Part shown: piece by piece, positions 1 through 64,000 of the stretch
Position numbering within the stretch: the stretch's first letter is position 1
Layout: each line of letters starts with the position of its first letter
NCBI GenBank assembly: GCA_020073265.1
Contig: JAIQFN010000015.1
Span: forward strand, 1-64,000
Origin: Terriglobia bacterium
GTDB taxonomy: Bacteria; Acidobacteriota; Terriglobia; Bryobacterales; Bryobacteraceae
Direction of reading: 5' to 3'
Length of the DNA stretch: 64,000 nt
Notes under the pieces: generated by a model
The model's input: only the letters and a program-made list of their open reading frames with translations
Database searches by the model: none
What the model was told of the DNA's origin: nothing
Made by a program: the position numbers and the translations under genes

Positions 1-740
1 TAGGTCTCGTTCAATCCATCCTTGGTCAGATTGCCGGCAAAATCGTAGCGAATATCCGATCCGCCAAACATCTGCGTGATCCGGTTGGTGTTCGAATCGT
101 AGGCGGTAGGCTCCAGCGGCGGCGCGCTTCCCACGTTGGAGCGTTGCGCGATCAACCGGTTTCCGAAAGCATCATTGCTGAACTGCTGGCACCACGAACT
201 GCCGGCATCCGGACAAACCAGGTTGGACGCGTTCGTGGGATTCTCGGAGGCCAGCTTCACGCGGTTCACCGCGTCGTATTGGTAGTACTGCGTGATCGGC
301 GACAATCCATTCCATGTGATGGTCTGGCTGAGCACACTGCCGTTGTTGAGATTCGGTGCGGTGCCGTAGTCGTAGGCCAGGCTCAGCAAGTTGCCGGCGC
401 TCATCGAAGTCGGCTGCAGGCGGTTGTTGTAAGAGCTGTTCTCAACGACGTTGTTGCCCAGGGTCATGGTCTGCACCGCCCCGTGCGGCCAGAACTGGGT
501 GACGCTCGCATACGGGGGCGGGCTATCGCTCTCGCCGTTCCTGACCTTGTTCAATCGACTCGCCGCGTCGTAGCAACTGGTAACCTTCCGTCCGGAGGGA
601 AACGTGAATTTCTCCAGGCCGCCGGCGAGATTGTAAGTGTAGTGGAAAGTATAGGGCGATTGCGCCCCCATGGTCTGGCTGTGTGTCAGCACTCGGCCCA
701 GGGCGTCATAGGCCAGGTATAGGGTCGAGCGAGGAAGCCG
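1..740 (-). pseudogene. RHS/YD-repeat protein fragment, 3' end beyond window
   Basis: The minus strand reads open from a TAG at 741-743 down to base 1 and off the window. Translation gives repeated YD-type units (YLAYDALGRV, FHYTYN, YYQYDAVNRV, AYDSNTNRI, IRYDFAGNLT), the hallmark of RHS/YD-repeat shells that encapsulate C-terminal toxins. No start codon or signal peptide lies at the 5' side; the frame just begins after a stop, so the N-terminal part is missing. Two other RHS pieces occur nearby (1573-2286 and about 33310-33530). The last shares an alignable stretch with this one (NGSVLSQTI versus NGNVLSQSI). I read it as a truncated relic, although the missing 3' portion outside the window could still hold a toxin tip. 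Confidence 0.75.
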
Positions 741-830
741 CTATCCCTGCATCGGACTAAGTTCTGGATCTCTGAGGCGAGCACCTCTACAAAACTGACT
801 ACAGCAGGCTTAGCTGGAGCTAAGGAGTCG

Positions 831-895
831 GCCCCAAGTCACAGAACATCTGGTAGGCGCGGCTGGACTCGAACCAGCGACCCCCTGCTTAGAAG
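831..895 (-). repeat. 65-bp direct repeat, partial tRNA-Arg copy (attR-like)
   Basis: This stretch is identical over 65 bases to 2287-2351. It carries the 3' half of tRNA-Arg(TCT), from the anticodon loop through the encoded CCA, plus about 20 bases of downstream flank. It lacks the 5' half, so it cannot make a tRNA. A duplicated tRNA 3' end downstream of an intact tRNA is the classic footprint of site-specific integration by a tyrosine recombinase. No integrase gene is visible between the two copies. Confidence 0.8.
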
Positions 896-1070
896 TCGGA
901 TTCCGGCGACGAACGCAAACGATTCATTTTTGGCGCCTTTTGTTTGAAGCAGATGGTGCGAATTTGTTGCGCCTTATGGAACTGGGTTGAGCGCGGAAGC
1001 ATTGAGCAGCTACGATTTCCTCTACAGCGGTCGAGCTGCAGTCGCCGTTCTCGTTCTCCCGGGTCTGCGA

Positions 1071-1558
1071 TCATAACTGAACGTGCACTTGGTGCTGTTC
1101 GAGTTCCTGCAAGAACTCACTCTGGCCAACATGGTGCTGAGAGTGGGTAATTGTGGTTCCGTCACCGCCTACAACCAAGACTTGCCTCAATCCGCGTGGG
1201 TGACTCGCCGCTGCCCCGCCCATGGGATTCTCCGCCTTTTCAGACCCAAAACGGACCGTTGAACTAGACCCCTCGGGGTTGCGATGATCTCTCCGGGTTC
1301 ACCCAATATACATCCGATCCCCATTGCCGCGACGAGTATCGCCGTCACTTGATCGAATCGGTTGACAGACTGTTGTAACATCTTGTAGCCGACTAAGATA
1401 AGAAACGGTCCACCTAGACGGAAGAGAATTCGGAGACCGATGCCCACCGGGAACCGGACCGAAGAAGCCGTACGCTTAGCCTGCTGAAATACGGCTTCTA
1501 GAGCGACAAAGCGAACCAAGAAGAGTGCAAAACCGATAATCAGCGCGTTTCCGAGCAT
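1071..1558 (-). pseudogene. Small membrane protein with PH-like C-terminus, one-base frameshift
   Basis: Starts at ATG 1558 with a GGAGGG ribosome site five bases upstream, just after the RHS tail. It has two hydrophobic segments (about residues 3-18 and 43-95 in part) followed by a bacterial PH-like stretch (GEIIATPRGLVQRS). The uninterrupted frame stops at 1187 after 123 residues. A +1 change at the CCCC run at 1214-1217 restores a continuation that reads sensibly (RGLRQVLVVGGDGTTITHS) to a TGA at 1071, giving about 162 residues. One lost G in a homopolymer, real or a sequencing error, explains the break. Its position directly behind an RHS C-terminal tip is where immunity genes sit, so an immunity role is possible but unproven. 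Confidence 0.6.
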
Positions 1559-1572
1559 GATCCCTCCAAGTG

Positions 1573-2286
1573 CTACGGGTGTTCTTCTTCTTTTTTCTTC
1601 TTGGCCCTTTCCTGAGCGGCGCGGTTCGCCGCGTCAACTCCGGCACCGAGTGCACCACTCGCAACCTTTTGTTGGGTTGCAAACTGGCCTTGTCGCTGAG
1701 GAAGGCTCGGGGACGGCTTTGTTCCCCGTGCAAGCTTAGCTTCACCGATAGCGACGGCTCTCCCTGCCGTCGTCGACGCCTTTACCAACGGTCCCACTAC
1801 GGTGCTGCTGACGCCCTGAACTACGGCACCAACTGCGGCATCGGTCAGAATTTGGCCAGGGGTACCGAATCGTCTCGACGCCGTCGCTTACGATCTCCGA
1901 ATGCGCTCCCGCTCCGACTACATCCGCCGCTCACTCGAACGTGCCCTGGAGTTCTCCGAAGCCCACGAAGTGCCCCGTAAGATACCTGGTTCCGTTGGCC
2001 GTCTGCGCTACCGTCGAGTACTCGGCCGCTAGCTGACCGCCGGCATCGTAGACGTAGGTCGTCGTGCCATTTGGCGCGATCTTCTGTACCCGCCGACCGT
2101 CGCCGTCGTAGATGTAGCTAGTCGACTGGCCATTGATGGTTGCGCTAACCTGCCGGCTCTCGGCGTCGTAGATAAAGCTCCTGGCCATCGATGCGATCTG
2201 ATTGACATTGCCGAGCGCGTCGTAGCCCCACCCGTTGATGTGATTGTTAGTCAAGTACCAACTCGGCCCTTGTGGCACCGAAGCTA
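1573..2286 (-). pseudogene. RHS C-terminal region with broken toxin-like tip
   Basis: Begins at the edge of the 65-bp repeat and reads YD repeats (WGYDALGNV, FIYDAESRQ, YIYDGDGRR, YVYDAGGQL). It then leaves the RHS core for a non-repeat tip (GHFVGFGELQGTFE). A TGA at about 1931 interrupts the tip; the codon would be CGA with a single C-to-T change. The frame then continues (VVGAGAHSEIVSDGVE) and shifts once near 1870 into GTPGQILTDAAVGAVVQGV, ending at 1573 in a lysine- and glutamate-rich tail. One nonsense codon plus one frameshift mark it as a pseudogene. The tip belongs to no toxin family I recognise. It has no start codon of its own because the 5' part is missing. Confidence 0.6.
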
Positions 2287-2384
<98 letters not shown>

Positions 2385-2407
2385 GCACTGCGAAGAGTAG
2401 TCCCTCT

Positions 2408-2590
2408 TCAAATCGAGTTTACCGCACGCGGCCGCTCGGACCAGCCCAAAACCGGTGCGCCGCAGTGCGCGATGGCCGCGGTCCAGGCCGGTGGATCGCT
2501 GGCGGGAAACGATTCCTCGCCGGCCTCGTCCACCTCGTCTCCCCTTTGGTCCTTTTCCGGCAACGCAGCGCGCTCTTTTCGGTCGCTCAC
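2408..2590 (-). CDS. Small conserved protein with ESFPASDPPAW motif
   Basis: A 60-residue acidic, hydrophilic protein starting at GTG 2590. The core reads DEAGEESFPASDPPAWT. The ExFPASDPPxW signature is one I know from short uncharacterised proteins widespread in proteobacteria and acidobacteria. Function is unknown. No signal peptide or membrane segment is visible. It lies between tRNA-Arg and the divergent cytochrome c gene. The motif supports a real gene despite the small size and weak ribosome site (GAGG about 10 bases upstream). Confidence 0.6.
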   Translation of the reverse strand: MSDRKERAALPEKDQRGDEVDEAGEESFPASDPPAWTAAIAHCGAPVLGWSERPRAVNSI

Positions 2591-2637
2591 GTTCGTGACC
2601 CTCTACTATCAGTGTATGCCTGGGCAGCCGCGCCTTG

Positions 2638-2667
2638 TTGACACCGCGCCCGAACACCCTCTACGAT
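2638..2667 (+). promoter_or_regulatory. Sigma70-type promoter for the cytochrome c gene
   Basis: TTGACA at 2638-2643 is followed after 18 bases by TACGAT at 2662-2667. This gives a leader of about 33 bases ending in AGGAGG (2691-2696) and the ATG at 2707. The -35 is a perfect match and the -10 is four of six. Confidence 0.5.
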
Positions 2668-2706
2668 GAGACTCTCTCACGCCCAGCAGCCAGGAGGATC
2701 TCACGC

Positions 2707-3690
2707 ATGAAACTTCGCCTTCGCGGCAGCGCAATGGCCGGCGCACTGCTTCTCTTGTCAGCCACTGCCCACTCCCAATCCACCGCGCAGACCGTTGCAC
2801 CCTGGGCTTACCCGATCAATACTCCGGGCGCTCCACCCCCGCCGGCCGCGACCGACGACGGAAGCGCCAAGCACGTGCCCGGCAGCAGCCAGGCTTTCAC
2901 CCTCCCGCAGATCCGCGATCTGTTCAGCCCGCCGGACTGGCATCCCGACGATCATCCGGCGATGCCCGACATCGTGGGGCACGGCAGACGACCGGCCGTG
3001 CGCGCGTGCGGATACTGCCATCTGCCCAACGGCCAGGGACGTCCCGAAAACTCCGGCCTCGCCGGCCTGCCCGCCGCTTACATCGTGCAACAAATGGCCG
3101 ATTACAAAAACGGCCTTCGCAAAAGTTCCGAGCCGCGCATGGGACCACCCGCCGCGATGCTGGCCATCGGCAAGAGCGCCAACGACGCCGAGGTGAAAGC
3201 CGCGGCCGAGTACTTCGCCAGCCTGAAACCGAAGCCCTGGATCCGCGTGCTTGAATCCGGCACCGTGCCGAAGACGCGAGTGGCGGGAGGCATGCTGGTC
3301 CCGGCCGAACCCGTCGGCATGGAACCCATTGGCCAGCGCATCATCGAAATGCCGGAGGATCTGGAGCGCACTGAGCTGCGCGACTCGGCTTCGGGCTTCG
3401 TGGCGTATGTGCCCATCGGCAGCATCCAGAAGGGCGAGGCCTTGGTCACCACCGGCGGCGACGACAAGACTCTGCGCTGCAGCATCTGCCATGGCGCGGA
3501 TCTGAAAGGTCTGGCGGCCGTCCCTTCCATCGCGGGCCGCTCGCCCAGTTACATCGTGCGCCAGCTTTACGACATGCAGAATGGCGCGCGCAACGGACCC
3601 TGGACCCAGTTGATGAAGGAAGCGGTGGCCAAGTTGACCACTGAAGATATGGTCGCGATCGCCGCGTACCTGGCGTCGCGCACGCCGTAG
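2707..3690 (+). CDS. Diheme c-type cytochrome
   Basis: A 327-residue secreted cytochrome. The ATG at 2707 is chosen over the longer frame from 2635 because AGGAGG sits ten bases upstream and the product then begins with a normal signal peptide (MKLRLRGSAM, hydrophobic core, cleavage near AHS-QS). Two heme-binding CXXCH motifs are visible, CGYCH at about residue 101 and CSICH at about residue 258. Each begins a cytochrome-c fold ending in a Met-containing helix, so this is a tandem class I cytochrome, probably a periplasmic electron carrier. It is monocistronic and converges on the DUF6152 gene, with nine bases between the stop codons. The redox partner cannot be told from the sequence. Confidence 0.85.
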   Translation: MKLRLRGSAMAGALLLLSATAHSQSTAQTVAPWAYPINTPGAPPPPAATDDGSAKHVPGSSQAFTLPQIRDLFSPPDWHPDDHPAMPDIVGHGRRPAVRACGYCHLPNGQGRPENSGLAGLPAAYIVQQMADYKNGLRKSSEPRMGPPAAMLAIGKSANDAEVKAAAEYFASLKPKPWIRVLESGTVPKTRVAGGMLVPAEPVGMEPIGQRIIEMPEDLERTELRDSASGFVAYVPIGSIQKGEALVTTGGDDKTLRCSICHGADLKGLAAVPSIAGRSPSYIVRQLYDMQNGARNGPWTQLMKEAVAKLTTEDMVAIAAYLASRTP

Positions 3691-3699
3691 AGTGTCCCG

Positions 3700-4071
3700 C
3701 TACTCGCCCGGCCGCGAGTACAGCGTTCTTCCGTCGCTCGATTCAACTCGCACGGTGTACCCGGAATGGGAGCTGTCCTTGGCGCGATAGCCGTTCACCG
3801 TAACCTTGTCTCCAGGCTTCACGGAACCTCTGCTCCATCCGCACCGCAGCAGACTGTTGGGACTTCCCATTTCAAATCGCCAGCCGACCGTCTTGCCGCT
3901 GTCGTCTTTCACATCGATATAAAGATAAGCGTGCGGATTGGTCCAGTCGACTCTGGTCACCGCGCCCGCGGCGGCGATCGGCTGGCCCGAATCAAACTCC
4001 GCCGCGAATGAATGGTGCGCCATCGCCGGCTGAGCGGCGATCAGTAATGCGAAGAGAACTGCAAACAGCAC
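3700..4071 (-). CDS. DUF6152-family secreted protein
   Basis: About 123 residues from a GTG at 4071: a signal peptide (LLIAAQPAMA) and then a mature protein beginning HHSFAAEFDSGQPI. DUF6152 proteins typically start their mature part with HHSF and contain TNPHAYLYIDVKDD-like and PGDKVTVNGY-like stretches, both present here. The longer frame to 4179 runs into the preceding gene and is not needed. It follows the DUF2063 gene directly and seems to be the last gene of the DoxX/DUF692/DUF2063 operon. One cysteine (LLRCGW) lies where I would expect arginine in relatives. Function is unknown. Start is uncertain because no clear ribosome site precedes the GTG. Confidence 0.65.
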   Translation of the reverse strand: MLFAVLFALLIAAQPAMAHHSFAAEFDSGQPIAAAGAVTRVDWTNPHAYLYIDVKDDSGKTVGWRFEMGSPNSLLRCGWSRGSVKPGDKVTVNGYRAKDSSHSGYTVRVESSDGRTLYSRPGE

Positions 4072-4076
4072 TAGCT

Positions 4077-4928
4077 TCAGACGCCCGGCTCGGCCAACTC
4101 GACGGCCTGGAAAAAGCCTTCGGCCATCCAGTCGCGGAACCATTCGAATAACTGGGACTGCTTCACCGCCGGCCGCCACTTGCGCGTGAGAACCGAAACG
4201 ATGGCGTCGCCCACCGCGCGGCCCGACGCCAGCGCGCTCAGCAATTCAAAAGACGGCTGCGTCAGTTCAATGCGATGCAAGCCGTACTTGTAGCGGTAGG
4301 CCACCACCCAGGTCCGCTTGGCGGCCAGCCGCGGAAAGGGATTTTCTTTGTCCACCGCGCCCACGTAGCGGCTCACCGGATAGCGGAACTCCAGCAGGCG
4401 GAACGCCTCGATCGGTTTCAGGCGCGCGGTTTCCCACGCTTCTGGAGGCACCGCGCGCACCGCTTCCGCCGTCAACGATGGCGTCTCGGCGGCGTCGAAC
4501 ACGCAGGTCAGCGCATATTCCAGGCGCGCCAGTTCGTGACACAAATCCTTGCGCGGCAGGTCGTCCAGCGTCGCGACGAAATCCGGAAAATGATCGCCCA
4601 GGCGGTTCAGCGTGTAGCTGCGCGATGGATAAACTTCCACGTAGCGCGCCACCAGTCGCATGAACTCGTCCTCGCCCAGAAAATGCTTGAGCGACGGATA
4701 GTCGATCGAGAGCGCTTCTTCCATCCGCAGCAGGTACATGTCGCGATAGACGTCCAGGCGTTCGAGCGCCGTCAGCGTCTTGGATGGAAGCACAACTTCG
4801 CGCGCCTGCTCGGTTGGAATGGCGGACCGCGCGGGCTCGGACGCGATGGCTTCCTCGGCGGTACCCTGGTTCAGGATGCAGGCCTGCATCCAGCGCTGGA
4901 TTCGTTCCAGGCCCGGATCAGTCGCCAT
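4077..4928 (-). CDS. DUF2063 (HvfC/BufC N-terminal) family protein
   Basis: A 283-residue soluble protein with the DUF2063 layout: an N-terminal helical DNA-binding-like region (VYRDMYLLRMEEALSIDYP, then LGEDEFMRLVARYVEVYPS) and a C-terminal region ending FEWFRDWMAEGFFQAVEL. In characterised systems DUF2063 proteins partner DUF692 metalloenzymes (for example MbnC with MbnB, or BufC with BufB) and help present a precursor peptide. The start overlaps the stop of the DUF692 gene by 11 bases, so the two are translationally coupled. I infer a partner-protein role from the pairing. Confidence 0.8.
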   Translation of the reverse strand: MATDPGLERIQRWMQACILNQGTAEEAIASEPARSAIPTEQAREVVLPSKTLTALERLDVYRDMYLLRMEEALSIDYPSLKHFLGEDEFMRLVARYVEVYPSRSYTLNRLGDHFPDFVATLDDLPRKDLCHELARLEYALTCVFDAAETPSLTAEAVRAVPPEAWETARLKPIEAFRLLEFRYPVSRYVGAVDKENPFPRLAAKRTWVVAYRYKYGLHRIELTQPSFELLSALASGRAVGDAIVSVLTRKWRPAVKQSQLFEWFRDWMAEGFFQAVELAEPGV

Positions 4929-5796
4929 ACGCGGGAACCTCGGTCAGGTCCGGCGCCTTCGGGTTGCTGTCTTCCTGCTCGCGGAACTTGCGCGCCTTGA
5001 GCGCTTCGCCATGCACCACTTCGAAAGCGGGAATGTTGGCGTCCCACTCGAGCAACGTCGCCACTCCGCCCAGCCGCCGGTGCGCGTAGCGGTACAGCTT
5101 CCACACCGTATCGATCACGTAGTCGTTGTGCGTGTCGATGATGTGCGTGCCTTTGTTGGTGTGGCCGGCCAGGTGCATCTGCACCACGCGGTCGCGCGGA
5201 ATGCGGTCGATGTAAGCTTTCGGATCAAACCCGTGATTGTAGGAACTCACGTACACGTTGTTGACGTCCAGCAGGATGCCGCAGTTGGCTTCCTCGGCCA
5301 GCGACGCCAGAAACTCGCTCTCGGGCCAGGTGGACGCGGCGAATTCCAGATAGGTGGACGCGTTTTCAAGCGCGATGGGGCGTTCCAGAAAATCCTGAAT
5401 GATCCGCACGCGTTCGATGGTGTGCCGCAGCGCTTCGTTGGTGTACGGCATGGGCAGCAGGTCGTGCGTGTTCAGGCCGGTGACGCCGCACCAGCACAGA
5501 TGGTCCGACACCCAGTTGGCCTTGACGCGCTTGGCCAGCGCCTTCAGCTTCTTCAGATATTCGAAATTGATCGGGTCCGTGCTGCCCACCGATAGCGACA
5601 CGCCGTGCAGCACCACCGGGTAGCGCTCGGCCACCTGGTCCAGGATGTGCAGCGGGCGGCCGCCGGTGTCCAGGTAGTTCTCAGACAGGACTTCGAACCA
5701 ATCGATGCTGGGATTGTTCTGGAGGATGTGCTGGAAGTGCACCGAGCGGAGGCCGATGCCGAATCCCAAGTCGGGATAACCCCAACGATTTGCCAT
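4918..5796 (-). CDS. DUF692 multinuclear non-heme iron oxidase (MNIO)
   Basis: A 292-residue TIM-barrel protein of the DUF692/MNIO family. Family members such as MbnB use two or three iron ions to modify cysteines or other residues in peptides. Visible family motifs: GFGIGLR near the N-terminus, LHGVSLSVG, SDHLCW, ALENAS, LLDVNNVYVS, MHLAGH and DTHND, supplying the His, Asp, Asn and Glu ligands expected around the barrel mouth. It sits between a DoxX gene (nine bases upstream) and DUF2063 (overlapping), the order seen in bufferin-type operons. No short Cys-rich or DUF2282 precursor gene is present on either side, so the substrate is unknown. Confidence 0.85.
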   Translation of the reverse strand: MANRWGYPDLGFGIGLRSVHFQHILQNNPSIDWFEVLSENYLDTGGRPLHILDQVAERYPVVLHGVSLSVGSTDPINFEYLKKLKALAKRVKANWVSDHLCWCGVTGLNTHDLLPMPYTNEALRHTIERVRIIQDFLERPIALENASTYLEFAASTWPESEFLASLAEEANCGILLDVNNVYVSSYNHGFDPKAYIDRIPRDRVVQMHLAGHTNKGTHIIDTHNDYVIDTVWKLYRYAHRRLGGVATLLEWDANIPAFEVVHGEALKARKFREQEDSNPKAPDLTEVPAYGD

Positions 5797-5805
5797 AGCC
5801 GAATC

Positions 5806-6309
5806 CTACGAAGCGCCCGTGCCGCCGGCGCCGGGCTGATCGCCGATGCGCAGCCACTTGCTGATCAGCTTGTCGAGGCTGATCGGCCCGGGCCCATAAA
5901 ACACTAACCATATTAAGAATAACAGGTACGTGAAGGAGGTGACGTCGGTGATGTCGGCGGGGAATTTTTGCAGCCACTCGCCGCCGTCCGACGTCAGCAG
6001 CGCCACGATCATCGAACAGGACAGCAGCGCGGCGAAGATACGGGTGCCGAGCCCCACCACCAGGAACAGGCCGCCAACGAACTCCAGCGAAGAGACGAAG
6101 ATGGCGTTGAAGTGCGGAAACGGAATGCCCAGGCTCGCGAAAAACTCGGTGGTCCGCTGGAGATTCGACAGCTTGCCGTGGCCGGTGAAGTGATAAGCGG
6201 TGCCGATCACCAGCCGCGTCAGCAGCGGTGCGAGGAACGAGAGCGCGGCCGTGATGCGCAGACCGAGCCGGGCGATACGTTGGATGGGACCGTCGGTACC
6301 CTGAGCCAT
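5806..6309 (-). CDS. DoxX family membrane protein
   Basis: A 167-residue integral membrane protein from ATG 6309. The longer frame to 6585 overlaps the hydrolase and is discarded. About four transmembrane helices are visible, with the DoxX core LLTRLVIGTAYHFTGHGKL, then GIPFPHFNAIFVSSLEFVGG and LFLIWLVFYGPGPISLDKL. DoxX proteins accompany DUF692/DUF2063 pairs in bufferin-type operons (BufD position) and may supply quinone-linked redox chemistry; that role here is inferred from neighbours. It is 20 bases downstream of the hydrolase stop, so all five genes from 7361 to 3700 may form one transcript. Confidence 0.8.
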   Translation of the reverse strand: MAQGTDGPIQRIARLGLRITAALSFLAPLLTRLVIGTAYHFTGHGKLSNLQRTTEFFASLGIPFPHFNAIFVSSLEFVGGLFLVVGLGTRIFAALLSCSMIVALLTSDGGEWLQKFPADITDVTSFTYLLFLIWLVFYGPGPISLDKLISKWLRIGDQPGAGGTGAS

Positions 6310-6329
6310 GCGACCTAGTATAAACCAGC

Positions 6330-7361
6330 CTATTTGCTCACAAAATCGCTGACCGTTTTCAGGAACAGCCCGGGCTGGTCGACGAACGTCATATGGCCGC
6401 TCTGCGGCACCACCACCAGCTTGGAGCCGCGAATGAGCTGGTTCATCTCGCGCGAGAGCGACGGATCGCATTCGTCGTGATCGCCCACCACCATCAGCGT
6501 CGGCACGCGGATCGTTCCTAGACGCCCCGCGTATTCCACCGACTTGAGATTGCCGTCGATGATGAACTCGCCGTGCGATCCCCACATCTCGCGATACAGT
6601 TCCCAGGAGGTGTTGCCCATGGTCGCGGGATCGAAGTTGGGGTCCGGGTGCTTCTGATACAAGTACGGGAAATACGCTTCGCCCCAGGCCAGTTGCATGT
6701 ACTCGGCCGGGTAGCGGCCTTTCTCGTAAGCATGCCCCTGGTCGAACAGTCCGGCTTTCTCGAGCGCCAGGATCTTCTGCCTCGTGGCGGCCGGTAGCGC
6801 CGCCAGTTCTTTCTGGAACACTGCGTTCATCTCGCGCGTGCTGTGAAACGTGCTGGCCAGAATCAGATGGTTCAGGTTTTGCTGGTACTTCAGCGCGTAC
6901 GCCTGCGCCAGGACTCCGCCGTAAGAGTGCCCCAGCACATTGATCTTGCCGAGGTTGAGCGCCTTGCGGACGGCTTCAACGTCCTCCACCATGTTCTCCA
7001 CCGTGTAGCCGGCCGGATCCTCCAACTTCTGCGATCGTCCGGAGCCGCGCTCGTCGAGAAAGATGACCCGATTGGTTCGCGCCAGCGGCAATAAATAAGG
7101 AAGGAAGTATTCATGCGAAGCCCCCGGACCTCCATGCAGAATCACCAGCGGCGCGCCCTGTCCGATCGCCTGGTAGTAGAGCAAAAGCCCGTTGGCGTCC
7201 ACAAAGCCTTCTTCGACGGCGTACTTCTGGGCTCTGAGCGCCGGCGCTAGAACCAAACCAGCCAGCAGCGCCGCAACTCCGATGCCTCGGGCAGGCCAGT
7301 GAAAGGCGGGCCATTGAAAGGCGGGCCAGCGAAAGGCGGGCCATTGAAAGGAATGTGTCAT
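6330..7361 (-). CDS. Alpha/beta hydrolase, proline iminopeptidase-like
   Basis: A 343-residue exported hydrolase. After an odd N-terminus it has a hydrophobic export segment (VAALLAGLVLAPALRA) and then the fold: oxyanion HGGPGASHEY, DERGSGRS, nucleophile elbow GHSYGG, acid region VVGDHDECD, and histidine in QSGHMTF. HGGPG and DxRGxGxS are typical of proline iminopeptidases (peptidase family S33). Residues 5-24 are four copies of F-x-W-P-A encoded by a 15-bp tandem repeat, ahead of the export signal. The ATG at 7361 is the only in-frame start. It lies six bases after TATATT (7368-7373, minus strand), which could be a -10 box of a leaderless transcript. Confidence 0.8.
   Translation of the reverse strand: MTHSFQWPAFRWPAFQWPAFHWPARGIGVAALLAGLVLAPALRAQKYAVEEGFVDANGLLLYYQAIGQGAPLVILHGGPGASHEYFLPYLLPLARTNRVIFLDERGSGRSQKLEDPAGYTVENMVEDVEAVRKALNLGKINVLGHSYGGVLAQAYALKYQQNLNHLILASTFHSTREMNAVFQKELAALPAATRQKILALEKAGLFDQGHAYEKGRYPAEYMQLAWGEAYFPYLYQKHPDPNFDPATMGNTSWELYREMWGSHGEFIIDGNLKSVEYAGRLGTIRVPTLMVVGDHDECDPSLSREMNQLIRGSKLVVVPQSGHMTFVDQPGLFLKTVSDFVSK
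7291..7350 (-). repeat. 15-bp tandem repeat, four units
   Basis: Four consecutive 15-base units (7291-7305, 7306-7320, 7321-7335, 7336-7350) of the form GCGGGCCATTGAAAG with one to three changes each. They lie in frame inside the hydrolase gene and encode F-x-W-P-A pentapeptides (x is Q, R, Q, H). Unit number could change by slippage without shifting the frame. Confidence 0.9.
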
Positions 7362-7382
7362 GCTGGAAATATAGCTCAGTAG

Positions 7383-8246
7383 ATGGGTACACCGAAAAAA
7401 CTCCTGGCGCGTCTAATCAGCGTGAAGCAGCCGCCTGTCGTGCTCATCTTAGCCATCGCCGCGCCCCTGTTGCTTTGCATGGCGTTTGGGCAAAAACCGT
7501 TCCGGGAATACCCGGGCGTCGAGTACGAAAACTTCCCCAGACCTTCGGATTGGCAGGTCCCCGGCGAGTGGACCTTCGCGCGTCTGATGTACCCGTCCTC
7601 GCGCCGCATCTATGACCGGCCGCGCGACAACTGGCTCTTCGGCGGCTCCAACTGGACCATCGACTATCCCCGCTCGGACCGGCATCTGTCGGAAGCCGTG
7701 CGGCGTTTGACGCGAATCCAGACGCGCTCCATCGAGCAGCCCGTGAATCTGGACGACGGCGATGACGTCTACAACTGGCCCTGGCTGTACGGCGTCGAAG
7801 TCGGCCACTGGGACCTCACCGACGCGCAAGCCGCCAAAATGCGCGATTTCCTGCTGCGCGGCGGTTTCTTCATGTGCGACGATTTCCACGGCACCGAAGA
7901 ATGGGAGATCTTCATCGAAAGCATGAGCCGCGTGTTTCCCGACCGGCCCATCGTGGACATCGACAACGCCGACGCCATCTTCCACACCATATTCGATCTG
8001 GACGATCGCTACCAGGTGCCCGGCGAGCAGTTCGTGTACACGCACCGCGTTTGGGAGAAGGACGGCTTCGAAGCGCACTGGCGCGGCATCTACGACGACA
8101 AGGGCCGGCTGATGGTGGCCATCTGCCACGACATGGATCTGGGCGATTCCTGGGAGCACGCCGACAATCCACTGTATCCGGAGAAATACTCGGCGCTCGG
8201 CATTCGAATCGGAATCAACTACATCACGTACGCGATGACGCACTGA
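7383..8246 (+). CDS. DUF4159 domain protein
   Basis: A 287-residue exported or membrane-anchored protein. The N-terminal hydrophobic segment (VVLILAIAAPLLLCMAFG, about residues 19-36) is followed by a DUF4159 domain, with characteristic stretches FARLMYPSS, NWTIDYPRSD, LTDAQAAKMRDFLLRGGF and MCDDFHG. Relatives are common in Acidobacteria and Planctomycetes, often near MoxR/DUF58 gene sets; none of those is adjacent here. The fold resembles a glutamine-amidotransferase-like domain, but a catalytic role is not known. It is divergent from the hydrolase with 21 bases between the start codons, so their promoters must overlap. Confidence 0.8.
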   Translation: MGTPKKLLARLISVKQPPVVLILAIAAPLLLCMAFGQKPFREYPGVEYENFPRPSDWQVPGEWTFARLMYPSSRRIYDRPRDNWLFGGSNWTIDYPRSDRHLSEAVRRLTRIQTRSIEQPVNLDDGDDVYNWPWLYGVEVGHWDLTDAQAAKMRDFLLRGGFFMCDDFHGTEEWEIFIESMSRVFPDRPIVDIDNADAIFHTIFDLDDRYQVPGEQFVYTHRVWEKDGFEAHWRGIYDDKGRLMVAICHDMDLGDSWEHADNPLYPEKYSALGIRIGINYITYAMTH

Positions 8247-8296
8247 GCGCAGCAGCAGTCCGAATGATCAGGCGAAATTCAGAGGAAGCTCGCTAG

Positions 8297-9892
8297 GTGG
8301 CCGAGACAGACGTCCAGACCAGCGCAGCCGCGCCGCTCTCGCACGCGGCCTGGCGTCCGGCTGCCAGCCCGATGCTGATCGCCGGCACCGTGATGCTGGC
8401 CACCTTCATGGAGGTGCTCGACACCAGCATCGCCAACGTCGCTCTGCCGCACATCGCCGGCAACCTTTCGGCCAGCATCGATGAGAGCACCTGGGTGCTC
8501 ACTTCCTACCTGATTTCGAACGCCATCGTGCTTCCCATCACCGGCTGGCTGCATACGTTGTTCGGACGCAAGCATTTCTACATGGTCTCCGTGACCATCT
8601 TCACCATCAGCTCGCTGCTGTGCGGTCTCGCGCCCAGCCTGCCTCTGCTCATTCTGTTTCGCGTCTTGCAAGGCTTGGGCGGCGGCGGCCTCCAGCCCAC
8701 TTCGCAGGCCATCCTGGTGGAGAGCTTCGAGCGGCGCCAGCAAGGCATGGCCATGGCGGTGTACGGCATGGGCGTGGTGGTGGCGCCCATCATCGGCCCC
8801 ACCATGGGCGGCTGGATCACCGACAATTTCTCGTGGCGCTGGATCTTCTTCATCAACGTCCCCATCGGCATTCTCTCGCTGGTCATGACGTCGACGCTGA
8901 TCGAAGATCCGCCCTACTTGATTCGCAAAACTTTCAAGCAGGGATTGAAGATCGATTTCATCGGCCTCGGCCTGTTGAGCCTGGGCCTGGGTTTCGGACA
9001 GGTGGTGATGGACAAAGGACAACTGGACGACTGGTTCGGTTCGCCGTTCATCGTCTGGAGCGTGATCATCTCCGCGGCCGGGTTGATCGGCGCTGTGTTT
9101 TGGGAATTGCGTCAAGAGCAGCCCGTGGTCAATCTGCGGCTGTTCAAGAACCTGAACTTCGCGATGGCCACCTTCATGATGTTCGCCCTGGGAGTAGTGC
9201 TCTATGGAACCACCGTTCTGCTTCCGGTAATGGTGCAGAGCCTGATGGGCTACACCGCGCAGTGGGCCGGTTTGGTGCTTTCGCCGGGCGCGATCCTGAC
9301 GCTGTTCGCCATGCCGCTGGTGGGGCGTTTGCTCTCCACCAGGCTGGAACCGCGCTGGCTGGTGATCACCGGACTCATCATTCTCGCCACCGGGATGTAC
9401 CGGTTATCGCAACTGAGCCTCGAAGCCGGATTTGTGACTTTGGTTTTCGCCTGGGCGATCTCGCGCGCCGGTTTACCGTTCCTGTTCGTGCCGATCAATG
9501 TGACCGCGTTCTCGCACGTCGAACGAGAAAAAACCAGCAGCGCCACCGGGTTGCTCAACCTGATGCGCAACCTGGGCGGCAGCGTCGGCATCTCGGTGGT
9601 TACCACTCTGCAGATCCGCTTCGCGCAAGCGCATCAAAACGTCCTGGCCGGACGTATGACGCCGCTCGATCCCAGTTACACCTCCAGGCTGCAACATGTC
9701 GAAACCGCGCTGCGAGCGGCCGGTTCCAATCCGGTCCAGGCGGCGGCGCAGGCCCAGGGCATCCTCTACTACGAACTACAGAAGCAATCGGCAATGCTGG
9801 CGTATGTCGACGTGTTCCGCCTGTTGTGCTGGTTCTGCATTGGAATGATCCCGCTAGTGCTCCTCATGAAAAAGGCCAAGCACTCTAGCTGA
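8297..9892 (+). CDS. DHA2-family MFS drug exporter
   Basis: A 531-residue transporter with about 14 transmembrane helices, as in the EmrB/QacA (DHA2) subfamily of proton-driven drug exporters. Helix 1 contains the family motif LDTSIANVALPHIAGNL, and helix 5 has motif C (APIIGPTMGGWI). Helices follow through to the C-terminus. The start is GTG 8297 with GAGGAAG about eight bases upstream. No EmrA-type membrane fusion gene or TetR regulator is adjacent. Substrate is unknown. It is 50 bases downstream of DUF4159 on the same strand and could share its transcript. Confidence 0.9.
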   Translation: MAETDVQTSAAAPLSHAAWRPAASPMLIAGTVMLATFMEVLDTSIANVALPHIAGNLSASIDESTWVLTSYLISNAIVLPITGWLHTLFGRKHFYMVSVTIFTISSLLCGLAPSLPLLILFRVLQGLGGGGLQPTSQAILVESFERRQQGMAMAVYGMGVVVAPIIGPTMGGWITDNFSWRWIFFINVPIGILSLVMTSTLIEDPPYLIRKTFKQGLKIDFIGLGLLSLGLGFGQVVMDKGQLDDWFGSPFIVWSVIISAAGLIGAVFWELRQEQPVVNLRLFKNLNFAMATFMMFALGVVLYGTTVLLPVMVQSLMGYTAQWAGLVLSPGAILTLFAMPLVGRLLSTRLEPRWLVITGLIILATGMYRLSQLSLEAGFVTLVFAWAISRAGLPFLFVPINVTAFSHVEREKTSSATGLLNLMRNLGGSVGISVVTTLQIRFAQAHQNVLAGRMTPLDPSYTSRLQHVETALRAAGSNPVQAAAQAQGILYYELQKQSAMLAYVDVFRLLCWFCIGMIPLVLLMKKAKHSS

Positions 9893-9957
9893 AAAACCAC
9901 AGCTGACCTCGGTCAAGTGCACGAGTGCCCTTCCGAGCCGCGCGCGTCAGCGAGCGG

Positions 9958-12405
9958 TTATTCATACCGCAAAGCAATCATCGGATCCACGCGCGTGGCT
10001 CGGCGCGCCGGAGCCCAGCAGGCCGCCAGCGTTACGGCGGTCAGCACCACCGCCATGATGACGAACGTGAGCGGATCGAAAGAGCTGATGCCGAACAGCA
10101 GGCCTCGGATCAGACGCGTCAGAACCAGAGCGCCCGCCGCGCCGGTGGCGACACCGATCACGCCCAGCAGCATTCCCTGCCGCAGCACCATCGCGAGCAC
10201 GTCGCGCGGTTGCGCACCCATCGCCATGCGAATGCCGAATTCCGTGGTGCGCTGCGCCACCGAGTAGGAGATCACGCCGTAGATGCCGACCGCGGCCAGC
10301 ACCAGCGCCGTCGCGGAGAACAGAGTCAACAGCAGCGTCAGGAAGCGCGGGCGCGATTCGGCGGCCGACAGCACGTCGTCCATGGTCCGCACCGCCGCCA
10401 CCGGCAGCGACGCGTCCATTTCGCGAATCACCGAGCGCGCGGCGGCAGCCATGCGAACCGGATCGCGGCTCCGCAGCAACACGTACGCCGATCGGAGACT
10501 CGAGCTTTGCTGGTAAGGGATGTACAGCTCGGTGCCGGTGGGCTTGTCCACGCCGGCGTTCTTCACATCCTCGACGACGCCCACCACGGTTCGCCACTCG
10601 CCCTGAAAACTCGGCTTCACGCGGTGGCCGATGGCGCTCTCGCCCGGCCAATACATGCGCGCCATGGTCTGATTCACGATCAGGACGCGCGGAGCGTTGG
10701 AGCCATCGCGGTCGTCGAAGGTGCGGCCTTCGATCAGCCGGATGCCGGCGGTCTCGAAGTAGCGCCGGCCGGCGAACTGATAGAAATCGATGTTCTGGAT
10801 CGGACCGCCCTCACGCTGCACCCAGCCTTCGATCTGCGTGTCGTTGGCGTTCAATCTTCGGTTGGGTGGCAAGCCGGTCATGATACTGGCCGATTCGACG
10901 CCGGGCAGTCCGGCGATGCGCTGCTGGAGATTGGTCCAGAACTGGAGCACGCGGGCGTTCTCGGGATAAGCGGCGTCCGGCAATGCCAGGCGCATGGTGA
11001 GCAGCCCTTCGGGCCGCAGCCCGATGTGGACTTCCTGCAATTTCCAGAAGGCGCGGATCATCAGCCCGGTGCCGATCAACAGCATCAGCGCCAGAGCGAG
11101 TTCGCTCACCACCAAGGCGCGGCGGAAACGATTGGCCGTCACCGAGGCGGTGGTTCGCGAGCCGGTGGCTTTCAAAATGTCGTGCAGATTTCCGGCGATG
11201 GTGTGCGCCAGCGGCGCCAGGCCGAACGCCACGCCGGTGAGGACCGAGACCGCCAGAGTGAACAGCAGCACGGTGACATTCAGACCGATCTCGTTCGAGC
11301 GCGGAATGCTGGCCGCATTGCTGCGTTCGATCAGACGCAGGCCGCCGAAAGCCAGCGCCAGTCCGAGCGCGGCGCCGGCCAGCGACAACATCACTGCCTC
11401 CGTCACGAATTGCCGGCCCAGCCTCCAGGTCGCCGCGCCCATGGCTTTGCGGATGGCGATCTCGCGCTGCCGGGCCTCGGCGCGCGCCAGCAGCAGGTTG
11501 GCGACATTCACGCAGGCGATCAGCAGCACGAACGCCACCGCGCCCAGCAGCATCAGCATCGCGAGGCGCACGCCGCCCACCACTTCATCCTGAAATCCAA
11601 ACATCGTCACATAGTGATCTTTCGGGTTGAAAGCGTGCGTTCTCGGCGCCTGAGCCGCGCCCCATTGCTGGACCAACTGCGTCATCTCGGCGCGCGCCTG
11701 GGGGAGCGAGACGCCCGGCTTCAGGCGCCCGATGATCGACAGGTAATGGCCTCCGCGATTGCCCGGGTTGGCGGGATCGATCTGCAGCGGCGCCCAGATC
11801 TCGGGAGGGTCGGTTTCTCCCGGCGGGAATTCGAACCCCTTCGGCATGACGCCGATGATGGTGCATTTTCGCGCGTCCAGCAGCACGTCGCGTCCAGTCA
11901 CGTGCGGATCGCCGCCAAACGCGCGCTGCCACAACCCGTAGGAGATCACCGCGGTGGCGAGGGCGCCGGGAGCGTCGTCGCGCCGGGTCAGCAATCGTCC
12001 GATGGCGGGCTGGACGCCGAGCGACTCGAGCAGTCCTCCGGTCACCAGCGAAGCCGTCACCCGAATCGGCTCGGTGCTCCCGGCCAAGTTCGCCCCGCCG
12101 TTCACCCATCCTTCTATGGATTCCCAGCTCTTGGCGTACTTCTGGAGATCGAGCCATTCAGGCGGCGACAGCCAGAACTTGCGCAGCCCGCCGCCCGGAA
12201 AACGTGGGAAATCCGAGTAGATCCGCACCAGTTGTCCGGACGCCGCAAAGGGGAGCGACCGAAGCAGCACCGCGTTGACGATGCTGAAGATGGCTGTGGT
12301 GGCACCGATGCCCAGCGCCAGGCAAACAACGGCCGCGAAGGAAAATCCGCGCGAGTTCAGCAACATCCTGATGCCGTACCGAATGTCCTGCCAGAGAGTC
12401 TGCAT
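9958..12405 (-). CDS. MacB/FtsX-type ABC transporter permease
   Basis: An 815-residue permease of the long type abundant in Acidobacteria. It starts [16 protein letters not shown]. One N-terminal helix (about residues 22-47, [20 protein letters not shown]) precedes a large periplasmic MacB-like domain, then two FtsX blocks of three to four helices each. The second ends in the common tail [16 protein letters not shown]. No ATPase gene is beside it, which is usual for these orphan permeases. A PadR regulator, often a neighbour, is also absent. Substrate is unknown; MacB relatives export macrolides, lipoproteins or peptides. Confidence 0.88.
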
Positions 12406-12564
12406 CAGAGTCCTTACTTAGACGAACGGGCCTGCCGAAGGTGCCGAACTCTAATACTGAATGTTGGAGTGAAGGTTACAAAAATGAAGTGCCCGGCGCG
12501 AGCACAGGGTTCATGCTGTGGCTCGTTGGCCGGGCGGGAGAGGCGAGGAATTGCTTTCTCTGGT

Positions 12565-12840
12565 TTACTTATCCAACGCGACGCTGTTCTGCCACGTGAT
12601 GTACAACGTGACGAGGGCCAGAACGACTCCAAACGCAACATCCACAACCGTCAACAGCTTGCCCCAATAGTCGATCTTGTCGAGCTTGGTGGCAACCGTA
12701 AACTGTTGGGAGATGGCCGCCTCAGGCGACCCTGATAGGTGGATCAAGTCGTCCTCTTTCAGCGACGTGAACTTTCTGACGAGCGCTAGCGCGATCACGA
12801 ACAAGGTAAGCGCGGCCCAAACGATCCAAAGTGTAAACAT
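12565..12840 (-). CDS. Small two-helix membrane protein, unknown
   Basis: A 91-residue protein from ATG 12840 with AAGGAG eight bases upstream. Two hydrophobic helices (residues 4-20, WIVWAALTLFVIALAL; and about 62-82, LLTVVDVAFGVVLALVTLYI) flank a polar loop (SLKEDDLIHLSGSPEAA). I do not recognise the family. The clear ribosome site and regular topology support a real gene. It precedes the ABC permease on the same strand by 160 bases and follows the small cytochrome gene; a shared role cannot be shown. Confidence 0.6.
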   Translation of the reverse strand: MFTLWIVWAALTLFVIALALVRKFTSLKEDDLIHLSGSPEAAISQQFTVATKLDKIDYWGKLLTVVDVAFGVVLALVTLYITWQNSVALDK

Positions 12841-12947
12841 GGCTTAGTCTCCTTGAGTACCCTTTTCACTTCCAAAAACTCGCTGGGCCAGTGAGCCGCC
12901 GGCCCTATCGACCAGGCCGGGCTCCACCGGTCCAACCTTCCCGTCCC

Positions 12948-13160
12948 CTACTTGCAGCCTTCCAACGAATGGCCATGCTCGGCATAACACTTGCCGATGT
13001 CGTTCAAGTCCTTCTTGCCGGCAGCGGTATGGCAAAACGTGCAGGCTTTTCCCTCTTTCTTCGTGTATTCGGTCTTGGCGAATGAAAACGGCGAATAAAC
13101 TATGAGTCCACCCAAAGCGATGATGGAGGGCACGCTGATCTTCAAAAGTAGCTTTGACAT
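12948..13160 (-). CDS. Small monoheme cytochrome c-like protein
   Basis: A 70-residue secreted protein from ATG 13160: a signal peptide (MSKLLLKISVPSIIALGG, cleavage near SFA) and a single heme site CTFCH near residue 41. The mature part is about 42 residues, too short for a complete class I cytochrome fold. A second histidine or Met ligand could be H62 in AEHGHSLEGCK. The C-terminal cysteine is unpaired. The longer frame to 13250 adds only non-signal sequence and is rejected. It may be a minimal electron carrier or a heme-binding subunit of another complex. Confidence 0.65.
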   Translation of the reverse strand: MSKLLLKISVPSIIALGGLIVYSPFSFAKTEYTKKEGKACTFCHTAAGKKDLNDIGKCYAEHGHSLEGCK

Positions 13161-13395
13161 GGTGTCTTGAGAATCTCCGTCCTGGCATATTGCAATCGAG
13201 AAACCGTCTTGCCGGACAGCCTCATGCCCGTGCAAACCTATAAGATTCATCAGCTTAGAGCCGCGCTACCGGGTTAAATCGCCCATTCGTGGGTGAATAC
13301 TCCCAGTCTTTGAAAGCTTCCGGCCAAAGCTGGGTGCCATCCGATGGATCGCCCGGCTTCGTATAATCGATGAGCGCTCTCGGACTCGCACCGGT

Positions 13396-13980
13396 ATGCT
13401 GTTGCCTATCCTACTTGCCATCCAAGCCATCCGCGGCGACCGGGACCTTATCGAGCGCCTTCAGCGTCGCGACCCTCAGGCGCTGGCCGAGCTTTACGAC
13501 CGTTTCGGGCGCCTGGTGTACTCGCTGATTCTTCGGGTGGTGCGCGATACGGCCATCGCTGAGGACCTGGTGCAGGAGACATTCCTGCGAGTGTGGAACC
13601 GGTCGCAGGGGTTGGACGCTGAACGGGGATCGGTGGGTCCGTGGCTGCTGGCGGTGGCGCGCAATCGCGCGATCGACTACTTGAGATCGGCGGCGGGGCG
13701 CGAGCGCAATGCCGTCGAGTTTGAAGAGACCGATCATCCCGCGCTGTTCTGCGACATGGAGCCGGACATTCTGCGGTCGGACAAAACGCGGCGCGTGAGG
13801 GCGGCCATGGAGAAGCTGGCGCCGAATTATCGGGAAGTGATGCACCTGGCCTACTTCGAAGGATTGTCGCAATCGGAAATGGCCAAGCGGATGGGACAGC
13901 CGCTGGGCACGGTGAAGACCTGGGTGCGCACGGCGCTCAAGAGCCTGCGCGACGAACTCGGCGTGGCGGTGACGTCATGA
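13396..13980 (+). CDS. ECF-family RNA polymerase sigma factor (SigK-like)
   Basis: A 194-residue sigma factor. Region 2 reads LVYSLILRVVRDTAIAEDL then VQETFLRVWN (-10 recognition). Region 4 is a helix-turn-helix (LSQSEMAKRMGQPLGTVKTW, -35 recognition). The size and the following zinc-type anti-sigma gene place it with the SigK/ECF19-like group. Its stop overlaps the anti-sigma start (ATGA), giving coupled translation. The ATG at 13396 has no strong ribosome site, so the start could be slightly different. The target regulon is unknown. Confidence 0.9.
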   Translation: MLLPILLAIQAIRGDRDLIERLQRRDPQALAELYDRFGRLVYSLILRVVRDTAIAEDLVQETFLRVWNRSQGLDAERGSVGPWLLAVARNRAIDYLRSAAGRERNAVEFEETDHPALFCDMEPDILRSDKTRRVRAAMEKLAPNYREVMHLAYFEGLSQSEMAKRMGQPLGTVKTWVRTALKSLRDELGVAVTS

Positions 13981-14753
13981 ACTGCAATGAGCTCCGGGAA
14001 TATTACGAGCTGTTCGCGATCGGCGTGGCCGAGGAGCCGGAGCGCAGCGAGATTCGCGCGCACCTGAATCGGAAGTGCGAGGTCTGTATGGCGGGTGTGA
14101 AGAAGGCGCTCGAAATGGCGGCCATGGTTGGTAGCGCCGCCGATGCAGCCCAGCCTTCGTCGAAACTCAGGCAGCGGATTCTGGCCTCCGCCGGCGTGGA
14201 GACGCGCGGCTTTCGCTGGACGCCGGTGTGGGCCATGGCGACGGCTCTGTCGTTGGCGGGTGCGGTGTATTTCGGAATCCAGGCGCGGCGCGACGCCGGC
14301 GAGACGCAGCGGATTCGCGCCGAGATGGGCCTGCAGAACGATGAAATGCGCGCGCAGGGCGCCGAGATCACGCGACTCACCGAGGCGTTCGCCATTCTGA
14401 ACGGACCGGACACCAAGGAGGCGGCGTTCGGCGGCGCGCGGCCGCGGCCTCCGCGCGGCAAGGTGTTCCTGAATCCCACTCAAGGTGTGCTGCTGATCGC
14501 TTCCAATCTGCCGCCGGCGCCTTTGGGCAAGCTCTACGAGATGTGGGTGATTCCGAGGGGCGGCCGGCCGGTGGCGGCGGGGATGTTCCAATCGCAGCCG
14601 GACGGCAGCGCGATGCACGTGCGGCGCGGCGCGGTGGACGTCGAGTCGACGAACGCAGTCGCGGTGACGGTGGAGAACCAAGCTGGCGCGGATCAGCCCA
14701 CTTCCGAACCGCTCATCGTAGCAGCGGTGCCAAGCGGCGCGAGTCCTCGATAG
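13977..14753 (+). CDS. RskA-like anti-sigma factor
   Basis: A 258-residue membrane anti-sigma factor. The N-terminal zinc-finger-like domain carries HLNRKCEVC (the H-x3-C-x2-C element) and would bind the ECF sigma encoded just upstream. A single transmembrane helix (about residues 80-98, PVWAMATALSLAGAVYFGI) is followed by a short coiled coil (IRAEMGLQNDEMRAQGAEI) and an RskA C-terminal domain (LLIASNLPPAPLGKLYEMWV) outside the membrane. Release of the sigma factor is probably by regulated proteolysis, as in RskA. Its 3' end overlaps the convergent hydrogenase protease gene by 61 bases. Confidence 0.88.
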   Translation: MNCNELREYYELFAIGVAEEPERSEIRAHLNRKCEVCMAGVKKALEMAAMVGSAADAAQPSSKLRQRILASAGVETRGFRWTPVWAMATALSLAGAVYFGIQARRDAGETQRIRAEMGLQNDEMRAQGAEITRLTEAFAILNGPDTKEAAFGGARPRPPRGKVFLNPTQGVLLIASNLPPAPLGKLYEMWVIPRGGRPVAAGMFQSQPDGSAMHVRRGAVDVESTNAVAVTVENQAGADQPTSEPLIVAAVPSGASPR

Positions 14754-15175
14754 CGCGACAGCTCGTTCACGACGCGGTCCACGGCATCGAGCACTTCCGC
14801 GCGGGGTGCGCCGCCGGTATCGAATCCGGACGCCTCGATTCCGTAAACCCGGATGCGGCTGGGCAAGCGGCCCAGCGCGCGGCCCAGTTCGATGGCTTCG
14901 GCGGGGCCGAACGCGTGAGTAGAGCAGCAGTAGCCGGGCGCGCCGGCGGGCTGCGACGCCGGATCCCAAACCGTGATGGTTCCTGGCGGTGCTCCGCTCA
15001 GCATGGCGTCCACCAGAACCACGTCGTCGGCGCCTTGCCAGAGGTCGAGCAAGGCGAAGCCGTCGCCGGAATGCTCCATGGAATCCAGGCCGAGTTCGCG
15101 CAGGCGGCGCGCGACCAGGATACCGGCGGCGTCGTCGGCGCGGTCGGGATTTCCGCAGCCGATGATGCGCATCAT
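14693..15175 (-). CDS. [NiFe] hydrogenase maturation protease (for group 3b)
   Basis: A 160-residue protease of the HycI/HyaD fold, which removes the C-terminal extension of the large subunit after nickel insertion. The N-terminus shows the family signature [17 protein letters not shown] with the conserved Asp. A second metal-binding region follows (VVLVDAMLSG), and histidine lies in CCSTHAFGP. The start ATG at 15175 overlaps the stop of the group 3b large-subunit gene (ATGA), so it is the last gene of that operon and its likely substrate is that subunit. The longer upstream frame has no support. Confidence 0.88.
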   Translation of the reverse strand: MMRIIGCGNPDRADDAAGILVARRLRELGLDSMEHSGDGFALLDLWQGADDVVLVDAMLSGAPPGTITVWDPASQPAGAPGYCCSTHAFGPAEAIELGRALGRLPSRIRVYGIEASGFDTGGAPRAEVLDAVDRVVNELSRYRGLAPLGTAATMSGSEVG

Positions 15176-16485
15176 TCCCGCTCCAGCGTCAATTTCAAAA
15201 AGTGCGTGGCGCAGGAGATGCACGGGTCGTAATTGCGCACGGCCTGCTCGCAGCGCCGCGCGATCTCCTCCACCGGTTGCGAGACGATGGAGGGCACGAA
15301 GTTTCGAAGATCGTCCTCGATGCGCTTCTGGTTCTGCGAAGTGGGCGGCACGATCTTCACCTGGATGATCAGGCCGCGCTCGTCGACCGAGTAGCGGTTG
15401 TACTGGATGCCGCGCGGCGCCTCGGTGATGGAGTAGCCGGTGGCGGGGCGAATCTCAAAGGACGCTCTGGGCGCCGGGGGCGGTTCGTAACTCTGGATGA
15501 TACGCAGCGATTCCTGGATGGCGAACACCACCTCGACGGCCCGCGCCAGGATGCTCTTGAACGGATTCAGGCAGGGCACGCGCAGGCCGCAGTGTTCAGC
15601 CACCTGCCGGGCCACCTCGGGGAGCCGGGAGTAATTCAAATTGAATCGCGCCAGCGGCCCCACGTGATAGGACCCTCGGCCGCGGATCACCGAGTGCAGA
15701 GCGTTGGAGTGTTTGATGTGCTGCTCGACGAAGTAGTCTTCGTACTGGCTGGCGTCGATGTTGAGGCCTTTGTTGGAGACCAGGCGTCCCTCGTTCAGAG
15801 GATAATCCGACGGATGCGACAGGGCCACGAATTCGTAAGTCTGTTCGAAGTCGGGATATTCGAACCCGGCCAGGAACTTCAGCTTGGCGCAGGCGATGTC
15901 CAGCGCCCACTTCAGCTCCTCGGTGAGTTTTTCGAGATCGGCCTTGGCGGGCGTCTTGTAGAAGCCGCCCACGGCCACCGAGACGGGATGAATCTCGCGG
16001 CCGCCCAGCACGGTCATGATTTGGTTGCCGAGCTTTTTCAGCCGCAGCGCTTCGGTGGCTTCCGAGGGATGATCCTTGGCCAGCTCGACAAAATCGCGAT
16101 AGCCGAGAAAATCCGGCGCGTGCAGCATATAGATGTGCAGCACGTGGCTTTCGATCCACTCGCCGGCGTACAGCAGGCGGCGCAACTGGCGCACCATGGG
16201 ATGAATGTTGACGCCCAGGGCGCGCTCGATGGCGTGCACCGACGACATCTGGTAGGCGATGGGGCAGATGCCGCAGATGCGCGCGGTGATGTCGGGCGCT
16301 TCGCTGAAGTGACGGCCCTGGAGCAGCGCTTCGAACAGGCGGGGCGGCTCGAAGATCTTGAGCTTGACGTCCTGGACGCGATCGTTCTTGAGCTTGATGA
16401 ACAGCGCGCCTTCGCCCTCGACGCGCGCCATGTAGTCGACCTTGATGGTGCCGTTCTTTTTCCTGGGTTCGTTGGAGCCGGTCAT
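15172..16485 (-). CDS. Group 3b-type [NiFe] hydrogenase large subunit
   Basis: A 437-residue catalytic subunit from ATG 16485; the frame extending to 17028 is only read-through of the small-subunit region. The proximal nickel motif is [19 protein letters not shown]. The distal motif DPCISCATH lies near the C-terminus, followed by a nine-residue extension (FLKLTLERE) for protease removal after His. With the small subunit, the FAD/NAD(P) subunit and the 4Fe-4S subunit upstream, the set matches cytoplasmic sulfhydrogenase-like group 3b enzymes, which couple H2 and NAD(P)H and may reduce sulfur. The start overlaps the small-subunit stop (ATGA). Confidence 0.92.
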
Positions 16486-17258
16486 ACCGCGCCCTTTCTT
16501 TCGCTGGCCTGGCGATTCGGCCAAGCCCAGGCGTTGAAGGAGCGGAAGTCGCGCACCACGGTTTCCTGGGCGCGGCCTTCGCGGAGCAGTTGATCGGCCA
16601 GGATCACGGTGTTGGGCGTCTCGGCGGGGCCAAAGCAGCCGTAGCAGCCGCGGCCGAAGCTCGGGCAGATGGCGCCGCAGCCGGCTTGCGTGGCCGGTCC
16701 CAGGCACGCCAGATTCTGCGCCACCGCCACGCACACGTTGCCCTTGCGCTTGCACTCCATGCAGACGCTGTAGGTGGGGATGTTGGGGCGGCGGCCGGCT
16801 AGCGTGGCACTGACCAGCTCGAGCAGTTGATGCTTGCTCACCGGGCAGCCGCGCAGCTCGAAGTCGATGGGGACGTGGTCGGAAATCGGCGTGGACATGC
16901 CCAGCGTTTGGATGTACTCGGGGTGCGCGTAGACTTGCGCGACCCATTGCTTGGAGTCGTGCCAATTGCGCAGCGCCTGGATGCCGCCCGCGGTGGAGCA
17001 AGCGCCGATGGCCACCAGCGTCCGGCACTGCTTGCGGATCTCATGGATGCGGCTGGCGTCGTGGTGGGTGGTGACGGAGCCTTCCACCAGCCCGATGTCG
17101 TAGGGGCCCTTGCGCATGTTGCTGGACATCTCGGGGAAGAATGCGATGTCGACCGCGCCGGCGAGAGCCACCAGCTCGTCTTCGCAATCCAGCAGGCTGA
17201 GCTGGCAGCCGTCGCAGGAGGCGAATTTGAAGACGCCGATCTTCGGCTTGGATTTCAT
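16482..17258 (-). CDS. Group 3b-type [NiFe] hydrogenase small subunit
   Basis: A 258-residue iron-sulfur electron-transfer subunit. It starts [20 protein letters not shown], with the proximal cluster CxxC at the extreme N-terminus and no Tat signal, so it is cytoplasmic. Further cluster cysteines appear in [18 protein letters not shown], a Cys-rich block ([11 protein letters not shown]) and [10 protein letters not shown]. This matches the HydD-type subunit of bidirectional sulfhydrogenases. It is preceded by 69 bases that carry a palindromic REP-like repeat, the only real gap in an otherwise overlapping operon. Confidence 0.9.
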
Positions 17259-17275
17259 CGGGCCCTCCTCGCCAG

Positions 17276-17321
17276 GCGTTCACACGAGTGTGAACGCGGC
17301 ACGCAGGAGTGCGTGCGCCAC
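17276..17321 (-). repeat. REP-like double hairpin, family 1, copy A
   Basis: A 46-base element, read on the minus strand as GTGGC then hairpin GCACGCA-CTCC-TGCGTGC, then hairpin GCGTTCACA-CTCG-TGTGAACGC. It begins six bases after the stop of the HydG-like gene and fills the gap before the small-subunit gene. Two further copies lie at 27998-28043 and 36622-36667. Confidence 0.88.
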
Positions 17322-17327
17322 GATTTC

Positions 17328-18182
17328 TTAGAGCTCATGGCGGCCTCCCATCCAGCGGCGCATCTCGGCGTAACGGAACACCGGACCGTCTTTGCACAGG
17401 AAATAGGGGCCCATCTGGCAATGGCCGCAGAAGCCGACCGCGCATTTCATATTGAGTTCCATCGAGAGGTAAATATTTTCGTCCGCCACCTTTTGGGCGT
17501 CCAGCTCGCGCATGACGAAACGCATCATGATTTCGGGGCCGCAGGTCATGGCCACGGTTTGCTGGGGCCGGAGTTTGACGAAGCGGAAGAACTTGGTGAC
17601 CACGCCGACGTGTCCGCGCCAGCTAGCGCCGCCGGTGTCAACGGTGGTGAGCACCTGTGTGTCCGGCGCGGCGCTCCAGGCTTTCAACTCCTTGGTGAAC
17701 AGCAGCTCCTTGGGGCTGCGGGCTCCGTACAGAATGGTGAAACGTCCGTAGTCGGCTCGATGCCGCAGGATGTGATAGATCACCGGACGCAGCGGCGCGA
17801 GACCGATGCCGCCGGCCACCAGCAGCACATCGCGGCCGCGGGCCGCTTCCACCGGCCAAGGGCTGCCGAATGGTCCGCGCATGCTGATGGTGTCGCCGGG
17901 GCTGCGATTCACCAGTGCGCCGCTGACCGCGCCCACGGAACGGATGGTGTAGACCAGGCGGTCCGGAACGCCCGGATCGCCGCTGACGGAGATGGGCACT
18001 TCGCCGACGCCGTAGCTGTACAGCATGCTGAACTGGCCGGGTTGGAAGGCCGGCAAGCCGCCCGAGTCAACCGGCTCAGTGACCAGGGTGCAGGTGTCGT
18101 GCGTTTCCCGAGCGACGCTAGCGATGCGCACCGCGACGGGCAGCATCGGATCGGACAGGTCGGTGTGAAGGGGAACGCTCAT
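17328..18182 (-). CDS. Hydrogenase FAD/NAD(P)-binding subunit (HydG-like)
   Basis: A 284-residue ferredoxin-reductase-type protein. The FAD-binding barrel includes [16 protein letters not shown] and PISVSGD. The NAD(P)-binding Rossmann part has [19 protein letters not shown] and [10 protein letters not shown]. The C-terminal 2Fe-2S cysteines lie in [20 protein letters not shown], as in dihydroorotate dehydrogenase electron-transfer and sulfhydrogenase gamma subunits. It would pass electrons between NAD(P)H and the iron-sulfur chain of the small subunit. NAD versus NADP preference cannot be read reliably. The start overlaps the stop of the cyclic-nucleotide-domain gene. Confidence 0.88.
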
Positions 18183-18661
18183 GCGCGCATGGCTCCCGGC
18201 GTGGCGTACATGTCCAGCAGTTGCATGCGCGTGACATCCAGCCGTTCGGTGACCAGCGACAGCAGCGCCCGCATCATACGGTAGCCGAAAGCGGGATCGG
18301 CGTCGCAGGTCTGGCGCAGTTTCGCGCCGTCGAACGCCAGCGCACGGGTGGGCGTGAGGGCGCGCGCCTGGAAGTGCGCTCCGCCGCTTTCATTTAGCAG
18401 CGAGGACCAGGCCATGGCGTCTCCGGCGTGCAGCGTTTGCAGCGTGACCGCATGCCGGGCGGTCATGATCTCGAGACCCACGCCGCCGTCCAGGATGAGA
18501 TAGAACAGCCCATGGCGGTCGCCTTCGCGAAAAATGATCTGGTCGCGATGGAACTCGACTTCTTCGGCCAGCTCCGCCAGCCGTTCCAGGTGCTGTGGCC
18601 CGAAGGCCTTCAATACGTCCTGATCTTTCGTGACTTCGATGAATTCCTGTGTGCTGATCAT
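18179..18661 (-). CDS. Cyclic nucleotide-binding (Crp-like sensor) domain protein without HTH
   Basis: A 160-residue protein from ATG 18661, overlapping the upstream 4Fe-4S gene stop (ATGA). It is a single Crp/Fnr-type jelly-roll domain (FHRDQIIFREGDRHGLFYLI, LHAGDAMAWSSLL) with a C-terminal helix (YRMMRALLSLVTERLDVTRM). No helix-turn-helix follows, so it is not a DNA-binding regulator. Similar cNMP-domain proteins accompany group 3b hydrogenases in several bacteria, where they may regulate the enzyme directly; that is inference here. The phosphate-binding cassette is degenerate (ALAFDGAKLR), so the ligand is uncertain. Confidence 0.8.
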   Translation of the reverse strand: MISTQEFIEVTKDQDVLKAFGPQHLERLAELAEEVEFHRDQIIFREGDRHGLFYLILDGGVGLEIMTARHAVTLQTLHAGDAMAWSSLLNESGGAHFQARALTPTRALAFDGAKLRQTCDADPAFGYRMMRALLSLVTERLDVTRMQLLDMYATPGAMRA

Positions 18662-19809
18662 TTGGTACCTTCTGTCTGGTTGGTGGCCGCCCGGATGGCC
18701 GCCACTTCCTGGGTGAGATCGATCCCGGCCGGGCACCAGGCGATGCAGCGGCCGCAGCCGACGCATCCGGACGACGCGAACTGGTCGTGCCAATACGACA
18801 GTTTGTGCGTCAGCCACTGCCGGTAACGCGACTTGGTGGAGACGCGGACGCTTCCGCCATGAATGTAAGTGAACGCGAGCGAGTAACAGGAGTCCCAGCG
18901 GCGCCATCGCTCGGCGGTCTGGCCGGCGACGTCGGTGGAATCCTCCACGTTGACGCAGAAGCAGGTGGGACAGACCTGCGTGCAATTGCCGCACGCAAGA
19001 CAGCGCTGGGCGACGTCGTCCCAGTGCGGGTGATCGAAGTTGTCGCGCAACACCTCGCGCAGGCCGTTGGTATCGAGCCGTCGCTGGATGCTGGCCGCGG
19101 CCGCCTGGGTGGCTGCCTGCGCCTGGTTGCGAAGATCCGGGGAGGCGTCGGAAAATTCGATTTCAGAAAGCAGCTCCGCGCCGAGCTGGGTGCCGACCTC
19201 GACCACAAACTCGTGCGAGCCGGGGCCGATCAGTTCGGTGAGAGCCAGATCGAAGCCGGCTTCGGCGCGCGGCCCGGTTCCCATGGACGTGCAGAAGCAG
19301 ACTTCCGAAGGTGCCGAGCATTGCACCGCGATGATGATGGAGTTGCCGCGCCGGGCCCGGTAGATCGGGTCGGAGTAGCGGCCTTCGAGGAGCACTCGAT
19401 CCTGGATTCCCGCCGCCGCCAGCTCGCAGGCGCGCACACCCAGGAACGCGTAACGGGGCGCCGGGTCGCTGTTGGGAAGAATACGGAAAGCTCCCTCCTC
19501 GCGCACGGCGGAGAAGAGCCGGATCTCGGATGGATGAATAAAGTCCTTCAGGCTCTTGGGTCCGGCCGCATATTGGAACATGGCGGAGTCGGATCGGCGC
19601 TGGAGCCGGTAGAACGCCGGCCCTTGCTCGGCGGTCCATCCGATGGGCAGGTCCTCTATCTCCTGGATAGGACCATAGGATATGGCTCCGTCCTGGAGGT
19701 GGGGTCCGATTACTTGGTAGCCGCGACGCCGAATGGCTGCGATCAACGATCCCAGGCCCTGGCAGTCAATACGAACGGCGGAACGGATGTCCGGTAGGCA
19801 GGCATTCAT
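18658..19809 (-). CDS. Hydrogenase 4Fe-4S dicluster subunit (HydB-like)
   Basis: A 383-residue protein, first gene of the group 3b operon. The N-terminal domain resembles anaerobic sulfite reductase subunit A and sulfhydrogenase beta subunit (FIHPSEIRLFSAVREE, YAFLGVRACELAA). The C-terminal part carries two 4Fe-4S sites, CLACGNCTQVCPTCFC and CVGCGRCIAWCPAGI. It would carry electrons between the FAD subunit and the hydrogenase core. No strong ribosome site precedes ATG 19809 (only GAAG), so the start is moderately certain. Upstream is a terminator that separates it from the hyp genes. Confidence 0.88.
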   Translation of the reverse strand: MNACLPDIRSAVRIDCQGLGSLIAAIRRRGYQVIGPHLQDGAISYGPIQEIEDLPIGWTAEQGPAFYRLQRRSDSAMFQYAAGPKSLKDFIHPSEIRLFSAVREEGAFRILPNSDPAPRYAFLGVRACELAAAGIQDRVLLEGRYSDPIYRARRGNSIIIAVQCSAPSEVCFCTSMGTGPRAEAGFDLALTELIGPGSHEFVVEVGTQLGAELLSEIEFSDASPDLRNQAQAATQAAAASIQRRLDTNGLREVLRDNFDHPHWDDVAQRCLACGNCTQVCPTCFCVNVEDSTDVAGQTAERWRRWDSCYSLAFTYIHGGSVRVSTKSRYRQWLTHKLSYWHDQFASSGCVGCGRCIAWCPAGIDLTQEVAAIRAATNQTEGTK

Positions 19810-19935
19810 TCACTTCGAAGGCAGCAGTTGGGATTCCACCCGGCCCGGGACCTAAGCTGATGTTTTCTGCAAAAACGAACCCAGGGCGGGCCGGTGAAAA
19901 GCCGCAGCGAGCCTTCGTCCTGGGTGATATCCCCC

Positions 19936-19975
19936 AAAAAAATCGGCCGGGCTTCGCAGTTACGAAAGCCCGGCC
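19936..19975 (-). terminator. Rho-independent terminator after hypB
   Basis: On the minus strand a perfect ten-base-pair stem (GGCCGGGCTT/AAGCCCGGCC, 19966-19975 with 19945-19954) is followed by GA and seven Ts (19936-19942). It lies 54 bases beyond the hypB stop and ends the hydrogenase 1/hyp transcript before the group 3b operon, which therefore needs its own promoter within 19810-19935. Confidence 0.85.
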
Positions 19976-20029
19976 AATTAGTCCGAAGAACGGCGGCTTG
20001 GAGGAGGAAGCCGTCATCGGAACATGGCG

Positions 20030-20713
20030 TTAACCCGAAACCAAATCCATGCGATGGCCCGCGCAAGCCTTGCGCTTGCTATCGAGCCAGGAGAGCCAAT
20101 CGTCGAAACCGGCCCCCGTGGTGGCGGAAACGTCCAGGATTTCAGCTCCAGGGTGAACCTTGCGGACGTTTTCCTTGGCCAGCGGGAGGTCGAAGGAGAC
20201 ATGCGGAAGAAGATCGATCTTGTTTATAATCACCAGCCCGGCGCGAGAGAACGTGGCCGGATACTTGAGCGGCTTGTCTTCGCCTTCGGTGACGCTGAGG
20301 ATCACAATCTTGTCGTTCTCGCCCAGGTCGTAACTGGATGGGCAGACGAGATTTCCCACGTTTTCAATGAATAGATAGTCGAGCGATTCCAGGTCCCAGC
20401 CCAGCAGCGCGCGCTCCACCATGCGCGCGTCCAGATGGCAGGAGCCGCCGGTGGTGATCTGGCGAACCGGGAAACCATAGCGCGCCAAGCGGTTAGCATC
20501 GTTATCGGTCTGGATGTCGCCGGTGAGGACGGCCACGCGAGTGTCGCGCGGCAGACGCTCCAGGGTACGCTCCAGCAACAAGGTTTTGCCCGCACCCGGC
20601 GAGCTGATAAAGTTCGGACAGTAAACGCCGTTAGCGCGAAGGGTTTCGCGAAGCGTTCTGGCCAGCCGGTCGTTTTCGCTCAGCACTTTCTGCTGGACAT
20701 CCACGCGGGTCAC
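20030..20713 (-). CDS. hypB: Hydrogenase nickel incorporation GTPase HypB
   Basis: A 227-residue GTPase that drives nickel insertion into hydrogenase large subunits. The P-loop reads ISSPGAGKT, followed by LTGDIQTDNDANRL, the metal/nucleotide-switch region TGGSCHLDARM, and the guanine-specificity motif INKIDLL. It lacks the N-terminal histidine-rich nickel-storage stretch and the CxxCGC motif found in some HypBs, so it is the short form. The start overlaps the hypA stop (ATGA), making the nickel-delivery pair translationally coupled. It is the last gene before the terminator. Confidence 0.95.
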   Translation of the reverse strand: MTRVDVQQKVLSENDRLARTLRETLRANGVYCPNFISSPGAGKTLLLERTLERLPRDTRVAVLTGDIQTDNDANRLARYGFPVRQITTGGSCHLDARMVERALLGWDLESLDYLFIENVGNLVCPSSYDLGENDKIVILSVTEGEDKPLKYPATFSRAGLVIINKIDLLPHVSFDLPLAKENVRKVHPGAEILDVSATTGAGFDDWLSWLDSKRKACAGHRMDLVSG

Positions 20714-21057
20714 GGTTCCTCCAGTTCTACGTACGCTAACTCCAACTCGCTGCCCCCGGCTGGTTCAGTGACTGCGGCGCCGCAGCCGGGGCACTCAATC
20801 TGGTAATCCTTGGGAGCAAATATGTTGCCACAGTCCGGGCAGCGGTTCTGGCGGAGCCGGAAGTCGATGTCGAGCGAAGGCGGCTGGGATTCGGTACCGG
20901 CCACCAGGGCGTCGAAGCAGAACTGCAGGGAGGCCGGGTCGACACCGGCCCATTCGCCGATGCGCAGGCCTACTTTCGTGACCCGCGAGCCGGGGTGGAG
21001 CAGCGCCTCGCGGTTGGCCGCGTCCAGGATCGAGGTGGCGATGCTCATTTCATGCAT
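20710..21057 (-). CDS. hypA: Hydrogenase nickel chaperone HypA
   Basis: A 115-residue metallochaperone. It begins MHEMSIATSI; the family nickel site uses the N-terminal Met-His-Glu. The zinc site is two CxxC pairs, CPDCGNIFAP and CPGCGAAV, near residues 74-92. It passes nickel with HypB to the large subunit. It is separated from hypE by 87 bases containing an imperfect long hairpin and overlaps hypB downstream. Confidence 0.95.
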   Translation of the reverse strand: MHEMSIATSILDAANREALLHPGSRVTKVGLRIGEWAGVDPASLQFCFDALVAGTESQPPSLDIDFRLRQNRCPDCGNIFAPKDYQIECPGCGAAVTEPAGGSELELAYVELEEP

Positions 21058-21060
21058 ACG

Positions 21061-21140
21061 GAAACTCGTTTTCTCGTTTCTCGTTGTCTCGTTTCCTCGC
21101 CCGGCCCGAACGAGAAACCAGAAACGAGAAACTAGAAACG
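21061..21140 (-). repeat. Imperfect long inverted repeat between hypE and hypA
   Basis: The left arm (about 21064-21099) is a run of TTTCTCG-like units and the right arm (about 21109-21140) is the complementary run of CGAGAAA-like units (AACGAGAAACCAGAAACGAG). They could pair over roughly 28-30 bases with a few mismatches around a CCCGGCCC loop. In RNA this would be a long hairpin inside the hyp transcript. It is not a terminator, as there is no U tract after the stem. Confidence 0.55.
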
Positions 21141-21144
21141 CGGC

Positions 21145-22191
21145 TTAGCATATTCTCGGTAGTTGGTCTCCGGCCAACATGTCTACAATGCGCGTGGTTC
21201 CTAACACTGTTCGCATGGTTACCCAGCCGGGGTCGGTGTGCTTGACGGTGCCGATGCGGCGGGCTTCACGGCCTAGCGGATGCTTTCGCATCACGTCCAC
21301 CAGATTGTCGGCGACTGCTGGATCGACGATCGCCAGCAGCTTGCCCTCATTGGCTACGTAGAGCGGATCGAGTCCCAGCATTTCGCAGGCGCCGCGCACT
21401 TCTTCGCGGACCGGGATGGTGGTTTCTTCGAGCTGGATGCCGACGCGCGATTGCGCCGCGATTTCGTTGAGCGAGCTCGAGACGCCGCCGCGCGTGGGGT
21501 CGCGCAGGCAGCGGATGGCGTGCGTGACGCCGAGCATATCCGCGACCAGCGTGTGCAGCGGGGCTGAATCGCTTTCCACCGGGCTGTCGAATTCGATGCC
21601 TTCGCGTTCGGCCAAAATGGCGATGCCGTGATCCCCGATGAAACCACTAAGAATTACGGCATCGCCCGGACGAGCCTCACCCGCTGAAAGGTGCACACCT
21701 TCTGGCATCACCCCAAGGCCCGTCGTATTGATAAACACGCCGTCGCCGCTGCCCTTGTCGACCACTTTCGTGTCGCCGGTGACCACCTGCACGCCGCAGG
21801 CAGTGGCGGCGCGGCCGAGCGACGCGCTGATGCGCCGCAGCGACTCCATGGAAAAACCTTCTTCGATGATGAAAGCCGCGCTCAGAAACAGCGGCGTCGC
21901 GCCGCCCATGGCGAGGTCGTTCACCGTGCCGTGCACCGCGAGCGATCCGATATCGCCGCCGGGGAAGAAGAGCGGTTTCACGACGAACGAATCGGTGGTC
22001 AGCGCGATCCTGATGTTGCCCAGCGTCAGCGTGGCTTGATCTTCCAGGCGCTCCAGCGTCTCGTTGCGGAATGCGGGCAGGAAGATGTCGCGCATCAGCT
22101 CGGCCGAGAGCTTGCCGCCCGAGCCGTGGCCGAGCGAAACATGATCGCGGACGATCAGCGGGACCGGGCAGTTGAACGTTAGAGTACTCAT
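21145..22191 (-). CDS. hypE: Hydrogenase maturation protein HypE
   Basis: A 348-residue AIR-synthase-fold enzyme from ATG 22191; the frame running to 23115 is read-through. HypE takes a carbamoyl group on its C-terminal cysteine and dehydrates it to a thiocyanate that donates the CN ligand of the active-site iron. The required C-terminus LPRIC is present. Also visible are [27 protein letters not shown] and [18 protein letters not shown]. The start overlaps the hypD stop (ATGA). The carbamoyl donor HypF is not encoded in the window. Confidence 0.95.
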
Positions 22192-23297
22192 GCGATGCAC
22201 ACCAGACTGGTGGCGTGGCGGCGGTATTGATAGTAGGCCGCGCAAGCGCCTTCGGCTGAAACCATGGGAGCGCCCAGCGGCCGCTCGGGCGTGCAGCTTG
22301 CCGCAAAGGCCGGACAATCCACCGGCTTTTTCAACCCTTGCAGCACCAGCGCGCTGATGCATTCGGGCGGCTCTTCGGCTTCCATTGCTTCCACGCCGAA
22401 GATCTTTTCGGCGTCGAAGGCCGCGAACTCGGGGCGCAGCCGGAGGCCGCTGGCGGGGATGTTTCCGATGCCTCGCCACTTGCGGTCGGCGACCTCGAAG
22501 ACCTGCCCGACGATGCGTTGCGCGGGCTGGTTGCCCTGATAGGTGACCGAGCGCGCGTATTGATTCTCCACTTCGGCGCGGCCGTCCTCGAGCTGGGCCA
22601 CCAGCATCGCGATGGCTTCCAGCAGATCCACCGGCTCGAATCCGCCCACCACGATGGGCACGTGAAATTCGTCCACCAGCGCCTTGTACTCCCAGTAGCC
22701 CATGACGGTGCAGACGTGGCCCGGCGCGATGAAGCCCTGCACGCGACTGTCGGGAGAATTCAGCAGCAGCCGGATGGCGGGCGGCACCAGGACATGCGAA
22801 ACCAGCTCGGAGAAATTCGTAAGACCGAGCTCGCGCGCCTTCCAGACCGCCATGGCGTTGGCGGGCGCGGTGGTTTCGAATCCGATGCCGAAGAAGACCA
22901 CCTGGCGATCGGGGTTCGCGCGCGCGATCTTGACCGCTTCCATGGGCGAATAGGCGATGCGCACGTCGCCGCCTTCGGCCTTGATGCGAAACAGGTCGCA
23001 GCGGGTGCCGGGCACGCGCAGCATGTCGCCGTAGGAGACGAAGATCACGTCGGGTCGCGAGGCGATTTCGATGGCTTTGTCCACCACCTCGATGGGAGTG
23101 ACGCAGACCGGGCAACCGGGGCCGTGCACCAGCTCGACCTGATCGCCGATCAGCTCGTCGATGCCGTAGCGCATCAGCGTGTGGGTCTGGCCGCCGCAGA
23201 TTTCCATGAGCACCCAGGGCCGGGTGGCGCGGGCGCGGATCTGGTCCGCGAGCGCTTGCGCGATCTTGGGGTCGCGGTACTCGTCAATGTATCGCAT
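22188..23297 (-). CDS. hypD: Hydrogenase iron-center scaffold HypD
   Basis: A 369-residue scaffold that, with HypC, assembles the Fe(CN)2CO unit. ATG 23297 (MRYIDEYRD) is chosen; a further upstream start would add residues unlike the family. Conserved cysteine motifs are visible: [20 protein letters not shown] and [16 protein letters not shown]-terminal cysteine cluster for the 4Fe-4S site is spread over [16 protein letters not shown] and GACAAY. It overlaps the hypC 3' end by 14 bases. Confidence 0.95.
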
Positions 23298-23592
23298 CGC
23301 CGGTCCTGATCGCGTCGAGAGCTGCGGCGGTGGTGGTTTCACCGGCGAAGGCCGGATCTTCGGTTTCGAGCATGCCGATGTGCTCCAGCAACTCGTAGGT
23401 GCGCTGCGCTTCTTCTTCGTCCAGGCGGCTGATGGCGAAGCCGACGTGGACCAGGACGTAGTCGCCCACCTGGGCTTCCGGGACGAAGTCCAGGAAGACG
23501 GAGCGCTTGATGCCCCCGAACTGGACCTGGCCCAGCCGGTTGTCGCCGATCGTCTCTGTCTCCACCAGCTTTCCGGGCACCGCTAAGCACAT
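23284..23592 (-). CDS. hypC: Hydrogenase assembly chaperone HypC
   Basis: A 102-residue chaperone of the HypC/HupF family. It begins [11 protein letters not shown]; after Met removal Cys2 binds iron and contacts HypD and the immature large subunit. The OB-like core reads [20 protein letters not shown]. It is slightly longer than E. coli HypC (90 residues) because of a C-terminal tail. GGGAGG stands six bases before ATG 23592. Confidence 0.93.
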
Positions 23593-23659
23593 AGTTGCCT
23601 CCCTGGGGACAGTTCAGTCTGTCCCGGTTTCAGTGGGTTCTCACTGCTGTGTCTAGCAA

Positions 23660-24247
23660 CTACTGGGCCACGCCCGCAAGCGTGCGATTTATGGCCATGC
23701 GCGCGAAGCCCGCGGCCACGGGAATACTTCGACGGACGGTTTCCGACAATCCGATCCCGGTCTGGATCTTGTCGGGCTCGATGCCGACCAGGGCGATTTC
23801 GGCAGGAGTGTCGCCTAACAACTGGAGAGCGCGCAGGATATCGGGGGCGCTGCCCTCGTGCGCGGTGGTGGAGCGGCCGCCCATGCGCAGCAGCTCCTGG
23901 CCGGTGAGCAGGTGAACCGCGCCGGCCTTGTCACCCAGCCGAACGGCGTCCAGGAACACTACTGCCTTGCGCCCTTCGAATATCCCCAACAACGCAAGGC
24001 CCTGGGTACCGCCGTCGACAAACTCTACTCGCTGGCCCCACTCCGAGGCCGCGGACTGGATGGCCGCCAGCATCTCTTGGCCGGCGCCATCGTCCGCCAT
24101 CAGTGGGTTGCCCAGCGCGAGCAACAAGACCGGCGCGGTTTCCTCGCAAGCGCACCGCCGGCCGCAGCGGCAAGGCTCTCTTCCCTCTTGAGCCGCGCCG
24201 CCGCAGCCAGTGCGCTCTTGAGACTCAGCTAATCCAAGTGTCAGCAT
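23660..24247 (-). CDS. [NiFe] hydrogenase maturation protease (HyaD/HupD-like)
   Basis: A protease for the group 1 large subunit. The core begins VLLLALGNPLMADDGAG and continues VEFVDGGTQGLALLG and VVFLDAVRLG, with the metal-binding His in TTAHEGSAPD, and ends at family length. From ATG 24247 it has a 40-residue N-terminal extension with five cysteines (C-GG, then CRCGRRCAC), unusual for HyaD. A TTG at 24127, eleven bases after CGAGGAA, would give the normal N-terminus and about 155 residues. The annotated start is therefore uncertain. The ATG form overlaps the cytochrome b gene by 23 bases. Confidence 0.85.
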   Translation of the reverse strand: MLTLGLAESQERTGCGGAAQEGREPCRCGRRCACEETAPVLLLALGNPLMADDGAGQEMLAAIQSAASEWGQRVEFVDGGTQGLALLGIFEGRKAVVFLDAVRLGDKAGAVHLLTGQELLRMGGRSTTAHEGSAPDILRALQLLGDTPAEIALVGIEPDKIQTGIGLSETVRRSIPVAAGFARMAINRTLAGVAQ

Positions 24248-24938
24248 CGTGGTCCCCCGGTTCGTACAGTTTCCTGCCAAAGAAGATGGATCGAACCAGG
24301 TTGTTCTTGTACAGCTTCATGTCGTACAGCACGATGTACAGGTGGAACAGCACGAACACGGCGATCAGCCAGGCCATCAGGTGATGCCACATGTGCACGC
24401 GGAAGGAACCTCCCAGCAGAGGAATGGACCAGCCCACCAGGCGGTCCCAGAATCCACCGGGGTTCGACTCCGAATACATCGCCATGCCGGTGAGGCCTTC
24501 GAATCCGCACATGGCGAAGAACGCGGCGTAAGATGCGCCGGCCAGCGAATTGTGGCCGATGTGGATGTGCCCGCGTTCCAGGTGCATGTAGTCCACCACC
24601 TGTTTGATGACGGCCTTATACCAGGACAACCGCCAGAACATGGGGAAGCCGCTGCGGGCGTAGTTGTTCCCCAAGAAGAACCAGTACACCCGGATGGCGA
24701 TGGCCAGCAATAGAGCGAAGCCGAACAGGAAGTGCAGCTCCCGCATCCGGCCCATCACGAAGTGGTTGGCTGCTTCACCGGTGGGCGCCATGATCGGCGC
24801 CGCGATGAACAGCCCGGTGAGGAACAGGACCAGGATCGCGACGAGGTTCACGAAATGCGTGAGCCGGATCGGAAATTGCCACACGTATTTCCAGCCGCCG
24901 CGCGGAGGAGCGTTGGTAGTTTGAGCAATAGTCGCCAT
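24225..24938 (-). CDS. Ni/Fe-hydrogenase b-type cytochrome subunit
   Basis: A 237-residue integral membrane diheme cytochrome b of the HyaC/HupC type that moves electrons from the periplasmic hydrogenase to quinone. Four main helices are visible: FVNLVAILVLFLTGLFIAAP, LHFLFGFALLLAIAIRVYWF, ASYAAFFAMCGFEGLTGMAM and HLMAWLIAVFVLFHLYIVLY. Heme-ligand histidines are in the N-terminal LTHFVN, the RELHFLFG segment and the late WHHLMAW and LFHLY positions. GGAGG precedes ATG 24938. It directly follows the large-subunit gene, as in hya/hup operons. Confidence 0.92.
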   Translation of the reverse strand: MATIAQTTNAPPRGGWKYVWQFPIRLTHFVNLVAILVLFLTGLFIAAPIMAPTGEAANHFVMGRMRELHFLFGFALLLAIAIRVYWFFLGNNYARSGFPMFWRLSWYKAVIKQVVDYMHLERGHIHIGHNSLAGASYAAFFAMCGFEGLTGMAMYSESNPGGFWDRLVGWSIPLLGGSFRVHMWHHLMAWLIAVFVLFHLYIVLYDMKLYKNNLVRSIFFGRKLYEPGDHDADTWIS

Positions 24939-24947
24939 AGCGTCCTC

Positions 24948-26669
<1,722 letters not shown>

Positions 26670-26671
26670 GG

Positions 26672-27796
26672 TTAGACCCTCCCGCCTTCTCCGGCGCCCG
26701 GCTGTCCGGGTTCTTCCGGTTCGTCTTTCTTCATCTGTTTACGGACCGCCACCGACGTCAGGTGCGCGGCCAGGCCCACGCCCGACAGCACCGTGAGCGT
26801 CTTGCCGATCTGATCCGGAGTGGCCTCAATGCCCGGCACCAGCACGTTCGAGAGGCGTTGATAGAACGGGCCGTTGTCCCAGAAATTGTCCTCGGCGCAG
26901 CCGATGCACGGATGTCCGGAGTTGACTGGCCAGCCCTGCCCGCAATTCCACTTGAAGGTGGAGCAGGAATTGTAAGTCGTCGGTCCGCGGCACCCCATTT
27001 TGTACAGACACCAGCCCTTGCGCGCTCCCTCGTCGTCCCAGGCTTCCACGAACTGGCCGGCGTCGAAGAACGCGCGCCGGTAGCATTTGTCGTGCAGACG
27101 CTGGCCGTAGAACATCTTCGGGCGGCCTTGCGCGTCCAGCTCCGGCAGCTTATCAAACGTAAGGATGTAGGCCAGCACGCCGGTCATGACTTCGGCGATC
27201 GGCGGGCAGCCCGGCACGTTGATGATGGGCTTGTCGGTGATCAGTTTCCTGACCGGTTTCGCTCCAGTCGGATTCGGCTTGGCGGCCTGCACGCAGCCAT
27301 TGGAGGCGCAGGACCCCCAGGCGACGATCGCCTTGGCGTCAGCGGCGGTTTCTTCGAGAATGCTCAGGAAGGTCTGTCCGCCAACCGTGCAGTACACGCC
27401 GCCGTCGTTGGTGGGCGCGTTGCCCTCCACAGCCAGGATGTATTGACCCTTGTAGTCCTTCATCACCTTGCGCCGGATCTCTTCCACCTGGAAGCCCGCG
27501 GCAGCTTGCAGCGTGTCGTCGTAGTCCAGCGAGATCAGGTTCATGACGATGTCCTGCGCGATGGGGTGGGAGGAGCGAATGAACGATTCGCTGCAGCACG
27601 TGCACTCCAGGCCATGCAGCCAGAGCACGGGAAGACGCGGCTTGGTCTCCATGGCTTCGACAACCTTGGGGACGAACGCGGCGCTCAGGCCTAGAGCAGC
27701 CGCCGACTGGGTACAGAATCTCAAGAAAGCTCGACGGTCGACTCCGTGTTTGCGGAGGACGTCATAGGTTGTAAGTACGCGGTCCGAAGGTTCCAC
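26672..27796 (-). CDS. Group 1 [NiFe] hydrogenase small subunit, oxygen-tolerant type
   Basis: A 374-residue Fe-S subunit from GTG 27796 with GGGAGG eight bases upstream. A Tat signal (DRRAFLRFC, then a hydrophobic stretch to about residue 42) exports the folded dimer. The proximal cluster has six cysteines: C65, C67 and C68 in [11 protein letters not shown]163 and C168 in WGSCASNGC, and C197 in VPGCPP. The two extra cysteines (67 and 168) are the supernumerary pair that forms the [4Fe-3S] cluster in oxygen-tolerant MBH and Hyd-1. Medial and distal cluster cysteines follow (CYRRAFF, CLYKMGC, CIGCAED). A C-terminal helix ([18 protein letters not shown]) anchors it to the membrane and cytochrome b. 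Confidence 0.95.
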
Positions 27797-27876
27797 GTGG
27801 TCTACCTCCCTCGGTAGTAATCAACTCCAATACGGGCACGCCTTTTTCAGAAAGCGCGCAAAACAACCCTGAGGGA

Positions 27877-27893
27877 AGCAACCGCCAGTCCAA
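27877..27893 (-). promoter_or_regulatory. Candidate sigma54 (-24/-12) promoter for the hydrogenase operon
   Basis: On the minus strand TTGGACTGGCGGTTGCT matches the -24/-12 layout: GG and GC are exactly 12 bases apart, with TTGG at -24 and TTGCT at -12. The middle (ACTG rather than CACG) departs from consensus. It would start transcription near 27866, giving a leader of about 70 bases. Uptake hydrogenases are often sigma54-dependent in proteobacteria; no NtrC-type activator gene is in the window. Confidence 0.35.
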
Positions 27894-27997
27894 CCGGCGG
27901 AGGCGGGGCGCGGGGAAGCCGTTGACAGGTTATACGACCGAATTGGTTCTAAATTGGATCTGCTTTGTCTCCAGCGCGATCAGCTTGTTGCCGCGCC

Positions 27998-28043
27998 GTG
28001 GCGCACGCCCTCGTGCGTGCCGCGTCGACACTCGTGTCGACGC
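27998..28043 (+). repeat. REP-like double hairpin, family 1, copy B
   Basis: GTGGC then GCACGCC-CTCG-TGCGTGC, then GCGTCGACA-CTCG-TGTCGACGC. Relative to copies A and C the second stem has two base pairs exchanged on both arms (TC..GA to CG..CG), so pairing is kept. It lies in the 359-base gap between the divergent hydrogenase operon and the gene at 28156, which otherwise holds only the hydrogenase promoter region and a possible plus-strand TTGACA at 27922-27927. Confidence 0.88.
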
Positions 28044-28155
28044 CAGGCCAGGGGGCGGCACACCGCGGTTTGAGTGAAATTCCGCACTTTCTAGAGCAAT
28101 AGCCCGCATGCCTGGGGAAATTTGAACGTGCGATCATTGTGCTCGGAGACTCGAA

Positions 28156-28770
28156 ATGTCCGGTTCGCGGCCGACCCTAAAGGTAATATGTTCGGCTGCA
28201 ATCTGTGGACTAGGCGGGTGGGCGGTTCCATCCGTCATCGGAGCCGAGCGATGTTCAGTTTCACAACAGGAGTTCCGGTTCACGCTCACCGGTCAATTTA
28301 CGGTTGACCAACGCACCGCGAAGTTAACGCTCCCGTCAGGATTGTTCGAGACCGAAAATGTTACGGTCTTCGTTGAGGCGCACGACGGGGGCGGCAGCGC
28401 ACCTGCCAGCGAGGAATTGTTCATCGAGACCGACGACGGCAAAGCTCCCTTCAAGAATGGCGCCGTTCTCCACGTGGCTCGCAAGCAGGGGCAGCGTCTG
28501 ACTTTTTCGGTCTTGACCGCGGCCGGGAAGCGCCTGTGCTCGTGGCAACCGACCGTTCTCGCGCTGCGAGAACACTACCCTGGTCCGGTCCGCGACTATC
28601 TCACACTGGACCCCGTCGCGCGCCGGAGTTTCCAGCGCATGGGTGAACCGATCGTATTGGTTGGCTCTGGTCTGAACGTGCGTGAAACCGACGAATTTCG
28701 CATAGACGGAAAGCTGGCGTCGACGTCCGGATGCGTATTCGAGAGCCGGAAGCTAAACGCAGTGTCTTAG
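28156..28770 (+). CDS. Hypothetical secreted protein
   Basis: A 204-residue protein with a weak signal peptide (VICSAAICGLGGWAVPSVIG, cleavage near residue 30) and no recognised domain. The mature part is mixed beta-type (EFRFTLTGQFTVDQRTAKLT, FVEAHDGGGSAP, GQRLTFSVLTAAGKRLCSW). It ends abruptly in a basic stretch with no obvious C-terminal motif. A second, overlapping frame continues from 28731, so a frameshift or truncation at the 3' end is possible. I cannot assign a function. Confidence 0.45.
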   Translation: MSGSRPTLKVICSAAICGLGGWAVPSVIGAERCSVSQQEFRFTLTGQFTVDQRTAKLTLPSGLFETENVTVFVEAHDGGGSAPASEELFIETDDGKAPFKNGAVLHVARKQGQRLTFSVLTAAGKRLCSWQPTVLALREHYPGPVRDYLTLDPVARRSFQRMGEPIVLVGSGLNVRETDEFRIDGKLASTSGCVFESRKLNAVS

Positions 28771-29153
28771 ACATCTCAGTGGCCGGCCTGGCTAGGATCG
28801 AACGCCCGGTCGACATGCTCCTCAAGAACAACACCAACGATGAGATCCACCGGTTGTGTGGCAGGCAACCCAGCGAATACGAACGGCGGAACCGTGGGGG
28901 CGATTTGGATGAGATGAAGTGGATTCGCTTCTCGCCCAGGGATGTTCGAAATGGAATTTTCAAATATGGCTGCCCGATTAGCCTGATCCCTTGCAGCCAG
29001 CCTCTGATCGATACGCGGTTCGTGGAAAGGTCCGGCGGTTGACGGGCGGTGTTCCACTTAACCCGTGACCTGCGCGAAAGCCCCGGCAGTTCAGGCCAAT
29101 AGCCGCACGACCTGCGAGATTTGGGCGATCACATAGAGAGCGGCCGCGGAAGC
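28771..29153 (+). other. No confident gene; competing open frames
   Basis: This 383-base stretch between the hypothetical gene and the parD relic has open frames on both strands (plus 28731-29042, minus 28776-29057). Neither shows a ribosome site or a recognisable motif. The final 30 bases before 29154 resemble those before the intact parD at 31335, as if a parD promoter segment had been duplicated. Confidence 0.4.
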
Positions 29154-29420
29154 ATGAACATCAACCTTACGCCCGAAGACAAGAAGCTGATCGAAAAGCG
29201 CCTTCAAAGCGGGACATTCGCCGGCGCCGAGGAAGTGATCCATCGCGCCTTGGAATCGCTGGAGGCCGAAGAAGACTGGCTCCAGGAGAACAGAGCTGCA
29301 ATCAGCTCGAACATCGAACGCGGACTGGCCCAACCTGAGCGCGGTGAGGGCAGAATCCCAGGCTCGTCTCGAAGCCAGGAAAACGGCTTGGCGAACTTTT
29401 GGATCGATAAGGCGCCAGCC
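29154..29420 (+). pseudogene. Decayed ParD-like antitoxin copy
   Basis: The first 63 residues match the intact ParD at 31335-31607 almost position for position (MNINLTPEDKKLIEKRLQSG versus MNITSEDEK-type residues there; shared AEEVIHRALESL and AEEDWLQ). After ERGEG near 29345 a one-base shift is needed to recover the matching tail (ESQARLEARKTAW versus ESKERLQSKKTAW). Without the shift the frame runs into the next gene and makes a false 698-residue fusion. No intact toxin gene follows. It is an orphan, frameshifted duplicate whose N-terminal DNA-binding half might still be translated. Confidence 0.7.
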
Positions 29421-29453
29421 ACGGTTAGAAGATGCTCTAGCTACAATGAAACC

Positions 29454-31217
29454 GTGCTGCGGTGGCCCACTCTCGTTTTCGGGCTCCTGGTTTCGACGGC
29501 TCTCCAGGCGCAGATCCAGCAGTTAGCAACTTCCGGGGACGGCGGAATTCTGCTCGTCCACACGGGTTTCCGGCTGCAGCCGGAGACCGACCTCGGGCCG
29601 CAGGGTAAGATCTATCAATGGCAGAACGGCGAGTGGAAGCGGCTGGCGGCGGCTCCCGACAATGGGTTCCCGTTCTCGCCACCGGATGTGTTCGGCCCGC
29701 TGATTTCCACCAGCGCGCAGGTCATCGGGTGGCAGATCAACGTCGGATGCGGCCTGTGCCGGATCATCGTCGCGCCTCCACTTTCGAGTGAAATCACCGG
29801 TGTCACGCTCCCCGCCGCTTTTCCACGCGGCACCTTGCGGATGAGCCGGAACGGGCGCTACTTCACGGCGGACAGCTATCCGTTCGGCGGCGCAAAATAT
29901 GTGGATGCCGACACCGGCGAGATGGCTGACGTTCCAGTGGACCTCTTCGCGCGGCCGGTGGTGCGCGAGCCCGCCGACGACGGGACCGTCCTGCTGCTGA
30001 TCACCCAGCCGAACGACCCCCAGCAGATCAGTGCACCCGGAGTCCTGGCCTTGTGGAAGCCGGGATCCGATCCGCAACCGATCTATTCCGAGAATCACGC
30101 GCAGAGCCCCATCATCAGCGCCAACGGCGCCAGCGTGGCGTTTGAGTCGGTGGTGGAGGGAGGGCCGGACGACGACCGGCGCACGCTCGTGGTGCTGGAT
30201 ACCCACACGGGCGAGGAGATCCCCATCGCAGCGATGCCCGCGAAGGATTTTCGCGCCCAGACGGTCAGCTTTTCGATGCCCGCCTGGGATGCCGCCGGCA
30301 CGAAGCTCGTGTACCGCACCTTCGATCAGCAGGCGCAGCCTTCGGGGATCGCCCTGTGGGACGCAGCCAGCCGGCAGAGCCGCACGCTCCTCACCAACGA
30401 CGAGGGATTCGCGGGCGCCATCCTCAGCGACGACGGCCGGATCGTCTGGGCGGTCACCCAGGTGAGCCGGCTCTTTCGGCTGGACCTCGCGACCGGGCAG
30501 ACCGATGAGGTCCTGAGTCCGCTCGGCTCTGGCGGAGCGGACAGCGACGCCGTGCCCGGTTCGGCGCTGCTGATCCGCGGCACAGGATTCACCAAAAACC
30601 AGACCGCCTACGACGGCGACGTGCCGCTTCCGCTAGTGGATGTGACGGCGGAAGGCTACTGGCTACAGATCCCGTGGGAAGACGCCTCCGTTCCGGAAGG
30701 AAGCCGGACGCTGCATATACGATCGGACAACAACCCGTTCGAAAGCGTAGTCAGAGTGTTCCTGGCGCACCGGATCGAAACGCATATCGCCTTATGGACC
30801 GACCCCGACACCGGCAAGACCTACGCGAAAGCGGTCCATCAGGATTTCCAAAGCTTGGTCACGCCGTCTAGTCCCGCGCGGCCGGGCGAGACGGTGCACA
30901 TCTACATCACCGGGATGGGTCCGCTTGATCTCCCGGTCCCGACCGGCGCGCCCGGACCGTCCGATCCTCCGGCCCATCCTCTCGCGCCGCTCACCTGCTC
31001 GATAGGGAACGATGACCGGCAGACGCTGGCGATTCCTTTCGTCGGATACGCCGCTGGGATGATCGGCATCTACCAGGCCGATCTCACAATTCCCGACGCT
31101 CCTCCGGAGGGAGAATCGCTGCTGATCTGTACTGCGCCCGACCCGGGCGGGACCTATGGTAGTTCCGCGCTCTTGAGTACAACCACCGAGAGCGCGCCAG
31201 TGGGCGCGATCCGCTAG
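29454..31217 (+). CDS. Secreted beta-propeller protein with TIGR03437-type C-terminus
   Basis: About 587 residues from GTG 29454, chosen because the product then starts with a signal peptide (LRWPTLVFGLLVSTALQAQ). The frame from 29121 is an artefact of reading through the broken parD. The middle contains TolB/WD40-like repeats (ALWKPGSDPQPIYSENHAQS, LVYRTFDQQAQPSGIALWDA, AILSDDGRIVWAVTQV). The C-terminal 200 residues carry the TIGR03437 module common in Solibacter-type secreted proteins (GETVHIYITGMGPLDLPVPT, GMIGIYQADLTIPDAP). It is probably an extracellular or outer-surface binding protein; the ligand is unknown. Confidence 0.7.
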   Translation: MLRWPTLVFGLLVSTALQAQIQQLATSGDGGILLVHTGFRLQPETDLGPQGKIYQWQNGEWKRLAAAPDNGFPFSPPDVFGPLISTSAQVIGWQINVGCGLCRIIVAPPLSSEITGVTLPAAFPRGTLRMSRNGRYFTADSYPFGGAKYVDADTGEMADVPVDLFARPVVREPADDGTVLLLITQPNDPQQISAPGVLALWKPGSDPQPIYSENHAQSPIISANGASVAFESVVEGGPDDDRRTLVVLDTHTGEEIPIAAMPAKDFRAQTVSFSMPAWDAAGTKLVYRTFDQQAQPSGIALWDAASRQSRTLLTNDEGFAGAILSDDGRIVWAVTQVSRLFRLDLATGQTDEVLSPLGSGGADSDAVPGSALLIRGTGFTKNQTAYDGDVPLPLVDVTAEGYWLQIPWEDASVPEGSRTLHIRSDNNPFESVVRVFLAHRIETHIALWTDPDTGKTYAKAVHQDFQSLVTPSSPARPGETVHIYITGMGPLDLPVPTGAPGPSDPPAHPLAPLTCSIGNDDRQTLAIPFVGYAAGMIGIYQADLTIPDAPPEGESLLICTAPDPGGTYGSSALLSTTTESAPVGAIR

Positions 31218-31334
31218 CCGGCTGAACGAGATCAGTGGCGCAAGTGAAGCTCGGCAAACAAACCCTTGGAGATCATCGCACCTGCGTAGCAGAATTTGTC
31301 GGCCATGCGATCATGATAAGTAAGCGGGAGCAAC

Positions 31335-31607
31335 ATGCAGATCAACCTGACATCGGAAGACGAGAAACTCATCGAAAAGCGCCTCCGGAGCGGGGTCTTC
31401 GCCAACGCGGAGGAAGTGATCCATCGTGCCCTGGAATCGCTGGATGCCGAAGAGGACTGGCTGCAGGACCATAAGACCGCCATCAACGAAAAAATCGAGC
31501 GCGCCATCGCTCAGTTTGAGCGCGGCGAGGGGCTGACCGGAGAAGAATCGAAGGAGCGCCTGCAGTCCAAGAAGACGGCTTGGAGAGCGGAGCAGCGGCG
31601 CGAGTGA
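31335..31607 (+). CDS. ParD-family antitoxin
   Basis: A 90-residue ribbon-helix-helix antitoxin. The N-terminal strand MQINLTSEDEKLIEKRL contacts DNA; helices follow in AEEVIHRALESLDAEEDW, and the acidic/basic C-terminal tail (GEESKERLQSKKTAWRAEQ) would wrap the toxin. It precedes the ParE-like toxin gene, whose GTG overlaps this stop codon (GTGA). GGGAG sits seven bases before ATG 31335. The pair is probably autoregulated through the N-terminal domain. Confidence 0.85.
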   Translation: MQINLTSEDEKLIEKRLRSGVFANAEEVIHRALESLDAEEDWLQDHKTAINEKIERAIAQFERGEGLTGEESKERLQSKKTAWRAEQRRE

Positions 31608-31906
31608 GCCGTTATTCGGTCTCGCCACAGGCTGTGGATGACCTGTTTGAGATCTGGCGACTCATCGCTCGTGATGACGAGGAAGTCGCCGATCGCGTTG
31701 AGTCAGAATTCTATGAATTGTTCGACACACTTGGTCGAATGCCCGGGCTGGGGCATCAAAGGAGCGACCTCACCCGGAACAAGGTGCTCTTCTTCCCGCT
31801 GTATTCCTACCTCATCGTTTATCAGCCCGGCGTCAACCCGATTCGCATCGTAACTATCATCCACGGCCGCAGGAACGTCAAGCGCGTCCTGAAAGAAAGA
31901 CTCTAG
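31604..31906 (+). CDS. ParE/RelE-family toxin
   Basis: A 100-residue toxin from GTG 31604, coupled to the antitoxin. The fold reads VSRYSVSPQAVDDLFEIWRL, then RVESEFYELFDTLGRMPGLG and FFPLYSYLIVYQPG, ending IHGRRNVKRVLKERL. The GRRNVKRVL tail with its basic residues is typical of ParE toxins that act on DNA gyrase, although RelE-type mRNA cleavage cannot be excluded from sequence. An upstream ATG at 31580 lies within the antitoxin and is less likely. Confidence 0.85.
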   Translation: MSRYSVSPQAVDDLFEIWRLIARDDEEVADRVESEFYELFDTLGRMPGLGHQRSDLTRNKVLFFPLYSYLIVYQPGVNPIRIVTIIHGRRNVKRVLKERL

Positions 31907-31961
31907 CCAATCAACAGTCGCATCGCTACCGTACCTCGCGGCGCTTTTCGATGCCCCAGAC

Positions 31962-32204
31962 ATGAATCTGAGGATCGAAGCGATTGGAGGCGTCGGCGCC
32001 TTTGCTAATGGCTTACCAATCCAGACGTTAAGCGGAACTACCAGCTTGGCGTACTTGCAATTTCCCGCATCCGCTCCGTATATGACGACGGATACTCAAT
32101 CACACTTTGCCTTAGGAGCGTTAGCGATTGCGCCAAACGAGACAGCTTATCTGTCCTATTGGAAACAATGGTGGTTGCAACACAAAGCAACTTTGGGCTT
32201 ATAG
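31962..32204 (+). CDS. Small open reading frame of unknown function
   Basis: An 80-residue frame (MNLRIEAIGGVGAFANGLPI start, ending WLQHKATLGL) between parE and the TIGR03437 gene. It has no ribosome site, signal peptide or recognisable domain. Composition is mixed and lower in GC than its neighbours. It may be the end of a lost gene rather than a functional protein. Confidence 0.2.
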   Translation: MNLRIEAIGGVGAFANGLPIQTLSGTTSLAYLQFPASAPYMTTDTQSHFALGALAIAPNETAYLSYWKQWWLQHKATLGL

Positions 32205-32280
32205 CATGCAGCCCGCTTATGGTATTCTCGCGGAGGCAAGAAAACGCTCGATCCTTACAGCCAAACGAGTGGGAGTCCGA

Positions 32281-33232
32281 ATGATTCATCCCATAAGTCG
32301 CTTCATCCTCGTCATGGCAGCCGTTGCAGTGTCAGCCCCTTGCCAGAACGCCAACCGCAGCTCGATTATCGGAGCGGGATATTTGGTTCCCGGTCCAATC
32401 AGCCTAGCACCCGGACAGGTTATCACTGTATTCGCGATCGGAGTGGGCAGCACTCTCACGCAGCCGGTGTTTGCCGGAACAGGTAAGTTGCCTACTTCGC
32501 TCGCGGGGATCAGCGTGACCATCGCGCAGGAGACGAACCTTCCAGCGCCGATCCTCGTGGTGAGCCCGGCTCCGCGCTGCCCGAATTGTCCCGTGATGAC
32601 GGCCATCACCATACAAGTCCCCTATGAACTGTACCAGCCACCTGCAGGCGGCGGTATTGTGCAGAGCGTCGATCTCTTCGTGACCGAGAACGGTGTGGCT
32701 GGTAATTGGACCATAGTGCTGCCCTGGCCTGACCAGATACATATTCTGAGAGCGCACGACACGGTCTTTGGCGGATCGGTCCCAACCAACGATGCGGGCC
32801 CGTGGGAATTGACACATGCCGACGGCACGCTGGTTTCGAACGCAAACCCGGCCACGGTGGGCGAAGAACTGATCGCATATGCCGTCGGTCTGGGCGCAAC
32901 GAATCCCGCAGTGCCCACTGGTCAACCGGCCACGCAGCCCACGCCCACGGCGGCAACGTTTAGATTAGGCTTCGATTTCCGAGCAGATGCTTCACCTTCT
33001 GCGCCGCCATTTCCAGCGGTCGCGACTCCGGTGTTCACCGGCCTGACACCGGGATATCCCGGCTTGTATCAGATCAACTTCGTCGTCCCCGCCGGTGCCG
33101 GCCGGGCTGCTTCCATGTCCGTCGCCCGGACAAGCACTCGGACCAGGTTTGGTCAACACGAATCTGACAGTGAACATTGGATATGGTGCGTTGTTCGACG
33201 GCGCGGCGATTTGCGTCTTGGTTCCCAAGTGA
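32281..33232 (+). pseudogene. TIGR03437-type secreted protein, frameshifted near the 3' end
   Basis: Starts at ATG 32281 with a signal peptide (FILVMAAVAVSAPCQN). The body has TIGR03437 features twice: LAPGQVITVFAIGVGSTLTQ and the later VGEELIAYAVGLGATNPAVP and YPGLYQINFVVPAG. The frame then goes wrong at about 33098 in a GCCGG run and ends in unrelated basic sequence at 33267. Shifting frame there restores the family-typical ending GLLPCPSPGQALGPGL, then TNLTVNIGYGALFDGAAICV and a stop at 33230-33232. A one- or two-base indel explains it, either real or an assembly error. Confidence 0.75.
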
Positions 33233-33309
33233 CACCCCGGGCTTTGGATAACTCTTGTCTGTCATGAAATACCCGATGTACGACAAATGAAATCATCATC
33301 CGTGTAGAT

Positions 33310-33530
33310 GAAAATTGAGGATGCAAGATTTCGACTGCGCCCGTGCAACCGCGGCTGCAGCCGGTAGAGATGCACCTGGGGCCCTCCACCTCCAATCCCT
33401 GCAACGGCCAGCCCGTCACCGGCGACCTGCGGGCGCTGTTCTACGGATACGGCACCACCAGCAACAACGGCAACGTGCTGAGCCAGTCGATTTATGACGG
33501 CAGCACAACCAAGACCCACGTTCGGAGTAT
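33310..33530 (+). pseudogene. RHS/YD-repeat remnant
   Basis: Reads VQPRLQPVEMHLGPSTSN, then LRALFYGYGTTSNNGNVLSQ. This aligns with the RHS fragment at 1-740 (NRLQPTSM, LSLAYDYGTAPNLNNGSVLSQ). Similarity ends after about 33520 and the frame runs into unrelated sequence. There is no start, ribosome site or toxin tip, so it is debris. It occupies most of the 515-base gap between the TIGR03437 gene and the oxidoreductase operon; the rest (33233-33309 and 33531-33748) shows nothing I recognise. Confidence 0.6.
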
Positions 33531-33748
33531 TCCCTTGATTATTTGGACCAGGGCGCGCCGTTGGTCGAACGCCGAAAACACGGCGAGCGATGATTCAGAA
33601 GCTCTTTACTCCAAACCACTCTCGCCACGGCCAAAGACTGAGGTCTTGTTTCTGGGTGATAACACCCACGCCTGTCGGTCCCACTGACGCCCTTCCGCTT
33701 TTTCAACACCTTCCAAGCGGCAACTGAGTTGCACCACCCCTCACCAGA

Positions 33749-34372
33749 GTGCAAATACGAATCCACGGTCGTGGAGGCCAAGGCGTCGTCTCAGCCGCCG
33801 AAATGCTCTCCATCGCCGCTTTCCTAGAAGGGCGTTACGCCCAGGCTTTTCCGAGCTTCGGCTCCGAGCGCATGGGAGCGCCTGTCATGGCGTTCTGCCG
33901 CATCGCCGACCGTCCCATCCGTCTACGCGAACCCGTTTCCAATCCCGACGCGCTGATCATCCAAGACCCTACCCTGCTCCAGCAAACCGCGCTGTTTGAA
34001 GGACTTCGGCCGGATGGCTTCGTTTTGATCAACTCCACCCGCAGCCTGGACGAGCTGGGCTTGGCTTCGTTTTTGAAAAATCTTCCGCCCGAGCACGCCC
34101 TCATCGTTCCCGCCACCGAGCTGGCGCTGCGCTACATCGGACGCCCGCTCCCCAATAGCACCTTGCTGGGCGGATTCGCGGCCATGACCGGCGAGCTGCG
34201 GCTTGCATCGGTGCTGGCGGCCATTCGCCAAAAATTCTCCGGCAAGATCGGTGAAGCCAACGCTCAGGCCGCCGAAGCCGCCTACCATCTGATCGCCAAG
34301 AGCATGACCAAACCGCCGCTTCAGAGATCCGCCGACGAAACCCGGGAGGCCATCCATGTGGAAGCAGATTGA
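33749..34372 (+). CDS. 2-oxoacid:ferredoxin oxidoreductase gamma subunit
   Basis: A 207-residue gamma subunit from GTG 33749. The family signature IRIHGRGGQGVVSAAEMLSI and FPSFGSERMGAPV are at the N-terminus, with the usual NDTLLGGFAA-like region (NSTLLGGFAAMTGELRLASV) later. It is the first gene of a four-gene operon and overlaps the alpha gene by 17 bases. The order gamma, alpha, beta with a separate electron-input gene resembles archaeal and clostridial pyruvate or ketoisovalerate oxidoreductases. The substrate cannot be fixed from this subunit. Confidence 0.88.
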   Translation: MQIRIHGRGGQGVVSAAEMLSIAAFLEGRYAQAFPSFGSERMGAPVMAFCRIADRPIRLREPVSNPDALIIQDPTLLQQTALFEGLRPDGFVLINSTRSLDELGLASFLKNLPPEHALIVPATELALRYIGRPLPNSTLLGGFAAMTGELRLASVLAAIRQKFSGKIGEANAQAAEAAYHLIAKSMTKPPLQRSADETREAIHVEAD

Positions 34373-35609
34373 AGGCTCGCGCGCAGTGGCGGAAACGGTG
34401 GCCATGTGCCGGCCGCAAGTCATCTGCGCTTACCCCATCACGCCGCAGACCCACATCGTCGAGGCGCTGGGCGAGATGGTGAAGTCGGGCGCGCTGGCCG
34501 GCTGCGAATTTCTGAACGTCGAGTCGGAATTCGGAGCGCTCTCGGTGGCTATTGGCGCTTCGGCCGCGGGCGCGCGCGCCTACACAGCCACCGCCAGCCA
34601 GGGACTGCTGTTCATGGCTGAAGCGGTCTACAACGCGGCCGGCCTGGGCCTGCCCATCGTGATGACCATCGGCAATCGAGCCATCGGGGCGCCCATTAAC
34701 ATCTGGAACGATCATTCCGATTCCATGTCGATGCGCGATTCCGGCTGGATCCAGCTCTATGCGGAAACCAACCAGGAGGCCGCCGACCTGCACATCCAGG
34801 CCTTCCGCCTGGCCGAAGAGCTGTCCTGCCCCGTAATGGTGTGCATGGACGGATTCATCCTCACGCACGCCTACGATCGCATCGACCTTCCGCTGCAGCA
34901 CCAGGTGGATGCCTGGCTGCCGCCCTTCGAACCGCGCCAGGTGCTGGACCCGGCCGCGCCGGTTTCCATCGGCGCCATGGTCGGCCCGGAGGCTTTCAGC
35001 GAGGTCCGCTACCTGGAGCATCACAAGCAACTGCGGGCGCTCGAGCGCATCCCCGAAATCAGCGCCGAGTTTTACGCCACGTTCGGCCGCGAATCCGGCG
35101 GCCTGCTGCGGCCTTATCGCCTGGACGGCGCCGATACGGTTGTGGTCGCGCTCGGATCGGTGAACGGAACCATCCAGGAAGCCGTGGATGAGCTGCGCGC
35201 CGAAGGCGTGGCCATCGGCTCCATCAGCATCTGCTCGTTCCGCCCGTTTCCTTTGGAAGCGGTCTCGCGCGCGCTGAGCCAGGCCAAGCGCGTGGTGGTG
35301 ATCGAGAAATCTCTGGCGGTTGGCTTGGGCGGCATGCTGGCCACCGACGTTCAGATGGCTCTCTCCACCCGGCGTCCGCGCGTCTATACCGTCATCGCGG
35401 GCCTGGGCGGGCGCGCCATCACCAAAGCGTCGTTGCTGAAACTCTTCCACCAGGCCAAGGCGGACGCGCTCGAAAGCGTGACCTTCCTGGATCTCAACTG
35501 GGACATCGTCAACCGGCAACTGAAACGCGAGCTGGCCACGCGGCGATCCGGACCGGCGGCCGAAAGCATCCTGAAGGATCTCGGGACGCTTTCATCGAAG
35601 ATCGTCTAG
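34356..35609 (+). CDS. 2-oxoacid:ferredoxin oxidoreductase alpha subunit
   Basis: A 417-residue alpha subunit (PorA/VorA type). It starts MWKQIEGSRAVAETVAMCRP and has the conserved CAYPITPQTHIVEALGEM and NVESEFGALSVAIGASAAG, then a transketolase C-terminal domain (VVVALGSVNGTIQEAVDELR, VVVIEKSLAVGLGGMLATDV). This subunit contributes to binding of the 2-oxoacid and the thiamine pyrophosphate pyrimidine. GGGAGG lies six bases before the ATG. Nine bases separate it from the beta gene. Confidence 0.92.
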   Translation: MWKQIEGSRAVAETVAMCRPQVICAYPITPQTHIVEALGEMVKSGALAGCEFLNVESEFGALSVAIGASAAGARAYTATASQGLLFMAEAVYNAAGLGLPIVMTIGNRAIGAPINIWNDHSDSMSMRDSGWIQLYAETNQEAADLHIQAFRLAEELSCPVMVCMDGFILTHAYDRIDLPLQHQVDAWLPPFEPRQVLDPAAPVSIGAMVGPEAFSEVRYLEHHKQLRALERIPEISAEFYATFGRESGGLLRPYRLDGADTVVVALGSVNGTIQEAVDELRAEGVAIGSISICSFRPFPLEAVSRALSQAKRVVVIEKSLAVGLGGMLATDVQMALSTRRPRVYTVIAGLGGRAITKASLLKLFHQAKADALESVTFLDLNWDIVNRQLKRELATRRSGPAAESILKDLGTLSSKIV

Positions 35610-35618
35610 GAGCAAACG

Positions 35619-36620
35619 ATGCCGTTTCATCAGATCAAGTTTTATCAGACCGGCACGTTCACGATCGGCAATCGCCTGCTGGAGGCGTCCGACCGCTCGG
35701 TGCAGTCGGATGTGCACCGCTCGAACGCGCTGAACAGCGGCCATCGCGCCTGTCAGGGTTGCGGTGAAGCATTGGGCGCGCGCTATGCCGTGGATGCGGC
35801 CATTCGGGCCGCGCAAGGCAACCTGGTGGCGGTGAATGCCACCGGATGCCTGGAGGTTTTTTCGACGCCTTACCCGGAAACATCCTGGCAGGTGGCCTGG
35901 ATGCACTCGCTGTTCGGCAATACCGCGGCGGTCGCGTCGGGCGTGGCTGCGGCGATGAAGGCGCAGGGGCGTCCCCAGGTCCGCGTGATCGCGCAAGGCG
36001 GCGACGGCGGAACGGCCGACATCGGCCTGGGCTGTCTCTCCGGCATGTTCGAGCGCAACGACGACGTGCTCTACATCTGCTACGACAACGAAGCTTACAT
36101 GAACACCGGCGTGCAGCGCTCCGGCACCACGCCGGCCGCCGCCCGCACCGCCACGACGCCGTCGGTCGGTCCGAAGCCCGGCAATGTTTTCGGACAAGGC
36201 AAGAGCGTCCCGCTGATCGCCATGGCGCACCAGATTCCTTATGTCGCCACGGCTTCGGTGGCCAACCTGCACGATCTCGAATACAAAGTAGAGAAGGCGG
36301 TGCCGATGCACGGCGCGCGCTACATCCATATTCATGTCCCCTGCCCGCTCGGCTGGGGTTCGGAGCCGCACGACACCATCAAGGTGGCGCGCATGGCGGT
36401 GGAGAGCGCTCTGTTCCCGCTGTTTGAAGCCGAATACGGAGAGGTCAGCGATCGCACCATCCTGCGAAAACGCCACCCGGTGGACGACTACCTGAAGCTG
36501 CAGAAGCGATTCGCGCACCTGTTCCGCCCGCAGCGCGATGAGGAACGCATCGCCGCCATCCAGGCCATCGCGGATCGCAACGTCCGCCGCTTCGGGCTGG
36601 AAAACGGAGCGGCGTCATGA
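35619..36620 (+). CDS. 2-oxoacid:ferredoxin oxidoreductase beta subunit
   Basis: A 333-residue thiamine-pyrophosphate subunit. The cluster cysteine region begins GHRACQGCGEALGARYAVDA, with the third cysteine in NATGCLEVFSTPYP. The TPP/Mg motif is GDGGTADIGLGCLS followed by YDNEAYMNTGVQRSGTTP. A late cysteine in HVPCPLGWG completes the 4Fe-4S ligands, as in PorB. Together with alpha and gamma it would interconvert a 2-oxoacid plus CoA with acyl-CoA, CO2 and reduced ferredoxin. AGGAG precedes the ATG. A REP-like element follows immediately after its stop. Confidence 0.92.
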   Translation: MPFHQIKFYQTGTFTIGNRLLEASDRSVQSDVHRSNALNSGHRACQGCGEALGARYAVDAAIRAAQGNLVAVNATGCLEVFSTPYPETSWQVAWMHSLFGNTAAVASGVAAAMKAQGRPQVRVIAQGGDGGTADIGLGCLSGMFERNDDVLYICYDNEAYMNTGVQRSGTTPAAARTATTPSVGPKPGNVFGQGKSVPLIAMAHQIPYVATASVANLHDLEYKVEKAVPMHGARYIHIHVPCPLGWGSEPHDTIKVARMAVESALFPLFEAEYGEVSDRTILRKRHPVDDYLKLQKRFAHLFRPQRDEERIAAIQAIADRNVRRFGLENGAAS

Positions 36621-36621
36621 T

Positions 36622-36667
36622 GTGGCGCACGCACTCGTGCGTGCCGCGTTCACACTCGTGTGAACGC
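36622..36667 (+). repeat. REP-like double hairpin, family 1, copy C
   Basis: GTGGC then GCACGCA-CTCG-TGCGTGC, then GCGTTCACA-CTCG-TGTGAACGC. It begins two bases after the beta-subunit stop and lies wholly within the 67-base gap before the oxidoreductase/ferredoxin fusion gene. It is identical to copy A except for one loop base. Confidence 0.9.
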
Positions 36668-36687
36668 AGTGCCGAGGTTTCGACGAA

Positions 36688-38310
36688 ATGACTAAGCCAT
36701 TCGCCATCACGCTGGACGTCGGCTCCAGCCTCGCCAACAAAACCGGGTCGTGGAGAACCGAGCGTCCGGTTTACCTGGACCGGATGCCGCCTTGCAACCA
36801 CGCCTGCCCGGCCGGCGAGAACATCCAAGCCTGGCTTTTCCACGCCGAAGGCGGCGACTACTTCGAAGCCTGGAAATCGCTGGTGGAAAATAATCCGCTG
36901 CCCGCCATCATGGGCCGCGCCTGCTATCATCCCTGCGAATCCGGGTGCAACCGCGCGCAGCTCGATCAGCCGGTGAACATCCACGCTGTGGAGCGTTTTC
37001 TAGGCGACGAAGCCATCCGCCAAGGCTGGCAGTTTGACGCCGTCGCGCCTACCGGCAAGCACGTGCTGGTGGTCGGGTCGGGACCCTCGGGCCTCTCGGC
37101 CGCGTATCATTTGTCGCGTCTCGGCCACAAGGTCACCATCTACGAGGCAGGACCCGCGCCCGGCGGCATGATGCGCTTCGGCATCCCCAAGTACCGGCTG
37201 CCGCGCGAGGTTCTGGACGCCGAGATCGCGCGCATCGCGAACATGGGCGTCGAAATACGGCTCAACACCCGTGTGGACGACCTCACCGAAGTGCTGGAGC
37301 GCAAGGAATTCGACGCGGTGTTTCTGGCGGTCGGCGCGCACCTGTCCAAACGCGCCTACATTCCCGCCGGCGACGCCAGCAAAATCCTGGACGCGCTCGG
37401 CGTGCTGCGCAGCGTGGATGGCGGACAGCCGCCCGAGCTGGGACGCCGCGTCCTGGTCTACGGCGGAGGCAACACGGCGCTGGATGTCGCGCGCACCGCC
37501 AAACGCCTGGGCGCCACCGAGACGCTCATCGTCTACCGCCGCACCCGCGAGAAGATGCCCGCGCACGATTTCGAAGTCCAGGAAGCCATGGAAGAGGGCA
37601 TCCAGTTCAAGTGGCTTTCCACCATCAAACAAGCCGGCGAGTCGACTTTCACCGTGGAGAAGATGCGCCTGGACGAGAAGGGCTTTCCGCAGCCCACCGG
37701 TGAATTTGAAACCATCGAAGCCGATTCGCTGGTGCTCGCGCTCGGCCAGGATGTGGACCTGAGTTTCCTGCAGCGCGTCCCCGGTCTCGAAATGGCCGAC
37801 GGCGTGGTGAAGGTGAACGATCGGATGATGACCGGGCACGCCGGCGTGTTCGCGGGCGGCGACATGGTTCCGGCCGAGCGCACCGTGACGGTCGCGGTGG
37901 GGCACGGCAAGAAAGCCGCGCGCAACATCGATGCCTGGCTGCGCGGCGTTTCCTACCAGCCGGCTCCCAAACACGCGCTGGCGGAGTTCAACAAGCTGAA
38001 CACCTGGTATTACTCGGACGCGCCCTTGACCGTGCAGCCCGTGCTCGACGCCGTGCGCCGCCAGACCACTTTCGACGAAGTGGTTAGCGGGCTGGACGAA
38101 AGCAACGCGCTGTTTGAAGCGCGCCGGTGTCTCTCCTGCGGCAACTGCTTCGAGTGCGACAACTGCTACGGCGTGTGCCCCGACAACGCGGTGATCAAGC
38201 TCGGGCCGGGGAACCGCTTTCGGTTCAACTACGACTATTGCAAGGGCTGCGGAATGTGCGTGGCCGAGTGCCCGTGCGGCGCGATCGAAATGGTCCCGGA
38301 AACCATTTGA
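36688..38310 (+). CDS. GltD-like NAD(P)H/FAD oxidoreductase fused to 2[4Fe-4S] ferredoxin
   Basis: A 540-residue fusion. The N-terminal domain carries glutamate-synthase-type Fe-S cysteines (CNHACPAGENIQAW, CYHPCESGCNR). FAD-binding GSGPSGLSAAYHLSRLG and NAD(P)-binding GGGNTALDVARTAKRLG follow, with the FAD end in GVFAGGDMV. The last 60 residues are a two-cluster ferredoxin (CLSCGNCFECDNCYGVCP and CKGCGMCVAECPCG) in the position of the usual PorD subunit. It would couple NAD(P)H to ferredoxin reduction within the oxidoreductase complex. It is the last gene of the operon, after a REP-like element. Confidence 0.88.
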   Translation: MTKPFAITLDVGSSLANKTGSWRTERPVYLDRMPPCNHACPAGENIQAWLFHAEGGDYFEAWKSLVENNPLPAIMGRACYHPCESGCNRAQLDQPVNIHAVERFLGDEAIRQGWQFDAVAPTGKHVLVVGSGPSGLSAAYHLSRLGHKVTIYEAGPAPGGMMRFGIPKYRLPREVLDAEIARIANMGVEIRLNTRVDDLTEVLERKEFDAVFLAVGAHLSKRAYIPAGDASKILDALGVLRSVDGGQPPELGRRVLVYGGGNTALDVARTAKRLGATETLIVYRRTREKMPAHDFEVQEAMEEGIQFKWLSTIKQAGESTFTVEKMRLDEKGFPQPTGEFETIEADSLVLALGQDVDLSFLQRVPGLEMADGVVKVNDRMMTGHAGVFAGGDMVPAERTVTVAVGHGKKAARNIDAWLRGVSYQPAPKHALAEFNKLNTWYYSDAPLTVQPVLDAVRRQTTFDEVVSGLDESNALFEARRCLSCGNCFECDNCYGVCPDNAVIKLGPGNRFRFNYDYCKGCGMCVAECPCGAIEMVPETI

Positions 38311-38395
38311 GCCGCCAGGAGGCTCGGGATGCCGACGCCGATCGACCAATTGCAGGCCGAACAATTAGGAGTGGTTGGGCGGCGATAGCAATTGG

Positions 38396-38443
38396 TTGAC
38401 AATCAGGCGTCCAACGGGTCTAATATGACTAGTCAGACTAGTC
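38396..38443 (+). promoter_or_regulatory. Promoter and tandem palindromic operator of the Phd/PIN pair
   Basis: TTGACA at 38396-38401 is followed by a TAATAT-like -10 (TCTAAT at 38419-38424 with 17-base spacing, or TAATAT at 38421-38426 with 19). Directly downstream are two perfect eight-base palindromes GACTAGTC at 38427-38434 and 38436-38443, separated by one A. They cover the likely transcription start, where a Phd-type antitoxin would bind to autoregulate. Confidence 0.65.
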
Positions 38444-38450
38444 GTAGAAG

Positions 38451-38774
38451 ATGATGTCCAAAACCAGGAAGAATCCTAGCCGCGTAGCAAAGGCCGCCAG
38501 CGCCGCGAAAACGCGCGGACCTGCCTGGCAAATCCAAACCGCCAAAGCCCGGTTCAGCGAAGTCTTCCGCCGTGCGCGAACCGAGGGGCCGCAGCGAATC
38601 ACCCGGCAGGGCAAGGAAGGCGTGGTCATGATCTCTGACGAACAATTCGACCGCCTGATGGCGAAGTCGCGCCAACCGAAAAGCATTGTCCAGTTCTTCC
38701 GGGAATCGCCGCTGGCCGGCGTCCATCTCGATTTGGAACGCGACCGCGACATCGGTCGTGACATCGAGCTGTGA
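38451..38774 (+). CDS. Phd/YefM-family antitoxin
   Basis: A 107-residue antitoxin. After a basic leader (SKTRKNPSRVAKAASAAKT) the Phd fold is clear: WQIQTAKARFSEVFRRARTE, then GPQRITRQGKEGVVMISDEQ and FDRLMAK. The C-terminal SIVQFFRESPLAGVHLDLER would neutralise the toxin. A second ATG three bases on (38454) or an internal start is possible. It overlaps the toxin GTG. The tandem palindromes just upstream are the probable operator. Confidence 0.85.
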   Translation: MMSKTRKNPSRVAKAASAAKTRGPAWQIQTAKARFSEVFRRARTEGPQRITRQGKEGVVMISDEQFDRLMAKSRQPKSIVQFFRESPLAGVHLDLERDRDIGRDIEL

Positions 38775-39196
38775 GCGGCTTCCTGCTCGATACGAATTGT
38801 ATCTCCGAGCTCATAAGGGCGAAGCCGGAACCGCGGGTGACGACCTGGATGGAAGCCGTCGACGAGAGCTCGCTCTTCCTGAGCGTCCTCACACTTGGCG
38901 AAATCCGCAAAGGCGTAGCGGGGCTCGCTCAGGGTAAACGCAGGGCACATATGGAAACGTGGCTGGAAATTGATCTGCAAGTCCGGTTTGCCGGCAGAAT
39001 ACTCGCCATTGACGCGCCGCTGGCGGATCGCTGGGGCTTGCTCGCCGCCGAGGCAAGACGAAGAGGAAAAGCTTTATCCGTCATCGACGGTTTGCTTGCC
39101 GCCACTGCGCTGCACCACAATCTGACGATCGTTTCGCGCAACGCTCGCGACTTCGCGGTTGCGCAGGTTCAGGTATTGAATCCGTGGGAAGCGTAA
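38771..39196 (+). CDS. PIN-domain toxin (VapC/FitB-like)
   Basis: A 141-residue ribonuclease toxin from GTG 38771, whose start overlaps the antitoxin stop (GTGA). The PIN acidic residues are visible: D in FLLDTNCISEL, E in LTLGEIRKG, D in LSVIDGLLAATAL, and D near the end in SRNARDFAVAQV. LNPW at the C-terminus is typical of FitB-like members. It would cleave RNA when the antitoxin is degraded. Confidence 0.9.
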   Translation: MSGFLLDTNCISELIRAKPEPRVTTWMEAVDESSLFLSVLTLGEIRKGVAGLAQGKRRAHMETWLEIDLQVRFAGRILAIDAPLADRWGLLAAEARRRGKALSVIDGLLAATALHHNLTIVSRNARDFAVAQVQVLNPWEA

Positions 39197-39210
39197 ACGG
39201 GGTAAGCCCG

Positions 39211-42200
39211 TTACTTGCCACCCGCCGTCGCCGTCGGCATCACATGATGCGGATACTTGGGACGCGAAGGCGGAGGCGGAGCCTTATCCAGCGCCTGCTT
39301 GGCCAGCTCGATGGCTTTCTCCAGCTGCGGATCATGGCCGGCCACTTCCAGATCCGGCCGCTGCTCGGTTACGAAGTCCGGATCGACGCCGTGATTCTCG
39401 ACGATCCAGCGGCTGCCGCTCTTGTCTACCGCCCAGAACGCCGACTCCGGCGCAGTGACGCCGCCGCCGTCCATGAGAGGAACGTTGCGCGAGATCCCCA
39501 CCAGGCCGCCCCAGGTCCGCACGCCCACGATGGGGCCGAGTTTTTCCTGCTGGAAATACCACGGGAACGCGTCGCCGCCCGAACCCGCCAGTTCATTCAC
39601 GATCATGACCTTGGGGCCATAGATCGCCGTGGACGGGATCGGCACGTCCTTGCCTTCGCGCCGCGACAGCAGGTTCAGCATGCGGCGCTGCAGCTTCTCG
39701 GTGAAAAACGTCGGAATGAATCCGCCGCCGTTGTAGCGCTCGTCGATGATCAGGCCTTCCTTGCCGATCTGTCCCTGAAAATATTTGTCGAACGCCTGCA
39801 GTCCCTGGATGGCCGTGTCGGGCACGTGCATGTAGGCGATGCGTCCGTTGGTGGCGTCTGAAACGATGCGCCGCCGCGATTCCACCCAATCGTAGTAGCG
39901 CAGCCCGCTCTCGTTCCCCACCGTTTTCACCGAGATCTCCCAGGCGCCCTGATCGGAGGGCTTGTCATTGATCTTCAGCGTGACCACTTTGCCGGCCAGG
40001 TTATCGAAGAACGAATAGGGATTGGCCGGAGGCCGCACCGCGATTCCGTTCACCGCGATCAGGTAGTCACCCGGCTTCACCTTGAGTCCCGGCTCGGTGA
40101 GCGGCGAGCGCGTGGATTCGTCCCAATTCTCGCCGCGATAGATTTTCGCCAGCTTGTAGTAGCCGCCGTCGACGCTGTAGTCGACGCCCAGCAGCCCGGT
40201 GCCGATTTGCCTCCGCGGCGGAACATCGCCGCCGTTGACGTAGGTGTGCGAAGTGCTCAGCTCGGCGATCATCTCTCCGATGACGTAGTTCAGATCGCTG
40301 CGGTGCGCCACCCACGGAAGCAGAGCTTCATAGCGCTGGCCGATCATCTTCCAGTCCGTGCCGGCCATATCGGGGTCCCAGTAGAAATCGCGCTCCACGC
40401 GCCAGGCTTCGTGGAAAATTTCCTTCCACTCCTCGCGCGGGTCGACGCGCACCTGCAGCGACGAGAGATCCAGCTTGCCGTCGCCGACCTTCTTGCCCGG
40501 CGCGGCGTCCACGATGCCGTAGTTGGCGGGACCGGCGCGATAGATGACTTTCTTGCCGTCCTTGTCCAGATCGTAGTTGTCGATGCCTGCCAGCACCACG
40601 TCGTCCTTGCGCTTGCTGATGTCGTACATGTGCAGCGTCGCAGGCGGCGGAGGACCAGGCCGGCCGCTCTCGGTGGTCTCGATGGAGTGCGTGAGGTAGA
40701 AGATCTTTTCCTTGCGCGCCTCGAGATTGGTGTACATCGCCGCGGGCACGGGTATCTGCACGATGCGCGCTTCGAGCGAGTCCAGGTCAACCTGGATGGG
40801 TTTCACCTCGGCCTTCTTGGCGGCCGGCTTCTCGTCGGAGGTCTTCGCTTCCTCCGCTTTCGGCTCCGCTTTGGCTGGCTCGCCGGCTTCGCTCTTGGCG
40901 TCGGGCTTCTTGGAGTCGTCGGCGTCCTTTTCGTCATCAATCTGCGGCGCGAACGGCGAAGCCTCGTCCGATTTCAACACCAGGGCGAAAATCCCCCGCG
41001 TGTCGTAGTAGTTGAACGTCATGTCCAGCGCGCCGCTGCTCGGATAGAAGAACCGGTCGGAGAAAAAGTACAGGTACTTGCCGTTCTGATCGAAGGCCGG
41101 ATTCGAGCTGTTGTAGAACTCGTCGGTGGCGCGCGTGGCCTGGCTCTTGTCGAGCGAGTACAGATAGATCGCGCTGTTGGTGTTGACCGAGTTCTTGGCG
41201 TATGCGAGCCACTTGCTGTCGGGCGACCAGGCGGGCGCTCCGGCCAAACCGTACTCGGCCTGATCCACCAGCACCGGCTGCTTCTTATCGATATCCACGT
41301 AATAGAGCCGGAACTTCTTGTCCCAATACGCCAGCTTCTGGCTATCGGGCGACCAGATGGGGCCGTAGCGATAGCACTCGCCGTCGCTGGTGATGCGCAC
41401 TTCGTCGCCGCCTTTCTGCGGCCGCGTGTACAGCTCGAACTCGCCGCTGCGGTCCGACAGATACGCCACCCACTTGCCGTCCGGCGACCAGACCGCGTTC
41501 TGTTCGTGGACGCCCGGCGTGTCGGTGAGATTGCGGATGCTGCCGTGTTCGGCGGGAATGGTGAAGATGTCGCCGCGCGCCTCCACCAGCGCGCGCACGC
41601 CGCTGGGCGAAAGCTCAAAGCTGCGGATGGACGGGGCGACGCTCTTGATCTCGGCGCGCGCGGTGGTCAGATCGCTGGCCACATTGACGGGGATGTGCGT
41701 CACCTTGCCTTTGGCGAGATCGTAGGAATACAGCAGCCCGCCATTTTCATACACGATGGCGTCCGTGCCCGCGCTCGGCCACTTGATGTCGTATTCGGTG
41801 TAGCTGGTGAGTTTCCTGGTTTGCTTGTTGCCCAAGTCCCAGCGGTACAGGTTCATGGTGCCGTCGCGATCGGAGATGAAATAGATGGCGTTGCCGCGCC
41901 ACATCGGAAACTGGTCCAGGTCGCCCGAGCGGGGCATTTCCTCATAGGTGTTGCGCTTCAGATCGTAGATGCCGATGTAGTTGTTCCAGCCGCCGCGATA
42001 GCGTTTCCAGGTGCGGAATTCCTGCGAAGTGGGATTGTAGGCGATTTTCTCGCCGTCCGGAGAAAAGCTGGTGAGGCTGGCGCGCGGCACCGGCAGCATT
42101 TCTTCCAGGCCGCCGTCGATCGGCACCAGGAACAGCTTGGTGGTGGCGGCCGGAGCGCTGGCGCGGTTGGACCGGAACAGGACCTTCTTGCTGTCCGCGG

Positions 42201-42546
42201 TCCAGCCCAGCACCATGTCGTTGGCCGGATGATAGGTCAGCCGCCGCGGCTCGCCGCCCTCCGCCGGAATCACGTAGACGTCGGCGTTGCCGTCGTACTC
42301 GCCGGTGAAGGCGATCCATTTTCCGTCCGGCGAAAACTTCGGGAACTGCTCATCGCCGGGATGCGAGGTCAAGCGTCGCGCTTCGCCGCCGGCGCGCGGC
42401 ACGGTCCACAGATCCTCGGCGTAGACGAAGACCACGGAGTCCTTGGAGATATCGGGCTGGCGCATCAGGCGAGTCTCTTCGGGCGCGGTGCGGACCAGAG
42501 CGGGCAGGAACAGGCTGAGCAGCAGAGCGGCTGAACACCACTTCAT
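39211..42546 (-). CDS. Tricorn-like S41 protease
   Basis: An 1111-residue exported protease. A signal peptide (AALLLSLFLPALVRTAP) is followed by WD/TolB propeller repeats (FPKFSPDGKWIAFTGEYDG, TSFSPDGEKIAYNPTS, WSPDGKWVAYLSDRSGEFEL). A charged Lys/Glu/Ala linker at about residues 537-590 is an insertion. Then come the C1 core domain (HEAWRVERDFYWDPDMAGTD), a PDZ domain (PGLKVKPGDYLIAVNGIAV) and the C2 catalytic domain. Catalytic candidates are the His of STSHTYVNGGD, the Ser of AGSGGDAFP and the Glu of VENHGVDPD. Tricorn degrades peptides to short products; here it probably works in the periplasm. Confidence 0.9.
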   Translation of the reverse strand: MKWCSAALLLSLFLPALVRTAPEETRLMRQPDISKDSVVFVYAEDLWTVPRAGGEARRLTSHPGDEQFPKFSPDGKWIAFTGEYDGNADVYVIPAEGGEPRRLTYHPANDMVLGWTADSKKVLFRSNRASAPAATTKLFLVPIDGGLEEMLPVPRASLTSFSPDGEKIAYNPTSQEFRTWKRYRGGWNNYIGIYDLKRNTYEEMPRSGDLDQFPMWRGNAIYFISDRDGTMNLYRWDLGNKQTRKLTSYTEYDIKWPSAGTDAIVYENGGLLYSYDLAKGKVTHIPVNVASDLTTARAEIKSVAPSIRSFELSPSGVRALVEARGDIFTIPAEHGSIRNLTDTPGVHEQNAVWSPDGKWVAYLSDRSGEFELYTRPQKGGDEVRITSDGECYRYGPIWSPDSQKLAYWDKKFRLYYVDIDKKQPVLVDQAEYGLAGAPAWSPDSKWLAYAKNSVNTNSAIYLYSLDKSQATRATDEFYNSSNPAFDQNGKYLYFFSDRFFYPSSGALDMTFNYYDTRGIFALVLKSDEASPFAPQIDDEKDADDSKKPDAKSEAGEPAKAEPKAEEAKTSDEKPAAKKAEVKPIQVDLDSLEARIVQIPVPAAMYTNLEARKEKIFYLTHSIETTESGRPGPPPPATLHMYDISKRKDDVVLAGIDNYDLDKDGKKVIYRAGPANYGIVDAAPGKKVGDGKLDLSSLQVRVDPREEWKEIFHEAWRVERDFYWDPDMAGTDWKMIGQRYEALLPWVAHRSDLNYVIGEMIAELSTSHTYVNGGDVPPRRQIGTGLLGVDYSVDGGYYKLAKIYRGENWDESTRSPLTEPGLKVKPGDYLIAVNGIAVRPPANPYSFFDNLAGKVVTLKINDKPSDQGAWEISVKTVGNESGLRYYDWVESRRRIVSDATNGRIAYMHVPDTAIQGLQAFDKYFQGQIGKEGLIIDERYNGGGFIPTFFTEKLQRRMLNLLSRREGKDVPIPSTAIYGPKVMIVNELAGSGGDAFPWYFQQEKLGPIVGVRTWGGLVGISRNVPLMDGGGVTAPESAFWAVDKSGSRWIVENHGVDPDFVTEQRPDLEVAGHDPQLEKAIELAKQALDKAPPPPSRPKYPHHVMPTATAGGK

Positions 42547-42636
42547 CGTTGGGCCTCCTTGTGACCTTCAGGAATTGGACCGATTCACTAGAAAAACGAT
42601 AGCAAGAAAGGGAATAGAATCCCCATTCTACCCAAT

Positions 42637-42676
42637 GTGGGGCAGGCAATCCTGCCTGCAGCCGCCTTTAGGCGGC
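42637..42676 (+). repeat. REP element, family 2, left copy
   Basis: GTGGG then GCAGGCA-ATCC-TGCCTGC-type hairpin, then hairpin GCCGCC-TTTA-GGCGGC. The RAYT stop codon (42668-42670, minus strand) lies inside the second hairpin. Confidence 0.88.
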
Positions 42677-43216
42677 CTCAGTCCGTGCAGCACTCGACCA
42701 AGGGAACTGCTCAGCCCCCGCGACCAGTCCAGCCCTAACGGGATTCTGCTCAATGTACTTCCGAATGCGCTCGAACTCGGCGGAGTCCCTGACCAGACGG
42801 TCATAGCTTTCGTCCTGCCAAAACGGTCCTTGGCGGTTCAGGATCAGATTCGCCTGATAGGCCGTCGATCCCTTCAACGGTCCCAGCCATTTTGTCGAAA
42901 CGACCTGCGGAGTTACTAACAAGTGGACGTGGTTCGACATGATGACGAAAGCGTGTAACTCGTAGCGGCGGAAGCGGAACTCACCTTCGTGCAAAGCTGC
43001 GATCACTAGCTGTGCAATCTCGGGTTGCCGTAGCCAGATCGGACCACTGCGGGCTGTGTCCAAGAGCCGATCCATAGCTACGAACGCACGGCCACCCTTG
43101 AGCGTCGCTGGGGGAAAGACTCGGTTCGCGGGAAGGCTGTCGTGCAGACGAAAGGTCACGAACAGGGGGTGTCCAACTACGTCCCAGTGGGGGAGACGTC
43201 GTTCGTAGTGTCTCAT
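42668..43216 (-). CDS. REP-associated tyrosine transposase (RAYT)
   Basis: A 182-residue IS200/IS605-related Y1 transposase from ATG 43216 (MRHYERRLPHWDVVGHPLFV). The frame to 43330 only reads through the flanking REP. The HUH-type metal motif is in AFVIMSNHVHLLVTP, and the catalytic tyrosine in IRKYIEQNPVRAGLV. FRLHDSLP and FWQDESYDRLVRD are typical RAYT positions. Such enzymes bind single-stranded REP hairpins through a 5' tetranucleotide and are single-copy housekeepers of REP families rather than ordinary insertion sequences. Confidence 0.88.
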   Translation of the reverse strand: MRHYERRLPHWDVVGHPLFVTFRLHDSLPANRVFPPATLKGGRAFVAMDRLLDTARSGPIWLRQPEIAQLVIAALHEGEFRFRRYELHAFVIMSNHVHLLVTPQVVSTKWLGPLKGSTAYQANLILNRQGPFWQDESYDRLVRDSAEFERIRKYIEQNPVRAGLVAGAEQFPWSSAARTEAA

Positions 43217-43252
43217 CACAATGAAGTGAGGTGGGATTTGGGAAAGTCTCGG

Positions 43253-43292
43253 GCCGCCTGAAGGCGGCTGCAGGCAGGATTGCCTGCCCCAC
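43253..43292 (-). repeat. REP element, family 2, right copy (inverted)
   Basis: Inverted copy of 42637-42676 with one difference in the loop of the second hairpin (TTCA for TTTA). On the minus strand it begins GTGGGGCAGGCA and precedes the RAYT start by 36 bases. Confidence 0.88.
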
Positions 43293-43329
43293 ATTGGCTG
43301 ACTTGAACAGATAGTAGGAGGCAAATTCA

Positions 43330-43640
43330 CTACTGGTAGCGGGTCAATCGAATTGGAGGATCTAGTCCTACTCGGCCCGGCGCGATCTGCGCCAGGTAGT
43401 AGTTTTCGCCGCGTCCGGTGTGCGTGAGGGCGTCGGCGAGAGCGCTCTGAAAGAGCTTGGCGATGTCACCATGCACGAAGAAACGCGCCACTTCTGCTGG
43501 CCGGCGGCCATGGTCAAGGCCCAGTCCATCAGGTCGCCCATGTGCGCCAGAATCTGGACGGGAGTCCGGCTCTGCTCGGAGGCGCGAAATCCGGCGAATT
43601 CCTCTGGCGCGCTGGGTCCGCAAGGGGCGTTTGGGCCGGG
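43330..43640 (-). pseudogene. DinB-family protein relic
   Basis: On the minus strand one frame reads EEFAGFRASEQSRTPVQILA, then HMGDLMDWALTMA, the start of a DinB-like helical bundle. Another frame continues ARFFVHGDIAKLFQSALADA, LTHTG and RGENYYLAQIAPGRVG to a stop at 43330, matching the DinB C-terminal half with a short deletion where a QIALLRR-like stretch belongs. At least one frameshift and one deletion separate the halves and no start is left. The remaining bases 43641-43905 show nothing I recognise beyond the ribosome site of the next gene. Confidence 0.6.
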
Positions 43641-43905
43641 ACAGACATTACCTTCCCAGAATACGACAACGGTCCGATCCAGGCTGGATTCGCGATCAGC
43701 GCGGCCTCACCCACCCATTTAGTCCGCCAAATTACGCGGCTAGTGGAATCCGAAGCAGCGGTCCCGGCCGCATCACCCGAAGAAGCAAGGCGTTGGACGC
43801 CAAGCCCCAACGGTTAAGGAGTTGCTGATTAAGGTTAGCAGGACGGGTCCCTCAAAGGGTCAGGACTAATCCCCCTTCATAACTGATCCGCGTAAGGAGC
43901 ACGCG

Positions 43906-46900
43906 ATGAAACTCCATCAAGTAGCAGGGGTCTTGGCTTGTCTCGGGTTAGCTGCGCAAGTGGCATCGGCCGTTACATTGGATGCCGCTTATACCACCAC
44001 CGCTCAGTCGGACATGAGCTGTAATCCAGGGCCGCGGTCGACGAATTTTCTTACCACCGATGCTACGGTTTGGCTCTACGTGGCAGCCTCGAATGCAGGC
44101 GCGGGCGACGTATTGACAGTGGACTGGCTGATGCCCAGTGGACAGGTCTACTATAAGACTACCTTCGAAGGTCTTCCTGAGGCAGGAAACTACTGTTTCG
44201 ACGACTACCTGGACGTGGCCGGCCAACCGGCGGCCCAGTCGCCTGGAACCTGGACCATCCGCGGCCACTGGAACGGTGGGGATTTCTTCACCGTGACCTT
44301 CACCCTCAGCGCGGCTGGCGGCACGACCTCGGGAACCGCCACGGTTCAGTCCACCGCCGACATCTTTCTTTCGGGCCACAGCGGGACGATCGGCATTTCG
44401 AGTCCGGGCACCGCGCCGCCGATGGTCGCTGTTTCGGGATCGGCCGGCAAGGTGTTCCGCTTTAGCGGCGCTACCGGCACCTGGAATTGCCAGGGCGGAG
44501 GGGCGACCAGCGGTCCGGATGGCGACAATTGCTACAGCAGTACGAACATCGCGTCCTATCGCGGCATTTCCGGGATCATCCACACCAGCAAAACCATGTT
44601 CCTGGTGGGCGTCTTTCTGAGCGACGCCGAGCCGGCCGATCCAGCGCCGGCACGCTTGGATGTCTCGACCGCAAACACCGCCACCAGCATCCAGCCGCTG
44701 CTCGCGCAGACTTTCTTCATCGGAGACGGGTTGACGAGCGGGGGAGCGACGCAGGAGTTCACCATTCCGGCCGGCGCTACACGCTTGTTCCTGGGCATCG
44801 CAGACGCGGGGGGTTTTCAGGGCGGGCCGTGCTGCTACGAAGACAACTCAGGATCAGTGAAGATCAGCTGGCAGATCGGCGCATCCAGCGGTGGAGGCGG
44901 GGGTGGCGGTGGCGGAGGGAACTGCTCTTACTACGTTAATCCGTTGACCAACTCGATACCGGCGGCGGGCGGAACGGGTCTGGTGTTGATCACCACCGCG
45001 CCTACTTGTGCCTGGACGGCCAAGAGCAACGTTTCGTGGATCACCATCACCGCGGGAAGCTCCGGGACCGGAGGCGGAGCGGTCAGCTACACGGTGGCGG
45101 CCAACACCTCCAGCAGTTCGCGCACCGGAACGCTGACCATCGCCGATCAGACGCACACGGTAACGCAGGCGGCTGCGGCGGCCTGCACGTACGCGCTCAA
45201 CGCCAGCGGCAACAGCTTCGCCGCCGCCGGTGGCAGCGCCGGAGTGCTGGTAACCGCGTCGGCCGGATGCTTCTGGACCGCGGCCAGCAACAACTCCTGG
45301 ATCACCATCACGTCGGCGCCCAGCGGCACCGGCGGCGGAACGGTCAGCTACACGGTGGCCGCGAATACATCCACCAGCCAGCGGACCGGCACGATGACCA
45401 TCGCCGGACTGACCTTCACCGTCACGCAAGCCGGAGCCGCCGCTGCGAACACACCCACCATCACCAATGGAGGCATTATCAACGCCGCCAGCTACATGCC
45501 CGCCAGCATGGACGCCGGCGCGCTGGCCCGCGGATCGTTCTTCACCATCTTCGGAACCAACCTGGGTCCGGCGCAATATCAATCCCAAACCACCTATCCG
45601 CTGAACACCACGCTGGGTGAGGTGACGGTGAAGATCACCGCTGGAAGCACATCGGTGAATGCCTACATGGTGTACGCGTCCGCGAACCAGATCAACGCCA
45701 TCCTGCCTTCCAACGCCCCCACGGGGAACGTACAGATCGTGGTGACGTACCACGGCGTCGCCAGCCCCGCGTCGCCGGCCAAAGTGGTGGATACCAACTT
45801 CGGCATCTTCAGTACGTCGAATGGGCGTGGGCCGGGAGTCATCCAGAACTATGTTTCACCCACCGTCCTGCCTCTGAACACGCGCACCGCCACAGCCAAG
45901 CCCGGCCAGGTGGCGGTTCTGCTAGGCACCGGTCTTGGCCCCATCACCGCGCCCGACAACCTGGCGCCGCCCACCGGCGACTTGCCGGTCCCGGTTCAGA
46001 TATTAGTGGCCGGCAAAGTTGCCAGTAAGTCATACAGCGGGCGCATGCCCGGGGTGGCCGGCGTCGACCAGATCAACTTCACGGTGCCCGCGGATGCTCC
46101 CTCGGGATGTTATGTTCCGGTGCAGATCAAAGCCGGCAACGTCTACAGCAACATCGTCACCATGGCGATCCAGCCGGAAGGACAGACCTGCTCGGATCCG
46201 CAGAATCCGTTTTCCGACCTGGTTTCCAATGGCCGCAAGGGCGGGTCGATTTTCCTGGTGCGCGCCAATGCACACGCTCAACTCGATGCCAGCCAGCCGG
46301 CCACGGATTTGTCCATAGACTTCGGCGTGGCGGCTTTCGAAGACAACACTGGCCACGGCGATCTGGGCTACAATCCGCTGTTCTCTCTACCCCCGGTGGG
46401 AACCTGCTCGGCCTATGCAGGGAATCTGGATCTGAGCAGCTTGCTGTCCGGGAGTCCGGATCTTTCGGGCGCCGCCGGACTGCTGGGCAAGGACCTGGAC
46501 GCCGGCTCGGCCATATCCATCACGGGACCGAAGGGCAACACCATCGCGATGAACCATATGGATACCGACAAGAACACCGGCCCCTATCTGGCTCTGCTGG
46601 GAGGATCGATTCCGCTCCCCGGAGTACAGAGCCTGCCGCCCTTCCTGGATCCCGGCACATTCAAGATCAGCGGCCCCGGAGGTAAAGACGTCGGTCCGTT
46701 CCAGACGACGTTTAGCATGGGAGCGCCGGTCACCTGGACCAATCGCGATCAGATGGCGCAAATCGATCGCACGCAGGACCTCACCTTCAAATGGTCCGGC
46801 GGCGACAGCTCCAAGCTGGTGATGCTGGCGGGGCTCGGCGCCGATCAGAACACGCAAGCGCTGGCCGGTTTCTTCTGCTTCGTTCCGTCCACTCCAGGCA

Positions 46901-47076
46901 GCTTCACCGTGCCCACTTCGGTGCTCGGGAACCTGCCGGCCGGCGGCACGAATGCGCTCGGCGCGGTGCTGGTGGGCAGCTTCCCCAGCACTTATCCGAC
47001 GTTCACGGCGAGCGGACTGGATTCCGGCTTAATCTTCAACGCCAATTTGTCCTTGGCGACGGTGACCTTCAAGTAG
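43906..47076 (+). CDS. Secreted BACON/TIGR03437 protein
   Basis: A 1056-residue exported protein with TAAGGAG upstream of ATG 43906 and a signal peptide (VAGVLACLGLAAQVASA). The first 320 residues are beta-rich. A Gly-only linker (about residues 326-336) leads to two BACON domains with near-repeated units (CAWTAKSNVSWITITAGSSG, CFWTAASNNSWITITSAPSG), each ending in a TVTQA strand. A TIGR03437 module follows (FTIFGTNLGPAQYQSQTTYP, VLLGTGLGPITAPDNLAPPT). The last 300 residues are unassigned beta-type sequence. BACON domains bind glycans or mucins in some proteins, so surface carbohydrate binding is a guess. Confidence 0.8.
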   Translation: MKLHQVAGVLACLGLAAQVASAVTLDAAYTTTAQSDMSCNPGPRSTNFLTTDATVWLYVAASNAGAGDVLTVDWLMPSGQVYYKTTFEGLPEAGNYCFDDYLDVAGQPAAQSPGTWTIRGHWNGGDFFTVTFTLSAAGGTTSGTATVQSTADIFLSGHSGTIGISSPGTAPPMVAVSGSAGKVFRFSGATGTWNCQGGGATSGPDGDNCYSSTNIASYRGISGIIHTSKTMFLVGVFLSDAEPADPAPARLDVSTANTATSIQPLLAQTFFIGDGLTSGGATQEFTIPAGATRLFLGIADAGGFQGGPCCYEDNSGSVKISWQIGASSGGGGGGGGGGNCSYYVNPLTNSIPAAGGTGLVLITTAPTCAWTAKSNVSWITITAGSSGTGGGAVSYTVAANTSSSSRTGTLTIADQTHTVTQAAAAACTYALNASGNSFAAAGGSAGVLVTASAGCFWTAASNNSWITITSAPSGTGGGTVSYTVAANTSTSQRTGTMTIAGLTFTVTQAGAAAANTPTITNGGIINAASYMPASMDAGALARGSFFTIFGTNLGPAQYQSQTTYPLNTTLGEVTVKITAGSTSVNAYMVYASANQINAILPSNAPTGNVQIVVTYHGVASPASPAKVVDTNFGIFSTSNGRGPGVIQNYVSPTVLPLNTRTATAKPGQVAVLLGTGLGPITAPDNLAPPTGDLPVPVQILVAGKVASKSYSGRMPGVAGVDQINFTVPADAPSGCYVPVQIKAGNVYSNIVTMAIQPEGQTCSDPQNPFSDLVSNGRKGGSIFLVRANAHAQLDASQPATDLSIDFGVAAFEDNTGHGDLGYNPLFSLPPVGTCSAYAGNLDLSSLLSGSPDLSGAAGLLGKDLDAGSAISITGPKGNTIAMNHMDTDKNTGPYLALLGGSIPLPGVQSLPPFLDPGTFKISGPGGKDVGPFQTTFSMGAPVTWTNRDQMAQIDRTQDLTFKWSGGDSSKLVMLAGLGADQNTQALAGFFCFVPSTPGSFTVPTSVLGNLPAGGTNALGAVLVGSFPSTYPTFTASGLDSGLIFNANLSLATVTFK

Positions 47077-47134
47077 ACGATTCTCCCGGCCGGCGTTGAC
47101 CGGGAGCAATGGGGTGCTATGGCACCCGCATACC

Positions 47135-48567
47135 ATGCGATTCGCGACGCTCGTGACGGTGGCGCTTCTGCTGACACCTCTATGGGGCCAGCCGCAGCGC
47201 CACGTCGTTATCGTGGACCTGGATGGAGTGCGCCGCGATCTGCTCGACACCCCCTACCTGGCGGGAAGAATGCCGCAACTCGAGCGATTGTTCGGGAGCT
47301 CCGCGGCCGGCCAGGGATTTTCGCGTGCGCTGTATTTCGAGCAAGCCACCACCGTCGCGCCCTCGGTGACCATGTCCGGCCAGGCGTCGCTCTACACTGG
47401 CGCGTACCCGGGCGCGCATGGGGTCCCGGGCGACACCTGGTTCGACCGCGACCAGGGTGTGGGCGTCGATTATTTCACTTCCGCCGGTGTTACCTGTGTC
47501 TTCGACTTTCCCCTATTCGGCGCCAGCGGCTGCGGCGGCGGTCTAGCGAACCGCAATCTTAACTCGTCCACGCTGTACGAGTGGGCCAGCCTCGCCGGCG
47601 TTAGCAGCGTCGTGGTCTATAACCCGTATTGGAAGGGCGCCACGCACGCCATTCTGCCGTCCGTGCTGGATGCGCTGGCGCTGCTCCAAAGCGGCACCCA
47701 GGATTTCGAGTACTTCGATCGCGACATGGCCGCGCGGGCCATCGCCGAACTTCGCGAGCACGGCCGCCCGGACTTGCTTACTCTGTATTTCGTGGGCGCC
47801 GATCTGGCCGGCCACGCCGCCGGCACGCGCGCGACCATGGACTACCTGAGCCGGGTCGTCGATCCGCTGCTCGGTACGTTCTTCGACGCGCTGGATCAGA
47901 TCGATCCAGACTGGCAGAGCAATACGCTGTTCGTCTTCAGTTCGGATCATGGCCGGACGGACACCTCAGCTACGCCTGAGCTACGCCTGGCGATGAACTG
48001 GCGCTGATCCGGATGGCGGACGTGCTCGCCCGCGCCGGCTTCGACGCCGAGCATTCTTACATCGCCAACCAAGGCGGGCTGGCGCACGTTTATCTGCGCG
48101 CTCCGGGTGCGCCGTGGAGCGAAACGCCGGACGTCCCGGGCTTGCGCGCCGCTGCTGAGTCGCTGGAGGCCGACAGCGGGTTGTCCGAGGAGCTGGAGTC
48201 AGTCTGCTATCGCGACGCCGGCTACCGCTGCCTGAACGCTCTGGACGCGGATCGCATGCGGCTGCTGGACGCTATGAATTCGCGCCGCACCGGCGATTTG
48301 ATCCTGCTGGCAAAACCTGGGCGCTACTTCGGCAACAGCGCAGCCGAGAGATCGGAGCACGGTTCGTTGAGCGATACCGATCTCGCCGTCCCTCTGATTC
48401 TGTGCGGCGGCGGCGTTATGCCGGGACGCGTTTCTGACGCCGCGGCCACGGTGCAAATTGCAGCGACCATCGCGGACTACCTGGGGTTCACAGCCCCAGG
48501 CGCGCAACCGCACCTGCCGCATGTTTTTCTCGGCAAGGGCCGCAAGAAGATGACGCCGCCACGATGA
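47135..48567 (+). pseudogene. Type I phosphodiesterase/alkaline phosphatase-fold protein, broken by 11-bp duplication
   Basis: From ATG 47135 it has a signal peptide (FATLVTVALLLTPLWGQ) and the phosphodiesterase/nucleotide pyrophosphatase fold: VVIVDLDGVRRD (first metal Asp), ATTVAPSVTMSGQASLYTGA (nucleophile region), GADLAGHAAGTRA, and SSDHGRTD (metal Asp and His). The frame stops at 48007. An 11-base tandem duplication (47968-47978 and 47979-47989) causes this. Deleting one copy joins SATPGDELALIRMADVLARA to the downstream frame 48013-48567, which carries the last metal site (SEHGSLSDTDLAVPLILCG). Total length would be about 473 residues. Confidence 0.8.
47968..47989 (+). repeat. 11-bp perfect tandem duplication
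   Basis: AGCTACGCCTG occurs twice back to back, inside the phosphodiesterase gene. Eleven is not a multiple of three, so the second copy shifts the frame and creates the stop at 48005-48007. Confidence 0.95.
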
Positions 48568-48606
48568 AATCCAGCCGCCCGGACCGATCGCCGCCGCAGC
48601 CGTTTC

Positions 48607-49095
48607 TTACTTGCGGGCGCTGCTGGCCAGTTCGTGCGTGGCGGCCGGCTGGTAGCTGCCGGCGACGGTTCGGAAAGCGATATTCAAGCGATTCCATGAA
48701 TTGATGGCCACGATCGCCAGAGTCAAATTCGCCAGTTCGTCGTTGGAAAACTGGCTGCGGGCCTGCTCGTAGACGTCGTCGGGGACATGCCCTTCGGTGA
48801 CTCGAGTTACGGCCTCTGTCCAGGCCAGCGCCGCACGCTCACGCTCGGTGTAGAAGGGAGCCTCACGCCATGCGTCCAGCAAATAGAGGCGCTGCTCGGT
48901 TTCGCCGCGAGCCTTCAAGTCTTTCGAGTGCATGTCAATGCAGTAGGCGCAGCCGTTGATCTGGGATGCCCGCAGACGAATCAAGTCGAGCAGCGCCGGA
49001 TCCATGCCGCTTCCGGCGAGATACGTTTCCAGACCCAGCATCGCCTTAAGAGCTCCCGGGGGAACCTTGCGAGAATCCAATCTTGGTTGCATCAT
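48607..49095 (-). CDS. Carboxymuconolactone decarboxylase/AhpD-family protein
   Basis: A 162-residue protein from ATG 49095 with GGAGG five bases upstream; the frame to 49170 is not needed. The AhpD-like core is clear: LLDLIRLRASQINGCAYCID, with the redox CxxC and following MHSKDLKARGE, then LAIVAINSWNRLNIAFR. Proteins of this type act as alkylhydroperoxidase or thiol-linked antioxidant enzymes. It is monocistronic and divergent from the methyltransferase gene. The 271-base gap to that gene shows no further feature. Confidence 0.88.
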   Translation of the reverse strand: MMQPRLDSRKVPPGALKAMLGLETYLAGSGMDPALLDLIRLRASQINGCAYCIDMHSKDLKARGETEQRLYLLDAWREAPFYTERERAALAWTEAVTRVTEGHVPDDVYEQARSQFSNDELANLTLAIVAINSWNRLNIAFRTVAGSYQPAATHELASSARK

Positions 49096-49367
49096 AATTG
49101 CCTCCTTCAGTGTTCTAGCGCGGTCGCAACTCTCCGGCTTCGGCCAACCTTTCCGGAGTCGGTCTGCCATGAGAGCCTGCAGAACCTGGTCGGGCGGGAA
49201 TCGATGGATGGCCGGCTAGGCAAATCTCACACATCGCTCCCGGCGTCCCTGCCTAGTCTGATGCAGAATTCCTTGCTACGTTCCAAGCCAAATGCGATGC
49301 AAAATGCGTGCGTCGTTTCAAACGTAAACATTCCGCCCCCTGGTGACATCCAACAGGTAGGTGTAGC

Positions 49368-50513
49368 ATGACGGATCTTCATCAACACGCTTCAATCGCG
49401 GTGAGTCCACAGTCGCCGGGCTGTAACGGTGACAGCCGATTCACGATCGACGGGCCGGCGGGTTTTGACATGGACCATGTCCTCCGCATGGACGAATATT
49501 CGGCGGCGAACGCATTTGTAAATGGCGAGCTGACGATACGAGGCGACCTGTGCGCCGCCATCCAGTTTTTCCGCCGGCAACGGCGTCCACGCGCGCGGCA
49601 AGCCTGGTTCTCACTGGCCGCCTGGCTGACACAGGTGGTTGGCTCTTTGCAGACCGGGCGCGAAGCTGCCGCCCGGAACATTCGCTTTCACTACGATCGT
49701 TGCAACGCTTTCTACCGGCAATTCCTGGACTCCCGCATGCTCTATTCCGCGGGCGATTTCAGCGGCTCCACGCGCTCTTTGGAGGAGGCCCAGGCGAAGA
49801 AGCTGGACCAAGTCTGCCGCACTCTGGATCTTCGTCCCAACGAACGGTTCCTGGACGTGGGATGCGGATGGGGAGGCCTGGTGATATATGCCGCGGAGCG
49901 ATTCGGGGTGCGGGCGGCAGGCTGCACCTTGAGTCGCGACCAGCTCGAATTCGCGCGCTCGGCGGTGAGAGGCCGCGGCTTGGAGCAGCGCGTGACCATC
50001 GAAGAGACCGACTATCGTGATCTCGGGGGCCGCTTCGATAAGATCGCGTCGGTCGGGATGTTCGAGCACGTGGGCCGCGGGCATCTGCCGGAATATTTCC
50101 AAAAGATTTACTCGCTGCTGGACTCCCGCGGAGTGTTTCTCAACCGCGGAATCGTCCGGCCGGAGACCGAATCCGCCGGACCTGCGACGCTGTTCCTCGA
50201 AGAGAGCGTTTTCCCCGGAGGAGCACTGGCGCACCTGGCCGACGTCGTGCGCGAGGCGGAGCGGGCCGGCTTCGGAGTGCTCGCAGTCGAAGATTTTCGG
50301 AGAGACTACGCGCTGACGTGCCGCGCCTGGGTGGCCCGGCTGCTTGAAAACGCCGAGACCTGCCGCGCCCTGGCCGGCGAGACGACCTATCGTACCTGGC
50401 TGCTGTACCTGGCGGCTTCGGCGGTTAGCTTCGAGGACGGCGATACCGACGCGGCGCAAGTGACCTTCGAGAAGCGCCAACTAAGATCTCGCGAGGTTCG
50501 CAACGTATGGTAA
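49368..50513 (+). CDS. Cyclopropane-fatty-acyl-phospholipid synthase family methyltransferase
   Basis: A 381-residue SAM-dependent methyltransferase. The SAM site reads FLDVGCGWGGLVIYAAERFG, with the CFA-family stretches YDRCNAFYRQFLDSRMLYSA, KIASVGMFEHVGRGHLPEYF and FPGGALAHLADV. The N-terminal 100 residues match the family cap region. It would methylate or cyclopropanate unsaturated lipid chains, but related enzymes make other methylated products, so the reaction is not certain. Its stop overlaps the start of the next small membrane gene. Confidence 0.85.
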   Translation: MTDLHQHASIAVSPQSPGCNGDSRFTIDGPAGFDMDHVLRMDEYSAANAFVNGELTIRGDLCAAIQFFRRQRRPRARQAWFSLAAWLTQVVGSLQTGREAAARNIRFHYDRCNAFYRQFLDSRMLYSAGDFSGSTRSLEEAQAKKLDQVCRTLDLRPNERFLDVGCGWGGLVIYAAERFGVRAAGCTLSRDQLEFARSAVRGRGLEQRVTIEETDYRDLGGRFDKIASVGMFEHVGRGHLPEYFQKIYSLLDSRGVFLNRGIVRPETESAGPATLFLEESVFPGGALAHLADVVREAERAGFGVLAVEDFRRDYALTCRAWVARLLENAETCRALAGETTYRTWLLYLAASAVSFEDGDTDAAQVTFEKRQLRSREVRNVW

Positions 50514-50884
50514 TCCGGATTCGGCGGTGGGTAGCCTGGTGGTTTTGCCTGGGGGTGATTTGTGGCGCGGTAGCGCTGATCAACATTTTCTTCCGGGACC
50601 TGACGCGCAAGCAGGACCAGGTGATCTTGTTCCTGGGCGTAGTGCACTGGTTGTTGGGAGGTCTGGTCTGCTGGGCCTGGGAAGGCGTCCGGCTGGACAA
50701 GCCGAAGCGGGACGCAGCACAAAAACCAGCTACGAATATAGCGCAGGAACCGGAACATGTCGCATCCCAGCTTGTCGTGCACACTCGCGGGCAAGCCTTC
50801 CGACCGCGATCGCGCATCCGGCAAGAGCTGCTGGTGCGTTATCTCCTCCGGCACTGGGAGCACATTCAGAGCCATCGCCCGTGA
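50507..50884 (+). CDS. Small membrane protein, unknown
   Basis: A 125-residue protein whose ATG (50507) overlaps the CFA-like gene stop by seven bases. Two hydrophobic helices (residues 9-27, AWWFCLGVICGAVALINIFF; and about 39-58, VILFLGVVHWLLGGLVCWAW) are followed by a basic, unstructured tail (EGVRLDKPKRDAA, then RQELLVRYLLRHW). No family recognised. Coupling to the methyltransferase suggests a membrane-lipid-related role, but nothing more can be said. Confidence 0.55.
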   Translation: MVIRIRRWVAWWFCLGVICGAVALINIFFRDLTRKQDQVILFLGVVHWLLGGLVCWAWEGVRLDKPKRDAAQKPATNIAQEPEHVASQLVVHTRGQAFRPRSRIRQELLVRYLLRHWEHIQSHRP

Positions 50885-50889
50885 ATTGA

Positions 50890-51467
50890 GACCTAGCGAT
50901 CCGGTGTCTTCCGAGGATTGGAACATTCATTTCCAGGCGACCTCCATCGGACAGGTCCACGCCGGCTTCCCTTCGCCCTACCAGGGAAGCAACAGCCTGC
51001 CCCGCTATGCGGAGAAACGCGTCTCGCTGGGGAATAAGAAATACGGTCTGGCTGCCAGCCTGGAGCAAGCGCTGACGGCGGAGATCGGCGTGTTCGCCCG
51101 CTATGGATGGAGCGACGGCAAAACCGACTCGTGGGCGTTCACGGAAATCGATCGCTCAGCGAGCGGAGGCGTCTCAATCGGCGGGCGGAGCTGGCGCCGG
51201 GCCGACGACCGCATCGGCATGGCAGCGGCCCGGAACTGTCTCTCCGGCGACCAACGGAGTTTTCTCGCCGCGGGCGGACTGGGGTTCCTCATCGGCGACG
51301 GCCGGCTGAACTACCGGCCCGAGGCTATCGTGGAGGCCTACTATGCCTGGCGAACAACCAGGACGTTCACGGTGAAGCTGGATTACCAGCATGTTGAGAA
51401 TCCGGCCTACAATCAGGACCGCGGGCCGGTGAATGTGGAGAGCCTGCGGCTGCATTGGGAGCGGTAA
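50890..51467 (+). pseudogene. Carbohydrate porin (OprB/AlgE-like) with large internal deletion
   Basis: About 190 residues: the N-terminal porin segment DWNIHFQATSIGQVHAGFPS (typically followed by PYQG.NSL) runs directly into C-terminal strands YAEKRVSLGNKKYGLAASLE, FARYGWSDGKTDSWAFTEID, GMAAARNCLS and KLDYQHVENPAYNQDRGP. Members of this family normally have around 400-450 residues, so roughly 200 central residues are missing, fused in frame near 51000. There is no signal peptide or credible start in frame. I call it a deletion pseudogene. Confidence 0.65.
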
Positions 51468-51579
51468 GACCGTGACCAATTCTTGGCGGTTTGGTTAAGA
51501 ATCTGTCTCGGTGCGGATTCCGATCTTAGCTTTGCATTGCTGAATCAAGGAATTCGATTGGACTGCCAAATGCTCCCGG

Positions 51580-52470
51580 ATGCCTGGGAGAACTGCCTTG
51601 GCAACATCGGAAGCGGCTCTGAGCAATCAGTTACGTAAGCACGCGGCGGTGCTCCCCACGCGGGCGCCGAGGCGTCTTGACAAATTTTTCATTGCGGGAG
51701 TCGCAATCGCGCTGGGAGCGACCTTCCTGGGCATCCGCTCCAGTGGAATCTCGATCGGCTACTTTCTGCAACCCAGTGGCGCAGTTGTCGTCCTGGGCGG
51801 AACGCTGGGCGTGATTCTGGTGACTACGCCGCCGCGCAATCTGATGCACTCGCTACGCAGGGTGACGGACTTGATTGCCGCGGTGGAAGTGGATCGCGAG
51901 GCGCTGATCGAGGAGATTATCGGCTACGCCCGGACTGCGCGGCGGAGCGGCATCCTCTCGCTGGAGCCGATCGCGCCAAAGGCATCCGATCCGTTACTTC
52001 GCAGCGCGTTGCAGCTTGCCGTGGACGTGAGCAATCGCGAGGAGTTGCAGACCGTGCTGGAAGCGGAACTGCGCATGGCGGAGCGCCAGGGCGAGGCGGA
52101 TGCGAAAACGCTGGAGGTAGCCGGAGGTTTTGCTCCCACCCTTGGCATCATTGGCACGGTGATCGGACTGATCGAGGTGCTGCGGCAGTTCTCGAATCCT
52201 CAGGCGGTGGGCTACGGGATTGGCACGGCCTTCGTCTCCACCATCTATGGCCTGGCGTTGGCGAATCTGCTGCTGTTGCCGGCGGCGCACCGCATACGGG
52301 CCAGAGTCGCCGAGAACTTCGAAACCCAGGAGCTGATCCTGGACGGAGTGTTGTCCATCGTCGACATGCTACACCCTGCGCTGATTCGCATGCGCCTGGC
52401 TTCGTTCTTGCGTGAGCCCAGAAGCGTAACGGTTGCGCCGGGTGCCGCCTTCTATGAAACGAAAGCCTAA
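51580..52470 (+). CDS. motA: MotA-type flagellar/ion-channel motor protein
   Basis: A 296-residue four-helix membrane protein. The first helices (KFFIAGVAIALGATFLGI and AVVVLGGTLGVILVTTPP) precede a large cytoplasmic loop. The conserved MotA/PomA segment GGFAPTLGIIGTVIGLIEVL and helix 4 IGTAFVSTIYGLALANLLLL follow. The start is uncertain: ATG 51580 lacks a ribosome site, while TTG 51598 has GGGAG seven bases upstream and would shorten the protein by six residues. It overlaps the MotB gene by 17 bases. No other flagellar gene is in the window. Confidence 0.82.
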   Translation: MPGRTALATSEAALSNQLRKHAAVLPTRAPRRLDKFFIAGVAIALGATFLGIRSSGISIGYFLQPSGAVVVLGGTLGVILVTTPPRNLMHSLRRVTDLIAAVEVDREALIEEIIGYARTARRSGILSLEPIAPKASDPLLRSALQLAVDVSNREELQTVLEAELRMAERQGEADAKTLEVAGGFAPTLGIIGTVIGLIEVLRQFSNPQAVGYGIGTAFVSTIYGLALANLLLLPAAHRIRARVAENFETQELILDGVLSIVDMLHPALIRMRLASFLREPRSVTVAPGAAFYETKA

Positions 52471-53071
52471 GTACCTGGAGGCAGAGCACGGCCAGCGTGA
52501 GCGCTGGCTGATCAGCTATACCGACATCGTCACGCTGCTGCTGATTCTTTTCGTGGCGATGGCGGCGCAGAGCGTGGGTAAGCCGCCGGCCCAGCCTGTG
52601 CGGCGCGAGCCGCAGCAGGCTCCGAAACCGTCCCGCGCAACGCTGGTCCGGGCCGAGCAGCGGCTGAAAGAGCGCGGCCTGGATCCGCGGCTCGATCCGC
52701 GGGGCCTGGTGATCAGCCTGCCCACGGCGATTCTGTTTGAATCGGGTGACGATCACATCAATCCGTCGGCGCTCCCGGTCATTTCGCGGATTGCGGAGGT
52801 GCTTCGCGACTCGGGCAACAAAGTGGAACTGGCCGGGCACGCCGATGCGGTTCCCATTCACAACCGGCGCTTCAAGAACAACTGGGAACTTTCGGCGGCT
52901 CGCGGCTTGAGCCTGCTGGCATTGCTGACCTCTCAATACGGCATTCCCGAGGCACGTCTGTCGGTTTCCAGCTTCGGCGCTTACAGCCCCAAGGGATCGA
53001 ACGATACCGAGGATGGCCGGGCCGAGAACCGCCGCGTGGAGATCCTGATCCTGGACGAACCGGCGCTCTAG
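52454..53071 (+). CDS. motB: MotB-like OmpA-domain stator protein
   Basis: A 205-residue protein from ATG 52454. The N-terminal RWLISYTDIVTLLLILFVAM contains the single helix and the proton-carrying aspartate of MotB. A Pro-rich linker (PPAQPVRREPQQAPKP) leads to an OmpA-type peptidoglycan-binding domain (ILFESGDDHINPSALPVISR, VELAGHADAVP, NNWELSAARGLSLL, GRAENRRVEILI). It is short for MotB, with a reduced linker. With the adjacent MotA it forms a stator pair. Confidence 0.82.
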   Translation: MKRKPKYLEAEHGQRERWLISYTDIVTLLLILFVAMAAQSVGKPPAQPVRREPQQAPKPSRATLVRAEQRLKERGLDPRLDPRGLVISLPTAILFESGDDHINPSALPVISRIAEVLRDSGNKVELAGHADAVPIHNRRFKNNWELSAARGLSLLALLTSQYGIPEARLSVSSFGAYSPKGSNDTEDGRAENRRVEILILDEPAL

Positions 53072-53162
53072 GCGCTGGCTGAAGAACCCGTGCAACCACT
53101 CCCTAACCGTCGTGGCTCAGAATAGCGGTGGCCGTTCGGGAGCGGGCGTGCGATCCTAACAT

Positions 53163-54233
53163 TTGTTGCGATACGGCTTGAATATTCGCCCGCAGGCCGC
53201 GCTGGACCTGGTGTCGCTGGGCGCTCTGGTCCACCGGCTGGACCCCGGCGTCGTTCCCTTCCGCAAAGCCACCGAATGCAAGATTCACGTGAGCGGCGGC
53301 GAGTTCAACGTGGCCGCCAACCTGGCGGACTGCTTCGGAATGAAGACCGGCATTGCGACCGCGATGGTGGACTATCCGATCGGTGACTTGATCGCCGAGC
53401 GGGTGCGGGCCATGGGCGTGAAACCGTTCTACAAGCGCTTCGAGCACGACGGCGTCACCGGCCCCAACATGGCCACCGTCTATAGCGACCGCGGCTACGG
53501 CGTTCGTCCGCCGGTGGTCTTTTACAATCGCTCGAACGAAGCCGCGGCCAGGTTGCAACCGGGCGACTTCGATTGGCCGGCAATGTTCGCGGACGGCGTG
53601 CGCTGGTTTCACAGCGGCGGGATCTTTGCGGCGCTTTCTCACGGCGCGGCCGAGTTGATCATCGAAGGGATGCAGGCCGCCAAGTCCGCCGGGGCCGTGG
53701 TTTCCTTCGATCTGAACATTCGCCAGAAGCTCTGGAACATTTCGGGCGGCAAGGACAGCGCCCGAACCGTAATCGAGCGCATCGTCGGCCATGCCGATGT
53801 GTTGCTCGGCAACCCGCAGGAACTCGACTCGGGCGCCCAGACCGGCGCAGAGTCCAAGCTCGACTCCGGCTCATTTTTCGAAGCGGTCCAGCGAGTGCTC
53901 GAGCGCCATTCGCATCTTCAGGTCATCGCGACCACGCTGCGCGAAGTCCACTCCAGCAACCGGCACACCTGGAGCGCGGCTGCCTGGATGGACGGCCGTG
54001 AGCATGTCGCGCCCGTTTGCGAGCTGGAGGTGTACGATCGAGTAGGCAGCGGCGACGGTTTCGCGTCCGGACTTTTCTATGGGCTGATGGCGGGCGAACC
54101 TCCCGAGGAAGCGCTCAAGCTGGGCTGGGCGCACGGCGCGCTGGTCAGCACCTTCCCCGGCGACACTACCATGGCGAGCTTGGATCAGGTGCGTGCCTTA
54201 GCCCAGGGAGGCTCGGCCCGCATCCAGCGCTGA
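53163..54233 (+). CDS. PfkB-family sugar kinase (KDG kinase-like)
   Basis: A 356-residue ribokinase-fold enzyme, start TTG 53163. Substrate-binding GGEFNVAANLADCFG is near the N-terminus, and the ATP/anion-hole motif DRVGSGDGFASGLFYGLMAG near the C-terminus carries the catalytic Asp. The overall layout and the GVRPPVVFYNRSNEAAARL region resemble 2-keto-3-deoxygluconate kinases. No other sugar-acid genes are adjacent, so the substrate is a family-based guess. Confidence 0.85.
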   Translation: MLRYGLNIRPQAALDLVSLGALVHRLDPGVVPFRKATECKIHVSGGEFNVAANLADCFGMKTGIATAMVDYPIGDLIAERVRAMGVKPFYKRFEHDGVTGPNMATVYSDRGYGVRPPVVFYNRSNEAAARLQPGDFDWPAMFADGVRWFHSGGIFAALSHGAAELIIEGMQAAKSAGAVVSFDLNIRQKLWNISGGKDSARTVIERIVGHADVLLGNPQELDSGAQTGAESKLDSGSFFEAVQRVLERHSHLQVIATTLREVHSSNRHTWSAAAWMDGREHVAPVCELEVYDRVGSGDGFASGLFYGLMAGEPPEEALKLGWAHGALVSTFPGDTTMASLDQVRALAQGGSARIQR

Positions 54234-54271
54234 ATGCGGCCGAGCGGTTCGCTCACAGACGTCGGCTCTCG

Positions 54272-55009
54272 ATGTATCCTGGGGACGTGCAGCTCCAGAG
54301 CGCCATCTTCTTTGAGACGCCGGAAGAGATTTTCGCACGCGTCTTCTCGGAATTGAAGCCGCGCACCGAGGTGCCGCCGGTGCGGGTGGAGTTCCGCCGT
54401 TACGCCAACGCCAACAGCTTCGTTCGCTGGGACCAGGCGGGCCTCCAGGTGCGCATCACCGACGTGCTGGAGGGCGCTCCGGCGCACATCCTGGAAGCCC
54501 TGGCGAACCTGCTTTTATCGAAGCTGGTGCGCCGTCCGATACCCAAAATGCACGCCGAGCGGTACCGCCGCTTTCTGAACCGCAAGGAGATGCGACGCAG
54601 CCTGCAACTGGTGAAACAGGCGCGCGGGCGCAAATTCGTTTCCGGGCCGCTGGGCGAATGCTACAACCTGGAAGAGATTTTCGAGCAGCTGAATCTGCGC
54701 TATTTTCACGGCCTCATGGCGCGCCCGCTGCTGGGCTGGAGCCGCGGGGTCTCGCGGGTGATGCTGGGACATTTCGATCCCTCGCACAACGCGATCATCC
54801 TGAGCAGACTGCTGGATCGCGCCGAAGTCCCGCGCCTGGCGGTAGAGTACGTGCTGTTTCACGAGATGCTCCACCTGCGATTCCCGGTGGAGCATCGCGG
54901 GGCGCGCCGCTGCGTGCACACGCCCGAGTTCAAAGCCGCCGAACGGCAGTTCCCGGGCCGGATAGAAGCCAAGGAACTGCTGAAGAGAATCTGCACCGCG
55001 ACGGCCTGA
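54272..55009 (+). CDS. SprT-like zinc metallopeptidase domain protein
   Basis: About 245 residues from ATG 54272. GTG 54287 with GGGGA upstream is an alternative, and the frame back to 54017 overlaps the kinase. The SprT-like zinc signature is VLFHEMLHLRFPVEHRGARR, followed by HTPEFKAAERQFPG. Before it are conserved YNLEEIFEQLNLRYFHGLMA and LGWSR elements. SprT-like domains occur in DNA-protein crosslink proteases (SPRTN) and in bacterial proteins of unknown role. Confidence 0.78.
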   Translation: MYPGDVQLQSAIFFETPEEIFARVFSELKPRTEVPPVRVEFRRYANANSFVRWDQAGLQVRITDVLEGAPAHILEALANLLLSKLVRRPIPKMHAERYRRFLNRKEMRRSLQLVKQARGRKFVSGPLGECYNLEEIFEQLNLRYFHGLMARPLLGWSRGVSRVMLGHFDPSHNAIILSRLLDRAEVPRLAVEYVLFHEMLHLRFPVEHRGARRCVHTPEFKAAERQFPGRIEAKELLKRICTATA

Positions 55010-55010
55010 G

Positions 55011-55541
55011 CTACGCCGACGCGGTTTCGGCCTGTTGCGGGAGCGCGCTTACAATCTGATGGCGCATCTTTTGGAGCGCCTCCAGGAGTTCGGGGACGTC
55101 CACGGCCGTCCAGCCCAGCGGATACAGCGCGACCTTGCAGCGCACCAGGCAAATGGCGAAGTAAAACGTGATCTGCTGCCGCCACAGGGCGCTTGCAAAC
55201 TCCGGCCGGTCTTCGGAGGAATGCACCAACATCAATCTCGCGATGAAATGCAACCGATTGAAGTCCCGAACCAGCAGATAAAGATATTCACAGAACGCCT
55301 CGCGCCGGTTGGAGAGCAGGCTCTTGGCCATTTCCGGACGATATCCGGATTGGGAAGCAAGAAACGCGAAATCGCCCTGGTCCAGCAATCGCTCCATGGG
55401 CGCGTAACTTTCGAGAGAAAACTCATCCAGCCACTCCGGGCTGTAGGGTTCAGCGTCAAGACGAGACGCTAACCTGAGGAACAGGCAGGTGAAGCCGACG
55501 AGCAACAGCACGACAGCCAAACCCAGGCCTCCCAGAATCAT
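55011..55541 (-). CDS. Hypothetical membrane-anchored protein
   Basis: A 176-residue protein with one N-terminal helix (GGLGLAVVLLLVGFTCLFLR, residues 4-23) and a helical cytoplasmic or periplasmic domain (DEFSLESYAPMERLLDQGDF, FCEYLYLLVRDFNRLHFIAR). GGAGGT lies just upstream of ATG 55541. No family recognised. It is convergent with the SprT-like gene, one base apart at the stops. Confidence 0.65.
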   Translation of the reverse strand: MILGGLGLAVVLLLVGFTCLFLRLASRLDAEPYSPEWLDEFSLESYAPMERLLDQGDFAFLASQSGYRPEMAKSLLSNRREAFCEYLYLLVRDFNRLHFIARLMLVHSSEDRPEFASALWRQQITFYFAICLVRCKVALYPLGWTAVDVPELLEALQKMRHQIVSALPQQAETASA

Positions 55542-55639
55542 GGGGACCTCCTAGACTGAGCCAGCTTAACGTATTCCATAAAGAAACGCAAACGTTTTTG
55601 TCACGAAGACGTACATTCTTTCTAAAATATGGATAAAAA

Positions 55640-56407
55640 CTACTTTTTGACTTCACGAAGCAGGCTTTCATTAATGGCTTGCAGCCGAGAGAGCAAGCGT
55701 TGTTCGTCCATGGGATTCCATTGATGTCCGACCACGACTGTCCGGGTCTCGCCGCTCCGGTTTAACGTGAACAACCACAGCAACAAGCATGCCGTGGAGG
55801 CTCCCACAAACGCTGCGTTGATCTCCCGGTTCCAGCGGGGGAACCGTATGACGTCGACGAAGAGTGCGGCGACCTTAGATAACAGGTAAATTGCAAAACC
55901 AATGGAATAGATGACCACATTCCGATTCAATGGGACCGGGTAGTAGACCAGAAAAACCAGCGATGAGAGAACGAACAGCAACAGGCTGGAGATGATAGTG
56001 CGGTAGCATGCCAGAAAATACTGGAGTACCGTGGCCGGCGTCCTTTCCAGGCCCACCAGCAGCAGGGAAGCCAGAATTGCCAACGCCAAGGCAATCTGGA
56101 TGTAGCGCCGCGAAACGCTCGCAATTCCTGGCAGACCGCTCAAAATATTCGAATATACCTCTAGAACAATCAGGGCGTAAAAGCAAACGATCAAGCCTTC
56201 GCTGGCCATCCAGAGATTGAAGTATAGAGTGCTGCGCAGAGGCACGAACGTCAGAGTCCCGGTCTCCAGCAGAGCCACAAGCAGATAGCCGAAGAAGCAA
56301 ACGTAAATGCGGTATAGTCCGGTCCACCAGATGCGTAGACATAGGCCCACCAGCGCAACGGTCTGGAGAACCAGTAGGAACTGTTGTTCAAGGGGGAGCC
56401 GATTCAT
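55640..56407 (-). CDS. Hypothetical seven-helix membrane protein
   Basis: A 255-residue integral membrane protein with about seven helices (FLLVLQTVALVGLCLRIWW, YVCFFGYLLVALLETGTL, IVCFYALIVLEVYSNIL, ALALAILASLLLVGLER, LLLFVLSSLVFLVYYPV, YSIGFAIYLLSKVAALFV, GASTACLLLWLFTLNR) and a short charged C-terminal tail (DEQRLLSRLQAINESLLREV). It could be a sensor-like membrane domain without an effector. I do not recognise the family. Confidence 0.65.
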   Translation of the reverse strand: MNRLPLEQQFLLVLQTVALVGLCLRIWWTGLYRIYVCFFGYLLVALLETGTLTFVPLRSTLYFNLWMASEGLIVCFYALIVLEVYSNILSGLPGIASVSRRYIQIALALAILASLLLVGLERTPATVLQYFLACYRTIISSLLLFVLSSLVFLVYYPVPLNRNVVIYSIGFAIYLLSKVAALFVDVIRFPRWNREINAAFVGASTACLLLWLFTLNRSGETRTVVVGHQWNPMDEQRLLSRLQAINESLLREVKK

Positions 56408-56466
56408 GACTTGAGGCCGATTCCGACAACCAAAAGTCTAGCATCGAACCCCCTCGAGAGGGCAGG

Positions 56467-56586
56467 TCAGCGCACGTCGGCTCGGCAGGTACCTTCGAAA
56501 TAGCAGGGGGGAATCGGCCAATCGGCCGAAAGGACGCTGGCGAGGGCAACCGTCATCGCCGCTAGCAACAAGAGCTTTTTCATCAT
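56467..56586 (-). CDS. 39-residue secreted peptide with two cysteines
   Basis: ATG 56586 with AAAGGAG ten bases upstream begins MMKKLLLLAAMTVALASVLS, a complete signal peptide with predicted cleavage after LSA. The mature peptide is about 18 residues (DWPIPPCYFEGTCRADVR) with two cysteines six residues apart, then TGA at 56467. Too short to appear in ordinary gene calls, but the ribosome site, basic n-region and hydrophobic core are all sound. It lies between the seven-helix gene and a divergent gene. Function unknown. Confidence 0.55.
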   Translation of the reverse strand: MMKKLLLLAAMTVALASVLSADWPIPPCYFEGTCRADVR

Positions 56587-56671
56587 GGTGTCAAATCTCC
56601 TTTGGGATTGTCGGAAGTCTGCTTCGGAACTATGGTGTTCAGAGTAAAGGCAGAGCCGGCGGAACGGGAAA

Positions 56672-57247
56672 ATGAGCGAGACTCTTTCTGAAAGCAGAAC
56701 ATCTCAACCAGGCAGGGCTGAACTTGACGAACGGATTCCGTTGGGGCGGGTTTCGATGTATGATCCAGTTATCGGGATGAAGGGCACGGAAAACAACGCT
56801 GCCTTGGTTCGGGGCGCCGTTTCCAATCTCTGGCGGAACACGCTGTCGCGGATCCCGTCGGTCTTCGGCAGGCTGGTCTACATCTCGTCGCTGCGCAACT
56901 CCAACAACGGCCGCTATGAACACCATGGCCTGACCCTGGTGTATGGCGAGGATCAGGCCAATCGGGCGCTCAAGAAGAGCCATGCGGAGACCTTCGCGGA
57001 GTGGCTCACGTTCAATCTGGAGCAGCAGAAAGCGGATCTGGAGTTGTATATCTCGACGCTGCCGGATGAGCCGCGCCAGGTAATTCAGACCTGGCTGAAG
57101 CTGGCCCCCTACCGCAATCTCATTCCCACCGCGGTCCGGGGAGTGGAGCGGAAGGTCTATATCAGCGATTTGAACGTGGTGCTGGAGCTGCTCAAGAACG
57201 CGTACGCCGCCGGCGACCCTGGTCGAGGCGCATCGCGATCCCAATAA
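56672..57247 (+). CDS. Hypothetical protein
   Basis: A 191-residue soluble protein without signal peptide. Conserved-looking segments are YDPVIGMKGTENNAALVRGA, LVYISSLRNSNNGRYEHHGL and AETFAEWLTFNLEQQKADLE. No domain recognised. Its last 56 bases overlap the convergent XRE-type regulator gene. The reading of both genes in the overlap looks genuine, because each continues in a plausible way (the tail here is AAGDPGRGASRSQ). Confidence 0.6.
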   Translation: MSETLSESRTSQPGRAELDERIPLGRVSMYDPVIGMKGTENNAALVRGAVSNLWRNTLSRIPSVFGRLVYISSLRNSNNGRYEHHGLTLVYGEDQANRALKKSHAETFAEWLTFNLEQQKADLELYISTLPDEPRQVIQTWLKLAPYRNLIPTAVRGVERKVYISDLNVVLELLKNAYAAGDPGRGASRSQ

Positions 57248-57974
57248 CCTGGCCCACCAGCTCGATATCGGTGGGATACCTGTACACCTGGGGATCGCAG
57301 GACGAAGCCGGGTGGGGCTGCAAGATCAGCCGGTCGCCGGTGAGATTGCACCAACCGCAGGCGTAGCCCTGGCGATGCTCCAGAAAGTAGATCGGCCGCT
57401 CGAACTCATTGTTCCAGCCGGAGTTAGAGACGCGGCGCACGGTCTCGTCGAGCATGACGAAAGTGCCAGGCTGCAGCAACGGATACATGAACCAGTCTTC
57501 GGTCCCGATAAAAGCGTAGCGGTGCTCTTTCAGGCCGAGCGTTTCCAGGAACATCAGCGGCAGCTTGCCCCAGCGCTGGATCATGCGGCTGAGATAAGTG
57601 GTCCGGCGCAAATCGATTCCCGGATCCAGGGCCAGCGGCAGCAGCACCTCGCCTTGAACGCCCACGCGAAACGAAACCTCATGAGTTTCGGAAATCTCGA
57701 CTAAGCGCGCATCCGCGGGCAGGTTCCCGAGCGATACGCCATACCACTCCATAACTTCATGGAAATCGAGCCGATAGACGGCACACAGCGAGTACAGCTT
57801 GTACAGCGACGGCATCAGGCCGCGATTCTCGATCTCCGAAATGCGATTGATCAGAACCGCGAATTCATCGTTGTGATACTTCTCGGCGATCTTCTGGCTG
57901 GCCAGCTCGACGTCCCGGACGCGCAGGTTCAGGCGCTCTCTGACTCGCCTGAGTTTCTGGCCAGGGTCCTCCAT
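57192..57974 (-). CDS. XRE-type regulator with S24/LexA-like C-terminal domain
   Basis: A 260-residue regulator. The N-terminal helix-turn-helix (LRRVRERLNLRVRDVELASQ, NRISEIENRGLMPSLYKLYS) spans residues 7-65. The C-terminal part resembles the S24/LexA fold (FMYPLLQPGTFVMLDE, then RPIYFLEHRQGYACGWCNLT and VGQVIGIAM). The usual catalytic Ser of GDSM is absent (TEDWFMYP instead), so self-cleavage is unlikely. A palindrome at 58107-58122 in the upstream intergenic region could be its operator. Confidence 0.7.
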   Translation of the reverse strand: MEDPGQKLRRVRERLNLRVRDVELASQKIAEKYHNDEFAVLINRISEIENRGLMPSLYKLYSLCAVYRLDFHEVMEWYGVSLGNLPADARLVEISETHEVSFRVGVQGEVLLPLALDPGIDLRRTTYLSRMIQRWGKLPLMFLETLGLKEHRYAFIGTEDWFMYPLLQPGTFVMLDETVRRVSNSGWNNEFERPIYFLEHRQGYACGWCNLTGDRLILQPHPASSCDPQVYRYPTDIELVGQVIGIAMRLDQGRRRRTRS

Positions 57975-58106
57975 GCTATGATGCTTTCCCAGTGCATCCC
58001 CGTAAAGCCATGTGCCGATTAGAACTCAGGCACCTGGGCACAATGCTGGGACAGGCTCGAATTATAACCACCGCCGGATCAAAGAGCAAGGCGCTAAAGC
58101 AGTTTT

Positions 58107-58122
58107 GTTCGGTTTTCCGAAC
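58107..58122. promoter_or_regulatory. Perfect 16-base inverted repeat
   Basis: GTTCGG-TTTT-CCGAAC, six paired bases on each side, in the 307-base gap between the XRE/S24-like gene and the prephenate dehydratase gene. It fits a dimer-binding operator, possibly for the adjacent regulator; as RNA it could also be a small hairpin. No long T tract follows, so it is not a terminator. The rest of the gap holds only the small frame at 58146. Confidence 0.45.
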
Positions 58123-58145
58123 AAAGATCAGAATGAGGAGGTCTT

Positions 58146-58274
58146 TTGGACGACAAGATGTTACGAGTGGCTCCCGGATCGGTTGTCTGTGTGTTTACCT
58201 TGCCTGGGGGAGTTAGTTTCATTGTAGACGCTGAGACGCCGGGCGGGCAAGCTGCGGGAAAACCGGGTTTCTGA
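58146..58274 (+). CDS. 42-residue upstream reading frame before pheA
   Basis: AGGAGG at 58136-58141 precedes TTG 58146 (LDDKMLRVAPGSVVCVFTLP, then GGVSFIVDAETPGG) and the frame ends at TGA 58274, seven bases before the prephenate dehydratase ATG. An internal ATG (58158) is also possible. It has only three Phe and no run, so it is not a classical attenuation leader. It may couple translation to the dehydratase or be a small protein; no family is known to me. Confidence 0.4.
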   Translation: MDDKMLRVAPGSVVCVFTLPGGVSFIVDAETPGGQAAGKPGF

Positions 58275-58281
58275 CATTCTC

Positions 58282-59121
58282 ATGAAGAAACAGCGGGCTG
58301 GTATTCAGGGTGAATTGGGAGCTTTCAGCCAGGAAGCCGCGCGCCAGCTCCTGGGCAATCAGGCCCAGGTGATTCCCTTTCAGAGGTTCGATCAGGTATT
58401 CGGTGCGCTGCGCGCCGGCAAGATCGACGTGGCCGTGATTCCCATGGAGAACACGCTGGCCGGATCGGTGCACGAGAACTACGATCATCTGCTGAATTTC
58501 GACGTCCGCATCGCCGCCGAAACAAATGTCCGCATCGTTCACAACCTCATCGCGCCTCCCGGCGTCCGGTTCAAGGACATCCGCAAAGTGTATTCGCATC
58601 CGGTGGCGTTGAACCAGTGCCTCCGGTTCTTCGCCCGGCACCCGAAGATGGAGCGCGTTTCGTTCTATGACACCGCGGGAGCCGTCAAGATGGTCATGGA
58701 GGAACGGAACTCGGACGCGGCGGCCATCGCCTCCCGGGTGGCAGCTTCCATCTACGGCGCCAAAATCCTGCGGCGATCGATTGAAGACGATCGTCACAAT
58801 TTCACACGGTTCTTTCTCTTGTACCGCCGCAAAGATGCGCCCCGGCGGACCACGCACGCGCGACAGTGGAAGACTTCGCTGGTGTTCACCACGCGCAACG
58901 TCCCGGGCGCGCTGTTCCGGGCCTTGAGCGCCTTAGCGCTGCGGGATGTGAACCTCACCAAGATCGAGTCTCGGCCCTTGCGCGGCAAGCCCTGGGAGTA
59001 TCTGTTCTACGTGGACTTCCTGGGCCGGGAAGACGACCCTCGCGTCGAGAAGGCGCTCGGCCATCTGGCGGAGGTAGCGGATTTTCTGCGCGTGCTGGGC
59101 AGCTATCCGCGGGGCCGGTAG
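58282..59121 (+). CDS. pheA: Prephenate dehydratase
   Basis: A 279-residue enzyme converting prephenate to phenylpyruvate in phenylalanine synthesis. The catalytic domain includes LGAFSQEAARQLLG, VIPMENTLAGSVHENYDHLL and the signature DDRHNFTRFFLL with the TRF triplet. The C-terminal ACT domain (TRNVPGALFRALSALALRDV, then LTKIESRPLRGKPWEYLFYV) has the GALF and ESRP motifs that bind phenylalanine, so feedback inhibition is likely. It is a monofunctional enzyme with no chorismate mutase domain. Confidence 0.93.
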   Translation: MKKQRAGIQGELGAFSQEAARQLLGNQAQVIPFQRFDQVFGALRAGKIDVAVIPMENTLAGSVHENYDHLLNFDVRIAAETNVRIVHNLIAPPGVRFKDIRKVYSHPVALNQCLRFFARHPKMERVSFYDTAGAVKMVMEERNSDAAAIASRVAASIYGAKILRRSIEDDRHNFTRFFLLYRRKDAPRRTTHARQWKTSLVFTTRNVPGALFRALSALALRDVNLTKIESRPLRGKPWEYLFYVDFLGREDDPRVEKALGHLAEVADFLRVLGSYPRGR

Positions 59122-59128
59122 AGGCTGG

Positions 59129-59713
59129 CTAGCGCTGCGGTTTGGTTCGCGGCTTGAACCTGAGCGCGGTATGCGTCGCGGAGAACGCGCAGACCTTGGT
59201 GTCGATTAATCCGGCCGCGCGTCCGGCGGATATTACCTCGTTCTGAGTGACGCGCTCGACCCCTTTCGGATAGATCACCCACGCGGGCGCATCCCCGACG
59301 TAGGCCAGCTCGACCAGTTCATCCTTCTCTTCGATGGACAGAAATATCAACTCAGGCTTGGAACGGCTCAGGATGGCGCCCCGCCCGGCCAGTTCGCGGC
59401 GAAAATCTTCAGCGTGCCGGCCGATCAGTCGCACCTTCATCCCCGGCTTCACTCCCAGCTTGTCGAGGCGGCTGGGCGGATTTCGGATTCGCGCGGCCCA
59501 CTTGCCGGCCGCATCGCCCAGATGAAGAATCGCCGAACCCCCGGTGAACTGGATGCTGAGTTTTCCATCCGACGCAGCCAGGCCGGTGATGCTTTGGAAC
59601 GGGATCTTCAGCCGGAAATCGCCGCGAAAGATCAACTCGGAGGTTTCGAGCAGCGCTTTTCCACGCGAGGACTCTTTCCCGAAATCCACGCGGCACTTGA
59701 TCTCTTGGCCCAT
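59129..59713 (-). CDS. DUF3052-family protein with extra N-terminal domain
   Basis: A 194-residue protein from ATG 59713. The N-terminal 70 residues (MGQEIKCRVDFGKESSRGKA, KIPFQSITGLAASDGKLSIQ) look like a small PH-type beta domain. The C-terminal part (LGVKPGMKVRLIGRHAEDF, LSRSKPELIFLSIEEKDELV, AWVIYPKGVE) is DUF3052-like. Function is unknown. It is convergent with pheA, with seven bases between the stops. Confidence 0.65.
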   Translation of the reverse strand: MGQEIKCRVDFGKESSRGKALLETSELIFRGDFRLKIPFQSITGLAASDGKLSIQFTGGSAILHLGDAAGKWAARIRNPPSRLDKLGVKPGMKVRLIGRHAEDFRRELAGRGAILSRSKPELIFLSIEEKDELVELAYVGDAPAWVIYPKGVERVTQNEVISAGRAAGLIDTKVCAFSATHTALRFKPRTKPQR

Positions 59714-59787
59714 GCGGCGTAATTTCCAATTATCCCGCAGTGCGCGGTGAGGGCTGCCGCCGCGGATTCCTTGTATTCTGGTGTTAG

Positions 59788-60699
59788 GTGCTCCGCAGCC
59801 TGCTGCTGTTCCTTTCGCGCCAGTCTTGGCTTCGTCACTGGGTGGAGACGTCACCGGCAGCCGATCGTCTCACATCGCGCTTCATCGCCGGCCACACGCT
59901 GGAACGGGAAGTGTCCGTGTGCCAGCGCCTCAACCGCGACGGGATCCTGGCCAGCCTGGATCACCTGGGCGAGAGCGTCACCTCGCTCCAGGAGGCCGGG
60001 AGTTCGCGCGACGCCTACCTGGCCGCTCTGGACCGGATCGCCGCGCTGGGCCTCCAAGCCACCGTATCGGTGAAGCTCACCCAACTGGGCCTGGATTTCT
60101 CAGAAGCCGAATGCGAAGCCAACGTCGAGCGGCTGGTCGCCCGGGCCCAACAGATCGGGAGCGTCGTGGAAGTGGACATGGAATCGAGCAAGTACCTGGA
60201 TCGCACGCTCGGTCTGGTGGCGCGCCTGCACGCCAGGTACGCCAGCGTTCGGGCCGTCATCCAGGCTTACTTGTATCGCAGCGAGGGCGACGTCGCGAAC
60301 CTGTGCCGGTTGGGCATTCCAGTGCGCCTATGCAAGGGCGCTTACAGGGAGCCGTCCGATCTGGCGTTTCCGCGCAAGAAGGAAGTGGACGGAAATTACT
60401 TGCTTCTGATGAGGAATCTTTTCGAGCAGGGCGCGAATCCGGCCATCGCGAGTCACGATGAACGAATCGTCCAACAGGCCATCGCGATCGTCAGGGAACG
60501 AAAGATCGCCCCGGATCGTTTTGAATTTCAGATGCTGTATGGCGTTCGCCGCGACTTGCAGCGCATGCTGATCCGGGATGGCTATCGTCTGCGCCTCTAT
60601 GTGCCGTACGGCGATGCGTGGTATCCATATTTTATGAGGCGTCTGGCGGAGCGGCCGGCCAATGTGGTGTTTCTGGCGCGCAATCTGTTGAAGAGCTGA
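59788..60699 (+). CDS. Proline dehydrogenase
   Basis: A 303-residue FAD-dependent TIM-barrel enzyme that oxidises proline to pyrroline-5-carboxylate, start GTG 59788. Family positions visible are SVKLTQLGLD, VEVDMESSKYLDRTL, RLCKGAYREP, IASHDERIVQQA, FEFQMLYGVRRDLQ and RLYVPYGDAWYPYFMRRLAE. It is the monofunctional short form. The partner P5C dehydrogenase is not in the window. Confidence 0.92.
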   Translation: MLRSLLLFLSRQSWLRHWVETSPAADRLTSRFIAGHTLEREVSVCQRLNRDGILASLDHLGESVTSLQEAGSSRDAYLAALDRIAALGLQATVSVKLTQLGLDFSEAECEANVERLVARAQQIGSVVEVDMESSKYLDRTLGLVARLHARYASVRAVIQAYLYRSEGDVANLCRLGIPVRLCKGAYREPSDLAFPRKKEVDGNYLLLMRNLFEQGANPAIASHDERIVQQAIAIVRERKIAPDRFEFQMLYGVRRDLQRMLIRDGYRLRLYVPYGDAWYPYFMRRLAERPANVVFLARNLLKS

Positions 60700-60765
60700 G
60701 CACGAGCCGATAGCAGTGTACAGTAGAGGCAGGAACCTGGTGACCCAAAAAGGAGTCCAATAGTT

Positions 60766-61194
60766 GTGAGGTATTGGGGTTACTTGATGGCCAAGCTGGC
60801 GGCCGCCGCCATGCTGATGGGCGTGCTCTGGTCCCTCATCCGGTGGGTGTTCTTCCGCGACTCCGGTCAGAATCCCTTCGCCCATGACTTGGGCTACACC
60901 AGCGCGATGATGCTGTTCTTTCTCGCCAGCGCCGGGCTGCTGTACCTCATCGTCTGGGACCAGCGCTATCGCTGCCGCACCTGCCTGCGCCGGCTGCGGA
61001 TGCCCATGACGGCTGGTTCCTGGCCCAACATGCTGCTGTTCGGCCAGCCGCGCACCGAGTACATCTGCCTGTACGGGCACGGGACGTTGAAGGTGCCCGA
61101 GGTGCAGATCACCGGACCCAACGGTCCGGATTGGGAGCCGCACGATCAGGATATCTGGAAGGAACTCGAGTCGCTGGAGGAAAGCAAGAGGTGA
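60766..61194 (+). CDS. Small membrane protein with CxxC pair, unknown
   Basis: A 142-residue protein from GTG 60766 (GGAG about 11 bases upstream). Two helices (residues 7-27, LMAKLAAAAMLMGVLWSLIR; and about 46-65, MMLFFLASAGLLYLIVWDQR) are followed by CRTCLRRLRMPM and a later CLYGHG, which may bind a metal. No family recognised beyond resemblance to conserved acidobacterial proteins. Its TGA overlaps the GTG of the next gene. Confidence 0.65.
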   Translation: MRYWGYLMAKLAAAAMLMGVLWSLIRWVFFRDSGQNPFAHDLGYTSAMMLFFLASAGLLYLIVWDQRYRCRTCLRRLRMPMTAGSWPNMLLFGQPRTEYICLYGHGTLKVPEVQITGPNGPDWEPHDQDIWKELESLEESKR

Positions 61195-61535
61195 CGTTGG
61201 CGCGGCGTCTGCGGATGGCCGCAGGTTTGGCCGTGCTGCTTGCGCTGGCGGCGATCGCCATCGTGCTGGTTCCTCCTTACGTCGCCAACTGGAAGCTGCA
61301 GCGTTACGTCAACGAGCTGCTTGACGACCCCGCCACCGCCAGCCAGCCACCCGAGACGGTGCGGTCCCGCATAGTGAGCAAAGCGGCTTCTCTAGGGCTG
61401 CCGCTGCACAGCGAAGACGTCCAGGTGACACCTTCCGGCAAGGCGCTGCGCATCGATGCGCTGTACGTCGTGCACGTGGATATTGCCGGATACAGCGTGG
61501 TTTTGCACTTCCGGCCGGCCGGGGGCGGAACGTAA
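61191..61535 (+). CDS. Small membrane-anchored protein (DUF4845-like)
   Basis: A 114-residue protein from GTG 61191, overlapping the upstream stop (GTGA), with GGAGGAAAG nine bases before. One N-terminal helix (LAVLLALAAIAIVLVPPYVA) precedes a small soluble domain (VSKAASLGLPLHSEDVQVTP, ALYVVHVDIAGYSVVLHF) that resembles DUF4845 proteins in layout. Function unknown. The coupling suggests it works with the preceding membrane protein. Confidence 0.65.
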   Translation: MTLARRLRMAAGLAVLLALAAIAIVLVPPYVANWKLQRYVNELLDDPATASQPPETVRSRIVSKAASLGLPLHSEDVQVTPSGKALRIDALYVVHVDIAGYSVVLHFRPAGGGT

Positions 61536-61548
61536 ACTGGTGATCTGG

Positions 61549-63855
61549 TCAGAATTCGGCTTCCAGGCGGATCGCGCCGCTGCGCGGAACTCCTAGCGCA
61601 GTGCCTGAAAACAGCCCCGCGAAATCGATCACGTTGAGGCGATTGGTTAGATTCTGCACGTCGGCTTGCACGCGCAGGCTCTGTCTTTCCTTCTTCCACA
61701 GGATGAATCCCGCGGAGGCGTTGAACTCGAACGATGGACGCACGCGGCCGCGATCGAAGTTCACGCGGCTCACGATGCGCGGCCCGTACGCCGCCAGCGC
61801 ATCCTCATAGGTCCCGTCGAACTCGACCGGAAGGCCGCTGCCGTAAGAAGCGCCGGCAGCCAACCAAAGCCGGGGCGTAATCTCGTAGCGGAATCGGGCG
61901 CGCGCAGTGTTGCGCTGATCCTGCGTAATAGGAAAACGGCTGGTATCACCGAGCACGCCTTGCGCCTCGCCGCCCAGGAACAGGCCTCCGGTCACCGGCA
62001 GGTAACCCAGTCCCAGCATGTTCGAATAGCTGAGAAAGCCTGAGAGCGGTCCCCAGCGCGGAATCTCCAGCTTCACTTCCACGCCGTGGATATCGGCTTT
62101 CCGGAAGGCGATCGGAAAACTCACGCCAGTGTTCAGCAGCAGGTCGTCATCGGCAAAATCGTTCTCCGACCGCTCGAAGAAATTGGCGTCCACCCGGAGC
62201 TTGCCGAACAATCCCTTGGCGAAGCCCACCTCGTAGAAGTTCCCGCGGGATGGCCGAACGGGTAATCGGAGCACCACGTCGCTGAGCGCCTGCACCGCCG
62301 GGGAACTCGCCAGCAGCAGGTTCTCGAAGGCCGGCGTCTGGAAAACGCGATCGTACGATGCGCGCACGACCACGTCCGCGCGAGGCCAGTACCACGCGAT
62401 TCCCAAGCGGGGGCTGATCGCGTTTTCGTCGACGATGAGCCGGTAGTGATCCCAGCGCAGACCGGCGCTGAAGGTCCAGTTCCCCAGTCGCATCAAGTCC
62501 TGCGCGAACACGGCTTGCTCGCGGCTTTGCCGGCGATCGGCAAAGTTGAACTGAGCCGGTGTGTCCGGATCGAATTGAGAGGAGTCCGTAATGTTGTAGG
62601 ACAGTGCTTCTCTCACCGACCCGAAGTCCGCATCGGCGCCAACCTTCCACTCGTGCCGGCCGAAGTGGCCCGCCAGACTGGCCTTGATGTAGGTCTCGCG
62701 CAAGCCCCGGTCCTGCGCGGCGATGATGGGCGCCGAGAGCGGATTCGACCAAAGCGTGGCTGAAATGTCCCGCGACATGCCTGCGACGTCCGCCACCACT
62801 GTCGGCGAGAAAATGTGCTGGTAGGAAAACTGCCCCGCGCGATCCTCGGCGCCGCGATCTTGGCGTTGCCCGGCCGCTTGCTGGAGACTTTCGTTGGGCA
62901 CGCCGAATCTGGATTGGCCGCCGCGCAGGATGAAACCGATCCGGTCGTGGTCGGTCAGGTCTCGCTCGTAGTGCGCCGAGAAGCCCGCGTTGGTTCCGGC
63001 ATTGGTGTAGTTCTGCTCGGTGGGCGGATCCAGATAGCGGTCCGTGCGATCCGCGTTGAAGTTGAGCGCCAGAGTATTGCGGCCCCAACCGTACTGACCG
63101 GTCAGGTCGCCGCCGGCGGTTTCAAAACTTCCGCCGGAGAGAGCTGCTCTCCCGTGGAATCCCGGCCGCGAATCACGCGCCGTGTTGACTTCGATCACGC
63201 CGCCCAGCTTCCTGCCGTACTCGGCCGGATAGCCGGCCGTGAGGACACCCATGGACTGGACCTCACCGGCTTCCAGTTCCGGGGAGAATGCCGGCGAGCG
63301 ATTTTCGGTGAGCGGGATGCCATCCACGACATACTGCGTCTGATATTCCGAGCCGCGGGGATGCAGCACGCCGTTGGCTTCCAGCAGCCAGCCCGGCTGA
63401 TTGTTGACCAGGTCGAGCAGCGACCGGCCCGGCAGTGACGCGGCACGGTTCTGCAGCGTATCAGCGCCGATTCGGTTGACGTCGCCCACGCGGTGCGGGT
63501 CCACCAGTGTCTCCGAATCGGTGACCACCACCACTGTTTCGACGGGCGCAACGCCGAGCGTAACGCGCAGGTCCTTTGGAACCGCGGAACGGATCTCAAC
63601 CAGTTCGGAGAGCGGCGCGAATCCGGCATGCTCCACCCGGATGCGGTACATACCGAACGGCAGCCGTTTGATCACCAGCATCCCATCGTTGCCGGTATCC
63701 AGCTTCCGGCGGACTTGGTTGGACTGGCTCACCAGCTCGACCGAGCTGGGGACGGCCAACCCGGCCTCATCGGACACTTTCAGCCGCAGCTCTCCGGTCT
63801 CGCTCTGGGCAAACAGAGCGGCCGAACACAGCACCAGGGAGGCGATTGCGCGCAT
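61549..63855 (-). CDS. TonB-dependent receptor with N-terminal carboxypeptidase-regulatory-like domain
   Basis: A 768-residue outer-membrane receptor. The signal peptide is AIASLVLCSAALFAQ. A carboxypeptidase-regulatory-like domain (ELRLKVSDEAGLAVPSSVEL) is followed by a plug (LLDLVNNQPGWLLEANGVLH, QYVVDGIPLTENRSPAFSPE, GVLTAGYPAEYGRKLGGVIE) and a 22-strand-type barrel ending GAIRLEAEF with the terminal Phe typical of outer-membrane proteins. The ligand is unknown; no TonB-linked binding gene is adjacent. Confidence 0.88.
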   Translation of the reverse strand: MRAIASLVLCSAALFAQSETGELRLKVSDEAGLAVPSSVELVSQSNQVRRKLDTGNDGMLVIKRLPFGMYRIRVEHAGFAPLSELVEIRSAVPKDLRVTLGVAPVETVVVVTDSETLVDPHRVGDVNRIGADTLQNRAASLPGRSLLDLVNNQPGWLLEANGVLHPRGSEYQTQYVVDGIPLTENRSPAFSPELEAGEVQSMGVLTAGYPAEYGRKLGGVIEVNTARDSRPGFHGRAALSGGSFETAGGDLTGQYGWGRNTLALNFNADRTDRYLDPPTEQNYTNAGTNAGFSAHYERDLTDHDRIGFILRGGQSRFGVPNESLQQAAGQRQDRGAEDRAGQFSYQHIFSPTVVADVAGMSRDISATLWSNPLSAPIIAAQDRGLRETYIKASLAGHFGRHEWKVGADADFGSVREALSYNITDSSQFDPDTPAQFNFADRRQSREQAVFAQDLMRLGNWTFSAGLRWDHYRLIVDENAISPRLGIAWYWPRADVVVRASYDRVFQTPAFENLLLASSPAVQALSDVVLRLPVRPSRGNFYEVGFAKGLFGKLRVDANFFERSENDFADDDLLLNTGVSFPIAFRKADIHGVEVKLEIPRWGPLSGFLSYSNMLGLGYLPVTGGLFLGGEAQGVLGDTSRFPITQDQRNTARARFRYEITPRLWLAAGASYGSGLPVEFDGTYEDALAAYGPRIVSRVNFDRGRVRPSFEFNASAGFILWKKERQSLRVQADVQNLTNRLNVIDFAGLFSGTALGVPRSGAIRLEAEF

Positions 63856-63873
63856 CGGGTCGTCTTCATTCTT

Positions 63874-64000
63874 TCACACCTCGGTCGCGGACGGCTTTCT
63901 GGCCGCCAGTTCCGCCACCGCGCGTTGATGGCCCGATTCGTGCGGCTGTCCTTCGTAGTAATGCAGGATGGTCCATCCGGCGAAATACGTTCGCAGTTCG
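63874..64000 (-). CDS. C-terminal end of a methyltransferase-like protein, 5' end beyond window
   Basis: The last 42 codons read LRTYFAGWTILHYYEGQPHE, then SGHQRAVAELAARKP and a stop at 63874. This resembles the C-terminus of class I SAM-dependent methyltransferases of the TehB-like group, where LxxxFxxWxILHYxE and HxRAVAE occur. The start lies outside the window. It precedes the TonB receptor on the same strand by 18 bases, so the two may be cotranscribed. Confidence 0.5.
   Translation of the reverse strand, partial: ELRTYFAGWTILHYYEGQPHESGHQRAVAELAARKPSATEV

Follow-up and report, generated by a model that had tools for sequence, protein, structure and literature searches.

Comparative sequence analysis of twin-hairpin REP elements associated with a group of RAYT transposases in a family of Acidobacteriota

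In this study, we report that a REP-associated tyrosine transposase (RAYT) gene of a Terriglobia bacterium is flanked by REPs composed of one foot followed by two adjacent hairpins, and that such twin-hairpin REPs are shown, at the level of sequence, to go with essentially one RAYT group of this Acidobacteriota family. Within the twin group, the same comparisons indicate that the loop tips follow the RAYT tree and that the stems vary with compensating changes. A second repeat population of the genome, termed family 1, is shown by the comparison with relatives to be, in all likelihood, the REP of a sister RAYT subclade which was found in those relatives and not in this assembly. The whole is best read, with a probability that we put at roughly 0.75, as a RAYT-REP system (REPtron), that is, an HUH/Y1 single-stranded DNA transposase with its own flanking REPs and a dispersed REP population, with family 1 coming from a sister RAYT. 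The group bears on how a RAYT distinguishes its cognate REPs from foreign ones and on how new REP families come about: dozens of RAYT/REP pairs occur in it naturally, built on one plan, their stems variable and their tips in step with the RAYT tree, so that a specificity code may be readable from sequence.

The stretch of DNA analysed (64,000 nucleotides, hereafter the window) sits on contig C86 of a 6.4 Mb genome assembled into 131 contigs and 98.18% complete. Three Y1_Tnp genes were found in this genome, one of them a RAYT of the window type, present as a single copy. The gene is located at 42668..43216 on the minus strand and encodes 182 aa (ATG at 43214-43216, TAA at 42668-42670); this start was chosen, the longest open frame starting upstream at 43330 and running through the REP. 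Its NHVH (HUH) motif and its YIEQNP motif, which carries the catalytic Tyr, are intact, and NHVH 96-99 and Y155 (P0001 numbering) were invariant in an alignment of 12 RAYTs. The closest named relatives of the protein are from Bryobacterales, Bryobacteraceae and Solibacter MAGs (Acidobacteriota). The Pfam model Y1_Tnp scored 29.4 bits, above its cut-off of 23, and the NCBIfam model REP_Tyr_transpos (NF047646) gave an E value of 2.8e-19 and 69.5 bits, which misses the curated cut-off of 80; because the other features of RAYT/TnpAREP are present, the low score is taken as divergence of a RAYT/TnpAREP member. Identity as an IS200/IS605 transposon was rejected (NF033573, 21.4 bits, cut-off 55). Searching solved structures with the single RAYT sequence gave no match, and the first match of a profile of the 12 RAYTs was E. 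coli TnpAREP (4er8, E 5.6e-11). A structure model built from 28 sequences reached a mean pLDDT of 88.9, with 4er8 as the best fold match (E 6.1e-9); the single-sequence model (pLDDT 41.9) was of no use. The HUH motif, the single catalytic Tyr and the Y1_Tnp fold together identify the window protein as a RAYT/TnpAREP. By our own assignment from Table 1 of PMC6006769, its signature is nearest to subclass 2.7 or 2.4, a tentative placement.

The earlier note had described a RAYT unit flanked by REPs at 42637-43292, and its coordinates were right: the gene lies between inverted arms of 46 nt (42632-42677 and 43252-43297) which are 98% complementary. The REP at the 3' end of the gene (42637..42677, plus strand) consists of a GTGG foot at 42637-42640, hairpin 1 at 42642-42659 and hairpin 2 at 42661-42676, and that at the 5' end (43252..43292, minus strand) of a GTGG foot at 43289-43292, hairpin 1 at 43270-43287 and hairpin 2 at 43253-43268. 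Three family 1 REPs were located in the window, all of them single, without an inverted partner. These are a twin-hairpin unit with two CTCG loops at 36622..36667 (plus strand), starting 1 nt past the stop of the ORF 35619-36620; a twin-hairpin unit with loops CTCC and CTCG at 17276..17321 (minus strand), starting 6 nt past the stop of the minus-strand ORF 17328-18182; and a copy at 27998..28043 (plus strand) whose hairpin 1 carries a single mismatch and whose hairpin 2 is an alternative one with complete pairing (GCGTCGACA CTCG TGTCGACGC). The sequence GTGGGGCAGGCA occurs at 42637 (+) and 43292 (-), and GTGGCGCACGCA at 36622 (+) and 17321 (-). That both families begin with GTGG and share a consensus was borne out by the joint pattern GTGGNGCASGCA, which has 4 matches in the window as against a mean of 0.11 after shuffling, none of 100 shuffles reaching 4.

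Folding as single-stranded DNA gave the same form for four of the five window units, namely GTGG, 1 nt, a hairpin with 7 bp and a 4-nt loop, 1 nt and hairpin 2, whose predicted stem has 6 bp in the REP of the window RAYT and 9 bp in family 1. The lowest-energy form of the copy at 27998 shifts hairpin 1 into the foot, and the centroid fold of the copy at 36622 has a shorter hairpin 1; the folding z-scores of the window units ranged from -3.3 to -4.3. A canonical single-hairpin REP was ruled out by the two hairpins present in all five units; the earlier note had recognised the first hairpin, its description of the repeat covering the first half only. An RNA-family scan of the whole window returned tRNA only. 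When positions 34000-45500 of the window were searched against six relatives, the 46-nt unit at 36622 was the sole extent of many matches, which stop within a few bases of the unit edges. Among 30 copies from the own genome, the base at -1 of the family 1 unit is a pyrimidine in 28, and after the unit G predominates at +3 (19 copies, as against 8 with T) and at +4 (22 copies), the bases farther out showing hardly any pattern; the unit may therefore be about 51 nt long with sharp ends.

Both REP families are real genomic repeats. Across the whole genome, the joint consensus with at most one mismatch has 176 matches (reversed-pattern control, 0), and family 1 is present in 112 exact copies. For the window REP, 17 copies have the exact GCAGGCA form and 133 match the tip pattern, searched with the stem open and the tip fixed (reversed control, 0); the window stem is thus only one variant among several. 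The family 1 tip pattern searched likewise gave 115 copies, with 1 in the reversed control. Among 150 genomes of the family, exact family 1 is found in 31 and the exact window form in 26. Stem variation was followed in the genome G067, where the 100 copies listed of 113 matches are dominated by the stems AGC/GCT (57), AGG/CCT (18) and GGG/CCC (12); 91 of these 100 are fully paired, as compared with 48 on shuffling (largest value 61), and 96 carry the tip CAATC[C/T]TG, part of which was fixed by the search pattern. In hairpin 2 of family 1, 124 of 135 inner pairs are kept, against 98.6 after shuffling (largest 113). Inverted REP pairs of 112-118 bp are present at C10, C62, C63 and C76 among the places listed (for example, 19999+/20088- on C10 of the window genome, G000), and many of the copies listed here stand alone as one twin-hairpin unit.

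The distribution of the twin plan was analysed over 129 loci with a RAYT match, which an automatic rule divided into 34 with twin REPs on both sides, 6 mixed, 19 single and 70 without a pair. In a tree of 118 RAYTs from this one Acidobacteriota family, 90 rows were labelled (65 twin and 25 single), 33 of the labels having been set by hand in addition to two corrections (L073 and L169). Over the 90 labelled rows, twin versus single REP needs 2 changes, and all 65 twin rows fall in one group of 85 rows, together with 2 single and 18 unlabelled rows, with a support of 91 and no star. The inner branches of the tree are often weak (55 of 115 open, 13 starred). Since 5 of the 30 GTRG hairpins taken as background are also followed by a second hairpin, a single twin call is no proof, and it is the repeated pairs that carry the plan. 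Among named Acidobacteriota loci, 9 were found on reading to have twin REPs, several being RAYTs already among the 150 genomes; one locus, in a Solibacter MAG (L254), has ATCTCCAGAT-like tips in both hairpins, which is another tip type. Outside Acidobacteriota, four automatic twin calls (L286, L288, L309, L322) and L294 looked accidental on reading and were rejected. At a locus of a Verrucomicrobia MAG (L301), the RAYT REP on either side has a second hairpin set off by a longer spacer of about 6 nt, which may be a less strict version of the twin plan in another phylum.

The tips of hairpin 1, sorted into six classes by patterns drawn up after the REPs had been seen, need 10 changes over 38 rows of the tree, where the least possible number is 5 and shuffled classes need 24.5 on average (least of 500 shuffles, 20). 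Within the window subclade, 7 of 9 scored first hairpins carry the AATC tip, L065 and L071 being different. The two hairpins of a REP also resemble each other: over 39 REPs, one per locus and with L097 left out, their central 10 nt score 6.45 on average, compared with 4.82 with hairpins 2 permuted (5000 permutations, maximum 5.76). With six subclades as the units, delimited by hand on the tree, the true hairpin 1/hairpin 2 pairing ranks first among all 720 permutations. Like tips are carried by four of the six subclades; the window subclade, the weakest case, hardly shows them (5.22 with its own tips versus 4.54 with those of other subclades), and the GGCCTC subclade showed no matched tips (4.50 own versus 4.98).

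The origin of family 1 was traced in relatives, where RAYTs stand between inverted family 1 REPs at L118 (G092), L145 (G065), L164 (G030) and L111 (G121, of the same genus as the window genome), one of the two REPs at L111 being mismatched; L163 has a family 1 REP on one side of the RAYT, and L119 is a damaged copy. These RAYTs are 51-53% identical to the window RAYT and fall in one subclade of the tree, which upholds the proposal that the two REP families come from related RAYTs. A search of the 150 genomes with the L111 protein found no family 1-type RAYT in this assembly, where the best match, at 53%, is with the window RAYT. Exact family 1 copies are present in 13 of 17 tree-defined carriers of the sister subclade versus 18 of 133 other genomes (Fisher 1.6e-7, kinship ignored), and in 15 of 19 versus 16 of 131 (4.5e-9, kinship ignored) when the broken or split genes of G091 and G020 are added; they are absent from four of the 17 (G045, G058, G096 and G139). 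A hand-picked list of 16 carriers, giving 15 of 16, had an inconsistent cut and was replaced by the tree-defined count. For the 12 genomes carrying the window type, likewise defined by the tree, the exact window form occurs in 7 versus 19 of 138 others (0.001) and family 1 in 5 versus 26 of 138 (Fisher 0.13). The earlier note expected family 1 copies in genomes with this type of RAYT; if the window type is meant, 7 of these 12 genomes do not conform, being without exact family 1 copies. All carrier sets were compiled by eye from the search results, matches outside the tree were not counted as carriers and kinship was ignored.

Two genomes hold family 1 where the RAYT is broken or was not found. 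G091 contains 174 exact copies and a family 1-type RAYT in two pieces (contig C40, 32756-33163), which are without query residues 67-102, the part holding the HUH motif. The genome G034, of the same genus as the window genome, has 19 exact copies and gave no match to either RAYT query. Exact copies make up 112 of the 175 family 1 copies with at most two mismatches in the window genome, 127 of 203 in G036 and 111 of 297 in G121, so that no clear difference in decay was seen between orphan copies and those of genomes with the RAYT. A long-lost RAYT would not predict this, which counts against our preferred reading. No clean empty site was found in relatives: G034 retains the peptidase gene beside the RAYT and not the next gene, and in G121 and G140 the gene that follows the copy at 36622 is retained but has no family 1 REP before it, the other flank in each case not being syntenic.

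As had been noticed earlier, the RAYT stop lies inside a REP, the TAA (complement of 42668-42670) being located in the TTTA loop of hairpin 2 (42661-42676). This holds more widely, since at 37 of 40 loci with at least one twin REP the stop is inside or beyond the 3' REP (REP wholly translated at 21 loci, holding the stop at 16 and beyond the stop at 3; the set includes L169, later called single). The corresponding numbers at 19 single-REP loci are 10, 3 and 6. At L111, L118, L145 and L110, the C-terminal tail of the RAYT (e.g. ...AARTSACAT) is translated from the downstream REP. REPs near or overlapping the ends of RAYT genes were already known (PMC2817692; PMC3733652). Family 1 units start at most 12 nt after the stop of a long ORF on the same strand in 20 of 28 copies and in 15 of 30 fresh ones, as against 3.5-3.8% at random (own-genome loci L004-L033 and L326-L362; the window cases are 36622 and 17321). 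The other end, on the other strand, is near a stop in 6 of 28 and 7 of 30 copies, and a paired test gave 0.36 in the fresh set; the position behind stop codons is therefore replicated, the strand bias not being significant in the fresh copies.

In the mechanism that we propose, the RAYT would recognise the folded single strand by its GTRG foot and its loop tips, the stem serving as shape only, would cut beside the foot and would copy or move REPs and REP pairs. Both hairpins may be engaged, binding of both being the least certain step. Family 1 would derive from a RAYT of the sister subclade, its copies either having been left behind in this genome or having come in from elsewhere, and is here apparently without its enzyme. 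According to PMC8266576, other RAYTs recognise single strands, and the foot acts in cleavage and in the choice of the cleavage site; a Marinomonas RAYT cleaved at CA or CC when the foot was changed to GTGG. The same source reports loop recognition as experimentally shown for the Stenotrophomonas and Marinomonas RAYTs (group 3) and describes the role of the loop in E. coli as only non-specific, which counts against reading of the loop tips by the RAYT. A bolder version, which we put forward tentatively and would not ourselves expect to hold, is that the substrate is the twin hairpin as such: two RAYT subunits, or one dimer, would each read the same tip in a tandem pair of hairpins behind a GTRG foot, and the tips would form a lock-and-key code that changes in both hairpins at once as the RAYT diverges and that would keep the families of one genome separate, foot and stem playing no part in this.

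The earlier note gave GTGG as the recognition foot, unlike the GTAG of E. coli, and treated the common GCAsGCA backbone as a sign of direct kinship; neither point was supported. The 70 scored twin ends carry GTGG (49), GTAG (13), GGAG (4) or GGGG (4), and in G095, 15 of the 20 one-mismatch family 1-type repeats listed have GTAG for GTGG with the hairpin unchanged. The published definition of the REP already contains a GT[A/G]G foot, many Pseudomonas REPs having GTGG (PMC3686654, PMC2817692), and RAYTs specific for their REPs were also known (PMC3686654). If the families had descended from one another by matched C/G swaps, the backbone would be a trace of this, and family 1 and the window REP do agree at 18 of 23 positions, a value reached by 2.9% of 554 between-subclade pairs. 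However, the REPs of the window RAYT's sisters, eight of which were scored, reach only 13-16 of 23 when set against family 1, and in G067 three kinds of stem coexist with one tip, so the window stem is one drifting variant of several; we regard such descent as very improbable. The likeness of the families would instead be that of a foot and an opening GC common to the whole group, together with drifting stems that are alike by chance. The group also corrects the view that REP families can be recognised as kin by their foot or stem. The same agreement of the first hairpins could mean that the window RAYT serves both families, a GTGG foot and a similar stem being sufficient for family 1 to be mobilised in trans; the window RAYT is, after all, the only one of its type found here, and yet there are 112 well-kept exact copies of family 1. 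Against this, the tips differ (AATCC versus ACTCG) and follow the RAYT tree, family 1 goes with the other RAYT type and not clearly with the window type, and G034 has its copies without a match to either query, which leaves service in trans unlikely, if less so than descent by swaps.

An assembly in 131 contigs, with REPs at some contig ends (C19, C26, C89), could hide a family 1-type RAYT in a gap, and family 1 would then be no orphan in this genome. The decayed gene of G091 and the lack of a match in G034 show the enzyme to be broken or not found elsewhere as well, and we consider a hidden gene possible, though less probable than its absence. Somewhat more doubtful is the reading in which hairpin 2 is not read by the RAYT at all and is either part of an RNA (a terminator, a 3' mRNA stabiliser or a translation brake) or a by-product of tandem duplication. 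The position of family 1 behind stop codons fits a role in RNA, as does the report that E. coli REPs near stop codons stall ribosomes (PMC12306157), and duplication followed by slow divergence would explain part of the likeness of the tips. A plain RNA role, however, predicts none of the like tips in both hairpins, which differ between RAYT subclades, of the hairpin 2 stems that co-vary while the tip stays, or of a twin plan that follows RAYT phylogeny. We retain the REPtron, with family 1 derived from a sister RAYT, as the preferred reading.

Other Y1 genes were also inspected. A second Y1 transposase of the window genome, of the TIRYT kind, is located on C70 (L002, 1384-2169) and has inverted ends GGGGACAGACGGAACGTTTCC; with its GGGGACAG ends, this separate gene fits TIRYT / subclass 2.1. 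For the window RAYT the same assignment was rejected, its repeat reading GTGGGGCAGG, without the GGGGWSAS motif. A link of family 1 to the other Y1 genes of this genome was likewise rejected, that on C79 being IS200-like and that on C70 a TIRYT; neither family 1 repeats nor repeats with the window tip turned up when 3.3 kb at each of these loci was scanned. Genomes with family 1 also encode Y1 proteins of about 170-190 aa with NHVH/THVH and RHGSTR[WY]LW (L098, L099, L116 and others), which by our own comparison with PMC6006769 resemble 'class 3' TnpAY1; no family 1 match was found at such genes (L098, L099, L104, L106, L116).

The literature searched, which leaves subscription papers mostly outside and was in part accessible only as excerpts, contains no account of a twin-hairpin REP common to a RAYT clade with matched tips; as far as searched, the association of twin REPs with essentially one RAYT group, and the like tips in four of six subclades, appear to be new. 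The system is nearest to the RAYT/TnpAREP REPtrons of Pseudomonas, Stenotrophomonas and E. coli (PMC2817692, PMC3686654; TnpAY1 class 2, PMC6006769), with which it has in common the HUH motif with a single Tyr, the NHVH / WQ / YIxQNP signature and 4er8 fold, one gene between inverted REPs with a GTGG or GTAG foot, and high-copy REPs of which some form pairs. It differs in that each REP comprises a pair of neighbouring hairpins, whose tips are often alike, and in that the protein is divergent. REPINs (PMC3116915) resemble the part of the copies that form inverted pairs and differ from the many listed copies that are single twin-hairpin units. 'Double foot' REPs of subclass 2.4 (PMC6006769) are similar in being long and in being translated within the RAYT frame; there, the term denotes a repeat bounded by GTRG on one side and by its complement on the other, whereas here one foot is followed by two hairpins. 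Palindromes in double form beside RAYT-like genes have been on record since 2013, with one TIRYT group from Acidobacteria (PMC3733652), and the double inverted repeats of P. putida 607 and P. fluorescens 4255 and the 'double palindromic TIRs' of TIRYTs share with the present repeats the adjacent palindromes at the ends of a RAYT-like gene. Those repeats are described as TIRs or as degenerate REPs joined to unrelated stem-loops, whereas the present plan is common to an entire RAYT group, keeps its GTRG foot intact and often has tips that match, and the window REP, in contrast to the TIRs, is without the GGGGWSAS motif.
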